Shown piece after piece: positions 1 through 64,000 of a stretch of DNA of 64,000 nt; position 1 is the stretch's first letter; the number at the start of each line of letters is the position of its first letter. The position numbers and the translations under genes were made by a program. Origin of the DNA: Arenibacter amylolyticus (lineage in GTDB: Bacteria; Bacteroidota; Bacteroidia; Flavobacteriales; Flavobacteriaceae). The notes under the pieces were generated by a model. That model was not told the DNA's origin, made no database searches, and saw only the letters and a list, made by a program, of their open reading frames with translations. Location of the stretch: positions 124,001-188,000 of the forward strand of contig NZ_MTAZ01000004.1 of the NCBI RefSeq assembly GCF_002150785.1, read 5' to 3'.

Positions 1-2
1 AA

Positions 3-578
3 AGTAAGTTCCTAAATCGAAAATTGGGGATTACGGATTTTGGGATGCCCCAAGAGCTAAGATCTGTTAAGAAACACGTATGGTCGGGATGGGTTTGTTT
101 TTTAGTGCTCTTTTCGTTTGTTGTATTGTGCAATTGGATCCTTGATAGCTTTGTGGTTAAGATTATAGTGCTTTCTATAATTGGATTGCTACTAAGCAAT
201 GTTTTTCCTAGGTGGAACTTTAGGTTTGTTCTAAAATTTGGTGGTATACTAATAATTATCGTGATGGCCGTTTTGGGGTTGAAATTACGAATCGCGACGC
301 TGGGCTTTAACACCTCTTTCCTCGGATTTTTAATCGTTTGGCTGCTTGGGCATTTTGTTTTTATGATAGGGGTAGCCAAGCTATTGAATATTAATATGGC
401 GTGGGTACCCATAGCCAGTATGGCCAATGTTGGTGGAATTGCTACTGCCCCTGCAGTTACGGCTGCCTATGAGGAGAAATGGATGCCCCATGCAGTGATA
501 CTGGCCATTCTTAGTATGGCAACCGGTACCTTTTGGGGAATGTTCACCATTTATTTATTGGAGGTGTTATTAATTTGA
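3..578 (+). CDS. DUF819 family membrane protein, 5' end outside window
   Basis: The frame is open through the left edge, so the N-terminal part is missing; 191 residues remain of a family that usually has about 380-400. The visible part is very hydrophobic with about five membrane segments. Near the C-terminus it carries the motif NVGGIATAPA followed by LSMATGTFWG, which I associate with DUF819 (a predicted transporter-like inner-membrane family). The substrate is unknown. A TTG codon at 24 could mimic a start, but there is no stop upstream in frame and the family length argues for a start outside the window. It converges on the next gene with only 36 bases between stops. Confidence 0.75.
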   Translation, partial: SKFLNRKLGITDFGMPQELRSVKKHVWSGWVCFLVLFSFVVLCNWILDSFVVKIIVLSIIGLLLSNVFPRWNFRFVLKFGGILIIIVMAVLGLKLRIATLGFNTSFLGFLIVWLLGHFVFMIGVAKLLNINMAWVPIASMANVGGIATAPAVTAAYEEKWMPHAVILAILSMATGTFWGMFTIYLLEVLLI

Positions 579-614
579 ACGTATTTATAAATCCTAGAGG
601 AGTAGTGGAGGATT

Positions 615-1205
615 CTAAACGTGTTTTCCCTTCTCCCATCCGTATTTCTCCAAATAGCGTTTGCCACAGTCAACCGCATCTTTCTCCAAAGTGGTGCCCA
701 TGGTATCGTTCCATCTATTAAGGAATCCAAAAAGGGAAATTACGCCCAGCATTTCTACAATCTCACCTTCATCCCAATATTTGTACAGGTTTTTTTTGAC
801 TTTTGCATTCATGGTGTTGGGGACTTGGGAAGCTGCCAAACTAAAGTCTAAAGCGGCCCTTTCGGCTTCCGTGAAGGCCGCATGTGTCCGATATTCCCAA
901 ATATTGTTCAGCTTTTCGTTGTCGGTACCATAGCGTTCTGCGGCCAATATGGCGTGTGCCTGGCAATATCTACAGCCCGTAGCATTGCTGCTCACCCATG
1001 CGATCATGCGCTTTAAGGTAGCGTCTACCCGCCCATGATTGGCCATTACTGCCTTGTTTAATTGTATGAAAGCTTTGGAGATTTCGGGCCTATGCTGCAT
1101 GGTCAATACAGAATTTGGACAAAACCCCAGAGTTTCGTTAAAAAATTCGGCCAAAACTTTTGTTTCGGGATCGTGGTTTATATCTAATGGGTTAACGAGC
1201 GGCAT
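615..1205 (-). CDS. AhpD-like / carboxymuconolactone decarboxylase family protein
   Basis: 196 residues. The segment around residues 78-84 has the redox motif CRYC with His84 three residues after the second Cys (CxxCxxxH), the signature of the AhpD-like alkylhydroperoxidase fold. Such proteins are cytoplasmic peroxidase partners or related thiol enzymes; the physiological partner is not evident here. I chose the ATG at 1205 (MPLVNP) because the longer frame to 1247 adds a basic, family-atypical extension. It is divergent from the OsmC-type gene 55 bases away; both are thiol-based peroxide-defence families, so a shared role in oxidative stress is a reasonable inference. Confidence 0.82.
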   Translation of the reverse strand: MPLVNPLDINHDPETKVLAEFFNETLGFCPNSVLTMQHRPEISKAFIQLNKAVMANHGRVDATLKRMIAWVSSNATGCRYCQAHAILAAERYGTDNEKLNNIWEYRTHAAFTEAERAALDFSLAASQVPNTMNAKVKKNLYKYWDEGEIVEMLGVISLFGFLNRWNDTMGTTLEKDAVDCGKRYLEKYGWEKGKHV

Positions 1206-1260
1206 GGTTGTGTTTTTATACGTATTTTTGGGCAATACAAGTAACAAAAAATTTATATCG

Positions 1261-1680
1261 ATGACAAATCATATTACTACTAAATGGCTTGGTAACATGA
1301 CCTTTGAAAGCAATAATATCTCTGGTAACAAATTAATTATAGATGTTGCTCCCGAAGATGGAGGGGAAGGTCAAGGATTTCGCCCCAAGGCGTTAATGTT
1401 AACCAGTTTGGCAGGATGTTCTGGGCTGGATGTGGCTTCTCTAATTAAAAAAATGAAATTGGAGGTAGAAGAATTTACCATAGAAACCATTGCCGATATA
1501 ACCGAGGAGCATCCTAAGTACTACAATAAGGTGAGGCTAGAGTACCATTTTAAGGGAGCTAACTTGGACGAGAAAAAATTACAGCGTGCAGTAGACCTGT
1601 CCATAGAAAAATATTGTGGTGTCATGGAAATGTTCAGGCAATTTGCAACCTTGGAAATTAAGACCATATTTAAAAAGTAA
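1261..1680 (+). CDS. OsmC family redox protein
   Basis: 139 residues, normal for the YhfA-like branch of the OsmC/Ohr family. The two conserved cysteines of the family are present: Cys53 in the context SLAGCSGLDV at the start of the long central helix and Cys119 in EKYCGVME. These proteins are cytoplasmic thiol peroxidases acting on organic hydroperoxides, or related enzymes. The ATG at 1261 is the start because the upstream extension runs into the divergent gene and does not look like protein. Its stop at 1680 is 28 bases before the next ATG, so it could be cotranscribed with the secreted protein downstream, although no functional link is obvious. Confidence 0.85.
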   Translation: MTNHITTKWLGNMTFESNNISGNKLIIDVAPEDGGEGQGFRPKALMLTSLAGCSGLDVASLIKKMKLEVEEFTIETIADITEEHPKYYNKVRLEYHFKGANLDEKKLQRAVDLSIEKYCGVMEMFRQFATLEIKTIFKK

Positions 1681-1708
1681 TCCCCAAAATCCCCTTATAT
1701 CTTTTTTG

Positions 1709-3619
1709 ATGATCAGAAAATACCTTTCTATTCTAGGCCTCCTTTTTGGAGTGCTTCATGGCCTAGATGCACAAGAGACGCAACATATTATTTCACATAA
1801 TAAGGAAACTATTGTTACCGACCCTTCCAAGGGCGCAAACAGTTATAAACGGGAAGTGGTCTTCCCTGGAAAAGAAAAAGAGATTAGGCAGATAATGCTA
1901 AATCTAAGATTTGAGTGTCCGGATGGGATGCGGTGCGCAGACTGGGATTATGTAGACCATATAAAGGTGATGCCCAAAAACGACTCCACTACCTATGAAA
2001 TTGCTAGGATGCTTACCCCGTATGGAGGCCGATTTCAAAAGGATTGGAGTTTTAATTGGAAGGTAGATATTACGGATTTCAGTCCAATTTTAAGGGATTC
2101 TGTGGTGGTGGATTACATCCATACCGGATGGGAAGACAATAAAACAAGAGGTTGGAAGGTTACCGTAGATTTTGAATTTACCTATGGTAAGCCTGCTGTG
2201 GAAGCCTTAGCTGTTCATAAGATCTACGATGGCTATTTCAGTTATGGGGATAAGGCAGACCCTATAGAAAATCACCTAGTGCCGGTAAACCTCCAAGCCA
2301 ATTCTAAAGCTACCTTCGGAAAAGTAAAGGTGTTGCAGACCGGTCATGGGATGGATGCCAATGGATGTGGGGAGTTTTGTGATAAATACCGGGAAATTCT
2401 TTTGAATGGTCAGGTTATTCATTCCCAGCAATTATGGATGCAATGTGGCGATAACCCCTTATATCCTCAGGCGGGTACTTGGATCTTTGATCGTGCCAAT
2501 TGGTGCCCTGGATACCTCTTACAGCCAGATGAGGTATTGTTTAACCTCAGTTCTAACGAAGCCTATACGGTAGATCTGGATATGGAACCCTATGAAACGG
2601 AGAATCCGAGCGCCCGGGAACTACTGGTGGCCTATGTGTTAGAATATGGAAAAATCACCGCTGACAATGATGCTACTTTGGTAGACATAATCAATCCCTC
2701 CAATGAGGAGATCTACAGCCGTAAAAATGAGCAGGGCGCCCTAGCGGTGATCAGAATTAAGAACAACGGGAAAAACAACCTGAAATCCCTAATGGTGCAC
2801 TATGGACTGGAAGGGGAAAAGCCCAAAAAGTTTAAGTGGGAGGGCGATCTCCCCTACGGAGAAACGGCATTATTGACCCTTCCCGAGGAAATATATACAG
2901 CGCAAGAAACTGCTATATTTAAGGTAGCGCTTAAGAGGCCAAATGGTAAAAAGGATGGATTTATGGCCGATAATGCCAAGCAATCTGTCTATACCCGTCC
3001 GGACATACTTCCCGAAAATGTGGTCATTTATTTTAAGACCAATAATAAACCAGAGCAGAATCAATACAAGGTGACGGATAGCTTTGGAAAAGTATGGTTT
3101 AAAAAGGATAGCGTATCCCTTTCGCCCAATACCATCTATAGGGATACCCTTCAACTGCCACAGGGGAATTATACCTTTATGGTAGAAGATTCTGCAGGAG
3201 ACGGATTAGAGTTTTGGTACAAGGCTAGGGACGGCCGTGGAGACGCAAGGCTATTAGATACCCTTGGGCGTGCCATTAAGCATTTTAACTCCGATTTTGG
3301 AAGTCATATCATTTATAACTTTAGGGTAGAGCCCTCCGTTCCTTATCATTTGGATAATGCGCCATCGGTAACCATGTTTCCCGCTAGAACGGATGGGCCG
3401 GTTACGCTAGACTATTTTGCGAATGAAGCAAAAGAGGTAACGGTAACCATTAGCCAGCAAGAGGATGAATCCAAGGTTATGGAGACCCATTTGTATAGTA
3501 CCTTAGACAAGGGAACATTTACCTATGACCTATCCTACCTGCCAAAAATGCGGTATACGCTAAAGGTAGAGGTAGATGGAGAGGTAATATTTAAGAATAG
3601 GATTAGGTTAAAAGAGTAA
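1709..3619 (+). CDS. secreted PNGase F-like protein with C-terminal sorting domain
   Basis: 636 residues with a signal peptide (about 1-21, LLFGVLHGLDAQ). Residues about 40-335 align by eye with both halves of peptide-N-glycosidase F, an enzyme that removes N-glycans from glycoproteins: FECPDGMRCADWDY (Asp80 at the position of catalytic Asp60), GHGMDANGCGEFC (Glu222 at Glu206) and DRANWCPG. The position of PNGase F Glu118 appears to be Thr139 in IHTGW, so activity may be changed; this comparison relies on my memory of the PNGase F sequence. Residues about 340-550 are extra beta-rich modules. The last 80 residues end in a pattern like a type IX secretion sorting domain (YTLKVEVDGEVIFKNRIRL), implying surface attachment or release. 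The start at 1709 gives an intact signal peptide. Confidence 0.78.
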   Translation: MIRKYLSILGLLFGVLHGLDAQETQHIISHNKETIVTDPSKGANSYKREVVFPGKEKEIRQIMLNLRFECPDGMRCADWDYVDHIKVMPKNDSTTYEIARMLTPYGGRFQKDWSFNWKVDITDFSPILRDSVVVDYIHTGWEDNKTRGWKVTVDFEFTYGKPAVEALAVHKIYDGYFSYGDKADPIENHLVPVNLQANSKATFGKVKVLQTGHGMDANGCGEFCDKYREILLNGQVIHSQQLWMQCGDNPLYPQAGTWIFDRANWCPGYLLQPDEVLFNLSSNEAYTVDLDMEPYETENPSARELLVAYVLEYGKITADNDATLVDIINPSNEEIYSRKNEQGALAVIRIKNNGKNNLKSLMVHYGLEGEKPKKFKWEGDLPYGETALLTLPEEIYTAQETAIFKVALKRPNGKKDGFMADNAKQSVYTRPDILPENVVIYFKTNNKPEQNQYKVTDSFGKVWFKKDSVSLSPNTIYRDTLQLPQGNYTFMVEDSAGDGLEFWYKARDGRGDARLLDTLGRAIKHFNSDFGSHIIYNFRVEPSVPYHLDNAPSVTMFPARTDGPVTLDYFANEAKEVTVTISQQEDESKVMETHLYSTLDKGTFTYDLSYLPKMRYTLKVEVDGEVIFKNRIRLKE

Positions 3620-3624
3620 AGACT

Positions 3625-5322
3625 ATGCGTTGGACCATTATGCCAAAACCGGAAGAGGAGCAGATCAATGCCCTTGCTACTGCGCTTGGGGTAGATGATT
3701 TGGTGGCACAGCTGTTGGTGCAACGGGGAATTACCACTTTTGACGAGGCCAAAAGGTTCTTTAGACCAAAATTGTCGCAACTCCATGATCCCTTTTTAAT
3801 GAAGGATATGGAGTTGGCCGTTGCCCGTATAGAGGAGGCAGTGGCCAAGGGCGAGAATATCTTGGTCTATGGAGATTATGATGTGGACGGTACTACCTCT
3901 GTAGCCTTATTGTCTTCCTACTTGGAGTCTTTCTATCCCAATGTGGCTACCTATATCCCAGACCGATATACGGAAGGCTATGGGGTTTCCTTCCAAGGGG
4001 TAGATTTTGCGGAAGACAATGATATTACCCTTATTATTACGTTAGATTGTGGGGTAAAGGCTATCGATAAGGTGGCTTATGCCAAGGGAAAAGGAATCGA
4101 TTTTATCATCTGTGACCATCATAGACCAGGGAGTGAGCTCCCAGAGGCAGTAGCCATCCTAGATCCCAAAAGGGAAGATTGTCCCTATCCATACGACGAG
4201 CTCTGTGGATGCGGGGTAGGTTTTAAACTTATACAAGCCCTAGGGTCTAAGAGAGGGCAAACCATAGACGATCTTATTCCCTATCTAGACTTGGTGGCAA
4301 CTGCTATTGGAGCAGATATTGTCCCCATTACCGGAGAGAATCGTATTCTGGCCTATTGGGGATTAAAGGTAATCAATGAAAATCCTAGAATTGGGTTTAA
4401 GGCCATTATCGATCAAATAAAGAAAAAGGAACTTACCATTACCGATGTTGTTTTCATCATTGCACCCCGTATTAACGCTGCGGGACGTATGGAGCACGGC
4501 CAACACGCCGTAAACTTATTGCGAGAGCAGGATTTGGAAAAGGCAAAGGTATTTGCCAGCGAAATAGAGGTATATAATACGGATAGAAGAAATCTGGATC
4601 AGGAAATAGCGAAGGAGGCGCTGCTGCAAATCTCTGAAAATAGTGAGGAAGAAGCTTATACCTCCGTGGTTTATAAGGATGACTGGCATAAGGGGGTTAT
4701 TGGGATTGTAGCATCCAGGCTAATGGAAACCTATTATAGACCTACCCTTGTCTTTACCAAAAGTGGGGATAAATTGGCCGCTTCTGCCCGTTCCGTGAAA
4801 GGATTTGATGTGTACAGGGCGCTGGAACAATGTGCAGATACCATAGAGCAGTTTGGCGGACATAAATACGCTGCGGGATTAACCATGTTGGAGGCAAACT
4901 ACGAGGCTTTTAAAGCCCGCTTTGAAGAGGTGGTGTCCCAGAATATAGATAGAAAGCTGTTGTCGCCAGAAATTAAGGTCGATGCCATTATCTCTATCGA
5001 TAACATAAGCCCTAAATTAATGCGCATTGTAAAGCAATTTGCGCCATTCGGTCCAGGAAACCAAGCTCCGGTGTTTATGGCAGAAAACTTGATGGATACT
5101 GGCTATGCCAAGGTGGTAGGTAATGATGGAGGGCATTTAAAATGTAGAATTGCAGATGCTGGGATAGGGTCCAGGGGACGAAGTTTTGATGCCATCGGAT
5201 TTAATCTGGGGATTAAGTTAGATCGGGTAAAACAAAAGGGTTTTAGTGCGGTCTTTTCCTTAGATGAAAACGAATGGCAAGGAAAAATTAGCCTTCAATT
5301 AAGGTTGAAGGATGTTAAATAA
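3625..5322 (+). CDS. recJ: single-stranded-DNA-specific exonuclease RecJ
   Basis: 565 residues, typical for RecJ, the 5'-3' single-strand exonuclease of recombination and mismatch or base-excision repair. The DHH phosphoesterase motifs are clear: DYDVDGTTS at 84-92 (motif I), LDCGV near 141, DHH at 164-166 (the family-naming motif) and later the DHHA1 region around GGHKYAAGLTM (about residue 410), followed by the C-terminal OB-like domain. The ATG at 3625 is five bases after the preceding stop, so it is probably cotranscribed with the PNGase F-like gene; the pairing has no obvious functional meaning. It converges on the LpxH-like gene. Confidence 0.95.
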   Translation: MRWTIMPKPEEEQINALATALGVDDLVAQLLVQRGITTFDEAKRFFRPKLSQLHDPFLMKDMELAVARIEEAVAKGENILVYGDYDVDGTTSVALLSSYLESFYPNVATYIPDRYTEGYGVSFQGVDFAEDNDITLIITLDCGVKAIDKVAYAKGKGIDFIICDHHRPGSELPEAVAILDPKREDCPYPYDELCGCGVGFKLIQALGSKRGQTIDDLIPYLDLVATAIGADIVPITGENRILAYWGLKVINENPRIGFKAIIDQIKKKELTITDVVFIIAPRINAAGRMEHGQHAVNLLREQDLEKAKVFASEIEVYNTDRRNLDQEIAKEALLQISENSEEEAYTSVVYKDDWHKGVIGIVASRLMETYYRPTLVFTKSGDKLAASARSVKGFDVYRALEQCADTIEQFGGHKYAAGLTMLEANYEAFKARFEEVVSQNIDRKLLSPEIKVDAIISIDNISPKLMRIVKQFAPFGPGNQAPVFMAENLMDTGYAKVVGNDGGHLKCRIADAGIGSRGRSFDAIGFNLGIKLDRVKQKGFSAVFSLDENEWQGKISLQLRLKDVK

Positions 5323-5388
5323 CCCAATACTTCCTAATTGAATAAAAGGAGATTCTAAAGGAATACCTATAAATATAGCATGGCCGGA

Positions 5389-6171
5389 TTAGCGATTGCT
5401 AGCCTCGGGTTTATAGGTCTCTAAGGAGAGTTTGTTGTCTTGGAATACCGCATAGGTGAAATAAGTAATCCAATCTCCTAGATTTACGTAGGTGGATGTT
5501 GGATTCAGTTTTATTTCCAAAGGGAGGTGGCGATGCCCAAATATAAAGTAATCGTAATGTTGTTGTTCCAATTTTCGTCTGCAATAATGTACCAGCCACT
5601 CGTTTTCCTCCCCTAGAAATTGTACGTCCTCATCGCCAGAAATCATCTTGTTCTTAACGGATAGGTATTGTGCCAACTTTACGCCCAAATCTGGATGCAG
5701 CCAGTTGTACAACCACTTGGACAAGGGGTTGGTAAATACCTTTTTCATGCGCTTATAACCTTTGTCTCCTGGTCCCAAGCCGTCTCCATGACCTATTAGG
5801 CATACCTTGTTGTTTATGGAAAATACCTGAGGTTTATGAAATACCGGTATATTCAGCTCCTCTTCAAAATAGCCGTTCATCCAAAGGTCGTGGTTGCCTA
5901 CAAAATAATAAATGGGGATGCCTGCATCCGAAATTTCCGCTAGTTTGCCCAGAGTACGTGTGAAACCTCTTGGAACCACCGTCTTATATTCGAACCAAAA
6001 ATCGAATAGATCGCCCAATAAAAATATAGCGGCGGCATCTTTTTTAACCTCGTCCAACCATGCCACCAATTTTTTTTCCCTCGGGAAACTCAATTGGGGA
6101 GTAGGGGCACCTAGGTGATGATCGCTGGAAAAGTATACTTTCTTGCCTTCTGGGACTGTAATGGACTTCAT
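5389..6171 (-). CDS. lpxH: UDP-2,3-diacylglucosamine diphosphatase-like metallophosphoesterase
   Basis: 260 residues. Metallophosphoesterase motifs occur in the expected order: DHH at 17-19, GDLFDFW at 53-59, GNHDLW at 92-97, GHGDG near 127-131 and GHRH at 212-215. The set and length fit the LpxH/LpxH2 branch, which hydrolyses UDP-2,3-diacylglucosamine to lipid X during lipid A synthesis at the inner face of the membrane. The symbol is the best family match, not a proven function. It lies 10 bases downstream of queD on the same strand and is probably cotranscribed with it. Confidence 0.85.
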   Translation of the reverse strand: MKSITVPEGKKVYFSSDHHLGAPTPQLSFPREKKLVAWLDEVKKDAAAIFLLGDLFDFWFEYKTVVPRGFTRTLGKLAEISDAGIPIYYFVGNHDLWMNGYFEEELNIPVFHKPQVFSINNKVCLIGHGDGLGPGDKGYKRMKKVFTNPLSKWLYNWLHPDLGVKLAQYLSVKNKMISGDEDVQFLGEENEWLVHYCRRKLEQQHYDYFIFGHRHLPLEIKLNPTSTYVNLGDWITYFTYAVFQDNKLSLETYKPEASNR

Positions 6172-6181
6172 CTAGGGATCT

Positions 6182-6631
6182 TTAATTGTCCGACGCGTAC
6201 CATTCTGCAAAGGAAGAATCGGTTTCCTGCAGTCTAAGGGAAAATAGTTGGATGTTCTCTGGCAACCTTCCTTTAATCTTCTCGGCAAAGTGGATTACCA
6301 TATTCTCACTGGTAGGTTGGTAATCGGCCAAAATAACGTTGTGTCCCCTATTGGTGAGTTCCTCAGCCAATTCTACATGGGGGGTGTTTTTGTTGAAAAC
6401 GGTCGCGTGATCATATTTGTCCACCACTTCTTCCATCACTATTTTTTTTAGGTCACCAAAATCAATGACCATACCCAGCTTAACATGGGAGGTATCGGTA
6501 ATAGGGGTTCCAATGACCGTTACGGAAAGTTTATAGCTATGTCCGTGTACGTTCTTGCATTTGCCATCATAGCCGTATAGGGCGTGCCCTGTCTCAAAAT
6601 TAAACTGTTTGGTAATACGAATTTTACTCAT
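6182..6631 (-). CDS. queD: 6-carboxytetrahydropterin synthase (QueD)
   Basis: 149 residues. QueD converts dihydroneopterin triphosphate to 6-carboxytetrahydropterin in the queuosine/7-deazaguanine pathway. Zinc ligands are visible as His16 (FETGHALYG) and His29/His31 (NVHGHSYKL), with the catalytic Cys25 between them; YDHATVFN near residue 73-80 supplies the Asp/His pair. A Bacteroidota -7 element lies 18 bases upstream of the ATG, so this is the first gene of the queD-lpxH unit. A pyruvoyltetrahydropterin synthase-like role is the alternative, but the Cys-containing motif favours QueD. Confidence 0.92.
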   Translation of the reverse strand: MSKIRITKQFNFETGHALYGYDGKCKNVHGHSYKLSVTVIGTPITDTSHVKLGMVIDFGDLKKIVMEEVVDKYDHATVFNKNTPHVELAEELTNRGHNVILADYQPTSENMVIHFAEKIKGRLPENIQLFSLRLQETDSSFAEWYASDN

Positions 6632-6648
6632 AACTGTAGTTTGCGCTA

Positions 6649-6656
6649 CAAAGGTA
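6649..6656 (-). promoter_or_regulatory. -7 promoter element for queD
   Basis: On the minus strand the 8-mer TACCTTTG matches the Bacteroidota -7 consensus TAnnTTTG, 18 bases before the queD ATG. No TTG was found at the best -33 spacing. Confidence 0.5.
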
Positions 6657-6671
6657 ACCCATTCCTGTTAA

Positions 6672-7883
6672 TTAAGGAGCTTTAAGTATAGGCTGTGTCC
6701 ATGCCAACTCGTATTTCATATTTTCTATAGGATTTTCCTGGGGTTTGTCTGAGGTGATTTTTGCACGTACAAAGAGGAGGTCTTTTGGAAATTCAAATCG
6801 CGCTTTTGCGGCGTCCACAGATAGGAGTTCCCTTGTTTCTGTCTCTCCCTTCAGGCAGCCGATAAAAGAAATGGTGTAGCCTACCCCAGGCTCTGCAGCT
6901 ACTGCAATGGTGAGAGCGTCATCGCTATGGTCCAAACTTGCGAGGGTAACACCGGTGCTGGCATAAAAATCACCCTTTTCCATGGCATGGATTAAGGAGG
7001 GGGCAGACAAGGTATCGGCCTGGACCATTACCCAGCCTCTTCCAGCATTGCTCCATTTATGCCCTTTTCTATGGTAGTTATGTGAATCGTCTGTGGCCAA
7101 TCCGTACATCAGGGGTTTGTTATTGGCGATATAGGAGATGTTGATAAGGTCCCACATTTCTTCGGTGGAAATGTGAAGGGAATCGCCTAAATTATGTACC
7201 ATGGGATGTCCGTTATATACTTCAAAAAACTGTTCTCCTTCAAGGGCTATCATGTCCTCTAAAGTAATACTGTAAAAAAAGTTGGGGTGATTAATGTGGG
7301 GCATAATGGGGGCTCCTGTTTCCCGACGCTGCTTTAAAATCTGGTTCAAATTGTTCTGCATGGTTTCTAGGACGCTATTGCCGCCCTGAGGATCTATTTT
7401 TTCTTGTATGTTTGTGGCATTAATATGCACATGCTTGTCCTCAAATCTATCCGTGATTTCTTCGGATTGGATTACCAAAAACTCCCCCTCTTTCTCAAAT
7501 AGCTTACGGTATTCCTCGTAGGTTTTTAGTCGGACTAAGGTATTGGTCGACTCCTTATTGGTTTCTGCCCATTCTTCCCCATAAATGGTCAAGTAGTTAT
7601 TATAGCTTTTTTGAAAAAGGGAATCGCTACGCACTGGTATCCATTTTTCCTCCATGGCAATGGTATTGTGGTCCGATAAGGCTATAAATTGATAGTTATT
7701 GGATTTGTACCAATGTAGGATTGGTTCGGGGAACTCGTCCCCATCGCTCCAAAAGGAATGGGTGTGAAGATTACCCTTATACCATGCTTTCCCTTCTTTG
7801 TGTTTTGTAGGACGAGGTTGTTCTTTGCAAGCTGATAGCACTAACAACATCACTATGGTCAGGGAGGTAAGGGGGTTTTTCAT
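6672..7883 (-). CDS. PHP-domain lipoprotein, putative metal-dependent phosphoesterase
   Basis: 403 residues. The N-terminus is a lipoprotein signal with lipobox LSAC (Cys19), so the protein is probably on the periplasmic side or at the surface. The PHP metal-binding motif GNLHTHSFWSDGD (His40, His42) and a second motif ALSDHNT (about 72-78) are clear; further His residues follow in DKHVHIN and MPHINHPN. PHP proteins are metal-dependent phosphoesterases such as histidinol phosphatase; the substrate of this exported branch is not known. The residues after about 310 form a beta-rich extension. It precedes queD by 40 bases, but queD has its own promoter. Confidence 0.8.
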   Translation of the reverse strand: MKNPLTSLTIVMLLVLSACKEQPRPTKHKEGKAWYKGNLHTHSFWSDGDEFPEPILHWYKSNNYQFIALSDHNTIAMEEKWIPVRSDSLFQKSYNNYLTIYGEEWAETNKESTNTLVRLKTYEEYRKLFEKEGEFLVIQSEEITDRFEDKHVHINATNIQEKIDPQGGNSVLETMQNNLNQILKQRRETGAPIMPHINHPNFFYSITLEDMIALEGEQFFEVYNGHPMVHNLGDSLHISTEEMWDLINISYIANNKPLMYGLATDDSHNYHRKGHKWSNAGRGWVMVQADTLSAPSLIHAMEKGDFYASTGVTLASLDHSDDALTIAVAAEPGVGYTISFIGCLKGETETRELLSVDAAKARFEFPKDLLFVRAKITSDKPQENPIENMKYELAWTQPILKAP

Positions 7884-8179
7884 GGGTGGTTGGCTTATGC
7901 TAAGAAAGATAATAAATCTATCTCAATTTGGAGGTATGGGGTTGAAAATGATGAGGTTGTTCGTGAACGAATCATTTTTCTTTTTTATGTTTCCCTCATT
8001 TTCGTGGCTATAGATGCTCTCCATAGCTTCATGGGCATTATTGGGAAAATAGTCACGGGCCGTATGCTCATAGGAAATAAAAATGCCCGTCTACTAGCGT
8101 GGTAAACGGGCATTTCCTTTTTAAAACAGCTACCCCCCTTCATTACTGCCTCGTTTGGCTATGGAGAGAGCTGTGTATG
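7884..8179. other. intergenic region between PHP lipoprotein gene and nhaA
   Basis: About 300 bases without a supported gene. It holds the nhaA terminator (separate entry). A minus-strand frame of 33 residues from an ATG at 8024 to a stop at 7923 looks mildly protein-like and rich in Asn, but it has no recognised motif; I do not call it as a gene. Confidence 0.5.
8074..8122 (-). terminator. rho-independent terminator downstream of nhaA
   Basis: Perfect 10-bp stem, AAATGCCCGT at 8081-8090 pairing with ACGGGCATTT at 8106-8115, loop of 15. Read on the minus strand the stem is followed by TTTTATTT, fitting the end of nhaA; on the plus strand it is followed by a shorter CCTTTTT, so it may act both ways. 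Confidence 0.8.
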
Positions 8180-9505
8180 CTATTTGGCTTCTTGTTTGCT
8201 CAATAAAAAATAACCTACGAAGGCTCCAATGATGGAGGCCACAAAGATGCCTATTTTGGCTTGTACCAGATAGGTTTCACTTGTAAACGCCAAGGAGGTA
8301 ATAAACAAGGACATGGTGAATCCAATAGAGGCCAAGAACCCAAGCCCGAATAAGTTTCTAATAGTCATCCCAGTAGGAAGGGGGGCTACCTTAAGTTTTA
8401 CAAGCAAGAGCGTAAACCCTACTACCCCAACGATCTTCCCTACTACAAGGCCAAGGGCTATCCCTAGTGCAATATTGGTGCTTAACAATTGCTCCATATC
8501 AATGGCTACGGAAACACCTGCATTGGCCAAAGCAAAAACAGGGATAATGAAAAAGGTAACAAAAGGATGCATTCCGTGTTCCAAGCGTTGTAGCGGCGGA
8601 ATTATCTTTTTGGTATCGTCCTTTAGATTATCCAGGATGTGTATTTGCTCACTGGTTAAGGTGGGGATATTATGGTCTGGGTCGGCAGATTTAAATTTTG
8701 CAAGGTAATTTTGGATTTTTACTATATAGGTGTTTTCCTTGATGCTCATATCCGCAGGAATGGTAAATGCGGCTAGAACGGAAGCAATGGTCGCATGAAC
8801 ACCAGATAGCAAAAAGGCGGTCCAAACTCCCACGATTCCTAAGATGGCATAAAATAGAATGTTTCTAATCCCCATTTTATTCCCGATAAACATAATAAAG
8901 ACACATCCTAAACCAATGGAAAGGCTTAGTATGGAAATATCTGAAGTGTAGAAAAATGCAATTACTAAAACAGCTATTAAATCGTCTATAATGGCCAAAG
9001 CGGTTAAAAACACCTTTAAGGATAATGGAATTTTATCACCTAAGAGGTAGAGCACGCCAAGGGCAAAGGCAATGTCCGTAGCCATTGGAATACCCCAACC
9101 ATTGCTGGCTTCACCAGTAGGGTTTAATAGGATATAGATAATAGCGGGAATCATTACACCTCCAAGGGCACCACCAATGGGGAGTAGGGCATTTCTAGGA
9201 TTGGATAGTTCCCCTCCTACAATCTCTCGCTTTAGTTCCAAACCAAGCACAAAAAAGAAAACCGCCATTAGCCCGTCATTGATCCAATGGAGTAGACTAT
9301 AATTGAGAAAAGATTCCCCGTTGAATTGAAAGCCTAGTTTCTGTTCAAAAAAACTGAAGTAATATTCGGATAAGGGTGAATTTGCTAAAATCATGGCAAT
9401 TATCACGCTAATTCCTAGAACAATTCCTCCAGATTTTTGTTGATGCATAAAAGTTTGAATGGGTTTGGTAACCCTGTCAATGGGGTAAGTTTTTTCTCCT
9501 GTCAT
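8180..9505 (-). CDS. nhaA: Na+/H+ antiporter NhaA
   Basis: 441 residues, an inner-membrane antiporter of 12 segments exchanging sodium for protons in pH and salt homeostasis. The hallmark acidic residues are present: Asp144 in MATDIAFALG and the pair Asp174-Asp175 in TALAIIDDLIAV, matching E. coli Asp133 and Asp163/164 with a constant offset of 11. GLMAVFFFVLGLELKREI (about 78-95) is another strong family signature. A -7 element lies 32 bases upstream of the ATG and a terminator follows, so it appears monocistronic. Sodium handling fits a marine organism. Confidence 0.96.
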   Translation of the reverse strand: MTGEKTYPIDRVTKPIQTFMHQQKSGGIVLGISVIIAMILANSPLSEYYFSFFEQKLGFQFNGESFLNYSLLHWINDGLMAVFFFVLGLELKREIVGGELSNPRNALLPIGGALGGVMIPAIIYILLNPTGEASNGWGIPMATDIAFALGVLYLLGDKIPLSLKVFLTALAIIDDLIAVLVIAFFYTSDISILSLSIGLGCVFIMFIGNKMGIRNILFYAILGIVGVWTAFLLSGVHATIASVLAAFTIPADMSIKENTYIVKIQNYLAKFKSADPDHNIPTLTSEQIHILDNLKDDTKKIIPPLQRLEHGMHPFVTFFIIPVFALANAGVSVAIDMEQLLSTNIALGIALGLVVGKIVGVVGFTLLLVKLKVAPLPTGMTIRNLFGLGFLASIGFTMSLFITSLAFTSETYLVQAKIGIFVASIIGAFVGYFLLSKQEAK

Positions 9506-9536
9506 AATTTTCTTTTCATTTTTACATGTAGCTTTA

Positions 9537-9544
9537 CAAAACTA
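9537..9544 (-). promoter_or_regulatory. -7 promoter element for nhaA
   Basis: Minus-strand TAGTTTTG matches TAnnTTTG and sits 32 bases upstream of the nhaA ATG. The -33 region is AT-rich without a clear TTG. Confidence 0.5.
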
Positions 9545-9932
9545 CATTTTTAAAATTATCAGGTGCATTTTTGCCGAAAATTTTCAATACAAAAATTATC
9601 GGTCAAATCCATGAAATATTATAGGAGATTTAAAGTGGTTATAGGATTGACAGTCAGGTCTGTGTAGGGAGTCCACAGTCTTAAGGTGCTTGCTGAAAGT
9701 ATGCATTCTACTTTAAATAGTCCGTGAAAATTCATGAGTTGCCGTGCTTAGGCCTATCTGCCTTGATGATATTTTGATAGGTGAAAAATTAAAGAAACAT
9801 GTTTGGTAACTCGGGAACCCTAAATCCAAAACCTACACTCCATGGTGTGCAATACCATGTGCTTATCGTAATTCCCCTAAGCAGCTATTTAGGAAACGAT
9901 GGGCTCCGCGCACTGCGAACCCTTTAGATAAA

Positions 9933-10046
9933 CTACCTTTTGTATTTACGCCTATTGTTGAGTCTATTTACAAAATACATCACAAGAACAAGTAGGGCAA
10001 GAAGCGGAAATACCAGGTCTCCATTAAGAAATGCTATTATATCCAT
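9933..10046 (-). CDS. possible small single-pass membrane protein (37 aa)
   Basis: Minus-strand ATG at 10046, stop TAG at 9933-9935. The product begins MDIIAFLNGD, has one hydrophobic segment (about residues 10-26, VFPLLALLVLVMYFV) and ends with a basic tail (NRRKYKR). This order of a short polar start, a membrane span and a positively charged cytoplasmic end is the usual architecture of small regulatory or accessory membrane proteins. It is 39 bases downstream of the DUF4199 stop on the same strand, so cotranscription with the crotonase-DUF4199 pair is possible. No family was recognised. Confidence 0.4.
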   Translation of the reverse strand: MDIIAFLNGDLVFPLLALLVLVMYFVNRLNNRRKYKR

Positions 10047-10085
10047 GACTATTTATCGGACTTATAAAACGAATAAAATCACTAC

Positions 10086-10562
10086 TTATTGTTTTTTTAC
10101 AAAATAAGCTACAATGGCCGAGGTAACTACCCCCATGGTTAAAGCGCCAAAAAAGGCTTGTAGCATATAACTCCCTAGGCTAAAGTACCCCTCTGCAATC
10201 TCCCTGTTCATTTTTTTGGTTTCTACGGAGTATTCAATAATGTTGTTAAAATAATCGGGAGAGATAACGGTACTGCTGATGTATTGGGTAAGCGGACTAA
10301 AGAGTGCGATGATGATAGTCATGGTTACCCCGGCGGTAAAGCCTTGTTTCCAGCTCATTTTACCTTCGTAGTCGTTGTTTCTCTTATCTAACAGGGCCAA
10401 TACGTAAATAGTAATGGCTACAAGGGCAAATAAGTTGGTGTAAATAGCGTGTTTAGCAATATGTACATCGTGCAGTCCCACGTACTTTTCTAAAATCATC
10501 CAGGCCAGAACGGCTAGAAGAAACCTAATGGCCCATTTAAACTCGAGGCGGATTTTACTCAT
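10086..10562 (-). CDS. DUF4199 domain-containing membrane protein
   Basis: 158 residues with about four transmembrane segments and a charged loop (KKMNREIAEGYF) before the last segment. The arrangement and size match DUF4199, a Bacteroidota membrane family of unknown function. The start codon is three bases after the stop of the crotonase gene on the same strand, so the two are very likely translated from one mRNA; whether they cooperate is not known. Confidence 0.75.
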   Translation of the reverse strand: MSKIRLEFKWAIRFLLAVLAWMILEKYVGLHDVHIAKHAIYTNLFALVAITIYVLALLDKRNNDYEGKMSWKQGFTAGVTMTIIIALFSPLTQYISSTVISPDYFNNIIEYSVETKKMNREIAEGYFSLGSYMLQAFFGALTMGVVTSAIVAYFVKKQ

Positions 10563-10565
10563 TTT

Positions 10566-11333
10566 TTATTTTTTAAATTTTTGAAGTACAGTTTTGGTGT
10601 GTTCGGACAGGGCTAAAGTTCCGGTCATTTCTGCCCGTTCTATTAATAGGGTCTCCCATTGGTTGGTGCCTTCCCAAAGTATCTTACGCCATTCTTCCAA
10701 GGCTTCGGGATTGTATTTTGCCAGGTTTTCCGTGAATAGCATTATTTCACGGTCCATAGAGGCAGTGGTATTAAAAATCTTGGAAAACAGGCCTTTTTCC
10801 TGTGCCCAATAGGCATTTTTCCATTCGGTGGGTGCCAAGGAAAGCTCGGACAATGCTGCTACTCCTATTTTGCGTTGTACTGCTGGAGCAATGACTAGAG
10901 GCGCAATTCCAATGGTGAGCTCGGATAAACGTATAGCGGCTGCTTCCGCCGCAAATACATAATCGCAGGCTGCAATAATTCCCAGTCCGCCACCCACGGT
11001 TTTCCCCTGGATTCTGCCCACAATTACTTTTTTACAACGTCTCATGGCGTTTATAATATTGGCGAACCCACTAAAGAACACCTTGCCCTCGGCCGCAGTG
11101 CTTACCTGTGTAAGCTGATTAAAGGATGCGCCAGCACAAAAGGTGCCATCGCCCTCCGATTTTAAGATAATAACCCGGACACTGGGATCTTCGGAACACT
11201 CATCAAAAGCTTTTGTGAGTCGATCCATAAGCTCCAATACAAAGGAGTTGCTGGCCGGGTGGCCAAATTCTACCGTTGCAATACCGTTGTCTATCTTAAC
11301 GTATAAACTGCCGTTTGTTCTAGTTGTACCCAT
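10566..11333 (-). CDS. enoyl-CoA hydratase/isomerase (crotonase) family protein
   Basis: 255 residues, the usual crotonase size. The CoA-binding and oxyanion-hole motifs FCAGASFNQL (about 65-74) and GKTVGGGLGIIAACDYVFA (about 110-128) are present. Of the two catalytic glutamates of classical hydratases, the second remains in RLSELTIGI, but the first (normally in GGGxEL) is replaced by Gly in GGGLGI, and the following GxGG is PLVIAP. It may therefore be a methylglutaconyl-CoA hydratase-like or isomerase-like variant. I recall similar sequences being common in flavobacteria. It lies upstream of DUF4199 with a three-base gap. Confidence 0.85.
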   Translation of the reverse strand: MGTTRTNGSLYVKIDNGIATVEFGHPASNSFVLELMDRLTKAFDECSEDPSVRVIILKSEGDGTFCAGASFNQLTQVSTAAEGKVFFSGFANIINAMRRCKKVIVGRIQGKTVGGGLGIIAACDYVFAAEAAAIRLSELTIGIAPLVIAPAVQRKIGVAALSELSLAPTEWKNAYWAQEKGLFSKIFNTTASMDREIMLFTENLAKYNPEALEEWRKILWEGTNQWETLLIERAEMTGTLALSEHTKTVLQKFKK

Positions 11334-11441
11334 TGTCCTATAAATTTGAGAAATAATCCCCCCTATGGTCCGCTCTGGACCCGTATTGGTTATTTGTGGA
11401 TTATGTTTTTAAGGAAACGTTCCTTAATGGTTCACCCAAAA

Positions 11442-12809
11442 TTAAACGTTTTGTAGTAGCGGGCGAAACTTTTGCCTAAATTTCCAGACCAAAGCCCCAC
11501 CACGTATCAACATCCAAATAGTAAAGGCTGCCCATATCCCATAAATTCCCCACCCTAAATATTTTCCAAGGTACAATAGCGGAATAAAGGCCAAAAAAGA
11601 TGCTACAAGTAAAACGTTTCTCAAGTATTTCATTTCGCCAAGCCCTTTAAATAAGCCATCAAAGACAAAAGCAATCATATTTAAGGGCATACTGAGTATC
11701 AAAATAAAGAAAATAGCGTAGAAGGTTTCCAAGACCGCTGGGTCATTAGAAAAGACACGTCCAATAGGGTAATAAAATAGAAAACCAAGGGTTACTAATC
11801 CCAGGCTTACGACCAGGCCGTAGGTGGTTATCTTCTTTGCCAAGAGCCATAGACCGTTGTAATTCCTAGCGCCTAGGAGTTTTCCACCCATTATATTACC
11901 TGCGGCTCCGTATCCATCAATGAAAAAGGCCGAGAACAACCAAAGGTTTATCGCGATGGTATGTGCTCCAATATACCTATCTCCCAAGGAGGTAGCTTCC
12001 CTTACGGCGAGAATCATAGCGGCATTCAGTGCCAGTGCACGTACAAATAGGTTTAAACTCATTACTACGAGTCGGCCTAATTCTGGGTGAATTGGCAATC
12101 TAAGGGCCAAGCTGATATCGGTTTTGGTAATCAAAAGAACAAAGGCCATGATGGCCATCACCCCTTGGGCCATAAGGCTGGCCCAAGCAGCGCCTTCCAA
12201 ATACATAGGAGATATATAACCCTCAATACCATACACCAAAATGATGTCTAATACAATATTTAAAACTGCCCCTGTAATGGCAATCAGCATGGGGTAATAG
12301 GTGTTTTGTAGACCGCGAAATATACCCATTACCGCAAATACGAAGAGGGTTAGGGGGAAGCCCCAAACGCGTATGGAATAGTAAGCGATACATAGCTCTA
12401 GAATTTTGCCTGTTGCATTCATCAGGACAAAAATTTCTTCCACTATAAAAATGGTGGAAAGAAGAACAAGAATACTCATGGATATATTTAAAAATATCGC
12501 TTGGGCAGGGAGGGCCAAAATCTTATCTTTTTTGTCTGCACCCACATATTGGGAGATAATGGCCGAAATGGCACTTCTTGTCTGGCCCAACACCCAAATA
12601 AGCATGGACAGGAAAGATCCAACAATACCTGTTGCAGCAAGGGATTCCATCCCGAATTCGGGAATGTTTCCTACGATTGCGGTATCTGTAATAGACAGTA
12701 CGGGTTCTGCAATGCCTGCAATGGTGGCGGGTATGGCCAACTTATTAATCGACCTTAAATTTATTCCGGTATTCAATGGATCAACTTTTACAGTATTAGT
12801 TCGTAGCAA
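11442..12809 (-). CDS. MATE family multidrug efflux transporter
   Basis: 455 residues with about 12 membrane segments, the standard size for MATE (NorM/DinF type) proteins, which export cationic compounds using sodium or proton gradients. Family features include the N-terminal helix AIPATIAGIAEPVLSITDTA with the acidic residue in TDTA, and the repeat-related pattern in the second half (YGAAGNIMGGKLLGARN). The ATG at 12809 overlaps the end of the GNAT gene by 22 bases on the same strand; no later methionine fits, so translational coupling is likely. Confidence 0.9.
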   Translation of the reverse strand: MLRTNTVKVDPLNTGINLRSINKLAIPATIAGIAEPVLSITDTAIVGNIPEFGMESLAATGIVGSFLSMLIWVLGQTRSAISAIISQYVGADKKDKILALPAQAIFLNISMSILVLLSTIFIVEEIFVLMNATGKILELCIAYYSIRVWGFPLTLFVFAVMGIFRGLQNTYYPMLIAITGAVLNIVLDIILVYGIEGYISPMYLEGAAWASLMAQGVMAIMAFVLLITKTDISLALRLPIHPELGRLVVMSLNLFVRALALNAAMILAVREATSLGDRYIGAHTIAINLWLFSAFFIDGYGAAGNIMGGKLLGARNYNGLWLLAKKITTYGLVVSLGLVTLGFLFYYPIGRVFSNDPAVLETFYAIFFILILSMPLNMIAFVFDGLFKGLGEMKYLRNVLLVASFLAFIPLLYLGKYLGWGIYGIWAAFTIWMLIRGGALVWKFRQKFRPLLQNV

Positions 12810-13288
12810 AGAAAAGGGTATTTGCTCTGTTTCGGAAAAAAGATGTGGCCCACTTCCTGGTAGCCTCTATTTTTATAAAAGGTATTGTTGCCTTCGTTTT
12901 TGCTAAAGGTGTCCAACCGCACCGAGACGGCCCTATTGGTGCGGGCATATTCCTCCGCATACTCCATGAGCAGTTTTCCATATCCTTTCTTCTGATGCTG
13001 GGGATGTACTGCCAAACGGTGTATGTAGTAATTGTGCTGGTTAGGAGTAGTCCAAGAGACGGAATGATACTCTGGATCCATAAAGGTAGAAATTACAATA
13101 GTCCCTATTATTTCTTGGTCAGTCTTTAAGAGGTAAAGTTCACCCCTACTTATATCCTTCTCAAATTTTTCTTGGGAAGGGTAACTTTCGTTCCATTGAT
13201 AAATACCCACTTCTACCAAGGCCTTGGCACAGGCGGCAGTAAGCTTAAGAATTTCGGGGATGTCAGACTCCTTTGCCAAACAAATCAT
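12788..13288 (-). CDS. GNAT family N-acetyltransferase
   Basis: 166 residues. The acetyl-CoA-binding motif A of the GNAT fold is clear around residues 91-110 (RLAVHPQHQKKGYGKLLM, with the Q/RxxGxG/A core at 99-104), and NTFYKNRGYQEVG is the typical motif B. The substrate cannot be predicted. It is the first gene of a two-gene unit with the MATE pump, whose start lies inside its 3' end; coupling an acetyltransferase to an efflux pump is compatible with drug or metabolite detoxification, but that is inference. Confidence 0.88.
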   Translation of the reverse strand: MICLAKESDIPEILKLTAACAKALVEVGIYQWNESYPSQEKFEKDISRGELYLLKTDQEIIGTIVISTFMDPEYHSVSWTTPNQHNYYIHRLAVHPQHQKKGYGKLLMEYAEEYARTNRAVSVRLDTFSKNEGNNTFYKNRGYQEVGHIFFPKQSKYPFLCYELIL

Positions 13289-13312
13289 TCGCTAGCTTAT
13301 TTAATAATTGGG

Positions 13313-13320
13313 CAAATTTA
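13313..13320 (-). promoter_or_regulatory. -7 promoter element for the GNAT-MATE unit
   Basis: Minus-strand TAAATTTG matches TAnnTTTG, 25 bases upstream of the GNAT ATG. No TTG at the preferred -33 spacing. Confidence 0.4.
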
Positions 13321-13551
13321 TGGTTTTAAAGCTAGTAGAGATAGCTATTGTAGCGGCATATTTTGGTTGGACCATAGATTAAATGTAGCGAAAATTAAAG
13401 AGAATTAGTGAATAGAGGAGGATATTGGGTGTACCTGCTGTTTATAAGCATTGGTTTTGCGGGTATTTGTTAAAAAGAAGGATCTATTTGTTAAATAGCT
13501 GAAATTGTATTTTGAAAATGCAATAAAAAGTATTTTCTTTGCACCGTTCTA

Positions 13552-13629
<78 letters not shown>

Positions 13630-13640
13630 AATAGATAAAA

Positions 13641-13673
13641 AAGGCTTCCAAAATAAATGGAGGCCTTTTTTTA
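13641..13673 (+). terminator. terminator of tRNA-Ala
   Basis: AAGGCTTCC at 13641-13649 pairs with GGAGGCCTT at 13659-13667 (one G-U), followed by a run of T. It starts 12 bases after the CCA end. Confidence 0.85.
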
Positions 13674-13714
13674 TTTTCTTTACTTGTGGGTATGGATAGG
13701 TGTATAATCCACGC

Positions 13715-14887
13715 TTAGCTTAAAGACTTTTTCGCAAAAAAAGAAATAAGTATTCCTGGAATGGACAAAGCGATTGCCAAATAAACCAAGCTCATGGGAG
13801 AATAAATTCCTAGTAATAGTCCTGCTGCAGAAGATGCGATCATAATGGAAAAGTTAAATACGGAAGACTGCACAGAAGTGGCAACGTCTTTAGCGGTTTC
13901 TACCTGTCTACTTACTGCAGCCTGAAGCAAGGTTACCAATGGACCAAAAGAAACACCCCATAAAAAGAAAGCAACATGTCCCACACCTGTTGTGCTTCCG
14001 AATAGTAGAAAAATACCCATAGAGATAATCAGCAACCCAAACATCGCAATGGTTAAGAGCCTTAAGTATTTATCGGTATATTTTATAGCCAATAGAACAG
14101 AAAGCAAAGAACCTATTCCAAAATATAACAAGGCGCTTTCCACTCCCCCTGCTAACGCTATTTCATCAACCAGACTTGTGATATACACATACACCCCATA
14201 ATGTGCAATTACCCCAAGTAGGGTGAGTAGTAGTACAATTAAAACCGCTGGTATTTTTAATAGTGCAAAAGGCGATGAGCTTTTAGTGAGTTTCTCTCCA
14301 GGAATGGAGGGTAGTACAAAGAAACTGATTATGGCAATGGCAATAATCACGCCTCCAAGTCCAATAAACTCTGTTCGCCACCCGTAATCATTACCAATAG
14401 CTGTCATTATAGGCATCCCTATGCTAATCCCCAGGGTAGTTCCCGCCATAATTACTGCGATAGCCTTTCCGTGATGTTGTTCATCTACTAAACGCATCCC
14501 ATAAGCAGCAATCATTGGCCACATCACCCCGGCGCAAATTCCCCCTAGTACCCTAAGAATACCAATTATGGTATAGTTGTGAACAAGTCCGGCCACAATA
14601 TTGGAAACAGCGAACCCAACTAGCAAAATTAGTAACAGGTATTTTCGGTTAACCTGCATGGTCATAGAAATAAGCGGAATCGCAAAAATAGCAGAAGCTA
14701 TGGCGTAGTAACCCACTAAGTTGCCTGTTTGCACCTCGCTAATATTTAAATCGGTCATCATCTGTGGGAGCACCCCCGAAGGCATCAACTCGGACAGGAT
14801 TCCCACAAAAGTGACAGATGACATTAGAATCATAATCAGCCACGGAAAAACACTTTTAGTTTGTGAAGAAATACTTTGTTTGCTCAT
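13715..14887 (-). CDS. MFS transporter (DHA1/AraJ-like)
   Basis: 390 residues with about 12 membrane segments. The N-terminus (ILSELMPSGVLPQM, then LNISEVQTGNLVGYY) is typical of the DHA1 group containing sugar, drug and nucleoside exporters; the loop 2-3 and the central cytoplasmic linker after residue 190 are as expected. I chose the ATG at 14887 (MSKQSISS) because the 25 extra residues available upstream are not family-like. It lies 114 bases downstream of the CodA-type deaminase on the same strand, which suggests transport of a nucleobase or its product, but sequence alone does not fix the substrate or direction. Confidence 0.82.
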   Translation of the reverse strand: MSKQSISSQTKSVFPWLIMILMSSVTFVGILSELMPSGVLPQMMTDLNISEVQTGNLVGYYAIASAIFAIPLISMTMQVNRKYLLLILLVGFAVSNIVAGLVHNYTIIGILRVLGGICAGVMWPMIAAYGMRLVDEQHHGKAIAVIMAGTTLGISIGMPIMTAIGNDYGWRTEFIGLGGVIIAIAIISFFVLPSIPGEKLTKSSSPFALLKIPAVLIVLLLTLLGVIAHYGVYVYITSLVDEIALAGGVESALLYFGIGSLLSVLLAIKYTDKYLRLLTIAMFGLLIISMGIFLLFGSTTGVGHVAFFLWGVSFGPLVTLLQAAVSRQVETAKDVATSVQSSVFNFSIMIASSAAGLLLGIYSPMSLVYLAIALSIPGILISFFAKKSLS

Positions 14888-15001
14888 AGTTTTGCAAATA
14901 TATAATGAAAGTTGCCGTGGTCTTTTGGTTATTTGTGCAATAACTAAAACAGCCACGGCCACAGTCTTTTTTACGTGCTAATAATTTAGATGAAAATTAA
15001 T

Positions 15002-16252
15002 TTATAGGCTCAAAGGAATATCGTATTCCACTTCTTTACGGCGGAAAAGGAATTCTCCATTACGTACAGATGCTAAAACATCTACTCTTTTACGGATAGC
15101 TTCATAAACAGAGCTTTCATTTAATACGATGAAGTTTGCTTGCTTTCCTACCTCTAAACCATATTGGTCTTGAATGTTTAAACAACGAGCTCCATTATAG
15201 GTAATTAGATCAAAATTAGTTGCTACTTCTTCCGGAGACATAATTTGAGCTAGGTGGATTCCGTTATCCAGGATATTCATCATATTACCACTACCCATAG
15301 GATACCAAGGATCGTTGATGGAGTCTTGTGCGAAAGCAACATTAATCCCTAAATCTAAGAACTCTTTCACCCTAGTGAGTCCGCGACGTTTTGGATAGGT
15401 GTCTTGTCTACCTTGTAGATAGGCATTTTCCGTGGGACAGGAGATAAAATTCATCTTGCTCTTTTGAAACAAATCCATCATTCTAAAGGCATAGGAATTA
15501 TCTGCTGATCCAAAGGAACAGGTATGGCTGGCAGTGGTTCTACTTCCGTAGTCTTCCATGAGAACAAGGGCATTTAAAAGCTCCACAAAACGCGAATGTG
15601 GATCATCGGTTTCATCGCAGTGAACATCTATAAGTTTATCGTATTTTAAAGCAAGTTCAACGATGTCGTGAACAGATTTTTCTCCAAACTCCCTAGCAGG
15701 TTCGTAATGGGGAATTCCGCCCACAGCATCTGCCCCCATTTTAAGAGCTTCTTCCACTAAATCACGTCCGCCTTTATACATGTACATTCCTTCTTGTGGA
15801 AAGGCTACGATTTGAATATCAACGGTGTCTTTTAGTTCCTCCTTCATTTCCAGCATCGCTTTCAATGCCGTGAAGTTTGGGTCCGTAACATCTATGTGGG
15901 TACGGATGTGCTGTACCCCTTGGGAGACCTCATCCTTTATTCCTTTAAGGGCAAGCCTTTTTACACTTTCTACGGTCAGGGTTTCTTTAAATTTCGGCCA
16001 TAATTCAATGGCTTCAAACAAGGTTCCAGAACCGGCCCCTTCTTGTCCAAGCTCAGATAAGGTATATACGTAGTCTAAATGCAAATGCGGATCTACATAT
16101 GGAGGTAGCACAAGCTTTCCACGGAGGTCTATTTCCTCTTCGCATTGGGGTAAATTAGTTCCAATTTGAAGGATTTTTCCATTTTCTACAATCATTTCGC
16201 TTGCTGCATCGTTGCGGTAAAACTTCGCATTGAAAAACTTTTTTTTCATCAT
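15002..16252 (-). CDS. CodA-type cytosine deaminase family amidohydrolase, Asp314 position is Ser
   Basis: 416 residues, close to E. coli CodA over its full length (for example FPQEG, TYPKRRGLTRVKE, DPWYP). Metal and catalytic residues are conserved: His56/His58, Gln153, His211, Glu214 in HCDETDD, His243 and Asp310. The residue next to Asp310 is Ser311; E. coli CodA has Asp314 there, which contacts the pyrimidine and excludes C5 substituents. From memory, natural homologues lacking this Asp deaminate 5-methylcytosine, so cytosine, 5-methylcytosine or another base are all possible substrates. The enzyme is cytoplasmic. An MFS carrier follows; a leader of about 265 bases with an inverted repeat precedes it. 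ATG at 16252 or 16249 are equally possible. Confidence 0.88.
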   Translation of the reverse strand: MMKKKFFNAKFYRNDAASEMIVENGKILQIGTNLPQCEEEIDLRGKLVLPPYVDPHLHLDYVYTLSELGQEGAGSGTLFEAIELWPKFKETLTVESVKRLALKGIKDEVSQGVQHIRTHIDVTDPNFTALKAMLEMKEELKDTVDIQIVAFPQEGMYMYKGGRDLVEEALKMGADAVGGIPHYEPAREFGEKSVHDIVELALKYDKLIDVHCDETDDPHSRFVELLNALVLMEDYGSRTTASHTCSFGSADNSYAFRMMDLFQKSKMNFISCPTENAYLQGRQDTYPKRRGLTRVKEFLDLGINVAFAQDSINDPWYPMGSGNMMNILDNGIHLAQIMSPEEVATNFDLITYNGARCLNIQDQYGLEVGKQANFIVLNESSVYEAIRKRVDVLASVRNGEFLFRRKEVEYDIPLSL

Positions 16253-16279
16253 AGATTAATTTTTAAAATTTATATATCT

Positions 16280-16306
16280 CATTGGGAATTACAAGTTATC
16301 CCAATG
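16280..16306 (-). promoter_or_regulatory. inverted repeat in the deaminase leader, candidate operator or RNA hairpin
   Basis: CATTGGGA at 16280-16287 and TCCCAATG at 16299-16306 form a perfect 8-bp inverted repeat with an 11-base spacer, 28 bases upstream of the deaminase start. It could bind a dimeric regulator such as the nearby Lrp/AsnC protein or fold in the mRNA next to the start region. There is no U-tract, so it is not a simple terminator. Confidence 0.45.
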
Positions 16307-16522
16307 AATGTTGGTCCACCCAATATGGATAGAACTGCGATCCTCGAAGTTGTAATTTTTTGCAATAAAGTGACCATAGGCCCTAAGATATGCCACATAT
16401 AAAGGGAGCCATTGAATACTTATTGTCCTATAGGAGGAATGTAGGGGGTCTTGTTGATAATTGGCACCTAGACCACCCAATAGGTGTTTCTGAAAAACGG
16501 AAGTGAAATTTCTTGTTTGACA

Positions 16523-16530
16523 CAAAAATA
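16523..16530 (-). promoter_or_regulatory. -7 promoter element, probably for the deaminase unit
   Basis: Minus-strand TATTTTTG matches TAnnTTTG. If used, the deaminase mRNA would have a leader of about 265 bases. Confidence 0.4.
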
Positions 16531-16836
16531 GGGTAATGTTTGTGATTTCGGAAGCACCTCTGACCTGGCAAAAGGAATGTTGGCCAAGATTTAACTAATT
16601 TGTAGCGATTTTAAGAATTCTATTAAGGATTTGGAGGTTGGTTAAAGGCTTAGATGCTTCTTGGGAGAGAAGGATTGTGGCAAAGCTTAGCTAGAGAAGT
16701 GCCAAAACAGGAATAGTTTTAGAGTTTTGTTCTACGGACTTGCACATTGTTAAACGCGAAATCACGTGGATTGTGCTTCCTTAGCTTTAAAAAACAACAA
16801 CCTTAAACCTATATGCCTCGTATATGGAATTTCCTA

Positions 16837-17337
16837 TTATTTATCGTGATCCAAGTAAATTGGAAATAGGGGGTTGAAGTTAAAGTCATAGATTAACGAG
16901 GTTTCTACACTCTTCACATAATCTTTGGTTACGTGGTCCATAATAAAATCCCTTAAATGGTCTTTGTCCCTGGCCGCGATGTAAAGTAAGAAGTCACTGT
17001 AGCCAGCCATGTGATAAATGCTTACCACTTCGGGTAATTTCTTCATGGAGCTCTTGAAGTCCTCTACCACTTCTTTGGTGTATTTCGTTAATTTTATAGA
17101 TACCATAGCTTCAATATTGGTACCCAGTTTAGAAGAGTCAATAAACGCATGGAACCCAAAAAACATTTTATTTCGCTCCAATTTCCGCATTCTTTCGGAG
17201 CAGGTAGACTCTGCAATACCAACTTCAGCGGCAATTTGCTTATTAGATAGCCTTGCGTTCTTCTGTAAAAGCTTAATAATAAGCTCATCTATTTCATCTA
17301 ATTCGGTGTTGCTGCCTTTTCTTCGAATACTATTCAT
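16837..17337 (-). CDS. Lrp/AsnC family transcriptional regulator
   Basis: 166 residues. An N-terminal helix-turn-helix (about 17-60, LDEIDELIIKLLQKNARLSNKQIAAEVG and the recognition helix AESTCSERMRKLE) is followed by the RAM/ligand-binding domain, as usual in Lrp/AsnC proteins that sense amino acids or related small molecules. It is divergent from the unknown 439-residue protein and TonB receptor, with 73 bases between the starts, and this is the natural place for it to regulate that unit and perhaps its own gene. Confidence 0.9.
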   Translation of the reverse strand: MNSIRRKGSNTELDEIDELIIKLLQKNARLSNKQIAAEVGIAESTCSERMRKLERNKMFFGFHAFIDSSKLGTNIEAMVSIKLTKYTKEVVEDFKSSMKKLPEVVSIYHMAGYSDFLLYIAARDKDHLRDFIMDHVTKDYVKSVETSLIYDFNFNPLFPIYLDHDK

Positions 17338-17410
17338 GATAAGTGGGTGTATGTTGCTTTTCTTTACCTTGCGCCGCTATATTACGAATTTAAATTCAAT
17401 TCAATACGCT

Positions 17411-18730
17411 ATGGTGAACAATATTAGGAGAAGAATTAAGGAGTTAAAGGAAATTAGCTGGCACTACGATGCTGATATAATCAATTCATTAACCAAAAAT
17501 ATTTCGGATGCAGACTCAAAGCATATACTGTTACAGTACGCTAACGAGTTAGACCTGGCTACCTCCTTATGGAATTCCTTTATTGAAGAGGTACAAGAAT
17601 CGGATATTAGCAGGTATTTGTCAGACTTAACACATCTTTCGGTGAATACGGTGGAAGAATCCAGGCTCATCCTCATCTTAAGAACTGCTATGGCCATAAA
17701 GAGAGGTTTGTTGGATACGGTCCCCAATGAGCTTGTTGTGCGCGGGGTGATGGATTTGTTAAGGGCGAATGGCAAGCGAACCAAGGTGTTTTATTTTTCC
17801 GATACCATAAAAGATGGGGATATAGCGAAATCCAAAATCAGGGATCACTATGAAATTATAAATGAAAAATATGGGGCTTTTGTTCAAGTAGTAGACTACA
17901 TAGGCTCTACGCCGGGCAGAAGCCTGCAAACAGGGAGTCAGGTACTCGATTTATTAGGTAGTAGGGCCGAGTTGGAGTCGGATTATCACGAAAATACCAT
18001 ATGTAGATCGGTAAATGTTTTTGTAAATAACGCCAGTAGGGCTAAGTTTGCAGGCGAAGAAAAATCGAAGGGGTCAAATTGTCTTTGGGCAAGGGTGCGG
18101 GATCCTAAAACCAATGCCTTGCACAACATCATAGGTGTTGATAACGAGGTGTTTATGCCGTTCAGGGAGTATATTGAGGAATTGTATGTAATAAATGGCG
18201 TCCCAGATCACAATATGTTAAGTGATCTAAGTAAGGGAACACAATTTAGGTCGCTTAAACATTTTATCATTCCACAGGCACTTTCTGCAATTACAAGAGG
18301 CGGATGCCCTCCAGGATTTGCAGTAACAAAGGTGGCGGTGAATGATCAGATTCCTGGTTTGGAAATAGGGCCAAATGAGGTCATTATTGTAAACCCAGAC
18401 CATTATTACAATGGTAAATCGCTCTCTAAATATGCGAGTGGAATGTTTGGAATAGCGGAATACCTTGGAGTGGAATTAGATACTGAAGTGAAAGCAGAGT
18501 TTTTCCATCCAGATACGAATGAGCTTATGGATACTAGAACGCTTATCATTACTGATCACCTTGGAAAGCATGGGGGTAGGGATACTATCACCAATGGTTC
18601 TAGTAGGGGGTTAAATGGTTTTATTCTTCCAGAAGTTGGGCGGTCATGGGATAAATCCAGTTTTAATGATTATGCATTCTATATAAAGGAGATGCCAATA
18701 GGGACAAGAGTAAAATTTTCGAGGGTATAA
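17411..18730 (+). CDS. conserved-looking protein of unknown function (439 aa)
   Basis: I do not recognise this with certainty (a DUF6909-type family is possible). It starts at the ATG at 17411 (MVNNIRRRIKEL); longer frames run into the divergent Lrp gene. There is no signal peptide or membrane segment, so it is probably cytoplasmic. The first 110 residues look all-helical. The later part is mixed alpha/beta with striking segments such as RGGCPPGFAVTKVAV, NPDHYYNGKSLSKYASGM and ITDHLGKHGGRDT, whose Cys, His and Asp residues would suit a metal site or enzyme. The TonB receptor gene follows after 42 bases, and the divergent Lrp regulator suggests control by a small ligand. Confidence 0.8.
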   Translation: MVNNIRRRIKELKEISWHYDADIINSLTKNISDADSKHILLQYANELDLATSLWNSFIEEVQESDISRYLSDLTHLSVNTVEESRLILILRTAMAIKRGLLDTVPNELVVRGVMDLLRANGKRTKVFYFSDTIKDGDIAKSKIRDHYEIINEKYGAFVQVVDYIGSTPGRSLQTGSQVLDLLGSRAELESDYHENTICRSVNVFVNNASRAKFAGEEKSKGSNCLWARVRDPKTNALHNIIGVDNEVFMPFREYIEELYVINGVPDHNMLSDLSKGTQFRSLKHFIIPQALSAITRGGCPPGFAVTKVAVNDQIPGLEIGPNEVIIVNPDHYYNGKSLSKYASGMFGIAEYLGVELDTEVKAEFFHPDTNELMDTRTLIITDHLGKHGGRDTITNGSSRGLNGFILPEVGRSWDKSSFNDYAFYIKEMPIGTRVKFSRV

Positions 18731-18772
18731 AGCCGAATACATAAAAATGAATACTTATATAAATTAATGTAA

Positions 18773-21394
18773 ATGAAGTCGTTATTATTATTGTTAACAT
18801 TGAGTTTTACGCTTTCCGTATCTGCCCAAAACATTTTTTCGGGAAAAATTGTAGATTCGGATAATCAACCTTTAGGCGGGGTAAACATCGTGATAGAGGG
18901 AACCAGCACCGGAACTACCTCCGATTTTGATGGAATGTTTTCCATTTCATCCAATTTAGAGCAACCAATTTTAATATTTTCCACTTTGGGCTTTAAAACT
19001 CAAAAGCTAAGAGGGGCTGCAGCGATGGTGGTTGTTATGCAAGAAGGGGCTGAGGCGCTTTCTGAGGTGGTATTGGTAGGGAGTAGAAACCCCAGACAGA
19101 CTAAACTATCGACCCCTGCCGCGGTAGATGTGGTAGATGTTTCCAAGATAAAGCTCACTACAGCGCAAACAACGGCTAATGACCTGTTGTCTACCCTTGT
19201 TCCTTCTTTTAACTCTAACAGGCAGTCTTCCTCCGATGGTACGGAGCACGTAGATCCTGCCTCCTTAAGAGGTTTGGGGCCAGACCAAGTACTGGTATTA
19301 ATTAACGGCAAGAGAAGGCACACCACCTCCCTATTAAATAATCAAGGGACCGTCGGTAATGGGACCGTAGGTACGGATTTGTCTTCTATTCCTTCTTCGG
19401 CCATAGATAGGATAGAGGTGCTTAGGGACGGAGCAGCTGCACAATATGGTTCGGATGCTATTGCAGGAGTAATAAATATTATTCTAAAGAAAAATATTGG
19501 AATGGAAGTAGGTGCCACCTATGGCGTTACCTCCGCTGGCGATGGGGAAACTTACAATTTCAACTTTAATTATGGAGCTGAGGTAGGGGAAAATGGAGGA
19601 TTTATTAACCTTACCGCAGAATACAACGATAGGGGCAAGACTACAAGAACTCAAAACCATGAGCTTATCATATACGATCAATCCGATCTAGGTAATTACT
19701 TCGCCTATTTTGGAAATGAGGAAGCAAGACAACGCGATGATGAGTTAATCGCTGCGGCCGGATTAACAAGGGATGATTTCAATTTTCAAATAGGGGATGC
19801 TGCCATATCAAATGCACAGTTCTTTCTAAACTTTGAATTGCCTACTGGTGAAACTGGGAAGTTTTATGCTGCGGGCGGAGCTAACTTTAGAACGGGTACA
19901 GGATTTGGTTTTAGAAGATTGCCTTCGGAAGGCCATGTGCTAGAGATTTTCCCCAATGGTTTTCAGCCGGAATTAAGAACTAATGTTACCGATCATTCCA
20001 TGATAACGGGTTTTAAAACACAATTAGGAACCTGGAATTTTGATGTAAGTAATACCATAGGAATCAATGACTTTAATTATACGGTCTCAAATACCGTGAA
20101 TGATTTTCTAGGAGTAGATAGTCCAACTTCCTTTAGGGCTGGAGGTCATTCCTTCCTTCAAAATACCGCCAATCTAGATTTCTCTAAGTTTAACGAAACG
20201 GTAATGAGTGGATTGGGGATGGCTTTTGGAGCTGAATTTAGATATGAAAACTATCAGATACATGTAGGTGAAGAGGGATCGTACATTGGGGACGGGGCCA
20301 ATTCCTTTCCCGGGTTTGCTCCTACCAATGAAGTAAACGAAGGGAGAACCTCTGTAGGGCTGTATGCCGACTTTGAACTTAACTTTACCGATAAATTTTT
20401 ACTGGCACTAGCAGGTAGGTTCGAAGATTACAGTGATTTTGGGAATACTATCAATGGTAAGGTAGCCGCTAGGTATCGCCTTACCGATAATTTTGCGCTT
20501 AGAGGGGCCTATGGTACTGGGTATAGAGCCCCGTCCTTGCACCAGCAGTATTTTAATAATATTACCGTTGATATTGTCGATGGAAATTTAATTCACGCAG
20601 GTACCTTCAGAAATGATAGTAGCGTTGCCCAATCCTTGGGGATTCCAGCGCTTAAGGAAGAAACATCTACCAGTATAAGTGTTGGATTAACAGCAAGGGT
20701 CGCTAGAAACTTTCAGGTTACCTTAGATGCTTACAGAGTAGGGATTGATGATAGAATTATCTATACGGGCGATTTAGGAAATGACCCTTTTGGTGAGCCC
20801 GTACCAGCCTTACAAGAAATTTTTGAACCCTTTAATGTAGCTTCGGCACGCTTTTTCACCAATGCGGTAAATACCACTACTACCGGAGTAGATTTAGTGA
20901 TGAATTATAGGGTGCCAATGGGTGTCAATAGCTTAAATTTCTCGCTATTGTATAATCATAATGAAAATGAAGTAGCGGATGGTATCAAAAATTTGCCATC
21001 CACCTTTATAGGTCAAGAAGAGGTATATTTTGGTGCGAAGGAAAGAAGTCTTATAGAGACTAATAACCCAAAGGATAAGGGGATATTTACCATAGATTTT
21101 ACGGGTGATAAACTAGGATTGATGCTGAGAAACACCTATTGGGGCGAAGTTACCCGTAACGAAGCGCCCTTTGGAAGAGCTCAGCGACATGATGCAAAAG
21201 TAACCACCGATTTAAGTGCGACTTATAATTTTAATGGGAAATTATCTTTGGTAGCAGGGGTAAATAACCTGTTAGATGTTTATCCTGATGAGCAAATCAT
21301 GGATAACAGCTATTTCGGGGTGTTTAAATACGCGCCCGTTCAAATGGGAACCAACGGAGCATTTTACTTTGCAAGATTAAACTATAAACTATAG
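18773..21394 (+). CDS. TonB-dependent outer-membrane receptor
   Basis: 873 residues with a signal peptide (1-18, ends VSAQN). Residues about 20-95 form a CarboxypepD_reg-like domain (GKIVDSDNQPLGGVNIVIEG), then the plug domain (LRGLGPDQVLVLINGKRR, IDRIEVLRDGAAAQYGSDAIAGVINI) and a beta-barrel that ends in Leu after an aromatic pattern (FYFARLNYKL). Such receptors import iron complexes, vitamins or other solutes using TonB energy. No SusD partner is adjacent, so it is not a classic SusC. It follows the unknown protein by 42 bases and precedes an APC permease with its own promoter, so an amino-acid-like or related nitrogenous ligand is one possibility. Confidence 0.92.
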   Translation: MKSLLLLLTLSFTLSVSAQNIFSGKIVDSDNQPLGGVNIVIEGTSTGTTSDFDGMFSISSNLEQPILIFSTLGFKTQKLRGAAAMVVVMQEGAEALSEVVLVGSRNPRQTKLSTPAAVDVVDVSKIKLTTAQTTANDLLSTLVPSFNSNRQSSSDGTEHVDPASLRGLGPDQVLVLINGKRRHTTSLLNNQGTVGNGTVGTDLSSIPSSAIDRIEVLRDGAAAQYGSDAIAGVINIILKKNIGMEVGATYGVTSAGDGETYNFNFNYGAEVGENGGFINLTAEYNDRGKTTRTQNHELIIYDQSDLGNYFAYFGNEEARQRDDELIAAAGLTRDDFNFQIGDAAISNAQFFLNFELPTGETGKFYAAGGANFRTGTGFGFRRLPSEGHVLEIFPNGFQPELRTNVTDHSMITGFKTQLGTWNFDVSNTIGINDFNYTVSNTVNDFLGVDSPTSFRAGGHSFLQNTANLDFSKFNETVMSGLGMAFGAEFRYENYQIHVGEEGSYIGDGANSFPGFAPTNEVNEGRTSVGLYADFELNFTDKFLLALAGRFEDYSDFGNTINGKVAARYRLTDNFALRGAYGTGYRAPSLHQQYFNNITVDIVDGNLIHAGTFRNDSSVAQSLGIPALKEETSTSISVGLTARVARNFQVTLDAYRVGIDDRIIYTGDLGNDPFGEPVPALQEIFEPFNVASARFFTNAVNTTTTGVDLVMNYRVPMGVNSLNFSLLYNHNENEVADGIKNLPSTFIGQEEVYFGAKERSLIETNNPKDKGIFTIDFTGDKLGLMLRNTYWGEVTRNEAPFGRAQRHDAKVTTDLSATYNFNGKLSLVAGVNNLLDVYPDEQIMDNSYFGVFKYAPVQMGTNGAFYFARLNYKL

Positions 21395-21450
21395 GTAGTC
21401 TATAAATTTCAATCGCATTTAATGGAAAATAACCAAGCACTGCATCGCTA

Positions 21451-21458
21451 TATTTTTG
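21451..21458 (+). promoter_or_regulatory. -7 promoter element for the APC permease
   Basis: TATTTTTG matches TAnnTTTG, 21 bases before the ATG at 21479. No clear -33 TTG. Confidence 0.5.
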
Positions 21459-21478
21459 TGTAATAAGCTTGTGAATCA

Positions 21479-22774
21479 ATGAAGATAAAACATAAGATAG
21501 GGTGGAAAACTGCTGCAGCTTTGGTTATTTCCAATATGATTGGTACAGGTGTTTTTACCAGTTTAGGATACCAGCTTGTCGATATTCAGAATACTTGGAG
21601 TATTGTACTCATTTGGGTGTTGGGGGGTGTATTTGCCTTAGTAGGGGCATTTACCTATGCAGAACTAGGCACTAATTTTGATGACTCTGGAGGGGATTAT
21701 ATCTTTCTTTCCAAATTGATGCATCCCTTGGTGGGCTATGTATATGCTTGGGTATCCTTAACGGTAGGTTTTACCGCACCCATTGCAATTTCTGTGATGG
21801 CCATGAAAAGCTATCTCAACCCAATAAATCCGGCTATTTTCAATGAATGGTTTGGGGTGTTGGTTATTTTGATCCTCACTGCGGTCCACTCCATAAGCGT
21901 AGGACAAAGTGGGAAATTTCAAAATATCACTACCCTGGTAAAGTTGGGGTTTGTAGTGGCTTTGATTATCTTGGGTTTTAGCTATGTGCCGGTGCAAGAA
22001 ACTGCTATAGATCTCAGTAATTCATGGCAAGGGGAAATACTGCTTCCTGGTTTCGCTGTTTCCTTACTCTATGTTACCTACGCCTATACCGGTTGGAATT
22101 CTGCAGCCTATATTGTAGATGAAATTAATGACCCAAGGCGAAACCTACCAAAGGCCTTGATCATTGGAACGGCCTTAGTAACGGTACTCTATGTATTAAT
22201 GCAGGTGGTGTTCTTAAAGCATGCCTCCGTTGAACAGATGTCTGGTAAAGTAGAAATAGCCTTCATAGCCTTTAAGAACCTATTTGGGACTCTAGGTGGC
22301 AATTGGGTAAGCTATTTAATTGCAATTCAACTGATCGCAACAGTTAGTGGGTATTTATGGATAGGGTCCAGGATTACCTATGCCATGTCTAAAGACCATT
22401 CTTTATGGACAAAATTGGCAGTAAAAAGCAAGAGTGGAATACCCGTTAGGGCCTTGTGGTTACAAGCTATAATTAGCATTGCACTTACAGTGACAGGAAC
22501 GTTTGAACAGGTCTTATTGTATGCAAGTTTTGTATTACAACTTATGGGCACCTTAACGGTTGCCTCTATATTCTGGATTAAGGGTAGGGAAGGGGCTTTT
22601 AGGAGTCCCTTTAAACCCTTCTTGCAAATAGCGTTTGTGCTTTTTAGCGTTTGGATATTGGGGTATATGCTGCTTGAGAAACCGGTGGAAAGTGCCATCG
22701 GATTGCTTTTTGTGGTATCGGGTGTAATTACCTATTATATGTCTAAAAGAAGAAGGTCTTTTAATAAAAACTAG
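21479..22774 (+). CDS. APC family amino-acid permease
   Basis: 431 residues, about 12 transmembrane segments. The first segment has the APC signature SNMIGTGVF (about 19-27), and later segments include AYTGWNSAAYIVDEINDPRRNLPKA in pieces (YAYTGWNSAA, then EINDPRRNLP), the consensus loop of this superfamily. It is an inner-membrane importer or exchanger of amino acids or amines; the substrate is not readable. It may serve as the inner-membrane step for the compound brought in by the TonB receptor just upstream. Confidence 0.9.
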   Translation: MKIKHKIGWKTAAALVISNMIGTGVFTSLGYQLVDIQNTWSIVLIWVLGGVFALVGAFTYAELGTNFDDSGGDYIFLSKLMHPLVGYVYAWVSLTVGFTAPIAISVMAMKSYLNPINPAIFNEWFGVLVILILTAVHSISVGQSGKFQNITTLVKLGFVVALIILGFSYVPVQETAIDLSNSWQGEILLPGFAVSLLYVTYAYTGWNSAAYIVDEINDPRRNLPKALIIGTALVTVLYVLMQVVFLKHASVEQMSGKVEIAFIAFKNLFGTLGGNWVSYLIAIQLIATVSGYLWIGSRITYAMSKDHSLWTKLAVKSKSGIPVRALWLQAIISIALTVTGTFEQVLLYASFVLQLMGTLTVASIFWIKGREGAFRSPFKPFLQIAFVLFSVWILGYMLLEKPVESAIGLLFVVSGVITYYMSKRRRSFNKN

Positions 22775-22842
22775 GGTGCACCTATTCTTTAAGTCGATGT
22801 CTTATTGCTGAGGTAAGAGAGAGCAATAGCCACTTCAGAAAT

Positions 22843-23134
22843 TTAATTGGTCTTCTCCGGCACCTTGCTCTTTACGGGCCCACTAAAACCTATGGGTGTC
22901 TTCTTGTAGGGGCGTGTAGAAAACCTGTAGATGGACAACCCTCCACGATAGCTGGTTAGAAATAATTCCTTGCCTACTTTAGAATTCCATATTACCTACA
23001 GTTTCTGCAAAAGAAAAACCCCTTACAGCATTAACTACCAAGGGGTTTTTATCATTTCTATATCTCGTCTCTCCCAGCGCATCCAACGGATAGTGAAAAG
23101 CATTGGCTTGTTACCAACATTCCAACGGAATAGC
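22843..23134 (-). pseudogene. frameshifted 3' remnant of a sialidase-like (BNR) paralogue
   Basis: Read on the minus strand, this stretch matches the C-terminal 80 or so residues of the neighbouring BNR lipoprotein, but in different frames. RWNVGNKP (compare RWFNPSDT) is followed after a frame change by AFHYPLDALGE (compare AMYNYPLDGLQE), and after another by GKELFLTSYRGGLSIYRF and GFSGPVKS before a stop at 22843-22845 (compare GLSYVHF and GFLVGPVKS). Nothing of the first 450 residues is left. The divergence indicates an old paralogue, not a recent duplication. A terminator hairpin lies inside it. Confidence 0.75.
23014..23050 (-). terminator. bidirectional-looking terminator downstream of the BNR lipoprotein gene
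   Basis: AAAAACCCCTT at 23014-23024 pairs perfectly with AAGGGGTTTTT at 23040-23050 (11 bp, loop 15). On the minus strand it continues TTTTTCTTTT, so it probably ends the transcript of the BNR gene, whose stop is 139 bases upstream. On the plus strand the tail is TTTTTATC. Confidence 0.8.
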
Positions 23135-23188
23135 TTATAGCTTAAAGATGGCGAGATATGCGTGGTTCATTCTCACTAATTTAAGCGG

Positions 23189-24889
23189 CTATTTATCACT
23201 GCTCTTTACCGGGCCCACTAAAAACCCATGGGGGTCTTCTTGTTGGGCCGTGGAGATAAAATGTACATAACTAAGTCCGTGAATAGTTTCGTAGTTTAGG
23301 GGGATGGAAGCTACTTCCTTCCCATTTTCATCCGTTACCACACAGTTTTTGTTCTCAGTTCCAAAGTCATAATTAAAATGTAAGGTGTGCCATTTATTTT
23401 CTTGCAATCCGTCTAATGGATAATTGTACATGGCAAACTTATAGGCAGTGGTATCCGAGGGATTAAACCAGCGGTCACTAAGGCTTATCCTTCCTCCCTG
23501 ACTGTTTTCGGGAATATAAACCGAGGTGCTGAACCGCCCCTTTTGCAAGGCTGGAAAATTCCATACCGCTCCCTGAGTGGCTATTTCTAGGGTCTCACTA
23601 TCCCTTCTAGCGATTTTTAGCACCTGTTTGCTAGCATCTGTTGGATCTGTTACCAAACGGGCTCCTTCCTCCCTATTATAAGCGCAATGACCTATGATTC
23701 CCTTTTGATAAAGGAAGGTGGTCCAGGTATCCAATCCGTTTCTAAAATCGTCTTCCCTGGTAGTTTCTTTTAGCCACTCCGGATCAAATAGCAACATCTT
23801 TCTATGGTCTCGGTGCTGTCCTAAGGAAACCAGTACTTTTCCACCTGGTAATTCCACAGATTGATTTTGGTGTACGCTCATATCCAAGCTTAAGCTTTGA
23901 TCGGCTACCCCAAAATTAGGATCGTTCCTATTTGGATTTAGGAAAAGCTCACGGAAACCCGTCCACGTTTTTCCATCGTCCTCGGAGATGGCGGCATGCA
24001 GTACATCGCGATTGGTAAATACATCTTCCCAAACGCCATTAACGCCTTCTTTTTCGGGCAAGGGGGTAGTGTTGTTCCAGATAAAAAGTAATTGACCATC
24101 CTTCAATCGTTTCATAGTGGGCATGGTAATGGTCCCATAAAATGAGGATGGTTTTAATGGGCTCCACGTTTCCCCTCCGTCTTCGGAAAAACTCTCGTAA
24201 TGTTGGTCTTGGGCAGTACGTGCCAACATCCATATTCTACCGTCGTTTAATTCGATCACTGTTGGTTCAACGGCGCCATGGTTCCATCGTGTTCCTTTGT
24301 GAACGCCACCGGGCTGGTGTGGGGGCGACTGTACAAATTGGGAGCGTTTCCAGCTTAATCCGTCGTCATCGGAATAAAAAACACCACAACCAAAACGGGC
24401 CGTGCTGTGGGCGCCTACCAAAATGCGTTTGCCTTCCCGGATAAACACGGGAGGCTTCAACATAATATAGCTGCCTTCGTCCTCTTGCGCTTCATACACC
24501 TGGGTTTTTGTCCAATCCCCATCGATGCCTCCATTAGAGCGGACCGCCAACACGCCATTTTCTCCTGTTTCCAAGCGGACGTATTCTCCGGTCAAAGGGC
24601 TTTTAACATCGGCGCCTATCCATTTGTTTTCTACGGCTACCGAATCCCAGGTAAACCCGTTGTCCATGCTTCGTAAGTAGTACGATGTTCCTTCTTTATT
24701 GCCTTCACCGTAATTGTAGTGTCTAATCTCCCCATTGTCTAAACGGGTTAGTCCAATAAAGGCATTGTATGGGGGAGTGCCTACCACGGTAGGTTGGTAT
24801 ACCTGGTCTAGTGGACCATTGCAGCTGGCTAATAATTGTAAAATAATAAGGGGAATGCCTAAATTCCTTAAAAAACGCAACTTCATCAT
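23189..24889 (-). CDS. sialidase-like BNR-repeat lipoprotein
   Basis: 566 residues with lipobox LLASC (Cys23). At least four Asp boxes (SxDxGxTW) are visible at 74-81, 173-180, 235-242 and 302-309, and HGAVEPTVIELNDGRIWMLART (about 204-225, split here only for description) has the conserved Glu region of six-bladed exo-sialidase-type propellers. Residues about 390-560 form a beta-rich lectin-like C-terminal domain. True sialidase activity is not certain: the catalytic Arg triad and Tyr cannot be assigned by eye, so another glycosidase or lyase-type propeller is possible. It lies 142 bases downstream of the GDPD gene and probably belongs to the same locus. Confidence 0.82.
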   Translation of the reverse strand: MMKLRFLRNLGIPLIILQLLASCNGPLDQVYQPTVVGTPPYNAFIGLTRLDNGEIRHYNYGEGNKEGTSYYLRSMDNGFTWDSVAVENKWIGADVKSPLTGEYVRLETGENGVLAVRSNGGIDGDWTKTQVYEAQEDEGSYIMLKPPVFIREGKRILVGAHSTARFGCGVFYSDDDGLSWKRSQFVQSPPHQPGGVHKGTRWNHGAVEPTVIELNDGRIWMLARTAQDQHYESFSEDGGETWSPLKPSSFYGTITMPTMKRLKDGQLLFIWNNTTPLPEKEGVNGVWEDVFTNRDVLHAAISEDDGKTWTGFRELFLNPNRNDPNFGVADQSLSLDMSVHQNQSVELPGGKVLVSLGQHRDHRKMLLFDPEWLKETTREDDFRNGLDTWTTFLYQKGIIGHCAYNREEGARLVTDPTDASKQVLKIARRDSETLEIATQGAVWNFPALQKGRFSTSVYIPENSQGGRISLSDRWFNPSDTTAYKFAMYNYPLDGLQENKWHTLHFNYDFGTENKNCVVTDENGKEVASIPLNYETIHGLSYVHFISTAQQEDPHGFLVGPVKSSDK

Positions 24890-25031
24890 ATTTCCTAGTA
24901 ATAGTGCCCTTCTTGGCGATTAAAAAATAATGGCGCAAGATAGTAAATTAGGGATACTAGGGATCCAGGAGTTGTAGAATTGGGATAGATTTAATAAGGC
25001 ATTCCCCTCAGCAAATAAGGTGTTTTCGTGC

Positions 25032-25829
25032 TTATTTCTTATTCAGGATCTTAAAGAGAAGTTCTGGTTCGTCCGTAGTGATAAAATCCACATTTTGATC
25101 CAAGAAATAGTTCATGTCCTCCTCCTGGTTTACAGTCCATACGTTCACTTTTAGTCCTAACTCCTGCGCCTTTTTAATCCAAGTGGGGTTGTTTTTGTAG
25201 ACTTTGTGGTTGTAATCTATTCCGGTATAGCCATCCGCCTTAAGTTGGGCCGGGGTTTTATCCCCATTTAGGTAGGCCACTTCTGCTTCGGGGTCTAATT
25301 GACTCACCAATTTACCCGCGTCGTAGTCAAAGCAGATATATTCTACCATATCACGCCCATCTAATTCGTGCACCATGGCCACGGACAGTTCGGCTAGTTT
25401 AAGCGTGCGCTCCTTATTGGAGGGGGCCGATTTAATTTCTAGGATCAGTTTGGTGTTTTTCTGTTGTAGACCTTCCTCCAAATACTCCCTCAAGGTCGGG
25501 ATTTTCTCTCCATTGGGGAGCTTCTTGGATAGCAGCTGCTCATAGGTGGAGGTGTCAATTTCTATTCCAAGAAAGTCCCTGTCGTGGTTCACTACCGGAA
25601 CATTGTCCTTGGTTAATCGCACATCAAACTCCGCCCCAAAACTATTCAATGAAATGGCTTCTTTTAGGGCAGCAATGGAGTTCTGCGGAATTTCCTTTGT
25701 TTTCCATGCGCCTCTATGGGCTATAACGGGGTTTTTTACCGTTTCTGCACAACTTCCAAATAGAAGTGCTAGAACTAGGAATACTCCTAAAGCTTTACTG
25801 GTTTTAGCGGATAAAAATCTTAACATCAT
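25032..25829 (-). CDS. glycerophosphodiester phosphodiesterase (GDPD) lipoprotein
   Basis: 265 residues with a lipobox (FGSC, Cys27), hence periplasmic or surface-exposed. The GDPD motifs are complete: AHRGAWK with His38-Arg39, GAEFDVRLTKD with Glu67 and Asp69, VVNHDRDF with His82, and LILEIKS later in the barrel. These enzymes cleave glycerophosphodiesters into glycerol-3-phosphate and an alcohol. The position between the phosphoesterase-SusCD operon and the BNR lipoprotein, and close to glpFKD, points to use of exogenous glycerophosphodiesters. Confidence 0.92.
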   Translation of the reverse strand: MMLRFLSAKTSKALGVFLVLALLFGSCAETVKNPVIAHRGAWKTKEIPQNSIAALKEAISLNSFGAEFDVRLTKDNVPVVNHDRDFLGIEIDTSTYEQLLSKKLPNGEKIPTLREYLEEGLQQKNTKLILEIKSAPSNKERTLKLAELSVAMVHELDGRDMVEYICFDYDAGKLVSQLDPEAEVAYLNGDKTPAQLKADGYTGIDYNHKVYKNNPTWIKKAQELGLKVNVWTVNQEEDMNYFLDQNVDFITTDEPELLFKILNKK

Positions 25830-25846
25830 AGGTTTAATTATTAAAG

Positions 25847-25884
25847 AATGATTCGCCCCAAATTATAATTTAGGACGAATCATT
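25847..25884 (-). other. hairpin between the phosphoesterase and GDPD genes
   Basis: AATGATTCG at 25847-25855 pairs perfectly with CGAATCATT at 25876-25884. On the minus strand it is followed by CTTTAATAATT, a poor U-tract. It could be a weak terminator of the upstream operon, an mRNA processing site or a regulator site in front of GDPD. Confidence 0.4.
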
Positions 25885-25974
25885 TTGGGTATGTAATTTA
25901 CTTATTTAAAGGGTGATCACTAATAATTTTCTAGGCTACTGATAACAGCATGCCCCTTGTTTTTCCTTTTATGA

Positions 25975-27960
25975 TTAACTCATATCCAGGGAGAATATTT
26001 TTGGGCGCTCCATGGTTTCGGTATACACATTGCCAAAACGGTCTGTAACCCTAATTTCTAGGGTAGTATCGGGTTCAGAGGCCGAAACCTTAAACAGGTG
26101 TGCCGTATCGTTGGTCACAAAAGCGCCTGTAGGGGTGGCCCCTGCATTAAGTCGCAATGCTTCATAGGATACAATATGCAAGGGGTCTTTGGTATTTACC
26201 CGGGTAACGGCTAGCTTATTGTTGTTTTCGGTTACTTCAATATCCCATTGGCTATCGTACCCCCATAGATTGATCAACACTTCATTGTTCACACTTTTCT
26301 GGGAGTAGGGTTCGGCGTAGGGGGCGAGTGTTTCCTCCGTAGTATTCGGAGCAAATTCGGCAGCGGTTATTTGCACTTGGTTGAGGTCGTAGGTACGGAA
26401 CTGGTAATCTTCTTCAAAACCTATGCTCTTGTAGCGCCATTTAATATCTTTTCCGTTCATCTGCCATATGCTATAACCTCCGGGGCTTCCATCCTTGCAA
26501 ATGTGATTTCCGGCATAACCATCCCTTCCGGTCCACCACCACGTGGCGCATATTGCACCGGTATTGTGCTCCATAAGGTTGGTTTCTTCTTCTACCCTAT
26601 AATTTATATGGGAGTGCCCAGATAGTACGTGTACCGTGGAGAAGTCTTTTAAGCAGTCTACGAGGGTGCTTCCGTTATCCAAGGCATATCCATTCACTTG
26701 GTTTTCGTTGGCATCCAAGGTTGGTCTTTTATACAAGGGGGTATGCATGGCCACTACAATAGGGGTGCTTTTATCGGTAATAGCGGCTAGGTCTTTTTTT
26801 AACCATGCTATTTGTTCTGGACTGATATTGGTATTGTAATTGCGATCCCCCTCATTTCCAACACTTCCACCCGTATTTAGGTATTCTACCGTATCTAACA
26901 CCACGTAGTGCACCTTTCCTAGATTGAAGGAGTAATAGGTGGGGCCTATCACCTCCCTATACTTATTTTCAGCTTCCCAGTCGTCAGCATAATAAGGGTC
27001 GTAATCATGATTCCCTATTACATTAAACACGGGGGAGTGCAGCATATTCATATAGGGAAGGTAGTCGTTCAGTCCAAAGTCATTTCTGTACCAGTAGGTA
27101 TCCCAGGTCATATCGCCTAGGGTAAGCACATATACCTTGGTGCCATCTGCCGCATATTGATCAATGGTTGCATTTACATCCGGTAACACCTTGCCGGTAA
27201 ATTGGTCAATGTCGTTGTTTCTCTTTGCCAAATGCCAATCGGCCATAGGGATTACCACATGGTTATCGTTGTTTACCTTGATCAGGGAAAAATCCCTTTG
27301 GTCTACCGTAGAGGTGTTATTGCTCAATCGCTTAAAGAACTGTGGTGCCTTCCCTACATTGGTTGCCTCGTAATTGGAGGGTAGGGAGATAAAGACAAAC
27401 CCAATTTTCTTTTGCGAGGAAAGGTAATATACCCCTTGATCATCGGTAACGGTCACTTCATACCCGTCGGAAACCACTACTCCTGGAATTCCTTTCCCAT
27501 CGGAATACACCACGCCTTTCACCGTCATGCCCTCAATATCCGGGATGTTGAGATTGGCTACCAAATTTAGGAGTACCGCACCCAAAAGAAGGTTTTCTGC
27601 TCCGCGTACTACATTTATCTGATAACTACCTGTGGTTAATCCGTTAGGCACAGAAAAGGTGACCGTTCCATTGCCAATGGCGGTCACCTCGTTGTTATAG
27701 GTTATAGTGGTGTCTAGGGTGGAGGTCAATTTAATTTGATCGCCCATTTTAAACCCCTTTCCGCTAAGGGTGATGGTTTCCCCTTGTTTTACATCCATGC
27801 TGGAAGGGATGGAGACTCCCGTGATGTTCAGGTTGTTGTCCTCATTAAACTCAACAGAGTCGGTCTTCTGACAGCTGGAAAATGCCAGCCCTATGCCGCT
27901 TATTCCAGCGATGGTTGATAATCCACCTATTTTTATAAATCTTCTTCTCGTATGTTTCAT
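25975..27960 (-). CDS. calcineurin-like phosphoesterase, exported (Tat-type leader)
   Basis: 661 residues. The N-terminus has RRRFIK followed by a hydrophobic segment and SSC, a Tat-like signal with a possible lipobox. An IPT/TIG-like beta domain (about 45-130) and a second beta domain (about 140-215, MetallophosN-like) precede the catalytic domain. That domain shows ADWHL, LGDMTWD, IGNHDYD, AMHTPLY and SGHSH in order, the five metallophosphoesterase motifs. A C-terminal beta domain follows from about 520. It is likely a phosphomonoesterase or phosphodiesterase acting outside the cytoplasm. It is the fourth gene of the SusC operon, 15 bases after the BACON lipoprotein gene. Confidence 0.9.
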   Translation of the reverse strand: MKHTRRRFIKIGGLSTIAGISGIGLAFSSCQKTDSVEFNEDNNLNITGVSIPSSMDVKQGETITLSGKGFKMGDQIKLTSTLDTTITYNNEVTAIGNGTVTFSVPNGLTTGSYQINVVRGAENLLLGAVLLNLVANLNIPDIEGMTVKGVVYSDGKGIPGVVVSDGYEVTVTDDQGVYYLSSQKKIGFVFISLPSNYEATNVGKAPQFFKRLSNNTSTVDQRDFSLIKVNNDNHVVIPMADWHLAKRNNDIDQFTGKVLPDVNATIDQYAADGTKVYVLTLGDMTWDTYWYRNDFGLNDYLPYMNMLHSPVFNVIGNHDYDPYYADDWEAENKYREVIGPTYYSFNLGKVHYVVLDTVEYLNTGGSVGNEGDRNYNTNISPEQIAWLKKDLAAITDKSTPIVVAMHTPLYKRPTLDANENQVNGYALDNGSTLVDCLKDFSTVHVLSGHSHINYRVEEETNLMEHNTGAICATWWWTGRDGYAGNHICKDGSPGGYSIWQMNGKDIKWRYKSIGFEEDYQFRTYDLNQVQITAAEFAPNTTEETLAPYAEPYSQKSVNNEVLINLWGYDSQWDIEVTENNNKLAVTRVNTKDPLHIVSYEALRLNAGATPTGAFVTNDTAHLFKVSASEPDTTLEIRVTDRFGNVYTETMERPKIFSLDMS

Positions 27961-27975
27961 TGCTAGTTGGTGCTA

Positions 27976-29208
27976 TTATTCGATTATTTCTACTTTAATA
28001 TCGTCAATGAAAATACGATTCTTATTAGGGGATGCATTGCGTAGATCATAGTCGCCACCCAGTAGCTTAAAGCGTGTTCCAGCATCGGCTCCGGTAATAG
28101 TGAATTCGTATTGTGCCGATGGCGCCTGCCATACTTCCGTACATTCAGGATCGGCATCATAATCGGGCCAATTATCAATAGTCATGGAGTTTACGCTGAC
28201 GGTTCCGGCACCAAGCACCTCAATATTTAGGGTATTAGCATCCCGTGTACCTTTTAGGGTTTGGTAGGGGACTGCCTTAAAGGTGACACGTACCGTTGCG
28301 GGTTCCTCTAAGTTGGATAAGGCCGGAGAGATTAAATCCCCACCATAATTGGTTTTCCCCAACTTTACAAATCCAGTACGGGCATATACCAGCTTCTGAT
28401 TACTGGAAAAAGTGTTTTCGGTACTGGTCCATCCCATGCCCAACTCTTCCGGGGTCCAGCTATCCATTCTTTTCTCTCCGGTGGTGGTATAGAATATGGT
28501 GCTTCCGTAAGTTAACCAGTTAAAGTTTTCCTCTAGAATAATATTCCCTGCAGACTGGGTAATGATAATTTCCTTGTCTAGACCAGGTTGTTCTGAGGAG
28601 GTAACAGTGACTTTGGTGGAGCGCTCTTCACTGATATTCCTATCGGCAAGGAGTTGTATGCCCTCTTCCGTTACTTCTATTTCGGAAAGCCAGCTACTGT
28701 CTTCTATGGTGTAGGTCCATGAAACATTTGCCTTTACGCCAATGGTGAGTGCTCCCTCTGCAGAGGGTACGGCTATCCCTTTTTCCTCATCATCCAGGGT
28801 GATGTAGGGCACATTGGCCTCTTGATCTACACGGAACAATAGTGGCTGCTCTTTTCCATCAACCACAAAGATGAAGTTTATGGTGCGCGGGTCAAAGGTG
28901 TCGTTTTCCGAAACGATGATTTTAAAAATACCGTCGTCCTTTCCTTCTGTAGGGAAGGTCTTTGCCCAATTCACCTCTTCTTGCGGTATAATCTGCCATG
29001 GACGGTTAGAGCGTACCACATAACTTTTGGTGTTGCCACTAACACCCACTTCCAATCCGGTAGGGTTTTCCTCTATCGCGAAGAATGGCTCCCCGGAAAA
29101 CTCGCTGTCATCATCACTGCACGCGGTAAAGGTTAGGGATAGTGAGAACAGGGCCAATAGAAGCACTAACCCAATCCCGCTTTTTGTTTTATTATTAGTC
29201 GTATACAT
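27976..29208 (-). CDS. BACON-domain surface lipoprotein
   Basis: 410 residues with a lipobox (FTAC, about Cys30) followed by acidic residues SDDDSE, the type of lipoprotein export signal that sends proteins to the Bacteroidota cell surface. Two BACON-like repeats occupy about 50-220 (RSNRPWQI, then VKANVSWTYTIEDSSWLSEI and ITQSAG). Residues about 225-410 are a jelly-roll-like domain ending RIFIDDIKVEIIE. In SusCD loci such proteins bind the glycan or other substrate at the surface. It lies 21 bases after susD. Confidence 0.82.
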   Translation of the reverse strand: MYTTNNKTKSGIGLVLLLALFSLSLTFTACSDDDSEFSGEPFFAIEENPTGLEVGVSGNTKSYVVRSNRPWQIIPQEEVNWAKTFPTEGKDDGIFKIIVSENDTFDPRTINFIFVVDGKEQPLLFRVDQEANVPYITLDDEEKGIAVPSAEGALTIGVKANVSWTYTIEDSSWLSEIEVTEEGIQLLADRNISEERSTKVTVTSSEQPGLDKEIIITQSAGNIILEENFNWLTYGSTIFYTTTGEKRMDSWTPEELGMGWTSTENTFSSNQKLVYARTGFVKLGKTNYGGDLISPALSNLEEPATVRVTFKAVPYQTLKGTRDANTLNIEVLGAGTVSVNSMTIDNWPDYDADPECTEVWQAPSAQYEFTITGADAGTRFKLLGGDYDLRNASPNKNRIFIDDIKVEIIE

Positions 29209-29229
29209 GATTATTGTTTTTTACGGTTG

Positions 29230-30804
29230 TTATTTTCCTTCCTCAATGGCTTGTTTACTCCACCATACCGGTGTTTTCATATTATTATCCCCTCCCATTC
29301 GCTGTAGGGCTTGCTGTGCATTTTCATTGTTCGTAGCCATGGTAGTGGTAGGATAAGCAAAACGGGTTGGAAGAATATAATCATTAAACACCGCTCCGTT
29401 CCCGATGGTTAAATTGGGATATCCGGTACGTCGGTATTCATGATAGGCTTCCATTCCAACAAAGAATAAAGCCAAGTATTTCTGGTTCCCAATCAGTTCT
29501 TCCTTATTGGTAGCTGCATCCCAAGAAGCGAGTTCGGAAGAAAGGAGCTTGGTAATATCCTCAGTGGTAACGGTAACTGGCACCTCGCTGTATGCGCCCA
29601 TTTCGGCCCATCTTTCCACGGAAGCCGTAACGGCGCTTTCGTAATAGGTCTTGGCTGCGGCTTCCCCTCCAGGAATTCTTCCCTTTAAGGCTGCTTCTGC
29701 CAATATAAACTGCACCTCGGCATAGTCCATATAGGTTCCGGGAGCATCGGGTCTTACAAATACGGCTGCATTGAGCCAAGACGAACCGCGGTCTGCAGTG
29801 CTCTGATCCTGTTCCGATACCCCAGCTATGGTACCCTTCCAGATATTGTCTGGATTAACGTTTACGTTGGGATTCTTCTTTCCATAAATGGGAAGACGTG
29901 GATCTTCGTAGGTTTGATTGCCGTTTCCATCGGTTACTACGGTCATCTTTATTAGTTGCTCGGTTAGTTTTCTACCCGAACTGGTAAAGTCCCCTTCGTT
30001 GCTATTGGCAAACTGACTTCTATAGGGATCATTTCCAGAGAAGATTACCGTTGCATTATCTGCATTGGAGGTGAAAATGGGGAATTTGTCCGGATTGTTA
30101 AGAATTTCATTCATTTTTGCACCGGTCTTCATTTCACTTCTTCCGCTCACCCTATTGAGTAATCTTAGGTATAGGGAGTTGTTGAATTTTTGCCACTGCT
30201 CCATATTCCCATTGTACATACCATCTAGGGAAGGTTTGGCAAATACGGGTTTGGTAGCATAAATAGCATTGGCGGTTAATAAATCATTGAACATCTGCTC
30301 GTATACTTCCTTTTGGGAGTCGAACTTGGGCTTGGTGGTTCCATTTGGTTTTCTTGCCGAAAAAGCTTCGGAGTAGGGAACATCCCCAAACATGTCTGTT
30401 AGGTTACTCATATACAATACTTTTAAGGTAAGGGCAATAGCTTCCAAGGAAGCTTGGTTCTGCTCTTGACTCAAATCGTACATGTGCAGTGCGTTGTTGG
30501 CGTAACGGGTATATAGATTCCACACACTTTGCCAGTTCCCGTCACTAATAAAGTAACGGTGCTCTTGTCTGGTAGTACCACCGGTAAAGGCGGTAAACTG
30601 TATAAGCTCATTGTTCCAATACCAGGAGTAGTACATCCAGGCATTGGCACCATTATAGAGCAAGGGCTCAAACATACCGCTTGCTTGTATTTCCCCAACA
30701 GTGGTCCTATTAGGGTTGGTATTTATCTCTTCAAAATCAGAGGTACAGGAAAAGGTAATTCCCGTTATAAATCCAATTAACATTATTTTTTTCAAATTGT
30801 TCAT
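29230..30804 (-). CDS. SusD/RagB-like nutrient-binding outer-membrane lipoprotein
   Basis: 524 residues with a lipobox (FSC, about Cys20). The start TSDFEEINTNPNRTT, the helical region LTLKVLYMSNLTDMFGDVPYSEAF and the C-terminal QVNGYP-like stretch are typical of the SusD-like_2 group. SusD proteins form a lid over the SusC barrel and deliver ligand to it. It lies 11 bases downstream of susC. The SusD-like_2 type is often paired with loci for non-starch substrates, but the ligand cannot be read from the sequence. Confidence 0.92.
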   Translation of the reverse strand: MNNLKKIMLIGFITGITFSCTSDFEEINTNPNRTTVGEIQASGMFEPLLYNGANAWMYYSWYWNNELIQFTAFTGGTTRQEHRYFISDGNWQSVWNLYTRYANNALHMYDLSQEQNQASLEAIALTLKVLYMSNLTDMFGDVPYSEAFSARKPNGTTKPKFDSQKEVYEQMFNDLLTANAIYATKPVFAKPSLDGMYNGNMEQWQKFNNSLYLRLLNRVSGRSEMKTGAKMNEILNNPDKFPIFTSNADNATVIFSGNDPYRSQFANSNEGDFTSSGRKLTEQLIKMTVVTDGNGNQTYEDPRLPIYGKKNPNVNVNPDNIWKGTIAGVSEQDQSTADRGSSWLNAAVFVRPDAPGTYMDYAEVQFILAEAALKGRIPGGEAAAKTYYESAVTASVERWAEMGAYSEVPVTVTTEDITKLLSSELASWDAATNKEELIGNQKYLALFFVGMEAYHEYRRTGYPNLTIGNGAVFNDYILPTRFAYPTTTMATNNENAQQALQRMGGDNNMKTPVWWSKQAIEEGK

Positions 30805-30815
30805 ATCCTGATTAT

Positions 30816-33800
30816 TTAGAATGAGAATTTTACGTTAAAACCATAAGATCTTGTCATGGGGAAAGACATGGATTCTATCCCTTTATGGATTTGGGATCCA
30901 TTGACCATTCCTGTTTCCGGATCGTATTGGGGGAAATCTGTGATGGTAAACAGGTTAGTGGCGTAAACCCCTAGGCTTATCTGCTGAAATACATCTGTCC
31001 TATCCAAGAAACGCTGTGGTAATTGGTAATCCAATCGCACTTCCTTCAACTTTAAAAAGGAGGTGTCAAAAGTATTCATCTCCGTATTATTTCGGTTCCA
31101 GATATAGGAGTTGTAATAACTCTGAATGCTTTTGGTAACCGTATTGTTTTTGGTGTAACTCACGGATCCATCGGTATTGGTTACCACATTTACTCCAGGG
31201 TGAACCAATCCATCATACCTTCCTTCCAAGGAATTTTTCAACTTTCCTTGATATGAAAGTGCAAAGTTGGTCACGGAAAAGGTATTTCCACCCATTTGTC
31301 CGGTAAAGGCGGCCGATAGAGATAGGTTTTTATACCTAAATCGCTGTACCATACCTCCCCTCCAATCGGGGTTTACTTTTCCAATTCTACGATCAGGAGA
31401 TTCATCCAGTATGGGATATCCGTCGGCATTTACAATATGCATTCCCGAAGCATCTACCTGCTCTCCATTCTCATCCGTATAAAAGGATCCTTCCGGTGCG
31501 CGCTGAAAACCTCTTCCGTAGATAACGTGCATTTCTTCGCCTACATAGGAATAGATGTAGGTACGGCCTCCAATAGTGGTTCCCATATTGGTTTGTAATG
31601 GTTCATTGGGATCCCATCCGTCTTGTAGGCTCACTAATTTATTATTGTTCTTAGACCAAGTAAGGTCAAAGGACCAATCGAAATCTTGGGTTCTCACTGG
31701 TGCAAAATTTGCTGACACTTCCAGTCCCTGATTCGTAATTTCCCCTGCATTAATTTTCATGCCGGTTGCTCCTGTAATTTGATCTACATCTACGGACACA
31801 ATTTGGTTGGTGGTAGAGGAGTGGTACCAGGTTACATCAAAAGAGACCCTATTTTTAAAGAGTTTCGCTTCTAGTCCTGCTTCCCAGCTTTCCACATTCT
31901 CCGGTTTAATTAACGGATCTGGGATGGTGCCTGGTAAGGTATAACCACCGGGGTAGGAGGAGTTTCCGTAGTATTGGTCCAGGGAATAGGGTGAGGTATC
32001 GTTTCCTACGTTTGCCCATGAAAACCGTAATTTGGCAAAATCTACCCAGGGTGCGTTCTGCTTAAAATCTAGGACTCTATCCATCAAGATACTAGTGGCC
32101 ACCGAGGGGTAAAAGAAGGACCAGTTGCCTCTAGAAAGGGTACTAGACCAGTCGTTACGTCCAGTGACATCCACAAAATAGGTTCCGTCCCAGCTAAAGG
32201 AAGCCATTCCAAATAAACTATTTACTACCTTTCTACTGCGATAATTATAGGGCTCTGGAATTACCCCAGTAGGTAGGTTGTTGGTATGATAAATACCCTC
32301 TTCACCAAGTTTGTCCAAGGTAAGTCTGTTGTTGTAGTATTCGTTGATTCTATTGTTGCCCCCTACGAAAGTAGAAAGACCAAAACGGCCATCTGCTAGG
32401 TCATCGTTGGTATAGCGCAACATAAAATCATTATTGTTTTCTATAACACGTACGGTTTGTTCACGGTAAAATCCGTCATGATAGCCAGTGGTGTAAAAGG
32501 GTCTTCTCTGGGTACGGAACTCATCGGACCAGTCCAGTCCAGAACCAACGTCTAGCGTTAATCCTTCCATTAGATCAAAGGTGAGTCCAACATTTCCGAA
32601 AACTCTGTTTTTATCGTAAGCATTGGTTGCCTCGTATAAGGTTCTGTATGGGTTAAAGCCATTGGTGGAAGGATACACTAATCCTTGGCCGTTTTCGCCA
32701 CCAGCAAACCAATTGGCATAATTGTACCGTCCTTCAAAATACTCTTCCTTCCAAGCATCAATACTATTCACGTTAAATCCCCAGACCAATGCGTACATGG
32801 GGTTGCTGGCGCTATACCCACCGCCGGGCATGTTGTCACTATTTTTAAGGTAATAGTTGATCTTGGTATTGAATTTTATTTTATCGCTGATGGGCGTATT
32901 AAAGGCTAAGGAAACGGTCTTTTTATCAAAGCCCGTATTGGGTAAGATCCAATCGTTCTTATAGTCGGTCACCGAAAAACGGGTAGACGTTCCTTTACCA
33001 TTGCTTCCGCTTAGACTAACGGTATTGCTGGTGGTTAAGCCAGTTCGGAATAGGCCCGTATACCAATCGTCCTGGTACTGCCAAGGTAATTTTGTGAACT
33101 CGCCCGTATCCCAGTTTTTGGAGGCGTATAGATAGCGCAATTTTCCTGGGTCAAACTTTTCTCCAAAAGTATATCTGGAGTAACGTCTTGGGACGGCTAC
33201 CCCATCCGGGGCCATATCTTCGCTCAATTCCCAAAGGGAATATTCACCTGCTCCCATATCAGAGCCATTTCCATATTCTGTTTGAAAATCAGGAAAGTAT
33301 CCCGCTTGTTCAAAGGTCACGGAAGAACTAACACTTACCCCAAGGCCTTTGCTTTTTCTTCCAGATTTAGTGGTGATTACAATGGCACCGTTTGCGGCAC
33401 GTGATCCGTAGAGTGCAGCTGCTGCCGGACCTTTTAGGACCGAAACCGAAGCAATATCATCGGGGTTGATGTCACTCATACCATTTCCATAATCTATCGG
33501 GGCATCCCCTTGTGCATAGTTACTTACACTTTTGGTGGCAGTAGCTCCAGAAGTTACAGGGACCCCGTCTATTACAAAAAGCGCCTCGTTGCTCCCGTAG
33601 TTTAAAGATTGGTCTCCCCTTAAGGTAACCCTCATAGATCCACTTGGTCCAGTCCCTGCCTGATCAAAGGTTAATCCGGCTACCTTTCCAGACATGCCGT
33701 TTAACCAGTTGCCGGTAACTGTTTTGTTTATTTCTTCACCGTCTACTTTGGCAATGGAATACCCTAGGGACTTTTCTTCCCTGGTAATATTAAGGGCGGT

Positions 33801-34115
33801 AACCACAACCTCGTCTAGGGCAGCTGCATCCTCTTGCATTGCAATTTCCAAGTGGTCGCCAGCACGTGCTGTTAGTTCTTGGGTAACGTATCCTATAAAA
33901 GAAACAGCCAAAGTTATTTCCTTCTTGCTAGCTTGTAGGCTAAAGACCCCGTCAAAATCGGTAACTACCCCATTGTTGGTGCCTTTTTCTAGAACTGTAG
34001 CACCCGGCAAGGGAGTTCCATCGGCATAAACAGTACCCGTTACTGTTTGTCCGTACGAAAACGACGTTATCGCAAATAACATCAGTAGCGTAAAAAGTTG
34101 GTCAATTTTTCTCAT
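30816..34115 (-). CDS. SusC/RagA family TonB-linked outer-membrane protein
   Basis: 1099 residues with a signal peptide (about 1-22, SFSYGQ). A carboxypeptidase-regulatory-like domain (GTVYADGTPLPGATVLEKG) is followed by the SusC motif LDEVVVTAL, the plug domain (NEALFVIDGVPV, VLKGPAAAALYGSRAANGAI) and a long barrel ending NVKFSF. It is the importer of the pair with SusD. It begins a four-gene operon (SusC, SusD, BACON lipoprotein, phosphoesterase). The upstream region has a -7 element overlapped by direct repeats, suggesting regulated expression. Confidence 0.95.
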   Translation of the reverse strand: MRKIDQLFTLLMLFAITSFSYGQTVTGTVYADGTPLPGATVLEKGTNNGVVTDFDGVFSLQASKKEITLAVSFIGYVTQELTARAGDHLEIAMQEDAAALDEVVVTALNITREEKSLGYSIAKVDGEEINKTVTGNWLNGMSGKVAGLTFDQAGTGPSGSMRVTLRGDQSLNYGSNEALFVIDGVPVTSGATATKSVSNYAQGDAPIDYGNGMSDINPDDIASVSVLKGPAAAALYGSRAANGAIVITTKSGRKSKGLGVSVSSSVTFEQAGYFPDFQTEYGNGSDMGAGEYSLWELSEDMAPDGVAVPRRYSRYTFGEKFDPGKLRYLYASKNWDTGEFTKLPWQYQDDWYTGLFRTGLTTSNTVSLSGSNGKGTSTRFSVTDYKNDWILPNTGFDKKTVSLAFNTPISDKIKFNTKINYYLKNSDNMPGGGYSASNPMYALVWGFNVNSIDAWKEEYFEGRYNYANWFAGGENGQGLVYPSTNGFNPYRTLYEATNAYDKNRVFGNVGLTFDLMEGLTLDVGSGLDWSDEFRTQRRPFYTTGYHDGFYREQTVRVIENNNDFMLRYTNDDLADGRFGLSTFVGGNNRINEYYNNRLTLDKLGEEGIYHTNNLPTGVIPEPYNYRSRKVVNSLFGMASFSWDGTYFVDVTGRNDWSSTLSRGNWSFFYPSVATSILMDRVLDFKQNAPWVDFAKLRFSWANVGNDTSPYSLDQYYGNSSYPGGYTLPGTIPDPLIKPENVESWEAGLEAKLFKNRVSFDVTWYHSSTTNQIVSVDVDQITGATGMKINAGEITNQGLEVSANFAPVRTQDFDWSFDLTWSKNNNKLVSLQDGWDPNEPLQTNMGTTIGGRTYIYSYVGEEMHVIYGRGFQRAPEGSFYTDENGEQVDASGMHIVNADGYPILDESPDRRIGKVNPDWRGGMVQRFRYKNLSLSAAFTGQMGGNTFSVTNFALSYQGKLKNSLEGRYDGLVHPGVNVVTNTDGSVSYTKNNTVTKSIQSYYNSYIWNRNNTEMNTFDTSFLKLKEVRLDYQLPQRFLDRTDVFQQISLGVYATNLFTITDFPQYDPETGMVNGSQIHKGIESMSFPMTRSYGFNVKFSF

Positions 34116-34441
34116 GAGAATTTAATTATTTAATAATTCTTGGTCAAATATAGATGCTTGGTTAATGCTTGGTATTAAGGGAATATTAAGTTCCTGATTC
34201 GTCAATTTTGGTTTATTTTAAAAGGTTGATCAATAACACTTTGGGAATTAAAATGGAGATGTTGCATAGAAGTATGGTTTCGAATTGTTATTTACATTAC
34301 TCAATAATACATAATTAATCTGTATTTAAAAACAAAGTGAAATTATTGAAAGATTAATGAAACAAAATGGTCCTTGTTACGATTGAATAAGGGGGTGCTT
34401 GTACCAGTTTTTAGTTTCGATTGTTTTCTAGTGTCCTTAGT
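34116..34441. other. intergenic region between glpF and susC
   Basis: 326 bases, AT-rich. It holds the susC promoter and direct repeats (next entry). I see no hairpin good enough to be called a glpF terminator, so some read-through from glpDKF into susC is conceivable. Confidence 0.45.
34145..34173 (-). promoter_or_regulatory. susC promoter with direct repeats
   Basis: Minus-strand TATATTTG (34145-34152) matches TAnnTTTG, 30 bases before the susC start. Just upstream the 9-mer ACCAAGCAT occurs twice, 11 bases apart, in the place where a -33 element would be; no TTG is found there. This looks like a binding site for an activator or repressor. Confidence 0.5.
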
Positions 34442-35176
34442 TTAGGGATGTGAGAGTGCCAACATAAGTAGGGCGGCTAGGGTTCCTCCCATTATGGGTC
34501 CTACTACGGGTATCCATGCATAGCTCCAGTCGCTGTTTCCCTTTCCCCGTATGGGCAAGATGGCATGGATAATCCGTGGTCCTAGGTCTCTGGCTGGATT
34601 GATGGCATATCCAGTGGTTCCGCCCAAAGACAAGCCAATGGCCCAGACAACAAAGGCAACTGGTAGGGCTCCCAAGGATCCAAGTCCAATCACTGTTTCT
34701 TGGTCTACGATGGTGGCATCCGTAAAATACAGCACTGCAAATATCAAAACAAAGGTGCCTATGAGCTCACTTATAAAATTGGCTCCGGTATTCCGGATGG
34801 CGGGATCTGTACAGAACACCGCTTTTTTTAAGCCGTTATCCATGGTGGCATCAAAGTGTTTCTTGTACATAGCCCAAACTAGAAAGGCTCCCATCATGGC
34901 GCCAATAAATTGCGCCAAGACATAGGAAGGGACCTCCATCCAAGGGAAGAGGCCTGCTACAGCTAGGCTTATGCTTACTGCCGGATTGAGGTGGGCGCCA
35001 CTATAAGGGGCCGCTACCACAACACCTACATAGACGGCCAATGCCCAGCCGGTGGTGATTACAATCCATCCGCTGTTTTGGCCTTTGGTTAGGTTTAAGA
35101 CTACATTGGCCACCACGCCGCCTCCTAGGAGGATTAATAGCATGGTGCCGATAATTTCTGCAATAAATGGCGTCAT
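34442..35176 (-). CDS. glpF: glycerol facilitator (aquaglyceroporin) GlpF
   Basis: 244 residues, six membrane segments plus two NPA half-helices: HLNPAVS (about 63-69) and YAINPARDLGPR (about 196-207). The Asp after the second NPA motif (NPARD) is characteristic of glycerol-conducting GlpF rather than water-only aquaporins. It passes glycerol across the inner membrane by diffusion, with trapping by GlpK. It lies 21 bases after glpK in the glpDKF operon. Confidence 0.94.
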   Translation of the reverse strand: MTPFIAEIIGTMLLILLGGGVVANVVLNLTKGQNSGWIVITTGWALAVYVGVVVAAPYSGAHLNPAVSISLAVAGLFPWMEVPSYVLAQFIGAMMGAFLVWAMYKKHFDATMDNGLKKAVFCTDPAIRNTGANFISELIGTFVLIFAVLYFTDATIVDQETVIGLGSLGALPVAFVVWAIGLSLGGTTGYAINPARDLGPRIIHAILPIRGKGNSDWSYAWIPVVGPIMGGTLAALLMLALSHP

Positions 35177-35197
35177 AATTAATTGGTTTAGTGGTTA

Positions 35198-36694
35198 TTA
35201 GTTTTGTTTGGCCCAATGTTGTAGCGCGTCAATGGCCCGGTGCCAACCTTTGATCCCTTCTTCAATTGTGGCCCGATTTTCGGTTGGGGTAAAATTCACA
35301 TCGGTTTGCCATATTTTTTGAATTTCTTCCAAGTCTTTCCAGTAACCTACCGCCAATCCGGCTAGGTATGCGGCTCCCATTACCGTGGTTTCTATCACTT
35401 TGGGGCGCACTGTGTTGGTATTGAGTACATCAGATTGGAACTGCATCATCAGTTTGTTTACCGTAGCGCCTCCATCCACTCGTAGCTCTTTTATGCTCAC
35501 TCCAGAATCGGCCTCCATGGCCTTTAAAACATCCATGGTCTGGTAGGCTATGGACTCTAGGGAAGCCCTAGCAATATGGGCGTCGGTGGTGCCACGAGTG
35601 AGCCCAAAGAGGGTGCCCTGAGCCCGCTGGTTCCAATAGGGTGCCCCTAAACCTGCAAATGCAGGGACAAAGTAAACCCCGTCCGAATTCAGTGCCATAT
35701 TGGCTAATTTTTCCACGTCCGACGACTGATTGATTATATTGAGGCCGTCCCTTAGCCATTGCACCACTGCCCCTGCAATAAAAATACTTCCCTCTAAGGC
35801 ATACTGAGTTTTTCCGTTGATCTTCCATGCTACTGTGGTAAGTAGATTATTAGTAGAAATAATGGGTTTGTCCCCGATGTTCATGAGCATAAAGCATCCA
35901 GTGCCATAGGTGTTTTTCACCATGCCAGGTTTGGTGCACATCTGTCCAAATAGGGCAGCTTGTTGATCTCCCGCTATACCGGCGATAGGAATTTTTTGTG
36001 CAAAGAAATTGGGGTGTGTATAGCCGTAAACCTCACTGGATTGCTTCACTTGGGGCAACATGCTTTCAGGGATGTTGAACAGCTCCAAAAGTTCTTTGTC
36101 CCATTCCAGGGTGTTGATATTGAATAGTAGGGTCCTGCTGGCATTGGTTACATCGGTAATGTGGAGATTTCCTTGCGTCATTTTCCAGATCAACCAGGAG
36201 TCTATGGTGCCAAATAACAACTCCCCGGCATTGGCGCGTTCTCTTGCCCCGGCCACATTATCTAAGATCCACTTCACCTTGGTGGCCGAGAAGTAGGAGT
36301 CTATGACCAATCCCGTTTTTTCCCTAATTAAGTCCGATTTTCCCTTCTCCTTAAGTTCGTCACAGTAGTCGGCCGTTCGTTTATCCTGCCATACAATGGC
36401 GTTGTACACGGGTTCCCCGGTATTTTTGTCCCAGACCACAGTGGTTTCCCGCTGATTGGTGATCCCAATGGCTGCTATATTGGCGCCGCTGAGTCCTTTT
36501 TTGGTAACTACCTCTGCGGCCATGCCAGCTTGGGCAGACCAAATTTCAATGGGGTCGTGCTCTACCCATCCCGGTTTGGGAAAGTACTGGGTAAATTCTT
36601 TTTGGGCGGTGGAAACTATGTTGCCCTTCTTGTCAAAAATAATAGCCCGAGAGCTGGTTGTGCCCTGGTCAAGAGCAAGAATAAATTTCTCCAT
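35198..36694 (-). CDS. glpK: glycerol kinase GlpK
   Basis: 498 residues, normal for GlpK, which phosphorylates glycerol to sn-glycerol-3-phosphate in the cytoplasm. Visible family motifs are [10 protein letters not shown] (9-18), [12 protein letters not shown], the catalytic-domain segment [13 protein letters not shown] and [16 protein letters not shown] near the C-terminus. Its ATG is one base after the glpD stop, a very tight arrangement that implies coupled translation. Confidence 0.96.
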
Positions 36695-36695
36695 A

Positions 36696-38324
36696 TCAGT
36701 TGGAAATCTTGGTTTTTAAGTTGATTTTCTGTTGTTTGTCACTCGCTACGCTTTCCTGTAAAACATAGTGAATGGCGATTGCGTTGTAGTCGGCCAGTTG
36801 TTTTTGTTGCCAAGCTTGATCTCTATTCAGTTCCAGCGCCATGATTTCCGCTACTTTTGGAGCCATGTCAATGGAGGCCTGTGCGTCTAAAAACAAGGCT
36901 CTAACCCTGCGTGCAAGTACATCTTCTACCGTTCTTGCCATTTCATTGCGGACGGCCCATACCACTTCTGCGCAAAGGAATTCCATTTTGGGGTGTAGTT
37001 TTTCTCCCAGTTTGGGCGATTTCTCAATGAGCTCTAAAATGGCCTTCCGGTCCGATCCGTACACAGAGAGATGATCCGTAGGGTCTAACTCCTGGGTAGC
37101 GCCGTGAATGGGAAGGTGGGTGGTGGCACATTCTTTTTTGGGCAGCTTCCCTAATTTTATAGCCTTCTCCATAGTGTCTTCTGCCATCTTCCGGTAGGTG
37201 GTCCATTTTCCTCCGGTGATGGTGAGGAGGTGCGAGTTTGAAATCAAAATCTTATGGCTTCTAGATATTTCCTTGGTTTTTTCCGAGCCGTCCTGTGGGG
37301 CGGCCAAAGGCCTTAAGCCGGCAAAAATGCTGAGGACGTCTTCCCTGCCCACTCTTTTGGAAAGGTAACTGTTCGCAGTTTCAATAATAAAGTCAATTTC
37401 CTTATCTAAGGCAATGGGCTCCAAGCTATGATCATCCAAAACCGTGTCCGTGGTTCCCACTAAGACCCTATTGTGCCAAGGGACCAAAAACAACACACGC
37501 CCATCATTGGTCTTCGGGATCATAATGGCATCTTCCCCTGGTAAGAACGATTTGTCTAATACTAGGTGGATTCCTTGACTTGGGCGGACCATGTTTTTCG
37601 CATCTTTATTGTCCATTTTTAAAATTTGGTCCGTAAATACACCTGTGGCGTTGATGACCACTTTGGCAGGGAGAACGTACTCTTTGTTGGTTTCCTTGTC
37701 CATGGCAACTACTCCGTTTACAATACCTTCCCCATCTTTTGTGAGTTGTGTGACCTGAAAATGGTTTAAAAGCGTGGCGCCTTTTTCTATACAGGTCTGG
37801 GCAATATTTACAGCTAGTCTGGAGTCGTCAAATTGACCATCGTGATAGAGCACGCCGCCTTTGAGTTTTTCTGGTTTAAGGGTGCCTATTCGGTCTAGGG
37901 TCTCCTTTCTATCAATAGGGATAGATTTCCCTAAGCTGAGCCTTCCCGCCAACAGGTCGTACACTTTTAGCCCAAGCGTGTAAAAGATGCCTCCCCACCA
38001 CTTGTAATTGGGAATAATAAACGATTGGTTTTTTACCAAGTGGGGGGCATTTTGTAGCATCAACCCCCTTTCGTACAAGGCTTCCTTTACCAGGCCTAAA
38101 TCGCCCTGCGCCAAATAACGAACCCCGCCATGCACTAATTTGGTACTCCTACTGGAAGTTCCTTTGGCATAATCTACCTGTTCCAGTAACAGCGTTCGGT
38201 ATCCGCGAACGGCACTGTCCAAGGCAACGCCAAGACCCGTGGCTCCTCCGCCGATAATGAGGACATCCCATTTATCCGGGCTGTCTATTTGCTGTAATAA
38301 TGCTTCTCTATTATATAAATTCAC
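36696..38324 (-). CDS. glpD: glycerol-3-phosphate dehydrogenase GlpD
   Basis: 542 residues. The FAD-binding motif [14 protein letters not shown] (22-35) and [17 protein letters not shown] (about 55-71) are signatures of the membrane-associated, quinone-reducing enzyme that oxidises glycerol-3-phosphate to dihydroxyacetone phosphate. The start codon is GTG at 38324; no ATG is available before the conserved region. It is the first gene of glpD-glpK-glpF, divergent from glpR. A TTCG-containing half-site overlaps the start region and may be the GlpR operator. Confidence 0.95.
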
Positions 38325-38427
38325 TTTCGATATATTTCAAAACTTTTCAATATTAATTAAAATTCCGATAAACAAAAACAAATTGATCGCTAAAAGAAAA
38401 ATATCGAAGGTTTTTTCGATGAAATTC
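38325..38427 (-). promoter_or_regulatory. candidate GlpR operator region upstream of glpD
   Basis: Two elements with TTCG cores: CTTTCGATATATTTCAAAAC directly at the glpD start (38325-38344), and the perfect inverted repeat ATCGAA (38403-38408) / TTCGAT (38415-38420) with a 6-base spacer. Operators of DeoR-family GlpR proteins in proteobacteria contain TTCG cores as I remember them, and the divergent DeoR gene is adjacent, so these are plausible sites; this is inference. Confidence 0.4.
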
Positions 38428-38483
38428 ATTCCTTTTATGTATAAACCAATTAGGGGGGGAATCATATTCCTGATGCTTTGTTG

Positions 38484-38491
38484 TATTTTTG
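38484..38491 (+). promoter_or_regulatory. -7 promoter element for glpR
   Basis: TATTTTTG matches TAnnTTTG, 120 bases upstream of the glpR ATG. A second, imperfect element (TATATTTTG) lies about 30 bases downstream. Confidence 0.35.
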
Positions 38492-38611
38492 CCGTCCGAA
38501 TTCATTTTTAGCTATATTTTGATATCTTCGTAAGGTTTCGTTTAAAGATGGAAGAGGGAAGAAACAATTAATAGGAGAGCTTAAAATAATACCCGCGAAA
38601 AACCTTAAGTC

Positions 38612-39364
38612 ATGAAAAGACACCAAATTATATTGGAGAAATTAGCAAAGGAAAAGTATGTAGAGGTGTTGGACCTATGTAAAGTTCTAGGTGTTTCGGC
38701 CGTAACCATCAGAAAGGATTTAAAATTCCTAGAGGAAAAGGGGTTATTGTTCCGCACCCATGGTGGAGCCTCCTTGGAAGATCCTTATATCAATGATCGG
38801 CATGTTACCGAGAAGGAAAAAATATCGGTAGAGGAAAAAAAAGGGATTGCCCAAGCCGCTGCTTCCCTTATCGTGGAAAACGATTCTATTTTAATTGGGT
38901 CTGGGACTACCGTACAGGCATTGGCCAAGTTTTGTAAACCCATTGGGAAGTTAATGGTTATTACCTCTTCCTTGCATGTAGTGCTCGAACTCATAAAATT
39001 TAAGGATGTGGACGTGCTGCAACTCGGAGGCTATGTAAGGCATAGCTCTGCTTCGGTAGTGGGTAGCTACGCATTACATATCTTGGAAAACGTATCCTGT
39101 AGTAAGTTTTTTCTAGGAGTAGATGGGATCGATTTGGACTATGGGCTTACCACAACTAATTTAGAGGAGGCCCAATTGAACAGGAAGATGTTGTCTTCTG
39201 CACAAAAGACGATTGTCTTGGCCGATTCTTCAAAATTTGGAAAGAAGAGTTTTGCCAAAATTTGTAATATAGATCAAATAGATCAGATAATTACGGACAA
39301 GGGAGTTTCTACCAACGTGGTAGATAAACTGGAAGACATGGGCATTGTGGTGACTATCGTCTAA
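38612..39364 (+). CDS. glpR: DeoR family regulator, probable GlpR
   Basis: 250 residues. The N-terminal DeoR helix-turn-helix is clear (about 18-52, with VSAVTIRKDLKFLEEKGLL and RTHGGA). The C-terminal DeoRC domain follows, with GSGTTVQALAKF and the ligand-binding region FLGVDGIDLDYGLTT. DeoR repressors respond to sugar phosphates. The gene is divergent from glpDKF, so repression of glycerol use relieved by glycerol-3-phosphate is the natural inference, and the symbol rests on that context. Confidence 0.85.
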   Translation: MKRHQIILEKLAKEKYVEVLDLCKVLGVSAVTIRKDLKFLEEKGLLFRTHGGASLEDPYINDRHVTEKEKISVEEKKGIAQAAASLIVENDSILIGSGTTVQALAKFCKPIGKLMVITSSLHVVLELIKFKDVDVLQLGGYVRHSSASVVGSYALHILENVSCSKFFLGVDGIDLDYGLTTTNLEEAQLNRKMLSSAQKTIVLADSSKFGKKSFAKICNIDQIDQIITDKGVSTNVVDKLEDMGIVVTIV

Positions 39365-39499
39365 GACCTTATGGTGGGTATCTTGGCTGTGGGGCCGGTA
39401 ACAATCAGTGGATTAACTAGTTCTAAGTGCCAAGGACCGCGATGGGCAGATAACTATAAAAATTACTACTTCCTTCTTAGTTTATCCCCTTATTAGACC

Positions 39500-39507
39500 T
39501 AACTTTG
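39500..39507 (+). promoter_or_regulatory. -7 promoter element for the TPP riboswitch operon
   Basis: TAACTTTG matches TAnnTTTG and lies just before the riboswitch, giving a start of transcription at about 39512. A TTAG, but no exact TTG, occurs near the -33 position. Confidence 0.55.
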
Positions 39508-39512
39508 TCGCC

Positions 39513-39606
39513 GAAATGGGGTGCTTGCTGTTTACAGTAGGCTGAGATGATACCCAAGAGCGTGTATGCGCTGTACCTGATCCGGATAATGCCGGCGTAG
39601 GGATCT
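39513..39606 (+). promoter_or_regulatory. TPP riboswitch (THI element)
   Basis: The aptamer hallmarks are present in order: GGGGTGC (39518-39524), GGCTGAGATGATACCC (39540-39555), ACCTGATCCGGATAATGCC (39575-39593) and GCGTAGGGA (39595-39603). The insertion arm between them (AGAGCGTGTATGCGCT) folds as a hairpin. It binds thiamine pyrophosphate and lowers expression of the downstream genes. The pnuT ATG is about 70 bases downstream, and I see no terminator there, so control of translation start is more likely than termination. Confidence 0.95.
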
Positions 39607-39675
39607 CAACCTATGGATATTTATCCATAACTTCTCTTGGTTCATCGTCCCCTTTCATTGCTTAAAACGAGATTG

Positions 39676-40296
39676 ATGAACGTAGACTTTTTAATGAATC
39701 TTACTCTATTGGAGGCCTTGGGCACCGGCTTTGGAATTACCCAGGTGCTGTTGGCCAGGAATAATAATGTGAATAACTATCTCTTTGGCATGGTATCCAT
39801 TTTGCTAGGGATATACGTGCTTTATCACTCCAAATTGTATGCAGATATCCTGCTGAGCATGTATTATTTTGTGATGAGCATCTACGGTTGGGTGTATTGG
39901 AAGTTTGGAAAGCAGAAAGAAGCGGCTCCTATTTCGGCATCCACCATACAAGAACATCTAAAGGCACTGGGAATTGTCCTAGCTTGTTTTCTTCTAATGG
40001 CCTATTGGCTTAAGTACCATACCAATTCCGATGTTCCCATCTGGGACGCTGTAGTGGTAGCCTTCGCTTGGGCCGGGATGTGGCTAATGGCACGAAGAAA
40101 GCTCGAAAATTGGATTTACCTTAATATTAGTAATATAATCTCCATACCCCTGCTTTTTTATAAGGGGTTGTATATCTATGCGGGGCTAACCATCTTTTTA
40201 TTCATGGTGGGTACTTCCGGATATTTGAAATGGCGCACAATTGTAAAGAATGAGAGAAAGGATCAATTTCACCCAGCTAAGGAAGCAGTGCTTTAA
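39676..40296 (+). CDS. pnuT: PnuC-family thiamine transporter PnuT
   Basis: 206 residues, about seven membrane segments. The family motif WVYWKFGKQKE (about 75-85) and the C-terminal pattern with WIYLNISNIISIPL match the PnuC family of vitamin facilitators. PnuC members transport nicotinamide riboside, riboflavin or thiamine; the TPP riboswitch upstream indicates thiamine, hence PnuT. Import depends on intracellular phosphorylation. The ATG at 39676 is preferred over a TTG at 39637. The next gene starts inside its last 47 bases. Confidence 0.9.
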   Translation: MNVDFLMNLTLLEALGTGFGITQVLLARNNNVNNYLFGMVSILLGIYVLYHSKLYADILLSMYYFVMSIYGWVYWKFGKQKEAAPISASTIQEHLKALGIVLACFLLMAYWLKYHTNSDVPIWDAVVVAFAWAGMWLMARRKLENWIYLNISNIISIPLLFYKGLYIYAGLTIFLFMVGTSGYLKWRTIVKNERKDQFHPAKEAVL

Positions 40297-41272
40297 TGCC
40301 CATCAATTCCCAAAGGAGGTCTTAGATTTTATCGAAAGAGAGAATCTATGGAATATTTGGGTGCCAAAACAGTACGGTGGCCTGGAGATGTCCCTGGTAG
40401 AGGGATTAAAAACATTAAGGCTGCTGGCAGAGATCGATGGCAGTTTGGGGTGGACGGTAACCCTATGTAGTGGGGCTAACTTTTTTATTGGAAATCTTCC
40501 GCCAAAAGTGGCAAATGAAATCTTTGGCGGCCAGGCATCCCAAGTTTGTTTTGGAGGTAGTGGCGGGGTGTATGGAACAGCCGAAAAGCAGGGTGATTTC
40601 TATAAGATTTCGGGGAATTGGCATTACGCTACAGGAGCGGTCTACCTCACCCATTTTACCCTGAATGCCAAGATTATAGCGCATGGGAAAGAATTGCAGA
40701 ATGACGATGGCTCCCCAATGGTCCGTTCCTTTTTGCTTCCCAGAAATAAGGTGAAACTTATTAAAAACTGGAATACCATGGGACTAAAGGCTTCGGTGAC
40801 ACATTCCTTTGAAGTGAAGGAGGTTCTGGTAGATCAAAAATATAGTTTTTGGTACAATCAAGTGCAGCTAGATTATCCCATATTTAAAATCCCTTTTACC
40901 GCATTTGCCGATCTAACACTTTTGGCTAATTATATAGGGATGGCAGCCCACTTTTTGGAGGAAGCCAAAGCAATACGGCCCCAAAAAGAGTGGGGTGCAT
41001 TAGAGGAGGCCATAGAGCAGGCCGATGAAAAAATGTTCCAATCTGCCCAAGAGATAACAACTGCGAGTGTAGATCAAATAATTTGCACAGATACCAGCCT
41101 TCAAGAAATTCACACCCAAGCGGTAGAGTCGGTACAGCTAATTACCAAAGCTATATTTAGAACCTATCCCTTTCTTGGGATTGCTGCAAGTAGGGAAAGT
41201 CATCCCATTAATCAAGTATTCCGCGATTATTTTACAGCCACACAGCATCATATATTTACTAAGGGTAGATGA
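40250..41272 (+). CDS. acyl-CoA dehydrogenase-like flavoprotein in the thiamine operon
   Basis: 340 residues. The N-terminal helical domain (WVPKQYGGLEMSLVEGLKTLRLLAEIDGSLGWT), middle beta domain (GGVYGTAE, ISGNWHYATGA, WNTMGLKAS) and C-terminal helical bundle follow the acyl-CoA dehydrogenase fold. IDGSLGWTV and ISGNWHYATG resemble the flavin monooxygenase branch (HsaA/DszC-like) more than true dehydrogenases. The ATG at 40250 lies 47 bases inside pnuT, so both are translated from the same TPP-controlled mRNA. A role in oxidising a thiamine-related compound is an inference; I know no assigned thiamine enzyme of this family. Confidence 0.8.
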   Translation: MRERINFTQLRKQCFNAHQFPKEVLDFIERENLWNIWVPKQYGGLEMSLVEGLKTLRLLAEIDGSLGWTVTLCSGANFFIGNLPPKVANEIFGGQASQVCFGGSGGVYGTAEKQGDFYKISGNWHYATGAVYLTHFTLNAKIIAHGKELQNDDGSPMVRSFLLPRNKVKLIKNWNTMGLKASVTHSFEVKEVLVDQKYSFWYNQVQLDYPIFKIPFTAFADLTLLANYIGMAAHFLEEAKAIRPQKEWGALEEAIEQADEKMFQSAQEITTASVDQIICTDTSLQEIHTQAVESVQLITKAIFRTYPFLGIAASRESHPINQVFRDYFTATQHHIFTKGR

Positions 41273-41546
41273 GCCAAAGATGGGCTAGCAGCGTCGTAGT
41301 CTTATAGCCGCTGGTTTTCAATGTTTCCTGGGAACAGAGGTGCCCTATTTTTATGGGATTATCCAGATTGGGTAGTTTATTGGTAATTATAGAATTCTTT
41401 CGTAGGACCAGGTTTTTCTTGAAGGGTTGATAGCTAATGTTTTAGGGGGTTGGGAGATGGATTCGCCTAGTTTTTAAGAAAACTATAACTACTTATTTTT
41501 CCACTTCAGGACTTATAATTTTATCTTGAGGTAAAAGTAAAATATA

Positions 41547-42257
41547 ATGGAATTAAAAGGTAAAATAGCCTATATAACGGGCGGATCAAAAGGTATTGGG
41601 TACGGAGTGGCCCAAAAATTGTTACAAGCGGGAATGAAAGTTGCCGTGAGTGGTAGAAATTTAGAAACGGTAACCCAAGCAGCCAAGAGTTTAGGAGCAG
41701 AGGATAATGTACTTGCCTTGGCGTCCGATGTCACTAAATTGAAGGAGGAGGAAAAGGCAGTGGCACAGATTGTTGATAAATGGGGAGGCGTAGACGTGGT
41801 ACTCGCCAATGCGGGAGTAGGACATTTTGCGCCTATAGACCAAATGTCAGACGATCATTGGCACCAGATGATAGACACTAACCTAACGGGTGCCTTCCAT
41901 ACATTAAAAGCGTCTGTAGATGCATTAAAAAAGAGTAAGGGATACTATATCACCCTGGCCAGTTTGGCAGGGACCAACTTTTTTGCCCAAGGAGCTGGCT
42001 ATAACGCCAGTAAATTTGGCGTTGTAGGTTTTACTCAAGCTGCAATGTTAGACCTAAGGGAATACGACATTAAGGTGTCTACCATTATGCCAGGTTCCGT
42101 AGCTACCCATTTTAACAATAATGAACCCTCTGATAAGGATGCATGGAAAATTCAACCAGAAGATATCGGGGATCTGGTATTGGATTTACTGCGGATGAAC
42201 CCCAGAACCTTACCTAGTAAAATTGAGGTAAGACCCACAAGACCAGATAAAAAGTAA
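41547..42257 (+). CDS. short-chain dehydrogenase/reductase
   Basis: 236 residues. Classical SDR motifs: TGGSKGIGYGVA (10-21) for NAD(P) binding, NAG in VLANAGVGHF, the catalytic Ser in ITLASLAGT, YxxxK in YNASKFGVVG, and PGSVATHF after it. It is a cytoplasmic oxidoreductase or 3-oxoacyl reductase-like enzyme of unknown substrate. The stop is one base from the stop of the convergent addB gene. Confidence 0.92.
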   Translation: MELKGKIAYITGGSKGIGYGVAQKLLQAGMKVAVSGRNLETVTQAAKSLGAEDNVLALASDVTKLKEEEKAVAQIVDKWGGVDVVLANAGVGHFAPIDQMSDDHWHQMIDTNLTGAFHTLKASVDALKKSKGYYITLASLAGTNFFAQGAGYNASKFGVVGFTQAAMLDLREYDIKVSTIMPGSVATHFNNNEPSDKDAWKIQPEDIGDLVLDLLRMNPRTLPSKIEVRPTRPDKK

Positions 42258-42258
42258 G

Positions 42259-45009
42259 TTACACCTCTTTTTCGGTCAGGGGAATATCCGGATTGCAAAT
42301 TTCGGATATCAGTTGATTTAAAACAGTGGTAAAAAGGGCGATAGTTTCTTGGGTAATTTGTTTATCCTTGGTTCTACTGCCCTTTTTCTCTTTGGTGGCA
42401 AAGCTTAAAACTCCCGATTTCAGGTTTTTAAAGGATATAATTCCAGCCTCTAAAGAGGGTGTTGGTGTGCTATGATTATACATTAGAGCATAGCATAGGA
42501 GTTGAAAGCACTTACTGTATTTATAATCTTCAATAATTGGGTCCCATGCTATCAGCTCCACATCTCCCTGCATAACCTTACCCGTTTTATAATCGATTAT
42601 TCTAGGTTGGCCATCCTTTTCGTCTATACGATCTAATTTTCCCTTTAAAACAATGGGAAAATCGATCCCAGGTATTTCCAGTTCCATCCTTAGATTTATT
42701 TCAATCCCTATAACCCTAATTTCATGCTTTTTTACAGCCTCTATTTCCATGGCCAAAAAATTGGAAATATATCGGAGAACTACCTCATAGGCAATAAGAT
42801 TTATCCCCTTGGAGATATCCCCTTCAGCAAAACTCTTGTTAAAGTGGTATAGCACGGTGGTTTTTACCTTCCCTTGCATGTCTTGGACCATAGCTTCCGT
42901 TAGTACTTGGTTGAGGTAGGGCTTATAGAGATCTTCTAGGCTGTCATGAACAATGGTTCCAAAGGTATTGCTCGCAACGGTTTCCTCCACTTCTATAGTT
43001 TCGTTTATCCCTAAGAGGTTTCGCTTATAAAAATCTATAGGATTCCGTACATAGTTGGTCAACGAGGTTGGAGAAAAGCCATTTTCCGCATGTTTTTTTA
43101 TCAACTCCATAAGGCCGGTATCTTTGTGTACGATTTGCAGGGTTTTGGGAGTCGATTGTATTTCTGGAGCGGCGATGCTTTCCTTTATCTGGGATATTTT
43201 ATTTTCGTCTGTGAGTAATTGGGTCAGTAACCTGCTCTTTTCCCCTCCTTCCAATACATCGGGTTCGGTATTGTAGACTAGGTAAATATTCTTCGCTCTT
43301 TGTAATAGTCGATAAAAATGATACGTATATACGGCGTCTTTCTCCTTGTAGGTTGGGAGCTGATAATACTTTTTTAGGTCGAAAGGAATAAAGGAGTTAT
43401 TAGATTTTCCCGATGGAAGGATACCCTCGTTCACTGAGGTCAGGATAACGGTCTCAAAATCTAAGGCCCTACTTTCTAACATTCCCATTATTTGCAGGCC
43501 TTCCAATGGTTCTCCCTGGAAATCTAGCGTCTCGGTCCTCAGCAATTCCCTATAAAGACTTTCCAAGGATTTTAGGTCGTTTATAAACGCATAGGTGGCC
43601 ACCATTTCCTGAAGCTGGTTAAAGAGGGAGTAAAACTTGTAGAGGTATTCTAGCCCTAAGTTATCCTTTGTCTTTAAAAATTTTTCCTTGAGACTTAATA
43701 CTACTTTCTGGCAGTTAATTAAAAATTGTGCTGCGCTTTGCTGTTTCTCTAAAAAGAATAGGTCTAAGAGCAGCTGAATTTCCGGGGTGTCCAAAACTAG
43801 GTTTTTGGGACTTACAAAGGCCCAGTTGTTCTTCTTAATCGTGTCTGCCAAAAGGGAGGCATGGTTCTTATTATGGTGTGTAAAGAGTAGCTGTACATAA
43901 GGATGCGAAAGAAAATCCAATACTTGCTGAAAGTACCAGCCTGCCCCATCCTTTTTTAAATGTAAATCCAGGTACTGGGAGAACATGCTAGCCAGGGGTG
44001 TACTGCTTAAGGGGTATCCCATGGTGATGTTTACGGTATCTATTTCCTGTGGAATAGAGTTGAGCAGCGGGTTTAGGAGATTTTCATCTCCTAGGACAAT
44101 GGCGGTATTCTTTAGGTTGGCCGCATTTTTCTGTTTTAATTGTAATAGGAGGTTGCCCACGTATTTGGTCTGGGAAACATTTTTTGGTACCCCTATAATA
44201 TGGATGTTTTTATGATGGGAGTAATAATTGGTGAGGCCTTTTAGTGGGTTGTGCTGTAACCAGGGCCAGTTCTTTTTATGCTGTCTAATAAAGTAGCCGG
44301 CATCGTGCACGGGATCATTTAAGAAATAAGGGTCTATATCCCACAGTATCTCGGCTTTTCCTTTGGATAGTAACTCCTGTATAATATGGGACTCTGCCGT
44401 GTTCAGCGCATTAAAACCTGCAAATACATGGGTCGTTTCTGGTCTGTTTTCCAAGTATTGTGGTAATTCTTCACAGGCAGTGCGGTAAATAAGTCCTTGA
44501 TGCCCTATATGTTTGTCTTTAAGTAATTTATTGAAGGTAGTATATAGGGGGTGTAATTGCTTCCAAAATTGAAGGTAATTGGTAATGATCTGGGATCGAT
44601 CTGCCTGTAGTGACCAATGATTTAGCTCCTGGATGTCCTTTAAGTAGGAGAAAATATCCTGGGCGTCTATGAGGTAGCGATCTATTTCATTAAAGTCCTG
44701 AAGTAAGATCTGCCCCCATTTTGCAAATGCGGCAAAGGGTTCCCTATTTTCTTTTTCAAGGTTTTGGTAAGCTTCATATAGCGTAAAAAGTTGCTCTGTA
44801 CTGCTAGCGGTTTCCAATTGGGAGATGTGTGCTACAAAGTTCTCTATGCTATATATTTTTGGCGCAAAGCAGGTTTTATTCGCCGTGTTCGCCAAAGCGG
44901 TTTTAAGCACGGTTCCCGCTCTTTTACTGGGAAGTACTACGGTGATGTTGTCTAGGGAGGGGTATGTATCTAGGAGGTGGTCTACTATCTGTTGAATAAA
45001 GCTTTTCAC
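42259..45009 (-). CDS. addB: AddB-like helicase-nuclease subunit (PD-(D/E)XK nuclease)
   Basis: 916 residues. The N-terminal part (VVLPSKRAGTVLKTAL, NFVAHISQ) resembles the inactivated helicase fold of AddB, and the C-terminus carries a RecB-type nuclease (PD-(D/E)XK) with KGKLDRID and IIDYKTGKV, whose Asp and Lys are the catalytic pair. AddAB resects double-strand ends for RecA-dependent repair. The partner gene addA is on the same strand but separated by kbl and ompA, unlike the usual adjacent arrangement. The symbol follows the AddAB pairing. Confidence 0.85.
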   Translation of the reverse strand: MKSFIQQIVDHLLDTYPSLDNITVVLPSKRAGTVLKTALANTANKTCFAPKIYSIENFVAHISQLETASSTEQLFTLYEAYQNLEKENREPFAAFAKWGQILLQDFNEIDRYLIDAQDIFSYLKDIQELNHWSLQADRSQIITNYLQFWKQLHPLYTTFNKLLKDKHIGHQGLIYRTACEELPQYLENRPETTHVFAGFNALNTAESHIIQELLSKGKAEILWDIDPYFLNDPVHDAGYFIRQHKKNWPWLQHNPLKGLTNYYSHHKNIHIIGVPKNVSQTKYVGNLLLQLKQKNAANLKNTAIVLGDENLLNPLLNSIPQEIDTVNITMGYPLSSTPLASMFSQYLDLHLKKDGAGWYFQQVLDFLSHPYVQLLFTHHNKNHASLLADTIKKNNWAFVSPKNLVLDTPEIQLLLDLFFLEKQQSAAQFLINCQKVVLSLKEKFLKTKDNLGLEYLYKFYSLFNQLQEMVATYAFINDLKSLESLYRELLRTETLDFQGEPLEGLQIMGMLESRALDFETVILTSVNEGILPSGKSNNSFIPFDLKKYYQLPTYKEKDAVYTYHFYRLLQRAKNIYLVYNTEPDVLEGGEKSRLLTQLLTDENKISQIKESIAAPEIQSTPKTLQIVHKDTGLMELIKKHAENGFSPTSLTNYVRNPIDFYKRNLLGINETIEVEETVASNTFGTIVHDSLEDLYKPYLNQVLTEAMVQDMQGKVKTTVLYHFNKSFAEGDISKGINLIAYEVVLRYISNFLAMEIEAVKKHEIRVIGIEINLRMELEIPGIDFPIVLKGKLDRIDEKDGQPRIIDYKTGKVMQGDVELIAWDPIIEDYKYSKCFQLLCYALMYNHSTPTPSLEAGIISFKNLKSGVLSFATKEKKGSRTKDKQITQETIALFTTVLNQLISEICNPDIPLTEKEV

Positions 45010-45153
45010 AAATGGATATGTTTTGCAATTGATTTACGCCCTAAATATAGGATATAGATTGTAGTTAAGGGCGGACTTGGTAACTTAATGTTTTTGGAAA
45101 TATGAAGAGGGATTAACAAGGTGGTAGACTAGGTCTTAGCCGGGGTGTAAACG

Positions 45154-45183
45154 AAAAAAGCTCCGCAATCGCGGAGCTTTTCT
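45154..45183 (-). terminator. terminator of ompA-like gene
   Basis: AAAAGCTCCGC at 45156-45166 pairs with GCGGAGCTTTT at 45171-45181 (11 bp, 4-base loop). Read on the minus strand it ends in TTTTTTCG. It lies 25 bases after the ompA stop. Confidence 0.9.
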
Positions 45184-45205
45184 TAATATCTATTGGTATT
45201 GATGA

Positions 45206-46567
45206 TTACTTCACCAAGTTAATTTCAACTCTTCTGTTTTGAGCTCTACCTTTAGAAGTATTATTAGTAGCTATTGGCTTATCCTCACCGTATCCAATGG
45301 CAGATAATCTGAACTCTTCAATTCCTTTGTCTACTAAGAACTCCTTCACAGAAAGGGCTCTAGCTTCAGAAAGTCTTTGGTTTAGAGTCTTGCTACCTAC
45401 ACTGTCTGTGTGTCCTTCTACTGTAAACTTAGCATTTGGATACTCTTTAAGGATAGTAATAATATCTACCATTACAGATGTAGAGGAAGCTTTGATAGTA
45501 GATTTTCCAGTATCAAACAAGATGGTTCTAGCATACTCGTTTAATTGCTTCTGTACTTCTTCAGTAACCTCAGGACAACCTTGGTTGGCTACGGTTCCAG
45601 CAACATCTGGACACTTATCGTCTTTGTCTAAAACACCGTCTCCGTCAGTATCTGGCCATGGGCAACCGTTGTTGGCAGCAGGACCAGCCTCGTTAGGACA
45701 CTCATCATCCTTATCGGCAACACCGTCACCATCAGAATCAGGACAACCGTTTAGAGCGGCAGGACCAGCTTCGTTAGGACAAGCATCATCCTTATCGGCA
45801 ATACCGTCTCCGTCGCTATCAGGACAACCGTTCATTTCTTTGGAACCAGCTTCGTTAGGACACTCATCATCCTTATCTGGGATACCATCGCCGTCAGAAT
45901 CTGGACATCCGTTAAACTGAGCTAAACCTGGAATTTCAGGACAAGCATCGTCTTTGTCATAGATACCATCTCCGTCCGTATCTACACCACCAAATTTGAT
46001 GGCAATACCTGCCATGTGCTGAAAATGAGTGATAGCTGCAGGTCTGCTTGCGGTAGCATAATCCTCAAAAACGTGCTTGTAAGCAGTCTGAAGGGTAAGG
46101 CCAATGTTTTCGGTAAACCAAACATTAACTCCAACACCACCATTTAGGGTTCCAGCGCCAATTTCGTCTATCCAAGTATAACCACCACCGATTTCTACGA
46201 ACGGATCAACCACAGTGTTGCTTAAAAAAGCGTACTTAATGGTTCCGTCTACTGCATAGTGAGATAAATCGTCTACACTAACATCCCCCCATTTATCGAT
46301 ACGGTTCAAGGAACCTCTTGCACCTACGGAGAAACCACTACCTACATATTTCGATACTCCTACGTAAGAGATAGACGGTAGCATATTCCAGTGGTCTGTA
46401 GCATTGAAGAACTCATTTCCAAAGCTGCTAACATCCTCTGTTGGGAAAACGTCAATTGCGTTTGCACCGAATGTTATTTGCCAAGGGTTATTATCGTCTT
46501 GCGCTTGTATGTTGTTAAAACCTACAAGGAGTAGGGCAACAACTAGTATTCTGCTAAGATGTTTCAT
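45206..46567 (-). CDS. OmpA family outer-membrane protein with thrombospondin type 3 repeats
   Basis: 453 residues with a signal peptide (1-22, NNIQAQ). Residues about 25-200 form an eight-strand-like barrel. Five calcium-binding TSP3 repeats follow (about 205-325), each of the form DxDGDGxxDKDDxCP. The C-terminal OmpA/peptidoglycan-binding domain (about 345-453) has [11 protein letters not shown] and [10 protein letters not shown] with the Asp and Arg that bind diaminopimelate. It anchors the outer membrane to peptidoglycan. A strong promoter and its own terminator indicate a monocistronic, abundant protein. Confidence 0.95.
45596..45995 (-). repeat. in-gene tandem repeats encoding five TSP3 units
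   Basis: The DNA coding for the TSP3 region repeats at intervals of about 63-75 bases (recurring GACAAGGATGATG-type segments on the minus strand). The repeats are protein-coding and explain the long antisense open frame here. Confidence 0.8.
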
Positions 46568-46601
46568 GTTAATTGATTTAAGTTTAAGTGATTATTAATT
46601 A

Positions 46602-46633
46602 CAAATGTAAGTTGTTAAAGTTTATTAACAAAA
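46602..46633 (-). promoter_or_regulatory. promoter of ompA-like gene
   Basis: On the minus strand TTTTG (46629-46633) is followed, after 19 bases, by TACATTTG (46602-46609), an exact match to the Bacteroidota promoter TTTG-N19-TAnnTTTG. It lies 35 bases upstream of the ATG. Confidence 0.8.
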
Positions 46634-46680
46634 TCATTTAATTGGTTTTTTTAACTCAATCCGTAGGAGAAAAGCTTCAA

Positions 46681-47874
46681 TTAAATTATTTCCAAACTTT
46701 TCCCAACCTCCGTAAATGCTTTAATGGCATGGTCTAGATGTTCCTTTTCATGTGCGGCCGATAGCTGAACACGTATCCTTGCCTTGTCTTGGGGTACTAC
46801 CGGATAAAAGAATCCAATCACGTATATCCCCTTTTCCAGTAACATTTCTGCCATCTTCTGTGATAACTTGGCATCGTAGAGCATTACCGGAACAATGGCA
46901 GAGTCTCCATCTATAATATCAAAGCCGGCCTTCTTGATTCCTTCCTTAAAGTAGGCCGTGTTTTCGTCCAGCTTCTTCTTTAAGCTCTGGTCCTTTTCCA
47001 AGATGTCGAATACCTTTAATGAGGCCCCCACAATAGCCGGAGCCAAGGAGTTGGAGAACAAATAGGGTCTAGAACGTTGTCTTAGGATTTCTATGATTTC
47101 CTTTTTTCCAGTAGTATAACCACCCATGGCGCCACCCATGGCCTTGCCCAGGGTCCCTGTAATGATATCTATCCTGTCCATTACATTCTTTTCTTCTAGG
47201 GTGCCCTTTCCGGTCTCCCCAATAAAGCCGGTAGCATGGCACTCATCTATCATTACCATGGCATCGTATTTTTCAGCTAAATCACAAATTTCATCCAGAG
47301 GGGCAACCAAGCCGTCCATGGAGAATACCCCGTCCGTCACAATGATCTTGAACCTAGCGTCATCTGCATTGGCCTGTTTTAATTGTGCTTCCAGATCGCC
47401 CATATCATTGTTGGCATAGCGATACCGCTTAGCTTTACACAAACGAACCCCGTCTATAATGGAGGCGTGGTTCAGCGAATCGGATATTATGGCATCGGCA
47501 GCGGTCAATAGAGGTTCAAAAACGCCTCCATTGGCATCAAAGGCAGCGGCGTACAATATGGTATCCTCGGTGCCGTAGAATTCAGCGATCTTTTTCTCAA
47601 GCTTTTTGTGAATGTCCTGGGTTCCGCAAATAAAGCGTACGGACGACATGCCAAATCCGTGAGAGTCCAACGTATCCTTTGCCGCTTGTATTACCTCTGG
47701 GTGGGAAGAAAGGCCTAGGTAGTTGTTAGAGCAAAAATTAATAACTTCCTGTCCTGTATCTGTTTTTATCACCGCACCCTGTGGGGTGGTGATTATTCTT
47801 TCTTCTTTGTAAAGTCCGGCCTCTTTAATGGCGGCTAATTCGTTCTGTAAATGTTCTTTAATGTTTCCGTACAT
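46681..47874 (-). CDS. kbl: glycine C-acetyltransferase (2-amino-3-ketobutyrate CoA ligase)
   Basis: 397 residues, a PLP-dependent alpha-oxoamine synthase. Motifs include [16 protein letters not shown] (about 46-61), [11 protein letters not shown], the Asp of [11 protein letters not shown] and the PLP lysine in [14 protein letters not shown]. Kbl splits 2-amino-3-ketobutyrate with CoA to glycine and acetyl-CoA in threonine breakdown. Related enzymes (BioF, ALA synthase, serine palmitoyltransferase) share the fold, but the overall match favours Kbl. It starts eight bases after the addA stop and is probably cotranscribed with it. Confidence 0.92.
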
Positions 47875-47882
47875 AACTTTAA

Positions 47883-50800
47883 TTAAATTATAAAGTCGAA
47901 TATAATATCTTCGTTGATATAAACTAGAATTTTGTTTTCTATTTCATAGCCCATCCCTTCCAATGCTGCTGCATACACATGAAGTTGCTGGTGATAGGCT
48001 TCATTTTTCATCCCCGTTTTGTAATCGATGATTGTGGCTTGTTTTCCGTTTAAAACAATACGGTCTGGTCGCAGGATTTTTCCATCCTGAGTAAGGATCT
48101 CCTGTTCGTTTCTAATTTCCAAATCCTTGCCATAGTACCTGGATAATTTTGGATGCATCACAATGCCGGTGACCTTTTCCAGTATTTCAGGCTCATCGTC
48201 TTGGGATAGCGACCCGTTTTTTACCGCTCCCGTTACGGCAGGTGCAATGTCTTCCTTACCGTTTATTTGGCCCATAATTAGATGGACTAAATTTCCTTTG
48301 TTTATGGCCGTTTCCCTAGTGGTGTCCCAAAGTGCTCCCGATTTTGTTAAGATGCGAAATTCAGGGCGGTCCTTATAGCTGTACAGATAGGGGATATTCT
48401 CTTGTGAATCCGTAGCATTTTCGTTTCCGTCAGCAGCTTCTAATTCACCAAACTGGTATGTTAGCTTGTTATCCTCCCAAAGCCCTTTTTCTCTTAGGTA
48501 GTGGATAAATAGACCAGAGTAATAGTTGGTTTTATGTACATTCTTAGCGTCGAGATCCTTTTTGGAAATGATGTAAAGCCCTTTTTCGGCCCTAGTCAGT
48601 GCTACGTACAATAGATTAAAGGCATCTAGCTCCAGTTTGTGTTGTTCTTCCTCGTAAATAGCCTCGGCCATTGCGCCATAGGTAAGTACATCCTTGTTTT
48701 TGTTGATTAGAAGTTCTGGGAAACCGTTAAAGGAGTGCTCGGGAACGGGAATCCACAATTTGGGATCTATTTCTTCGTATATATTGGAGTTGGCAAAGGG
48801 GAAAATCACAATAGGGAACTCCAATCCCTTAGATTTATGGATGGTCATGATCTGCACGGCATCTACATTTTCTGGGGCCGTAATGCTCAGTGAATCCTTC
48901 TTCTTTTCCCAATGCGCCAAAAATACTTGACTGTTGGCGCCTTCCTTTTGTTCTACCTCCTGTACCACATCCAAGAGATAGGTGATATAGGCGTCCGAGC
49001 TTTCCGCTAGGTCAAACTTCTTAATGGCCTGCTCCAAGCCATCGTAGACAGAGGATTGCCTTAATTCTTCCAGCTTAAACCCGTATTGGTTCTTCAACAA
49101 ACTGTCTACCTCCTTAAGATGGGTTTGTATTAACTGGTTTAGGTTTTTTTCATCCTCAAATAAAAAGGAGAGGAGCTCAAATGAGATTTCCAAATCATCG
49201 GGTTGTAGGCTGTACCGAAGAAGATTAATCAGAAACCGAACCTTTGGATTGCTGTTTAGTAATAGCGTTTCGGAGGAAATAATGGGGATGTTCTGCTGCA
49301 TTAGGAAGTCGGCGATAACAATTCCATCTTTTTTCTTCCGCGTTAGGATGCATATATCCTTTAGGGAATACTTCTTTTCCAGAATCTGTTGTAAGCTGTT
49401 CCATACAGCCTGGCAATACAATTCGTTTTGGTCTAGGTCTTCCTCATTATTCTCTATAAAGGATAGCTGTACCATGCCACCCTTTTTGCTGTTATACGCT
49501 TGTTGGTTGCCCTCTATAAATAATTTATTGTAAGTGCTGTTTTCCAGAAATTCACTGGTACGGGTAAAGAAGTCGTTATTGAATTTTATGACCTCTTCAT
49601 GACTCCTATAGTTGGCGGGTAGATTGGCTGTTAAAGGGGGATAAACAAATGGGTTTTCGTCTAGGTTAATTAGGTTTAGAAATTGCTCTGCCCTACCACC
49701 CCTCCATCGGTAAATGGCCTGCTTGGCGTCGCCTACTAGCATTAGGGATCCAATTTTCCCCAGTGCGTCTTCGCTTTCCAAGGCATTGCCTATCAATGGA
49801 GTTAGGTTGTTCCATTGCATTTGGGAGGTGTCTTGAAATTCATCTATAAAATAATGGCGGTACTTTTCCCCGATCCTTTCATAGATAAAAGGTGCTGGTT
49901 GATCTTTTATTTCGTTGGATATAAGACTGTTGAAGGAAGAGATTGGAAGTAGGTCTCGCTCTAACTCCAAAGTCTTTATTTCTTGTTGTATAGCGTTTAA
50001 TACGGTTAGAGGGACTAAGTTTTTGTAGGCGTTCCGCATAAGGGAAACCGCGGTGTGGTTTTCTTTTATGTGTTGAAAATGTTCGTTGAACTCGGAATGG
50101 AGTCCGTCTAAAATAAGCTTGATGTCTTCTGGGCAGGTCTTGGTGTAGAGTGGTTCAGAATCAAAATTTTGTTTCCAGCCCGACTTAAAATCCATCTTTA
50201 GGTCGCCCGATGCTATTTTTTGAATGAATTTTGGAAACCAGCCCGATCTAAAGTTTTTGAACTCTAGCCCGTTTCTTTCAATAATGGCTAGGATGTCTTG
50301 GGCATCTTTCAATATTTGCTCCTCCAAAACCTTGGTGTTTTGGGACAAGGTGGTTTTCAATTTCTGAAAATCGTGAATCTGCTTACCTTCTAGCTTTTTT
50401 AGGTGTGGCAAGTGGTTTTCATTAAAGAGCAATTTTCCAACCTTATGTAGATCAAAGCTTATATCCCAGCTTTTGTCCTCATCTATCTTTTCCAGGGCAA
50501 AATCTATCATCACCTTGGTGAGCTCCTTATTGCTGCCTGCCTTGTTTATTAATTTGGCAATGGCCTCATCCAACAATCCATCGGTGTCCAAGACCACTTC
50601 AAAATTCTGGGGTAGTTTTAGGTCCTTGGCAAAAGTTCTAATGAGGCGATGGGTAAATTTATCGATGGTAGAAACATCAAAAAAAGCATAGTTGTGTAAT
50701 ATCTCCTTAAGGGCCTGTTTCGCTCTTTTTTGTAGAATGGCTACCTCCACATTTAGCTCCTTGGATATGTCCAATAACATATATGGGATCTCGGTTTCCA

Positions 50801-51008
50801 CTCTTGCCCTTCCAAAAATGAAAAGGCTGCCCAGAATACGCTGCTTCATTTCGTTTACCGCCTTGTTGGTAAAAGTGATGGCGAGAATATTCCTATAACT
50901 CTTGTTTAAATCGGAGGAAAGGATTATTTTGAGGTATTCTTTGGCAAGGGTATACGTCTTTCCGGAACCGGCGGATGCGTTATAAATTTTGTATGGGGCC
51001 TCTTGCAC
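47883..51008 (-). CDS. addA: AddA-like UvrD-family helicase/nuclease
   Basis: 1041 residues. Superfamily 1 helicase motifs are clear: Walker [18 protein letters not shown] (9-25), [15 protein letters not shown] (motif Ia), [14 protein letters not shown] (motif II), [13 protein letters not shown] (motif III), and [15 protein letters not shown] and [14 protein letters not shown] (motifs V-VI). The C-terminus holds a RecB-like nuclease with [20 protein letters not shown]. It is the helicase-nuclease partner of the AddB protein encoded 3 kb downstream. Downstream kbl follows at eight bases. Confidence 0.93.
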
Positions 51009-51083
51009 GTCGTTTTAGTCGCAAATTAAGCAATATATGATAGTTCTTAACATATTTTTAGCTGAAAATCTTAAGTAATATCT

Positions 51084-51091
51084 TATTTTTG
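51084..51091 (+). promoter_or_regulatory. -7 promoter element for the superoxide dismutase gene
   Basis: TATTTTTG matches TAnnTTTG, 35 bases before the ATG; CTG occurs 19 bases upstream in place of the -33 TTG. Confidence 0.6.
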
Positions 51092-51126
51092 GGATAACAA
51101 CATTAATTTTAAAAAACAATATTATT

Positions 51127-51735
51127 ATGGCTTTTGAATTACCTAAGTTACCTTATGCGTATGACGCATTGGAACCACATATTGATGCTAGGACCATGGA
51201 AATTCACCATACCAAGCACCACAATGGATATACTACCAATTTGAATAATGCTATTGAGGGCATCGATATGGCCAATAAGTCCATTGAGGAGCTGTTGAAG
51301 AATTTGGATATGTCCAATGCAGCAGTTAGGAACAATGGAGGTGGCTTTTTTAACCACTCCCTATTTTGGGACGTTATGGGACCAAATGGTGGTGGTGAGC
51401 CTAAGGGCGAGCTAGCTGATGCTATCAACTCTAGCTTTGGATCTTTCGAATCTTTTAAGGATGCTTTCGCTAAGGCGGCAGCCACTAGGTTTGGTTCTGG
51501 TTGGGCTTGGTTATGTGTTCATGAGGGAGGTAAGTTGGAAATTTGTTCTACTCCTAACCAAGATAACCCACTAATGCCGGATACTGGCTGTGGAGGATTC
51601 CCAATTTTAGGATTGGACGTGTGGGAGCATGCTTATTACTTAAACTATCAAAACAGAAGGCCAGATTATATCAACGCTTTTTTCAATGTAGTTAATTGGG
51701 AAAAAGTAGCTGCTTCTTACGCAGATAAAAAGTAA
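51127..51735 (+). CDS. sodA: superoxide dismutase, Mn-type signature
   Basis: 202 residues, cytoplasmic enzyme converting superoxide to peroxide and oxygen. Metal ligands are His27 ([11 protein letters not shown]), the His of FFNHSLFWD, and the Asp and His of LDVWEHAYY. The Gln of [10 protein letters not shown] is where Mn enzymes carry their second-sphere Gln, while the Fe-type Gln before WNH is Gly here (GGGFFNH). The protein also follows E. coli SodA at [20 protein letters not shown]. Mn or cambialistic use is therefore likelier than Fe only. A perfect terminator follows. Confidence 0.94.
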
Positions 51736-51790
51736 TTTATTCCATTGCTTCCCGTTAGCATAGTTTTTTGTTAACGACTTGCATAACATC

Positions 51791-51831
51791 AAAATCCCGT
51801 CTTAATTAGGTTTAAGACGGGATTTTTTTTG
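51791..51831 (+). terminator. terminator of the superoxide dismutase gene
   Basis: AAAATCCCGTCTTAA (51791-51805) pairs with TTAAGACGGGATTTT (51812-51826), loop 6, followed by a T run. It lies 56 bases after the stop. Confidence 0.92.
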
Positions 51832-51907
51832 AAATAGAAAAGGGTGGGAAACCCCACCCTTTTCTTCCCAAATCTTACCATAGGCTTAAATCTACTCATG
51901 CTATGGT
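51832..51907 (-). ncRNA. tandem small RNA, copy A
   Basis: Minus-strand unit of about 75 nt. Its -7 element TATTTTAG (51912-51919) lies 19 bases after TTTTG (51939-51943). The RNA begins near CACCATAGCATGAGTAG, continues through CTATGGTAAGATTTGGG and ends in the stem AGGGTGGG/CCCACCCT (51841-51848 with 51853-51860) followed by TTTTCTATTTC. ACCATAG and CTATGGT can pair as a 5' hairpin of 7 bp. The core is shared with copies B and C while the terminator stem is not, so the unit is maintained as an RNA. Confidence 0.72.
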
Positions 51908-52179
51908 GCAACTAAAATAAGAGTATTATGGTACATAACAAAAGAGTTCAAAGACGTCTCAGCTTAATTATAAGCTGTATTCGTATGAATTTTGCTGACT
52001 GGGAGGAGTTTTGTGGGCCATTGAATATCCTTCTCTGAGACTGCAAATTTGATGTCAGTCAATGGATTCGGCCTCTAATGAAGTAACAAGAAGGCGCTGT
52101 CCATTAAATTAAACTTCTACTTGCTGTGAGAGTGGTAGGGCTTAAAAATAGAGGATGGCATCAATTCGGATAGTGTTAA

Positions 52180-52256
52180 AATAAAAAGACAGAGCTTATC
52201 GCTCTGCCTTTTTCCCCAAATCTTACCATAAACTTAACCTACTTATGCTATGGTAC
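52180..52256 (-). ncRNA. tandem small RNA, copy B
   Basis: Minus-strand unit of about 75 nt with the exact -7 element TATGTTTG at 52259-52266. It starts near TACCATAGCATAAGTAGG, continues TTATGGTAAGATTTGGGG and ends in the terminator GGCAGAGC-GATAA-GCTCTGTC (52188-52208) with tail TTTTTATTTT. ACCATA/TATGGT forms the 5' hairpin. The distance from the -7 element to ACCATAGC is identical to copies A and C. Confidence 0.75.
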
Positions 52257-52383
52257 TCCAAACATAAGATTACCAAGGAAAGGGAAAAAAGGTTTTGGAT
52301 GAATGTCTGCTTAAAAGAGTTGAAATGCATCTTTTGGTAAAAAAGAGGCTGGTATGTGGAGGTGGTAGGGAGAAAATAGTAGA

Positions 52384-52463
52384 AAATAAAAAAGGCGGGG
52401 GAATACCCCGCCCTTTTTGCCCCAAATCTTACCATGAACTTAATTCTACTTATGCTATGGTAC
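52384..52463 (-). ncRNA. tandem small RNA, copy C
   Basis: Minus-strand unit of about 78 nt, 98 bases downstream of the purF stop. The -7-like element TAAATTAG (52466-52473) stands at the same distance from ACCATAGC as in the other copies. The core TACCATAGCATAAGTAGA ... CATGGTAAGATTTGGGG is followed by the terminator GGCGGGG/CCCCGCC (52394-52412) and TTTTTTATTTTC. An extra hairpin CTGCTA/TAGCAG overlaps the promoter. It has the weakest -33 region of the three. Confidence 0.72.
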
Positions 52464-52560
52464 TGCTAATTTAATAGCAGTCTGTGCGACATAGGTTAAA
52501 ACTGCGATAAAAAGTGATTTTTACCGATGAAATTCCCTTTTATCCCATTCTACAAGTCAA

Positions 52561-54459
52561 TTAATAGGCTCTTTCGTTTTTGCCTTCATAAAAGTTTATG
52601 AATGCCTTATTTACTACCCTATTACCACCTGGCGTGGGATAATCCCCCGTAAAATACCAGTCTCCTAAATTCTGTGGACAGGCTAGGTGTAAGTTGTCAA
52701 TAGTCTGGAAGATAATTTCAACCTCTGCCTTAATGTCTGGCGGACTTAATATTTCGCCGATCTTTTCGGATAATTCCTCATCCGTAAAGGGATCGTAAAA
52801 CTCTTTTACATAGTTGATGATTTTGGCGTCTGGGTTGTTCACTTGATTAACGCACTTTTGATAGATTTCCTCTACTAAATGCATGGTGCCCCGGTCTTTA
52901 TGCAATTCCAGCGCGGCCCTAAAAGCAACAAAGTCTTCCAGTTTAGCCATATCTATTCCATAGCAGTCGGGATAGCGGATCTGAGGTGCAGACGAAACCA
53001 CCACAATTTTCTTGGGAGATAAGCGGTCCAATATACCTAAGATACTCTTTTTAAGAGTGGTGCCCCGTACAATACTATCGTCAATAATAACCAGGTTGTC
53101 GCCCTTTTTTACAGATCCATAGGAAATGTCATATACATGTGCTACCAGATCGTCCCTACCATTATCTTGGGTAATAAACGTTCTTAGCTTGGCGTCTTTA
53201 ATAGCCACCTTTTCTATTCTTGGCCGTACTTCTAGGATATCGTGTAATTCCTCTGCCGTAATTTTCCTACCAATAGAAAGAATCTGTTCCTCTTTCTTTT
53301 TGTTCATATAATTCTGAGCGGCGATTACCATTCCAAAGAAGGAAGTTTCGGCCGTGTTGGGGATATAAGAGAACACGGTATTTCTTATATCCTCTTTAAT
53401 GGATTTAAGGATCAAGGGGAACAGTAATTTTCCCAACTCTTTTCTTTCCTGGTAAATTTCCTTATCGCTTCCCCTAGAGAAATAAATACGTTCAAAAGAA
53501 CACGCCTTACGCTCCGTAGGCTCTACAATCTTTTTGATTTTTACCTTGCCGTTTTTCTTGATGATAATTGCATGTCCAGGAGCTAGCTCCTTAACATCTT
53601 CAAAAGCAACGTTAAAAACGGTCTGTATGGCCGGTCTTTCGGAAGCTACAGCAGCCACCTCGTCGTCTATATAGTAATAGGCAGGGCGTATCCCAGCGGG
53701 GTCCCTAAGAACAAAAGAGTCGCCATGGCCTAACATTCCGGCCATCGTATAGCCACCGTCAAAGTTCTTTGCAGCCCGCTTTAGAATTTTGGCCACGTTT
53801 AGCCTTTCGGCAATAATGGGGGAGGCCTCCCTTTTATTAAAGCCCTCCTTTTTAATTTCCTTGTACAATTTGGCAACCGCATCATCCAAAAAGTGACCAA
53901 TCTTTTCCATAACGGTTACGGTATCGGCCTTTTCTTTAGGATGTTGGCCTATTTGAATCAGGTTGTCAAAAAGCTCATTAACATTGGTCATGTTAAAGTT
54001 TCCGGCAACAATAAGATTCCTGTGCATCCAGTTGTTCTGTCTTAGAAAGGGATGTACACTTTCTATACTGTTTTTGCCAAAGGTCCCGTAGCGAACGTGC
54101 CCTAAAAGCACCTCTCCAATATACGGAATGTAGCGTTTTTGCTTGGCTACATCATCAGCGTATTCTGGGTTTTCCTTTAGGCTGGTGTTGATGCGGTCGT
54201 TGATCTGCGCAAAAATATCCTGTATGGGTTGCTTGTCTATGGATCGTACCCGACTCATATACCTTTCGCCAACCTCCATGTCTAACTTTATGCTGGCAAA
54301 TCCAGCTCCATCCTGACCCCGGTTGTGCTGTTTTTCCATCATTAGGTACATCTTATTTACTCCGTAAAAGGCAGTACCGTATTTTTCTTTGTAATACTCC
54401 AATGGCTTTAGCAACCTTATTAGGGAAACTCCACACTCGTGCTTAATGGCGTCGCTCAT
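52561..54459 (-). CDS. purF: amidophosphoribosyltransferase-type enzyme (PurF family)
   Basis: 632 residues, longer than E. coli PurF (about 505) but as I recall usual for a Bacteroidota branch. The glutaminase domain begins after a short propeptide: the nucleophile would be Cys9 in KHECGVSLI, followed by HNRGQDGAGF and GHVRYGT. The phosphoribosyltransferase PRPP loop VIIDDSIVRGTT lies near residue 465. PurF makes phosphoribosylamine, the first step of purine synthesis. It shares the region with purN 2 kb upstream. A terminator separates it from the PfkB gene, so it probably has its own promoter. Confidence 0.9.
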   Translation of the reverse strand: MSDAIKHECGVSLIRLLKPLEYYKEKYGTAFYGVNKMYLMMEKQHNRGQDGAGFASIKLDMEVGERYMSRVRSIDKQPIQDIFAQINDRINTSLKENPEYADDVAKQKRYIPYIGEVLLGHVRYGTFGKNSIESVHPFLRQNNWMHRNLIVAGNFNMTNVNELFDNLIQIGQHPKEKADTVTVMEKIGHFLDDAVAKLYKEIKKEGFNKREASPIIAERLNVAKILKRAAKNFDGGYTMAGMLGHGDSFVLRDPAGIRPAYYYIDDEVAAVASERPAIQTVFNVAFEDVKELAPGHAIIIKKNGKVKIKKIVEPTERKACSFERIYFSRGSDKEIYQERKELGKLLFPLILKSIKEDIRNTVFSYIPNTAETSFFGMVIAAQNYMNKKKEEQILSIGRKITAEELHDILEVRPRIEKVAIKDAKLRTFITQDNGRDDLVAHVYDISYGSVKKGDNLVIIDDSIVRGTTLKKSILGILDRLSPKKIVVVSSAPQIRYPDCYGIDMAKLEDFVAFRAALELHKDRGTMHLVEEIYQKCVNQVNNPDAKIINYVKEFYDPFTDEELSEKIGEILSPPDIKAEVEIIFQTIDNLHLACPQNLGDWYFTGDYPTPGGNRVVNKAFINFYEGKNERAY

Positions 54460-54472
54460 TTATTCTGGAATT

Positions 54473-54497
54473 AAAAATGCCTTGAAAGTTCAAGGCA
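54473..54497 (-). terminator. terminator of the PfkB kinase gene
   Basis: TGCCTTGA (54478-54485) pairs with TCAAGGCA (54490-54497), loop 4. On the minus strand it is followed by TTTTTAATT. It sits in the 43-base gap before purF. Confidence 0.85.
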
Positions 54498-54502
54498 TGC
54501 GA

Positions 54503-55429
54503 TTATTGTAATTCTATATCAAATTGGGTCAATTCCCTAAATTGGATCAACCTGTTGTTTACTTCTTCTTTGTCTAAATTTGTCATGCGTTCGGTTCCAA
54601 ATTTCTCCACGCAGAACGAGGCGAGGTTAGATCCGTGGATAACGGCGCGTTTAAGACTGCTGAAATTAGCATTCTTATACTCGGCCAAATATCCGGTAAA
54701 ACCACCGGCAAAGGTGTCGCCCGCTCCAGTAGGGTCAAAAACCTCCTCTAGGGGAAGTGCAGGGGCAAAAAACACTTTGGATCCCTGGAATAACAGGGCA
54801 CCGTGCTCTCCTTTTTTGATGACAACGAATTTTGGACCCATTTCCTGAATCTTTTCAGCTGCCTTTACCAAAGAATATTCTCCAGTAAGCTGCCTGGCTT
54901 CTTCGTCGTTTATGGTGATAACGTCTATATGCTTAATAACTTCCATTAATTCGTCCAAAGCATGGTCCATCCAAAAATTCATGGTATCCAATACTATTAG
55001 CTTTGGTCGTTCTTCCATCTGATTAATTACACTTAATTGTGTGCTAGGGTGCAAATTGCCCAGCATCACTACGTCTGCATCCTTAAAATTTTCTGGAACT
55101 AAAGGTTCAAAATCGGCCAATACATTAAGTTCGGTAGACAAGGTGTCCCTAGAGTTTAGGTCGTTGTGGTATTTACCGCTCCAAAAAAAGGTTTTTCCGC
55201 CTTTTACTACTTGTAGGCCCGTAATATCTATGTTCTTGCTAGAAAGTAAGTCTAAATATTCTTGGGGGAAATCTTCACCAACCACTGAGACGATGGCCGA
55301 TTTCAGATTAAATTGGGAGGCTGCCAGTCCTATAAAGGTTGCCGCCCCGCCCAGAATTTTGTCTGTTTTCCCAAAAGGGGTCTCAATAGCATCAAAGGCA
55401 ACAGTGCCTACAATTAATAGTTTGCCCAT
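54503..55429 (-). CDS. PfkB family carbohydrate/nucleoside kinase
   Basis: 308 residues. The ribokinase-fold motifs are the early GGAATFIGLAASQF (about 27-40) and the ATP/active-site motif DPTGAGDTFAGGF (about 232-244) with the catalytic Asp in GAGD. Members phosphorylate sugars, nucleosides or cofactors. Adjacent purF and purN suggest a nucleoside or ribose link, but this is only context. It has an exact Bacteroidota promoter upstream and a terminator directly after the stop. Confidence 0.88.
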   Translation of the reverse strand: MGKLLIVGTVAFDAIETPFGKTDKILGGAATFIGLAASQFNLKSAIVSVVGEDFPQEYLDLLSSKNIDITGLQVVKGGKTFFWSGKYHNDLNSRDTLSTELNVLADFEPLVPENFKDADVVMLGNLHPSTQLSVINQMEERPKLIVLDTMNFWMDHALDELMEVIKHIDVITINDEEARQLTGEYSLVKAAEKIQEMGPKFVVIKKGEHGALLFQGSKVFFAPALPLEEVFDPTGAGDTFAGGFTGYLAEYKNANFSSLKRAVIHGSNLASFCVEKFGTERMTNLDKEEVNNRLIQFRELTQFDIELQ

Positions 55430-55770
55430 TAAGTCTTAAAATTTGTGCAAAGATAGGATATTGAAATACCAATGCAATAGGGTTGGAAATCAATTTTTAA
55501 ATATTTTGAATTTACTATACAAGCTAGCGTGAACATTTTTCTGCGGTTGTTTTGCATGTTTATATTGGTTTTGGTACGGGCGACGTCGCCTATCTTTCGA
55601 AATAGGTAGGCTGGCCTGACTGAATAGGCTGACACGCAGTAGCTGTCTTAATTGGCAGGATTTGTGAATTTGTAGCGCCTATGCTAGCGCGAGCATCATT
55701 TTGCTTGTGCTAAATATGAAATTGCGGAATCTTAGAGGAGAGCTACCTTTTAGTAAGCTTCTATTACCTT
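55430..55770. other. intergenic region with short palindromes and a repeated segment
   Basis: 341 bases without a gene. Besides the PfkB promoter it has a perfect 12-bp palindrome GGCGACGTCGCC (55579-55590), an adjacent stem from GCCTATC to TAGGTAGGC (55588-55611), and a related segment present twice, GCTAGCGTGAACATTTTT (near 55523) and GCTAGCGCGAGCATCATTTT (near 55684). None has a U-tract; the function is unknown. Confidence 0.45.
55448..55477 (-). promoter_or_regulatory. promoter of the PfkB kinase gene
   Basis: On the minus strand TTG (55475-55477) is followed after 19 bases by TATCTTTG (55448-55455), an exact Bacteroidota promoter, 18 bases before the ATG. Confidence 0.75.
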
Positions 55771-56406
55771 TTACTTCCTCCCAAAATCGGCAGGAATCTC
55801 TCCCCAGGCCTTGGTTTCCCATTTTACAATTACCGTAGTATAGGTATTGGTCTGTAGCCAGTTCTCTGCTCGCCTAACCAGTTCGTAGACGTCTTTGTTT
55901 TTAGTAGATTCCGTTAGCTTGGAGTTGCATTTCTTTTTGCGCACCCAGCTCATGGCCGTTCTAGAATCCGTATAGATAATCCTATTGCTATTGTGCCGTT
56001 TCAAATACGCGAGTCCGTGTACCAGCGCTAAAAACTCCCCTATATTATTGGTGCCCTGTTTAAAGGGGCCTTGCCTAAAGAGCTCTTTTTTGGTCTTGGT
56101 ATCCACCCCACGGTATTCCATGATGCCGGGATTGCCACTAGAAGCGGCATCCACGGAAATGGAATGGTAATTGGGGGCGCCTATTTTTGAAAGTTCTTGT
56201 GGGGTCAAACCCTGGGTTTTGGTGTTTTTGCCCTTGTAGTCCTCGTAATTTCCATTAAAGGCTTTTTGGGCGGCCTCGCGGGTGGGAAACGACTTGTATT
56301 GGGCGCCCTTATAATTATTGATGGCTGCTTTACATTCTTTCCAGCTTTCGTAAATGCCGGGCTTTAATCCCTTCCAAACTGTATAGAATTTATTGTTTTT
56401 GGCCAT
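55771..56406 (-). CDS. rnhA: ribonuclease H1 with N-terminal hybrid-binding domain
   Basis: 211 residues. The first 50 residues (FYTVWKGLKPGIYESWKECKAAI and FPTREAAQKAF) form the viroplasmin/HBD domain that binds RNA-DNA hybrids. The RNase H domain follows with the acidic residues in SVDAASSGNPG (Asp), NNIGEFLAL (Glu), IYTDSRTAMSW (Asp) and PADFGRK (Asp). It cuts the RNA strand of hybrids. Its ATG shares one base with the purN stop (TAATG), implying coupled translation. Confidence 0.92.
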   Translation of the reverse strand: MAKNNKFYTVWKGLKPGIYESWKECKAAINNYKGAQYKSFPTREAAQKAFNGNYEDYKGKNTKTQGLTPQELSKIGAPNYHSISVDAASSGNPGIMEYRGVDTKTKKELFRQGPFKQGTNNIGEFLALVHGLAYLKRHNSNRIIYTDSRTAMSWVRKKKCNSKLTESTKNKDVYELVRRAENWLQTNTYTTVIVKWETKAWGEIPADFGRK

Positions 56407-56975
56407 TATAATTCCCTTATAATTTTGTGGATCACTTTAGGGAAGTGTTCGTATTCCAGTTGGTGTACCTTTTCTGCAATGGTCTCCGGAGTGTCTGTAG
56501 CATCCAGAGATACACTTTCCTGGGCGATGATAGCGCCCTCATCGTAATTTTCATTGACATAATGTATGGTAATCCCTGTCTCCGTCTCCTTGTTTTCTTT
56601 CACGGCTTGGTGCACATGCATGCCGTACATTCCCTTGCCCCCATACTTTGGCAATAGAGCGGGGTGGATATTTACAATTTTGTTGGGGAAATTTTGAATG
56701 AGGTTTTCAGGAATTTTCCATAGAAACCCAGCTAAAACTATTAGATCTGGATTTAAAGATCTAAGAACATCCAATACGCAATCCGATTTGTAAAAGGAAG
56801 TCCTGTTAAAATAAAGGGCGCTAATATGTAGGCGATTGCATCGCTCAAAAACCATGGCCTTTCTATTGTTGGAGAGCACACATTTAACCTGGACCTCGGT
56901 ACTGTCCTTAAAGTATTCGATGATGTTTTCTACATTGGAACCAGATCCGGAAGCAAAAAGTACAATTGTTTTCAT
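56406..56975 (-). CDS. purN: phosphoribosylglycinamide formyltransferase PurN
   Basis: 189 residues. ASGSGSNVENI (8-18) binds the ribosyl phosphate, and NIHPALLPKYGGKGMYG (about 97-113) holds the catalytic Asn and His; TGITIHYVNENYDEGAII follows with the catalytic Asp. It formylates GAR in purine synthesis using 10-formyltetrahydrofolate. It is divergent from acpP and overlaps rnhA by one base downstream. Confidence 0.95.
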   Translation of the reverse strand: MKTIVLFASGSGSNVENIIEYFKDSTEVQVKCVLSNNRKAMVFERCNRLHISALYFNRTSFYKSDCVLDVLRSLNPDLIVLAGFLWKIPENLIQNFPNKIVNIHPALLPKYGGKGMYGMHVHQAVKENKETETGITIHYVNENYDEGAIIAQESVSLDATDTPETIAEKVHQLEYEHFPKVIHKIIREL

Positions 56976-57093
56976 TAGGTGTTAAGGGCTAGAAATCGGA
57001 AAAAATTTTGGGTAAAAGTACTACTCTTGTACTTAAATTTATTAAATTAGGTTACATTTTAAGGACAAATGGTGGTATTAATCTAAAGTTTTT

Positions 57094-57101
57094 TATTTTT
57101 G
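57094..57101 (+). promoter_or_regulatory. -7 promoter element for acpP
   Basis: TATTTTTG matches TAnnTTTG, 34 bases before the acpP ATG. The -33 position has GTG rather than TTG. Confidence 0.55.
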
Positions 57102-57135
57102 CCAATCAATTTAAATTTTTAAAACCGATATTATT

Positions 57136-57369
57136 ATGTCAGACATTGCATCAAGAGTAAAAGCTATCATCGTAGATAAGTTAGGTGTTGACGAGAACGA
57201 AGTGGTAACCGAAGCTAGCTTTACCAACGACTTAGGCGCGGATTCATTGGATACTGTTGAGTTGATAATGGAATTCGAAAAGGAATTTGATATCCAGATT
57301 CCGGATGATCAAGCAGAGAATATTGCTACAGTTGGTCAAGCTATAAGTTATATAGAAGAAGCCAAGTAA
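57136..57369 (+). CDS. acpP: acyl carrier protein
   Basis: 77 residues, acidic, with the phosphopantetheine attachment motif [13 protein letters not shown] (Ser37). It carries growing acyl chains in fatty acid synthesis in the cytoplasm. It is followed by fabF, as in many bacteria, but a strong terminator lies between the two, so the two genes are probably expressed at different levels. Confidence 0.98.
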
Positions 57370-57394
57370 TTTTATGAATTCTTGAACAAGTTTC

Positions 57395-57440
57395 AAAATT
57401 ATCCATGTGGTAAGGACGCTGCATGGATAATTTTTTTTAA
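57395..57440 (+). terminator. terminator/attenuator between acpP and fabF
   Basis: AAAATTATCCATG (57395-57407) pairs with CATGGATAATTTT (57422-57434), loop 14, and is followed by more T. It would end most acpP transcripts; fabF is then reached by read-through or a promoter in the remaining 45 bases, where I see none. Confidence 0.85.
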
Positions 57441-57480
57441 TTTACGCATTACTTATTAGGATAAACAAAAATCTGTTTCA

Positions 57481-58731
57481 ATGCAATTAAAGCGAGTTGT
57501 GGTTACTGGTCTTGGAGCTTTAACGCCCATAGGCAATAATATAGAGGAATACTGGGAGGGTCTTAAGAACGGAAAAAGCGGCTCTGCACCTATTACCTAC
57601 TACGATACTGAGAAGTTTAAGGTGAAATTTGCGTGCGAGCTAAAAGGGTATAAAACCGAAGATTATTTTGATAGGAAAGAAGGACGTAAACTGGATAGGT
57701 TTGCGCAATATGCCCTTATAGCTTCGGATGAGGCCATAAAGGATTCTGGTTTGGATTTGGATAAGATAGACAAGTTTAGGACTGGAGTAATCTGGGGAGC
57801 AGGAATTGGCGGCTTGGAAACTTTTCAAAACGAAGTCATGGATTTTGCGAAGGGAGATGGGACCCCACGGTTCAACCCATTCTTCATTCCTAAGATGATT
57901 GCAGATATTGCTCCAGGGAATATTTCCATTAAGCATGGATTTATGGGGCCCAATTATACAACCGTCTCAGCATGTGCCTCTGCGGCCAATGCTATTATAG
58001 ACGCGTTAAATACGATTCGTTTGGGGACTTGTGATGTCGTGGTAACCGGTGGTAGTGAAGCTGCTGTGACCATTGCAGGTATGGGTGGTTTTGGAGCCAT
58101 GCATGCACTTTCTACAAGAAACGATGAACCCGAAACAGCTTCTAGGCCATTTGATGCCACTAGGGACGGATTTGTTCTTGGTGAAGGAGCCGGAGCTTTA
58201 ATACTAGAAGAATACGAGCATGCCAAAGCAAGGGGTGCCAAAATATACGCCGAAGTAGTGGGTGGAGGATTGTCTAGTGATGCTTATCACATGACTGCAC
58301 CACATCCCGAAGGAACAGGTGTGATTCGGGTAATGGAAAACTGTCTAAGGGATGCCGGATTAAAACCGGAAGACGTGGATGCTATTAACACCCACGGTAC
58401 GTCTACACCCCTTGGGGATGTGGCAGAATTAAAGGCCATTACCGAGGTATTTGGAGATCATGCCCCAAATATCAATATCAACTCTACAAAATCCATGACC
58501 GGACATTTGTTGGGTGCTGCAGGAGCTGTAGAAGCCATTGCTTCCATCTTGGCGATGGAACACAGTTTGGTGCCGCCTACCATCAACCACACTACGGTAG
58601 ATGATAAGATAGATCCAAAACTTAATCTAACGCTTAACAAAGCGCAGGAAAGGGAAGTAAATGTTGCTTTGAGCAATACCTTTGGATTTGGTGGACACAA
58701 TGCGTGTGTTATTTTCAAAAAAATTAGTTAA
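57481..58731 (+). CDS. fabF: beta-ketoacyl-ACP synthase II FabF
   Basis: 416 residues, standard KAS II. The Cys-His-His triad is at Cys165 (VSACASAA), His305 (NTHGTSTPLGD) and His342 (TGHLLGAAGAVEA). It condenses malonyl-ACP with acyl-ACP in fatty acid elongation. It lies between acpP and rnc, the widespread acpP-fabF-rnc order. Eleven bases separate its stop from the rnc ATG. Confidence 0.98.
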   Translation: MQLKRVVVTGLGALTPIGNNIEEYWEGLKNGKSGSAPITYYDTEKFKVKFACELKGYKTEDYFDRKEGRKLDRFAQYALIASDEAIKDSGLDLDKIDKFRTGVIWGAGIGGLETFQNEVMDFAKGDGTPRFNPFFIPKMIADIAPGNISIKHGFMGPNYTTVSACASAANAIIDALNTIRLGTCDVVVTGGSEAAVTIAGMGGFGAMHALSTRNDEPETASRPFDATRDGFVLGEGAGALILEEYEHAKARGAKIYAEVVGGGLSSDAYHMTAPHPEGTGVIRVMENCLRDAGLKPEDVDAINTHGTSTPLGDVAELKAITEVFGDHAPNININSTKSMTGHLLGAAGAVEAIASILAMEHSLVPPTINHTTVDDKIDPKLNLTLNKAQEREVNVALSNTFGFGGHNACVIFKKIS

Positions 58732-58742
58732 GTCATCAGGTT

Positions 58743-59480
58743 ATGAACTTTCCTTCCAATTTATTTTATTCCCATTCCAAAAAGGATGGGAATTTTTTTT
58801 TGGGAATGAAGAATATTTTGGGTTTTAAGCCCAAAAACCTGGAAATTTATCAAAAAGCCTTCGTTCATCGGTCTGCCAATTGGCGAGATGATGATGGTAA
58901 CCCCGTTAACTATGAGCGCTTGGAGTTTTTGGGAGATGCGATGCTAGGAACCATTATCTCCAAGCATTTGTATACCAAAGTGCCCCAGGGCGATGAGGGG
59001 TACCTTACCAAAATGAGGTCTAAGATTGTAAGTAGGGAGCACCTCAATGAATTGGGAAAAGACCTGCAGCTTATCGATTTTGTGGAAAGTAAAATCCCGA
59101 AATCGCGTTTTGGGGATAATATCCACGGTAATGTTTTTGAAGCGCTGGTGGGCGCTATTTACTTGGATAGGGGATATAAATATTGTGAAAAATTTATTGC
59201 CGAACGGGTGATTGCGCCCTACGTAGATATTGAGCAGTTAGAGGGGAAGGTGATCAGTTATAAAAGTCTGGTGATCGAGTGGTGCCAAAAGCAAAAAAAA
59301 TCCTTTAACTTTGAAATATATGAGGATACGGGCAACGATACCGTTAAACATTTCGCTGTAAAGTTGAAGATAGATAGTAAGGTGGTGGCAAAGGCAAGGG
59401 CTACCTCTAAGAAGAAAGCAGAAGAGCGAGCTGCCAAAAGAGCTTACTTTGCCTTACAAGACAAAATGAAAAATTCTTAG
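58743..59480 (+). CDS. rnc: ribonuclease III
   Basis: 245 residues from the ATG at 58743. The signature ERLEFLGDAMLG (58-69) contains the catalytic Glu and Asp, GNVFEALVGAIYLD is the second acidic motif, and the last 70 residues are a double-stranded RNA-binding domain (ARATSKKKAEERAAKRA). It processes rRNA and structured RNAs. A start at 58806 (MKNILGFKPK) is possible, but the first 21 residues (HSKKDGNFF) look like an N-terminus I remember from other flavobacterial enzymes. A terminator-like hairpin lies in these first codons. Confidence 0.94.
   Translation: MNFPSNLFYSHSKKDGNFFLGMKNILGFKPKNLEIYQKAFVHRSANWRDDDGNPVNYERLEFLGDAMLGTIISKHLYTKVPQGDEGYLTKMRSKIVSREHLNELGKDLQLIDFVESKIPKSRFGDNIHGNVFEALVGAIYLDRGYKYCEKFIAERVIAPYVDIEQLEGKVISYKSLVIEWCQKQKKSFNFEIYEDTGNDTVKHFAVKLKIDSKVVAKARATSKKKAEERAAKRAYFALQDKMKNS
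58768..58801 (+). promoter_or_regulatory. terminator-like hairpin within the first codons of rnc
   Basis: ATTCCCATTCC (58768-58778) pairs with GGATGGGAAT (58784-58793) with one bulged T and an AAAAA loop, then eight or nine T. If rnc starts at 58743 the hairpin is translated; if at 58806 it is a fabF terminator in the rnc leader. Either way it could reduce or autoregulate rnc expression. Confidence 0.6.
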
Positions 59481-59592
59481 GTGAAAATATGGTGAACTCC
59501 AACGTTTTAGTTGCTTCTGGATGTTTTTATAGGTTCTATAGACTAGGCTTGTTTCTTTATTAACCCTATATTTACGACTTTTCACGGAAAGT

Positions 59593-60060
59593 ATGGCGGC
59601 GATATATAAAATTTCGGAAGATTTTTATGATGAAGATTTTACCTTAATCGCTTTACACTCTAGCAGAGAAGATTACTCGCTGGTGTATGCACTGAACGCT
59701 TGTCTGAAATTAAAACTAAAACGAACAAAAAAGGATCTGGAGATAACCTCCAACGGGATGTTTCCGTTCTTTGATTGGAGGGATGAAATCAATGATCGTT
59801 ATTATACCCTGGTTAGTAATAATAGCGTAGGAAAGGAAGAATTAAACGTTGGAAACCTTTTCCAGGACCAGCCCTCAATTACTGCCTATAGTCTAATTCC
59901 AGAGTACAAGGACGTAGATTATTTTTTAAAGGTAGCGCATGATGAACTGGACTTGGAGGAGAAAATTCTCAAGGCCGTGCTAACCATCCCAAAGGTGATT
60001 ACTGCCTATAGCGTGGATGTAAACAAACTGAAATCAAGAAATAATTTAATATTTTATTAG
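59593..60060 (+). CDS. IPExxxVDY family protein
   Basis: 155 residues. The naming motif is present as IPEYKDVDYFLK (about 102-113). The family is restricted mainly to Bacteroidota, has no known function and is usually found next to pyruvate kinase, as here, where pyk starts one base after the stop. It is soluble with no signal peptide. The close coupling suggests a role linked to Pyk or its regulation. Confidence 0.9.
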   Translation: MAAIYKISEDFYDEDFTLIALHSSREDYSLVYALNACLKLKLKRTKKDLEITSNGMFPFFDWRDEINDRYYTLVSNNSVGKEELNVGNLFQDQPSITAYSLIPEYKDVDYFLKVAHDELDLEEKILKAVLTIPKVITAYSVDVNKLKSRNNLIFY

Positions 60061-60061
60061 A

Positions 60062-61510
60062 ATGCCAGCATTAAAAAAGACAAAAATAGTAGCCACCCTA
60101 GGTCCAGCTACTAGTAAGAAGAGTGTTCTTAGGGACATGATAGGAGCAGGAGTGGATGTCTTTAGGATAAATTTTTCACATGCCGACTACGAAGATGTTA
60201 AGGAGCGCATTACTATGATACGCGAATTAAATGAGGAGTTGGGGACCAATACGTCCATTCTTGCAGACTTGCAAGGTCCTAAATTACGGGTGGGGGTAAT
60301 GGCCAAAGAGGTGATTGTTTCCCCAGGAGACGAGATTACCTTTGTTACGGGAGAACCTTTTGAAGGGGACTCGGAGAAAGTATATATGAACTATGTCCAA
60401 TTTCCAAGGGATGTGAAGGCGGGAGAACGTATTCTGTTGGATGACGGGAAATTAATGTTCGAAGTAGTTTCAACCAATAAGAAAGATGCGGTTAAGGCCA
60501 AAGTGATTCAAGGGGGCCCCCTTAAATCCAAAAAAGGCGTAAACCTGCCCAATACCAATATATCCTTGCCTGCACTTACAGAGAAGGATGTGGAGGATGC
60601 CATCTTTGCGATCTCTCAGAAGGTAGATTGGATTGCCCTTTCCTTTGTAAGGTTTAGTCAGGATTTGATAGACCTACAAAACATTATTAAGGAGCATTCC
60701 GAGCATAAGATCCCAATCATTGCAAAAATTGAAAAACCAGAAGCGGTAGAAAACATCGATAAGATTGTTGCTTATTGTGATGGTCTAATGGTGGCCCGAG
60801 GTGATTTGGGAGTGGAAGTTCCCGCCCAAGAAGTGCCCCTTATCCAAAAGCAGTTGGTACTGCGTGCCAAAGAGGCAAGGATCCCTGTGATCATTGCTAC
60901 TCAAATGATGGAGACCATGATTACCAGCCTTACCCCAACGAGGGCAGAGGTTAATGATGTGGCCAATTCCGTAATGGACGGGGCCGATGCGGTAATGCTT
61001 TCCGGAGAGACCTCTGTAGGGAATTACCCAGTACAGGTGATAGAAAAGATGGCAAGTATCCTAGTGAGTGTGGAAAACTCGGACCTTATTAAAGTTCCCC
61101 ACCAGCACCCACACATCAGGACCAATAGATATATTACCAAAACCATTTGTTTTCATGCTGCCAATATGGCCAATGAGACCAAAGCCAAGGCAATTTCTAC
61201 GCTTACCAATAGCGGATATACCGCATTTCAAATTTCTGCTTGGAGACCTAAGGCACATATTCTGGTTTTTACCTCCAACAAAAGGATTCTTACCCAGCTT
61301 AACCTGCTATGGGGCGTAAGGGCATTCTATTACGATAAGTTTGTATCTACAGACGAGACCATTGAGGATGTTAACAGAATGGCCTGCGACAAAGGATTTT
61401 TGGAAGTTGGCGATATGCTTATCAGCTTGGCTGCCATGCCTATAAAGGCAAAAGGAATGGTAAATACGCTAAGAGTATCGGAAATAGGAAGTGAAAGCTT
61501 TTCTAAATAA
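60062..61510 (+). CDS. pyk: pyruvate kinase
   Basis: 482 residues. Motifs include KTKIVATLGPATSKK (5-19), RINFSHADYED (about 34-44), the active-site signature IPIIAKIEKPEAVENI with the catalytic Lys, and MVARGDLGVEVP. It converts phosphoenolpyruvate and ADP to pyruvate and ATP, the last step of glycolysis, also the exit route for glycerol carbon from the glp operon. Its start is one base after the IPExxxVDY stop; a terminator follows. Confidence 0.97.
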   Translation: MPALKKTKIVATLGPATSKKSVLRDMIGAGVDVFRINFSHADYEDVKERITMIRELNEELGTNTSILADLQGPKLRVGVMAKEVIVSPGDEITFVTGEPFEGDSEKVYMNYVQFPRDVKAGERILLDDGKLMFEVVSTNKKDAVKAKVIQGGPLKSKKGVNLPNTNISLPALTEKDVEDAIFAISQKVDWIALSFVRFSQDLIDLQNIIKEHSEHKIPIIAKIEKPEAVENIDKIVAYCDGLMVARGDLGVEVPAQEVPLIQKQLVLRAKEARIPVIIATQMMETMITSLTPTRAEVNDVANSVMDGADAVMLSGETSVGNYPVQVIEKMASILVSVENSDLIKVPHQHPHIRTNRYITKTICFHAANMANETKAKAISTLTNSGYTAFQISAWRPKAHILVFTSNKRILTQLNLLWGVRAFYYDKFVSTDETIEDVNRMACDKGFLEVGDMLISLAAMPIKAKGMVNTLRVSEIGSESFSK

Positions 61511-61535
61511 ATAGCATATTAGTTTTATAGCAAAC

Positions 61536-61570
61536 ACCTGCTGGGTCTTAAGATCTAGCAGGTTTTTTTA
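61536..61570 (+). terminator. terminator downstream of pyk
   Basis: ACCTGCT (61536-61542) pairs with AGCAGGT (61557-61563); the inner TCTTAAGA extends the stem. A run of T follows. It lies between the convergent pyk and dinB genes. Confidence 0.85.
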
Positions 61571-61577
61571 TGCCTAT

Positions 61578-62675
61578 CTATAGGTCAAACTTCAACTGTA
61601 CGGATAGTGATTTCTGGGCTTCAGGGGTGGTTTTCTCCGTGTTTAGGTTAGAGAGTGAAATACCGAGTAAGCGCACGGAGTTCTCCAATTTTTCTTGATA
61701 TAGCAATTCCTTCGCCAGTTCCAAGATTAAATTTTGGTCTGCAATGAAATAGGGAATGGTTTTGCTCCGTGTCTGAAGGGTAAAATCGCTATATTTTATT
61801 TTTAGGGTGATGGTCTTTCCTGCAATATTAGCCTTTTTGAGGCGGCGTTCCAATTCGCTGGCAATATGCTTTAAACGCTCCAGCATAAAGACCTCACTGC
61901 TCAAATTTTCGCGAAATGTTCTTTCGGCACCTACCGATTTTGGAATCCGGTTGGGCTTTACCGGACTTAAATGAATTCCCCTTACCACTTGGTAGTAATA
62001 CTGACCGCCTTTTCCAAAATGTTCCATAAGGAATTCCAAGGATTTTTGTTTTAGGTCCAAGCCGGTAAATATTCCCAATTGATACATCTTGTCTGCGGTT
62101 ACCTTCCCTACCCCGTGGAATTTTCGAATTTCCAGTTTTTCCAAAAAAGGTAGTACCTCTTCGGGGTTTACCGTTTTCTGTCCGTTGGGCTTGTTGTAAT
62201 CACTGGCTATTTTGGCAATAAACTTATTTATGGAAATTCCTGCCGATGCGGTTAACCCTACCTCCTCCAAAATCCGTTTTCGTATTTCTGTCGCAATTAG
62301 GGAGGCAGATGGATTTCCTTTTTTATTGTTGGTAACGTCTAAATAAGCCTCATCCAAGGAGAGGGGTTCTACTAAATCCGTATATTCCAGAAAAATATGC
62401 CGTATATGGAGTGATATTTCCTTGTACCTATCAAACCTGGGAGGCACAAAAATAAGATCGGGGCAGTTTTTTTTGGCGAGATACCCGCTCATGGCGCTGC
62501 GCACCCCAAATTTTCTTGCCTCATAACTAGCCGCGGCTACCACCCCTCTTTTTTCGGCCCCGCCAACGGCAAGGGGTTTCCCTTTTAAGGTAGGATCATC
62601 CATTTGTTCTACGGAAGCGTAAAACGCATCCATATCCACATGGATTATTTTTCGTAGCGGAAAATCCATTTTCAT
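61578..62675 (-). CDS. dinB: DNA polymerase IV
   Basis: 365 residues, Y-family translesion polymerase. The catalytic motifs are HVDMDAFYASVEQ (13-25) and SLDEAYLDVT (about 104-113); the helix-hairpin-helix KFHGVGKVTADKMYQLGI and the little-finger domain follow. A beta-clamp-binding motif may lie near the C-terminus (SLSVQLKF). It bypasses damaged bases. Convergent with pyk. Confidence 0.95.
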   Translation of the reverse strand: MKMDFPLRKIIHVDMDAFYASVEQMDDPTLKGKPLAVGGAEKRGVVAAASYEARKFGVRSAMSGYLAKKNCPDLIFVPPRFDRYKEISLHIRHIFLEYTDLVEPLSLDEAYLDVTNNKKGNPSASLIATEIRKRILEEVGLTASAGISINKFIAKIASDYNKPNGQKTVNPEEVLPFLEKLEIRKFHGVGKVTADKMYQLGIFTGLDLKQKSLEFLMEHFGKGGQYYYQVVRGIHLSPVKPNRIPKSVGAERTFRENLSSEVFMLERLKHIASELERRLKKANIAGKTITLKIKYSDFTLQTRSKTIPYFIADQNLILELAKELLYQEKLENSVRLLGISLSNLNTEKTTPEAQKSLSVQLKFDL

Positions 62676-62752
62676 ACTGTAAATTTATAACAACTATAGG
62701 GGAGTGGACCTATTTATTGGTTAAACTCGCACTGGATAAAAATAATAAGTCT

Positions 62753-63430
62753 ATGGATGCAGAATCAAAATCTGCCATTATATTGGGAGCCACCGGGTTA
62801 ACAGGTGGTGTTTTGCTGAAGATGCTCTTGAAAGATGATCGCTATGCTAAAATAAAACTCTTTTCTAGATCTTCAGTAGGATTTACCCACCCCAAATTGG
62901 AGGAGCATCTTGGGGATTTGAGGAAATTGGAAGAATTTAAATCTCTTTTTACTGCAGATGAGGTGTATTGCTGTATAGGAACCACCAAGGCCAAAACGCC
63001 GGACGCATCCATGTATAGGGAAATAGATCTTGGGATTCCGGAAGCAACGGCAAAACTTTGTAGTGCAAACAACATCCATACCCTATTGGTTATTTCGGCT
63101 TTGGGAGCCAATGCCAACAGTAGGGTTGGTTATAACAGGCTAAAAGGTGAAATGGAAGAGGCTGTAATGGATTATCATATTCCCAAAACACATTTTTTAC
63201 GTCCTTCCCTAATATCGGGCAAACGAGCAGAAAAAAGACCAGGGGAATGGTGGGCCAATCAGCTTATGAAGGTGTTGAATCTGGTGTTGGTAGGGCCTTT
63301 GGAAAAGTATAAGTCCATAAGACCGGAAGCCATTGCTGCGGCGATGGTCTGGTTGGCCAATAATAAATGCGAACAGCTGTATTTGGAATCGGATCAGCTT
63401 AGAAAGATAGCCAAGGACGAATTGGGGTAG
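62753..63430 (+). CDS. NAD(P)-binding oxidoreductase of the atypical SDR type
   Basis: 225 residues from the ATG at 62753 (MDAESKSAII); the longer frame from 62717 adds a non-family extension. The N-terminus has the Rossmann motif ILGATGLTGGVLL (about 10-22), and GYNRLKGEMEEAV contains a YxxxK-like pair. The protein resembles the HTATIP2/YbjT-like group of NAD(P)H-binding proteins, whose substrates are mostly unknown. The CYTH gene follows after 34 bases. Confidence 0.85.
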   Translation: MDAESKSAIILGATGLTGGVLLKMLLKDDRYAKIKLFSRSSVGFTHPKLEEHLGDLRKLEEFKSLFTADEVYCCIGTTKAKTPDASMYREIDLGIPEATAKLCSANNIHTLLVISALGANANSRVGYNRLKGEMEEAVMDYHIPKTHFLRPSLISGKRAEKRPGEWWANQLMKVLNLVLVGPLEKYKSIRPEAIAAAMVWLANNKCEQLYLESDQLRKIAKDELG

Positions 63431-63464
63431 AAGTGGGTGGATTAAAATAAAACAAATCAACAAA

Positions 63465-63938
63465 GTGATAGAGATAGAACGTAAGTTTTTAGTGAATTCG
63501 GAGGCGTTTAAAGAAGATTCGGTGAATGCCAACAGGATTGTACAAGGTTTTCTCAATACCGATCCCCTGCGTACGGTAAGGGTGCGCATAAAGGGCGATA
63601 CTGGGTTTTTAACCGTTAAGGGAAAGGGGAATGACCAGGGTACTACCCGTTTTGAATGGGAGACCGTACTCCCTCTAAAAGAGGCGGAAGCCTTGTTGAA
63701 ACTGGCCGAGCCAGGAGTTATAGAGAAGATTAGGTATGAGGTTCCTAGGGGGAAACACCTATTTGAAATAGATGAATTCTTTGGCGATAATAGCGGACTT
63801 ATTGTTGCCGAAGTTGAATTGGAGCGGGAAGACGAGCCGTTTGAAATCCCGGATTGGTTGGGGAAAGAGGTCACCGGAAACCCCAAGTATTACAATTCGC
63901 AATTGAGTAAGCAACCTTTTAAAACATGGGAAAAATGA
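63465..63938 (+). CDS. CYTH domain protein, putative triphosphatase
   Basis: 157 residues starting at a GTG (63465). The N-terminal ExExK motif (EIERKFLV, residues 3-10) and later charged strands (TVRVRIKGDTGFLTVKGKG, KIRYEVP, FEIDEFFGD, VAEVELE) form the triphosphate tunnel of CYTH enzymes. The small bacterial type hydrolyses inorganic triphosphate or makes cAMP at extreme pH. The stop overlaps the next ATG (ATGA). Confidence 0.9.
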   Translation: MIEIERKFLVNSEAFKEDSVNANRIVQGFLNTDPLRTVRVRIKGDTGFLTVKGKGNDQGTTRFEWETVLPLKEAEALLKLAEPGVIEKIRYEVPRGKHLFEIDEFFGDNSGLIVAEVELEREDEPFEIPDWLGKEVTGNPKYYNSQLSKQPFKTWEK

Positions 63939-64000
63939 AGTATTTAGGCTATTTGTTTCTTTTTGTATTGGTAATTGGCTGTAAGGAAACACCCGAAAAA
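63935..64000 (+). CDS. start of a lipoprotein, 3' end outside window
   Basis: From the ATG at 63935 the product begins MKYLGYLFLFVLVIGC, a lipoprotein signal with lipobox VIGC (Cys16), then KETPEK to the window edge. The ATG overlaps the preceding TGA (ATGA), so it is coupled to the CYTH gene. An ATG three codons earlier (63926) is an alternative. No family can be named from 22 codons. Confidence 0.65.
   Translation, partial: MKYLGYLFLFVLVIGCKETPEK

Follow-up and report, generated by a model that had tools for sequence, protein, structure and literature searches.

A putative, uncatalogued family of sibling small RNAs with split control in the purF-sodA gap of Flavobacteriaceae

The gap between sodA and a purF-like gene of Arenibacter amylolyticus contains a short core in three minus-strand copies, which raises the question of what these copies encode, under which control they stand and on what they act. 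The window, that is, the whole stretch of DNA analysed, has 64,000 nucleotides. The copies match the pattern ACCATAGCATNAGTAG...ATGGTAAGATTTGGG at 51867-51907 (A), 52215-52254 (B) and 52421-52461 (C). Their near-identity, noticed in the original prediction, is confirmed, and the 3.99 Mb genome has no further exact match; the reversed control of the pattern has 0 matches there, and covariance model R1, which is built on the 44-nt core and allows variation, likewise finds three. At least two highly similar sRNA genes per genome mark a sibling family, and here there are three, each with its own promoter and terminator at the level of the sequence. The product of the purF-like gene has a detected glutamine amidotransferase domain. 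Between copy A and sodA, at 51791-51822, a hairpin with T/A-rich flanks was seen by eye, which could be a two-way terminator. The features are collected in Table 1.

Table 1. Predicted features of the sodA-purF gap and its two neighbouring genes (positions in the window).
Feature	Position	Strand	Basis or remark
sodA, Mn/Fe superoxide dismutase	51127..51735	+	Usual convergent neighbour of the sRNA copies
sRNA copy A, putative basal type	51838..51907	-	Predicted +1 at 51907; 70 nt to end of first T-run
Intrinsic terminator, copy A	51838..51863	-	Fold and terminator scan
Linker, copy A, AAGAUUUGGGAAG, candidate seed	51864..51876	-	Unpaired probability at least 0.9 over most of it
5' hairpin, copy A	51877..51907	-	Fold; paired changes across the family
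-12..-5 box, copy A, TATTTTAG	51912..51919	-	TAnnTTWG
TTTG element, 19 bases before copy A box	51939..51942	-	
sRNA copy B, putative	52183..52254	-	Predicted +1 at 52254; 72 nt to first T-run
Intrinsic terminator, copy B	52183..52213	-	Clear fold; missed by scan
Linker, copy B, AAGAUUUGGGG, candidate seed	52214..52224	-	Predicted unpaired
5' hairpin, copy B, loop GUAGG	52225..52254	-	Fold
-12..-5 box, copy B, TATGTTTG	52259..52266	-	TAnnTTWG
Proximal direct repeat, copy B, ACATTCATC	52298..52306	-	TT at -49
Distal direct repeat, copy B, CATTTCAAC	52319..52327	-	TT at -70
sRNA copy C, putative	52388..52461	-	Predicted +1 at 52461; 74 nt to first T-run
Intrinsic terminator, copy C	52388..52418	-	Fold and terminator scan
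Linker, copy C, AAGAUUUGGGGC, candidate seed	52419..52430	-	Predicted unpaired
5' hairpin, copy C	52431..52461	-	Fold
-12..-5 box, copy C, TAAATTAG	52466..52473	-	TAnnTTWG
Proximal direct repeat, copy C, CTTTTTATC	52506..52514	-	TT at -50
Distal direct repeat, copy C, AATTTCATC	52526..52534	-	TT at -70
purF-like amidophosphoribosyltransferase	52561..54459	-	Usual upstream neighbour; match below curated cut-off

Each predicted RNA, about 70-77 nt overall, has the same layout in the predicted folds: a 5' hairpin, an unpaired linker AAGAUUUGGG(G) and an intrinsic terminator. It starts (+1) at the A of ACCAUAG. The hairpin takes up bases 1-31 in A and C and 1-30 in B, with the apical loop around GUAGG in B, GUAGAU in A and GUAGAA in C. 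The folds of all three RNAs beat every one of 200 dinucleotide shuffles (z from -4.0 to -5.0). The core had been described as single-stranded, which holds for the hairpin loop and the linker only, as its first 30-31 bases form the hairpin. Of the starts given at the same time 51907 stands, and those at 52256 and 52463 are corrected to 52254 and 52461. The three perfectly paired terminator stems, different in sequence in each copy, are present as quoted there; a simple terminator scan of a 901-base region gives 4 sites against 0.5 expected, two of them on the minus strand, at copies A and C. The T-rich tail of copy A runs on to about 51831.

With model R1, 201 of 249 Flavobacteriaceae genomes (179 of the 210 of good quality) prove to carry the family, with 1-7 copies per matching genome; homologues in other genomes are what the original prediction had named as support. 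In a phylum-wide sample 28 of 296 genomes match, 26 of them from Flavobacteriaceae. Model hits outside the family (L171, L172) lie in sequence that reads by eye as coding, and they were set aside. By the exact pattern, 22 of 60 genomes are positive, namely this one, 17 of 17 others of the genus and 4 of 19 from the rest of the family; in the remaining families of the order it is 0 of 23. Among the best 80 loci by SodA protein, several of which lie outside the family, copies are present at 48, always on the strand convergent to sodA. They belong to Arenibacter, Zobellia, Maribacter, Muricauda/Flagellimonas, Robiginitalea, Aquimarina, Flavobacterium, Formosa, Mangrovimonas, Algibacter, Kordia, Aequorivita and Mesonia, among others, and the sodA loci (these loci only) of, for example, Tenacibaculum, Winogradskyella, Polaribacter, Nonlabens, Myroides, Capnocytophaga and Galbibacter have no match. 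One pattern match (L070) has no R1 match and was left out of the 48.

The array is not always in one piece: several genomes of the genus carry it as two pairs that lie tens of kilobases from each other, one by purF (loci L008, L011) and the other by sodA (L034); at L137 purF adjoins the copies and sodA does not. The purF-sodA gap is nevertheless the usual address and looks ancestral, and since the family usually sits there, it is probably inherited vertically. Three types, told apart by promoter and tail, recur in many genera, with A by sodA, B between and C on the purF side. As they combine a common core with type-specific control regions, they suggest that one message is placed under different controls. 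In two genomes of the genus (L008, L011) the genes next to the purF-side copies look by eye peroxidase-like (AhpD-type) and OsmC-like, and such neighbours would be in keeping with a setting of oxidative stress.

Are these repeats genes for RNAs? In a set of 286 distinct copies, many of them from close relatives, every copy continues after the linker into a hairpin with 7 or more pairs in a row, in 202 different sequences, and 284 have the T-run. The set includes copy B of the window; the cores of A and C are too divergent for the stricter pattern behind the hairpin and repeat counts, and these two were assessed singly. An alignment fitted to the model (A4; 113 rows, 44 distinct, the false hits L171 and L172 included) has two-sided changes in 8 of 11 pairs of the 5' hairpin, and 92% of its cells are paired there. 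None of 500 shuffles reaches its covariation score, and with the pairing slid along, 15-46% of cells pair. In the smaller set of 20 distinct rows used at the start, covariation is weak, with 1 two-sided pair and 36 of 500 shuffles as high.

When 8-11 orthologous copies of different loci are compared, the terminator shows an identity of 0.82 for A, 0.81 for C and 0.55 for B, and downstream of the RNA identity falls to about 0.3; the core identity of 1.0 in this comparison is by construction, the core being the anchor. Over positions -40..-1 only type A keeps a high identity from genus to genus, with 0.81 (B 0.49, C 0.43). A coding pattern is absent, as a one-base indel within the core changes the ATGGTA frame. 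Because the core is conserved while the terminator varies yet stays paired, and because of the two-sided changes in the hairpin pairs together with the position of the -12 box, we regard the three repeats as very probably non-coding RNA genes. Comparison lends strong support to the original proposal of regulatory RNAs of about 75 nt that form a family and are transcribed independently.

The TAnnTTWG boxes had been described as equidistant from all three copies, and so they are, at -12..-5 from the core's first base; the upstream element of copy A with its 19-base spacer is also there, as TTTG. The -12 box is found in 206 of 276 copies and puts the start at the hairpin's first base. A sigma-A box at the same position is reported for Flavobacterium psychrophilum (PMC9723704).

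Copies B and C, and not copy A, have in addition a pair of direct repeats upstream, which had gone unnoticed in the original prediction. The word TT[CTA][AG][TA]C piles up at -69/-70 and -49/-50, with 148 pairs at 20 and 42 at 21 bases, against at most about 2 at any distance in shuffles. Of 250 non-A copies 168 have the pair upstream, and none of 35 A-type copies has it (shuffles of the upstream DNA: mean 0.5, maximum 3); the 82 non-A copies without the strict pair include many that resemble variants by eye. Conversely, TTTG stands 18-20 bases before the box in 22 of 35 A-type copies versus 33 of 250 others. Across 31 genomes the strict repeat pattern occurs at 28 places: an sRNA core follows at 14 of them, and the remaining 14 are about as many as the reversed pattern gives by itself (13). 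In a sample of 1.66 Mb, rich in sRNA loci by choice, the pair together with the box is found at 132 sRNA copies and 7 other places, copy C being one of these, with 4 in shuffled DNA; within this sample the combination appears almost confined to sRNA genes. We suggest that B and C depend on a regulator and that A is basal, which we take to be likely.

Two further observations concern these upstream regions. At the purF-side copies of many genera (most of L116-L133) an extra motif, AAAAGTAGGAAAARTCTG, lies between the proximal repeat and the box and ends about 23 bases before the promoter box; it is perhaps a second regulator site. In some C-type copies (L048, L091, L138, L148) the half-site also occurs inverted, upstream of the distal repeat, for example CGATGAAATGCAC...GTGCATTTCATCG, which makes a larger palindromic array.

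Which regulator could bind the repeats? AraC-type activators can use direct repeats about 21 bp apart, and such an activator may be considered as an alternative for B and C. We favour a protein of the LytTR class. LytTR proteins (AlgR/AgrA/LytR) are described as binding a pair of imperfect direct repeats, each 9-10 bp long and separated by 11-12 bp; for AlgR, CCGTTCGTC and CCGTTCATC are among the sites given (PMC4064291, PMC2766830). The repeat starts upstream of the sRNAs are 20-21 bp apart, which agrees with this spacing. Exact AlgR words, CCGTTC[AG]TC, stand upstream of 8 of 418 copies (not deduplicated), and most half-sites are degenerate with respect to the AlgR word, often with T in place of G. 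The genome has 13 LytTR genes; none was seen by eye in 9 sRNA loci, and a test for autoregulation found only one repeat pair near the 13 genes. Because the exact AlgR word is rare, we lowered our estimate for a LytTR regulator of B and C from an even chance to somewhat below it, and that for the explanation as a whole by a little. The regulator may exist largely to drive the sRNAs, since in the 1.66 Mb sample the pair with the box is almost confined to their genes.

We propose the following mechanism. Each RNA would start at the core's first base, fold the 5' hairpin, expose the loop GUAGG and the linker AAGAUUUGGG, and terminate. Copy A would be transcribed constitutively from its complete housekeeping-type promoter. 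An activator, most likely a LytTR-family response regulator, would bind the pair of direct repeats near -70 and -50, which have a spacing of 20-21 bp, and switch on B and C. As the exposed bases are common to the siblings, the total RNA level would then report the activity of the regulator above a floor. The linker, perhaps with the loop, would most likely pair to mRNAs. The whole of this explanation, with sibling trans-acting sRNAs, of which B and C are induced by an activator and A is constitutive, acting by pairing, has in our opinion marginally better than an even chance. At the level of the DNA text the family, its structure, boxes, terminators and repeats are established; transcription, regulator and pairing are what we infer. 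A broader reading, in which a LytTR two-component system with sibling antisense RNAs as its main output and one constitutive RNA as the floor forms a core riboregulator of Flavobacteriaceae, free of Hfq and RRM, is tentative, and slightly more so given the rarity of the exact AlgR word.

Most of the invariant bases lie in the unpaired loop and linker. This suggests that loop and linker pair with mRNAs, and antisense pairing, not protein binding, seems to us the reasonably probable mode of action. No mRNA target emerged, however. Against 312 start regions (genome G004 and the window) the linker scores 39 versus a block-shuffle mean of 27.5, with 7 of 40 shuffles as high, and so stays within the range of the controls. 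On the antisense strand of these regions the score rises to 62, which none of 40 shuffles reaches, and the frequency of the linker word is therefore not tied to sense start regions; gene interiors are similar, with 50. For 29 SusC-type start regions the linker gives 13 versus 7.2 in shuffles (7 of 60 as high, not significant) and the loop shows a deficit. In 37 genomes the linker complement CCCCAAATCT has, within the genus, more matches than the reversed word, which is a poor control for codons; the 27 non-sRNA places read in this genome (G000) and G004 show no consistent position relative to the start codon. An apparent target excess over 314 genes with simple shuffles (51 versus 23; 0 of 30) was rejected, as block shuffles and other positions removed it.

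Several SusC-type genes (L308, L312, L314-L317, L321, L333) share a TTCCCGATT-like (CCCGATT-type) block, which we read as promoter sequence. It sits roughly 45-65 bases before the start codon and perhaps belongs to an ECF sigma promoter.

Hfq and RRM_1 proteins have no Pfam-model match in this genome; for RRM_1 (PF00076) there is none at E 0.001, with a positive Bacteroides control. An RNA that acts by pairing would hence need no helper or an unknown one. The same search bears on another reading of the invariant loop and linker, namely that they are a protein-recognition element by which the RNAs bind and titrate a protein, as a CsrB-like decoy does. The nearly invariant exposed part, the several copies in many genomes and the lack of a significant target excess would agree with a decoy. 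However, each RNA has a single loop and a single linker, where known decoy RNAs carry many repeated motifs, and neither of the two protein families covered by the search, Hfq and RRM_1, is detected. We therefore consider a decoy unlikely and keep to pairing with mRNAs.

Could these RNAs correspond, in Flavobacteriaceae, to the FopS/GibS sRNAs of Bacteroides and repress SusC-like transporters? Both come from the same phylum and are multicopy, with the same type of promoter box and their own terminators, positions 9-71 of the 71 of the FopS model align with copy B, and the linker has its slight, non-significant fit to SusC-type starts. This alignment has 18.0 bits, however, against a gathering cut-off of 56 (E 0.6). 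Above the cut-off the model finds 0 of 148 genomes of the phylum, with a positive Bacteroides control, and this genome has no match; the single match below the cut-off, E 6e-5, lies in another family of the order. The 5' part of the FopS model, its seed, is unpaired, whereas the 5' 30 nt here are a hairpin with paired changes, and the RRM-1 partner RbpB has no counterpart of the RRM_1/RbpB type in this genome. We judge such a counterpart to be improbable.

Conserved small peptides starting at ATGGTAAGATTTGGG hardly come into consideration: the frame from 52435 in copy C is open for 70 codons and 164 copies lack a stop codon within the 95 bases inspected, but the one-base core indel splits the family into MVRFG and MVDLG frames, the frames that end do so after 2-22 codons or cross terminators of differing sequence, and the start codon lies inside a paired stem. 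Equally negligible is an origin as remnants or ends of a transposable element, for which the tandem arrangement and a mobile-looking element of the genus beginning with the exact linker complement could be cited, since the same neighbourhood recurs in many genera with subtype-specific promoters and terminators, viral contigs have no match to the family, and phages and plasmids give short matches to the terminator part only and none of full length. The check for such an origin, raised in the original prediction, thus yielded nothing that points to a mobile element.

The first bases of the mobile-looking repeated element are exactly CCCCAAATCTTACC, which is fully complementary to the sRNA linker region, and a long hairpin comes next. 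It was seen at L208 and L217 in this genome (G000, C31:43228 and C63:13890) and at L221, L226 and L229 in G004; at L208 and L226 it directly follows the 3' end of what appears by eye to be a tyrosine-recombinase gene. The 14-base complement may be due to chance, being picked from a 10-base search.

Is the family already catalogued? Rfam 15 at gathering scores gives nothing but a tRNA in the 64 kb window. The relation to Flavo-1 or another Rfam family, which had been raised at the outset, did not materialise, as none reaches its gathering score here; permissive thresholds give many low matches far below the cut-offs, the weak FopS match among them. A literature search for such a family in Flavobacteriaceae found no description among the papers listed. 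On the evidence of the sequence, we take an uncatalogued, Flavobacteriaceae-wide family of sibling sRNAs with proposed split control to be real.

Post-transcriptional control in Flavobacteriaceae is little known, and here an RNA family without a matching Rfam entry occupies usually one address in about four fifths of the sampled genomes. Since its starts are predicted, an exposed segment is conserved and an upstream element is defined, the signal, the regulator and the mRNAs become directly testable. The family also offers an opening onto the action of sRNAs in a genome without a detected Hfq or RRM_1 protein.

Last, we compare the family with the closest known systems. RNAIII, VR-RNA and FasX of Firmicutes are LytTR-regulated RNAs and thus likewise an sRNA output of a LytTR regulator, but they are single RNAs from another phylum, whereas sibling arrays occur here and the LytTR regulator is a proposed one. 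The csRNAs of Streptococcus pneumoniae consist of a hairpin, an unpaired region and a terminator, and their regulator CiaR is of the OmpR type. As is proposed here, several highly similar sRNAs are described there under one response regulator (PMC4507080). A known target of the csRNAs is comC. They come from another phylum, and the likeness is one of organisation; in contrast to them, the sRNAs here have LytTR-like sites and one sibling that is apparently unregulated.

Within the Bacteroidota, FopS/GibS of Bacteroides are described as multicopy paralogues of about 65-70 nt with their own sigma-A-type promoters (RF04319; PMC11697453), as the RNAs here would be. Unlike FopS, the latter score below the cut-off, have a structured 5' part, cluster at one locus and carry tandem direct repeats upstream. 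From the same bacterial family, a transcriptome study of F. psychrophilum reports 85 new RNAs, and the Rfp sRNAs, found by RNA-seq, are also independent sRNA genes; Rfp18 among them is conserved in the genus Flavobacterium and said to pair by its third stem-loop (PMC9723704). By description rather than by sequence, its three stem-loops differ from the two hairpins here. An Rfp RNA may nevertheless be one of these copies, in which case the family has partly been seen as transcripts already. New here is the direct-repeat pair at about -70/-50 of B and C, with a spacing such as LytTR regulators use. Overall, the proposed action would resemble that of sibling sRNAs driven by a response regulator, such as the csRNAs, in a layout similar to that of the FopS family.
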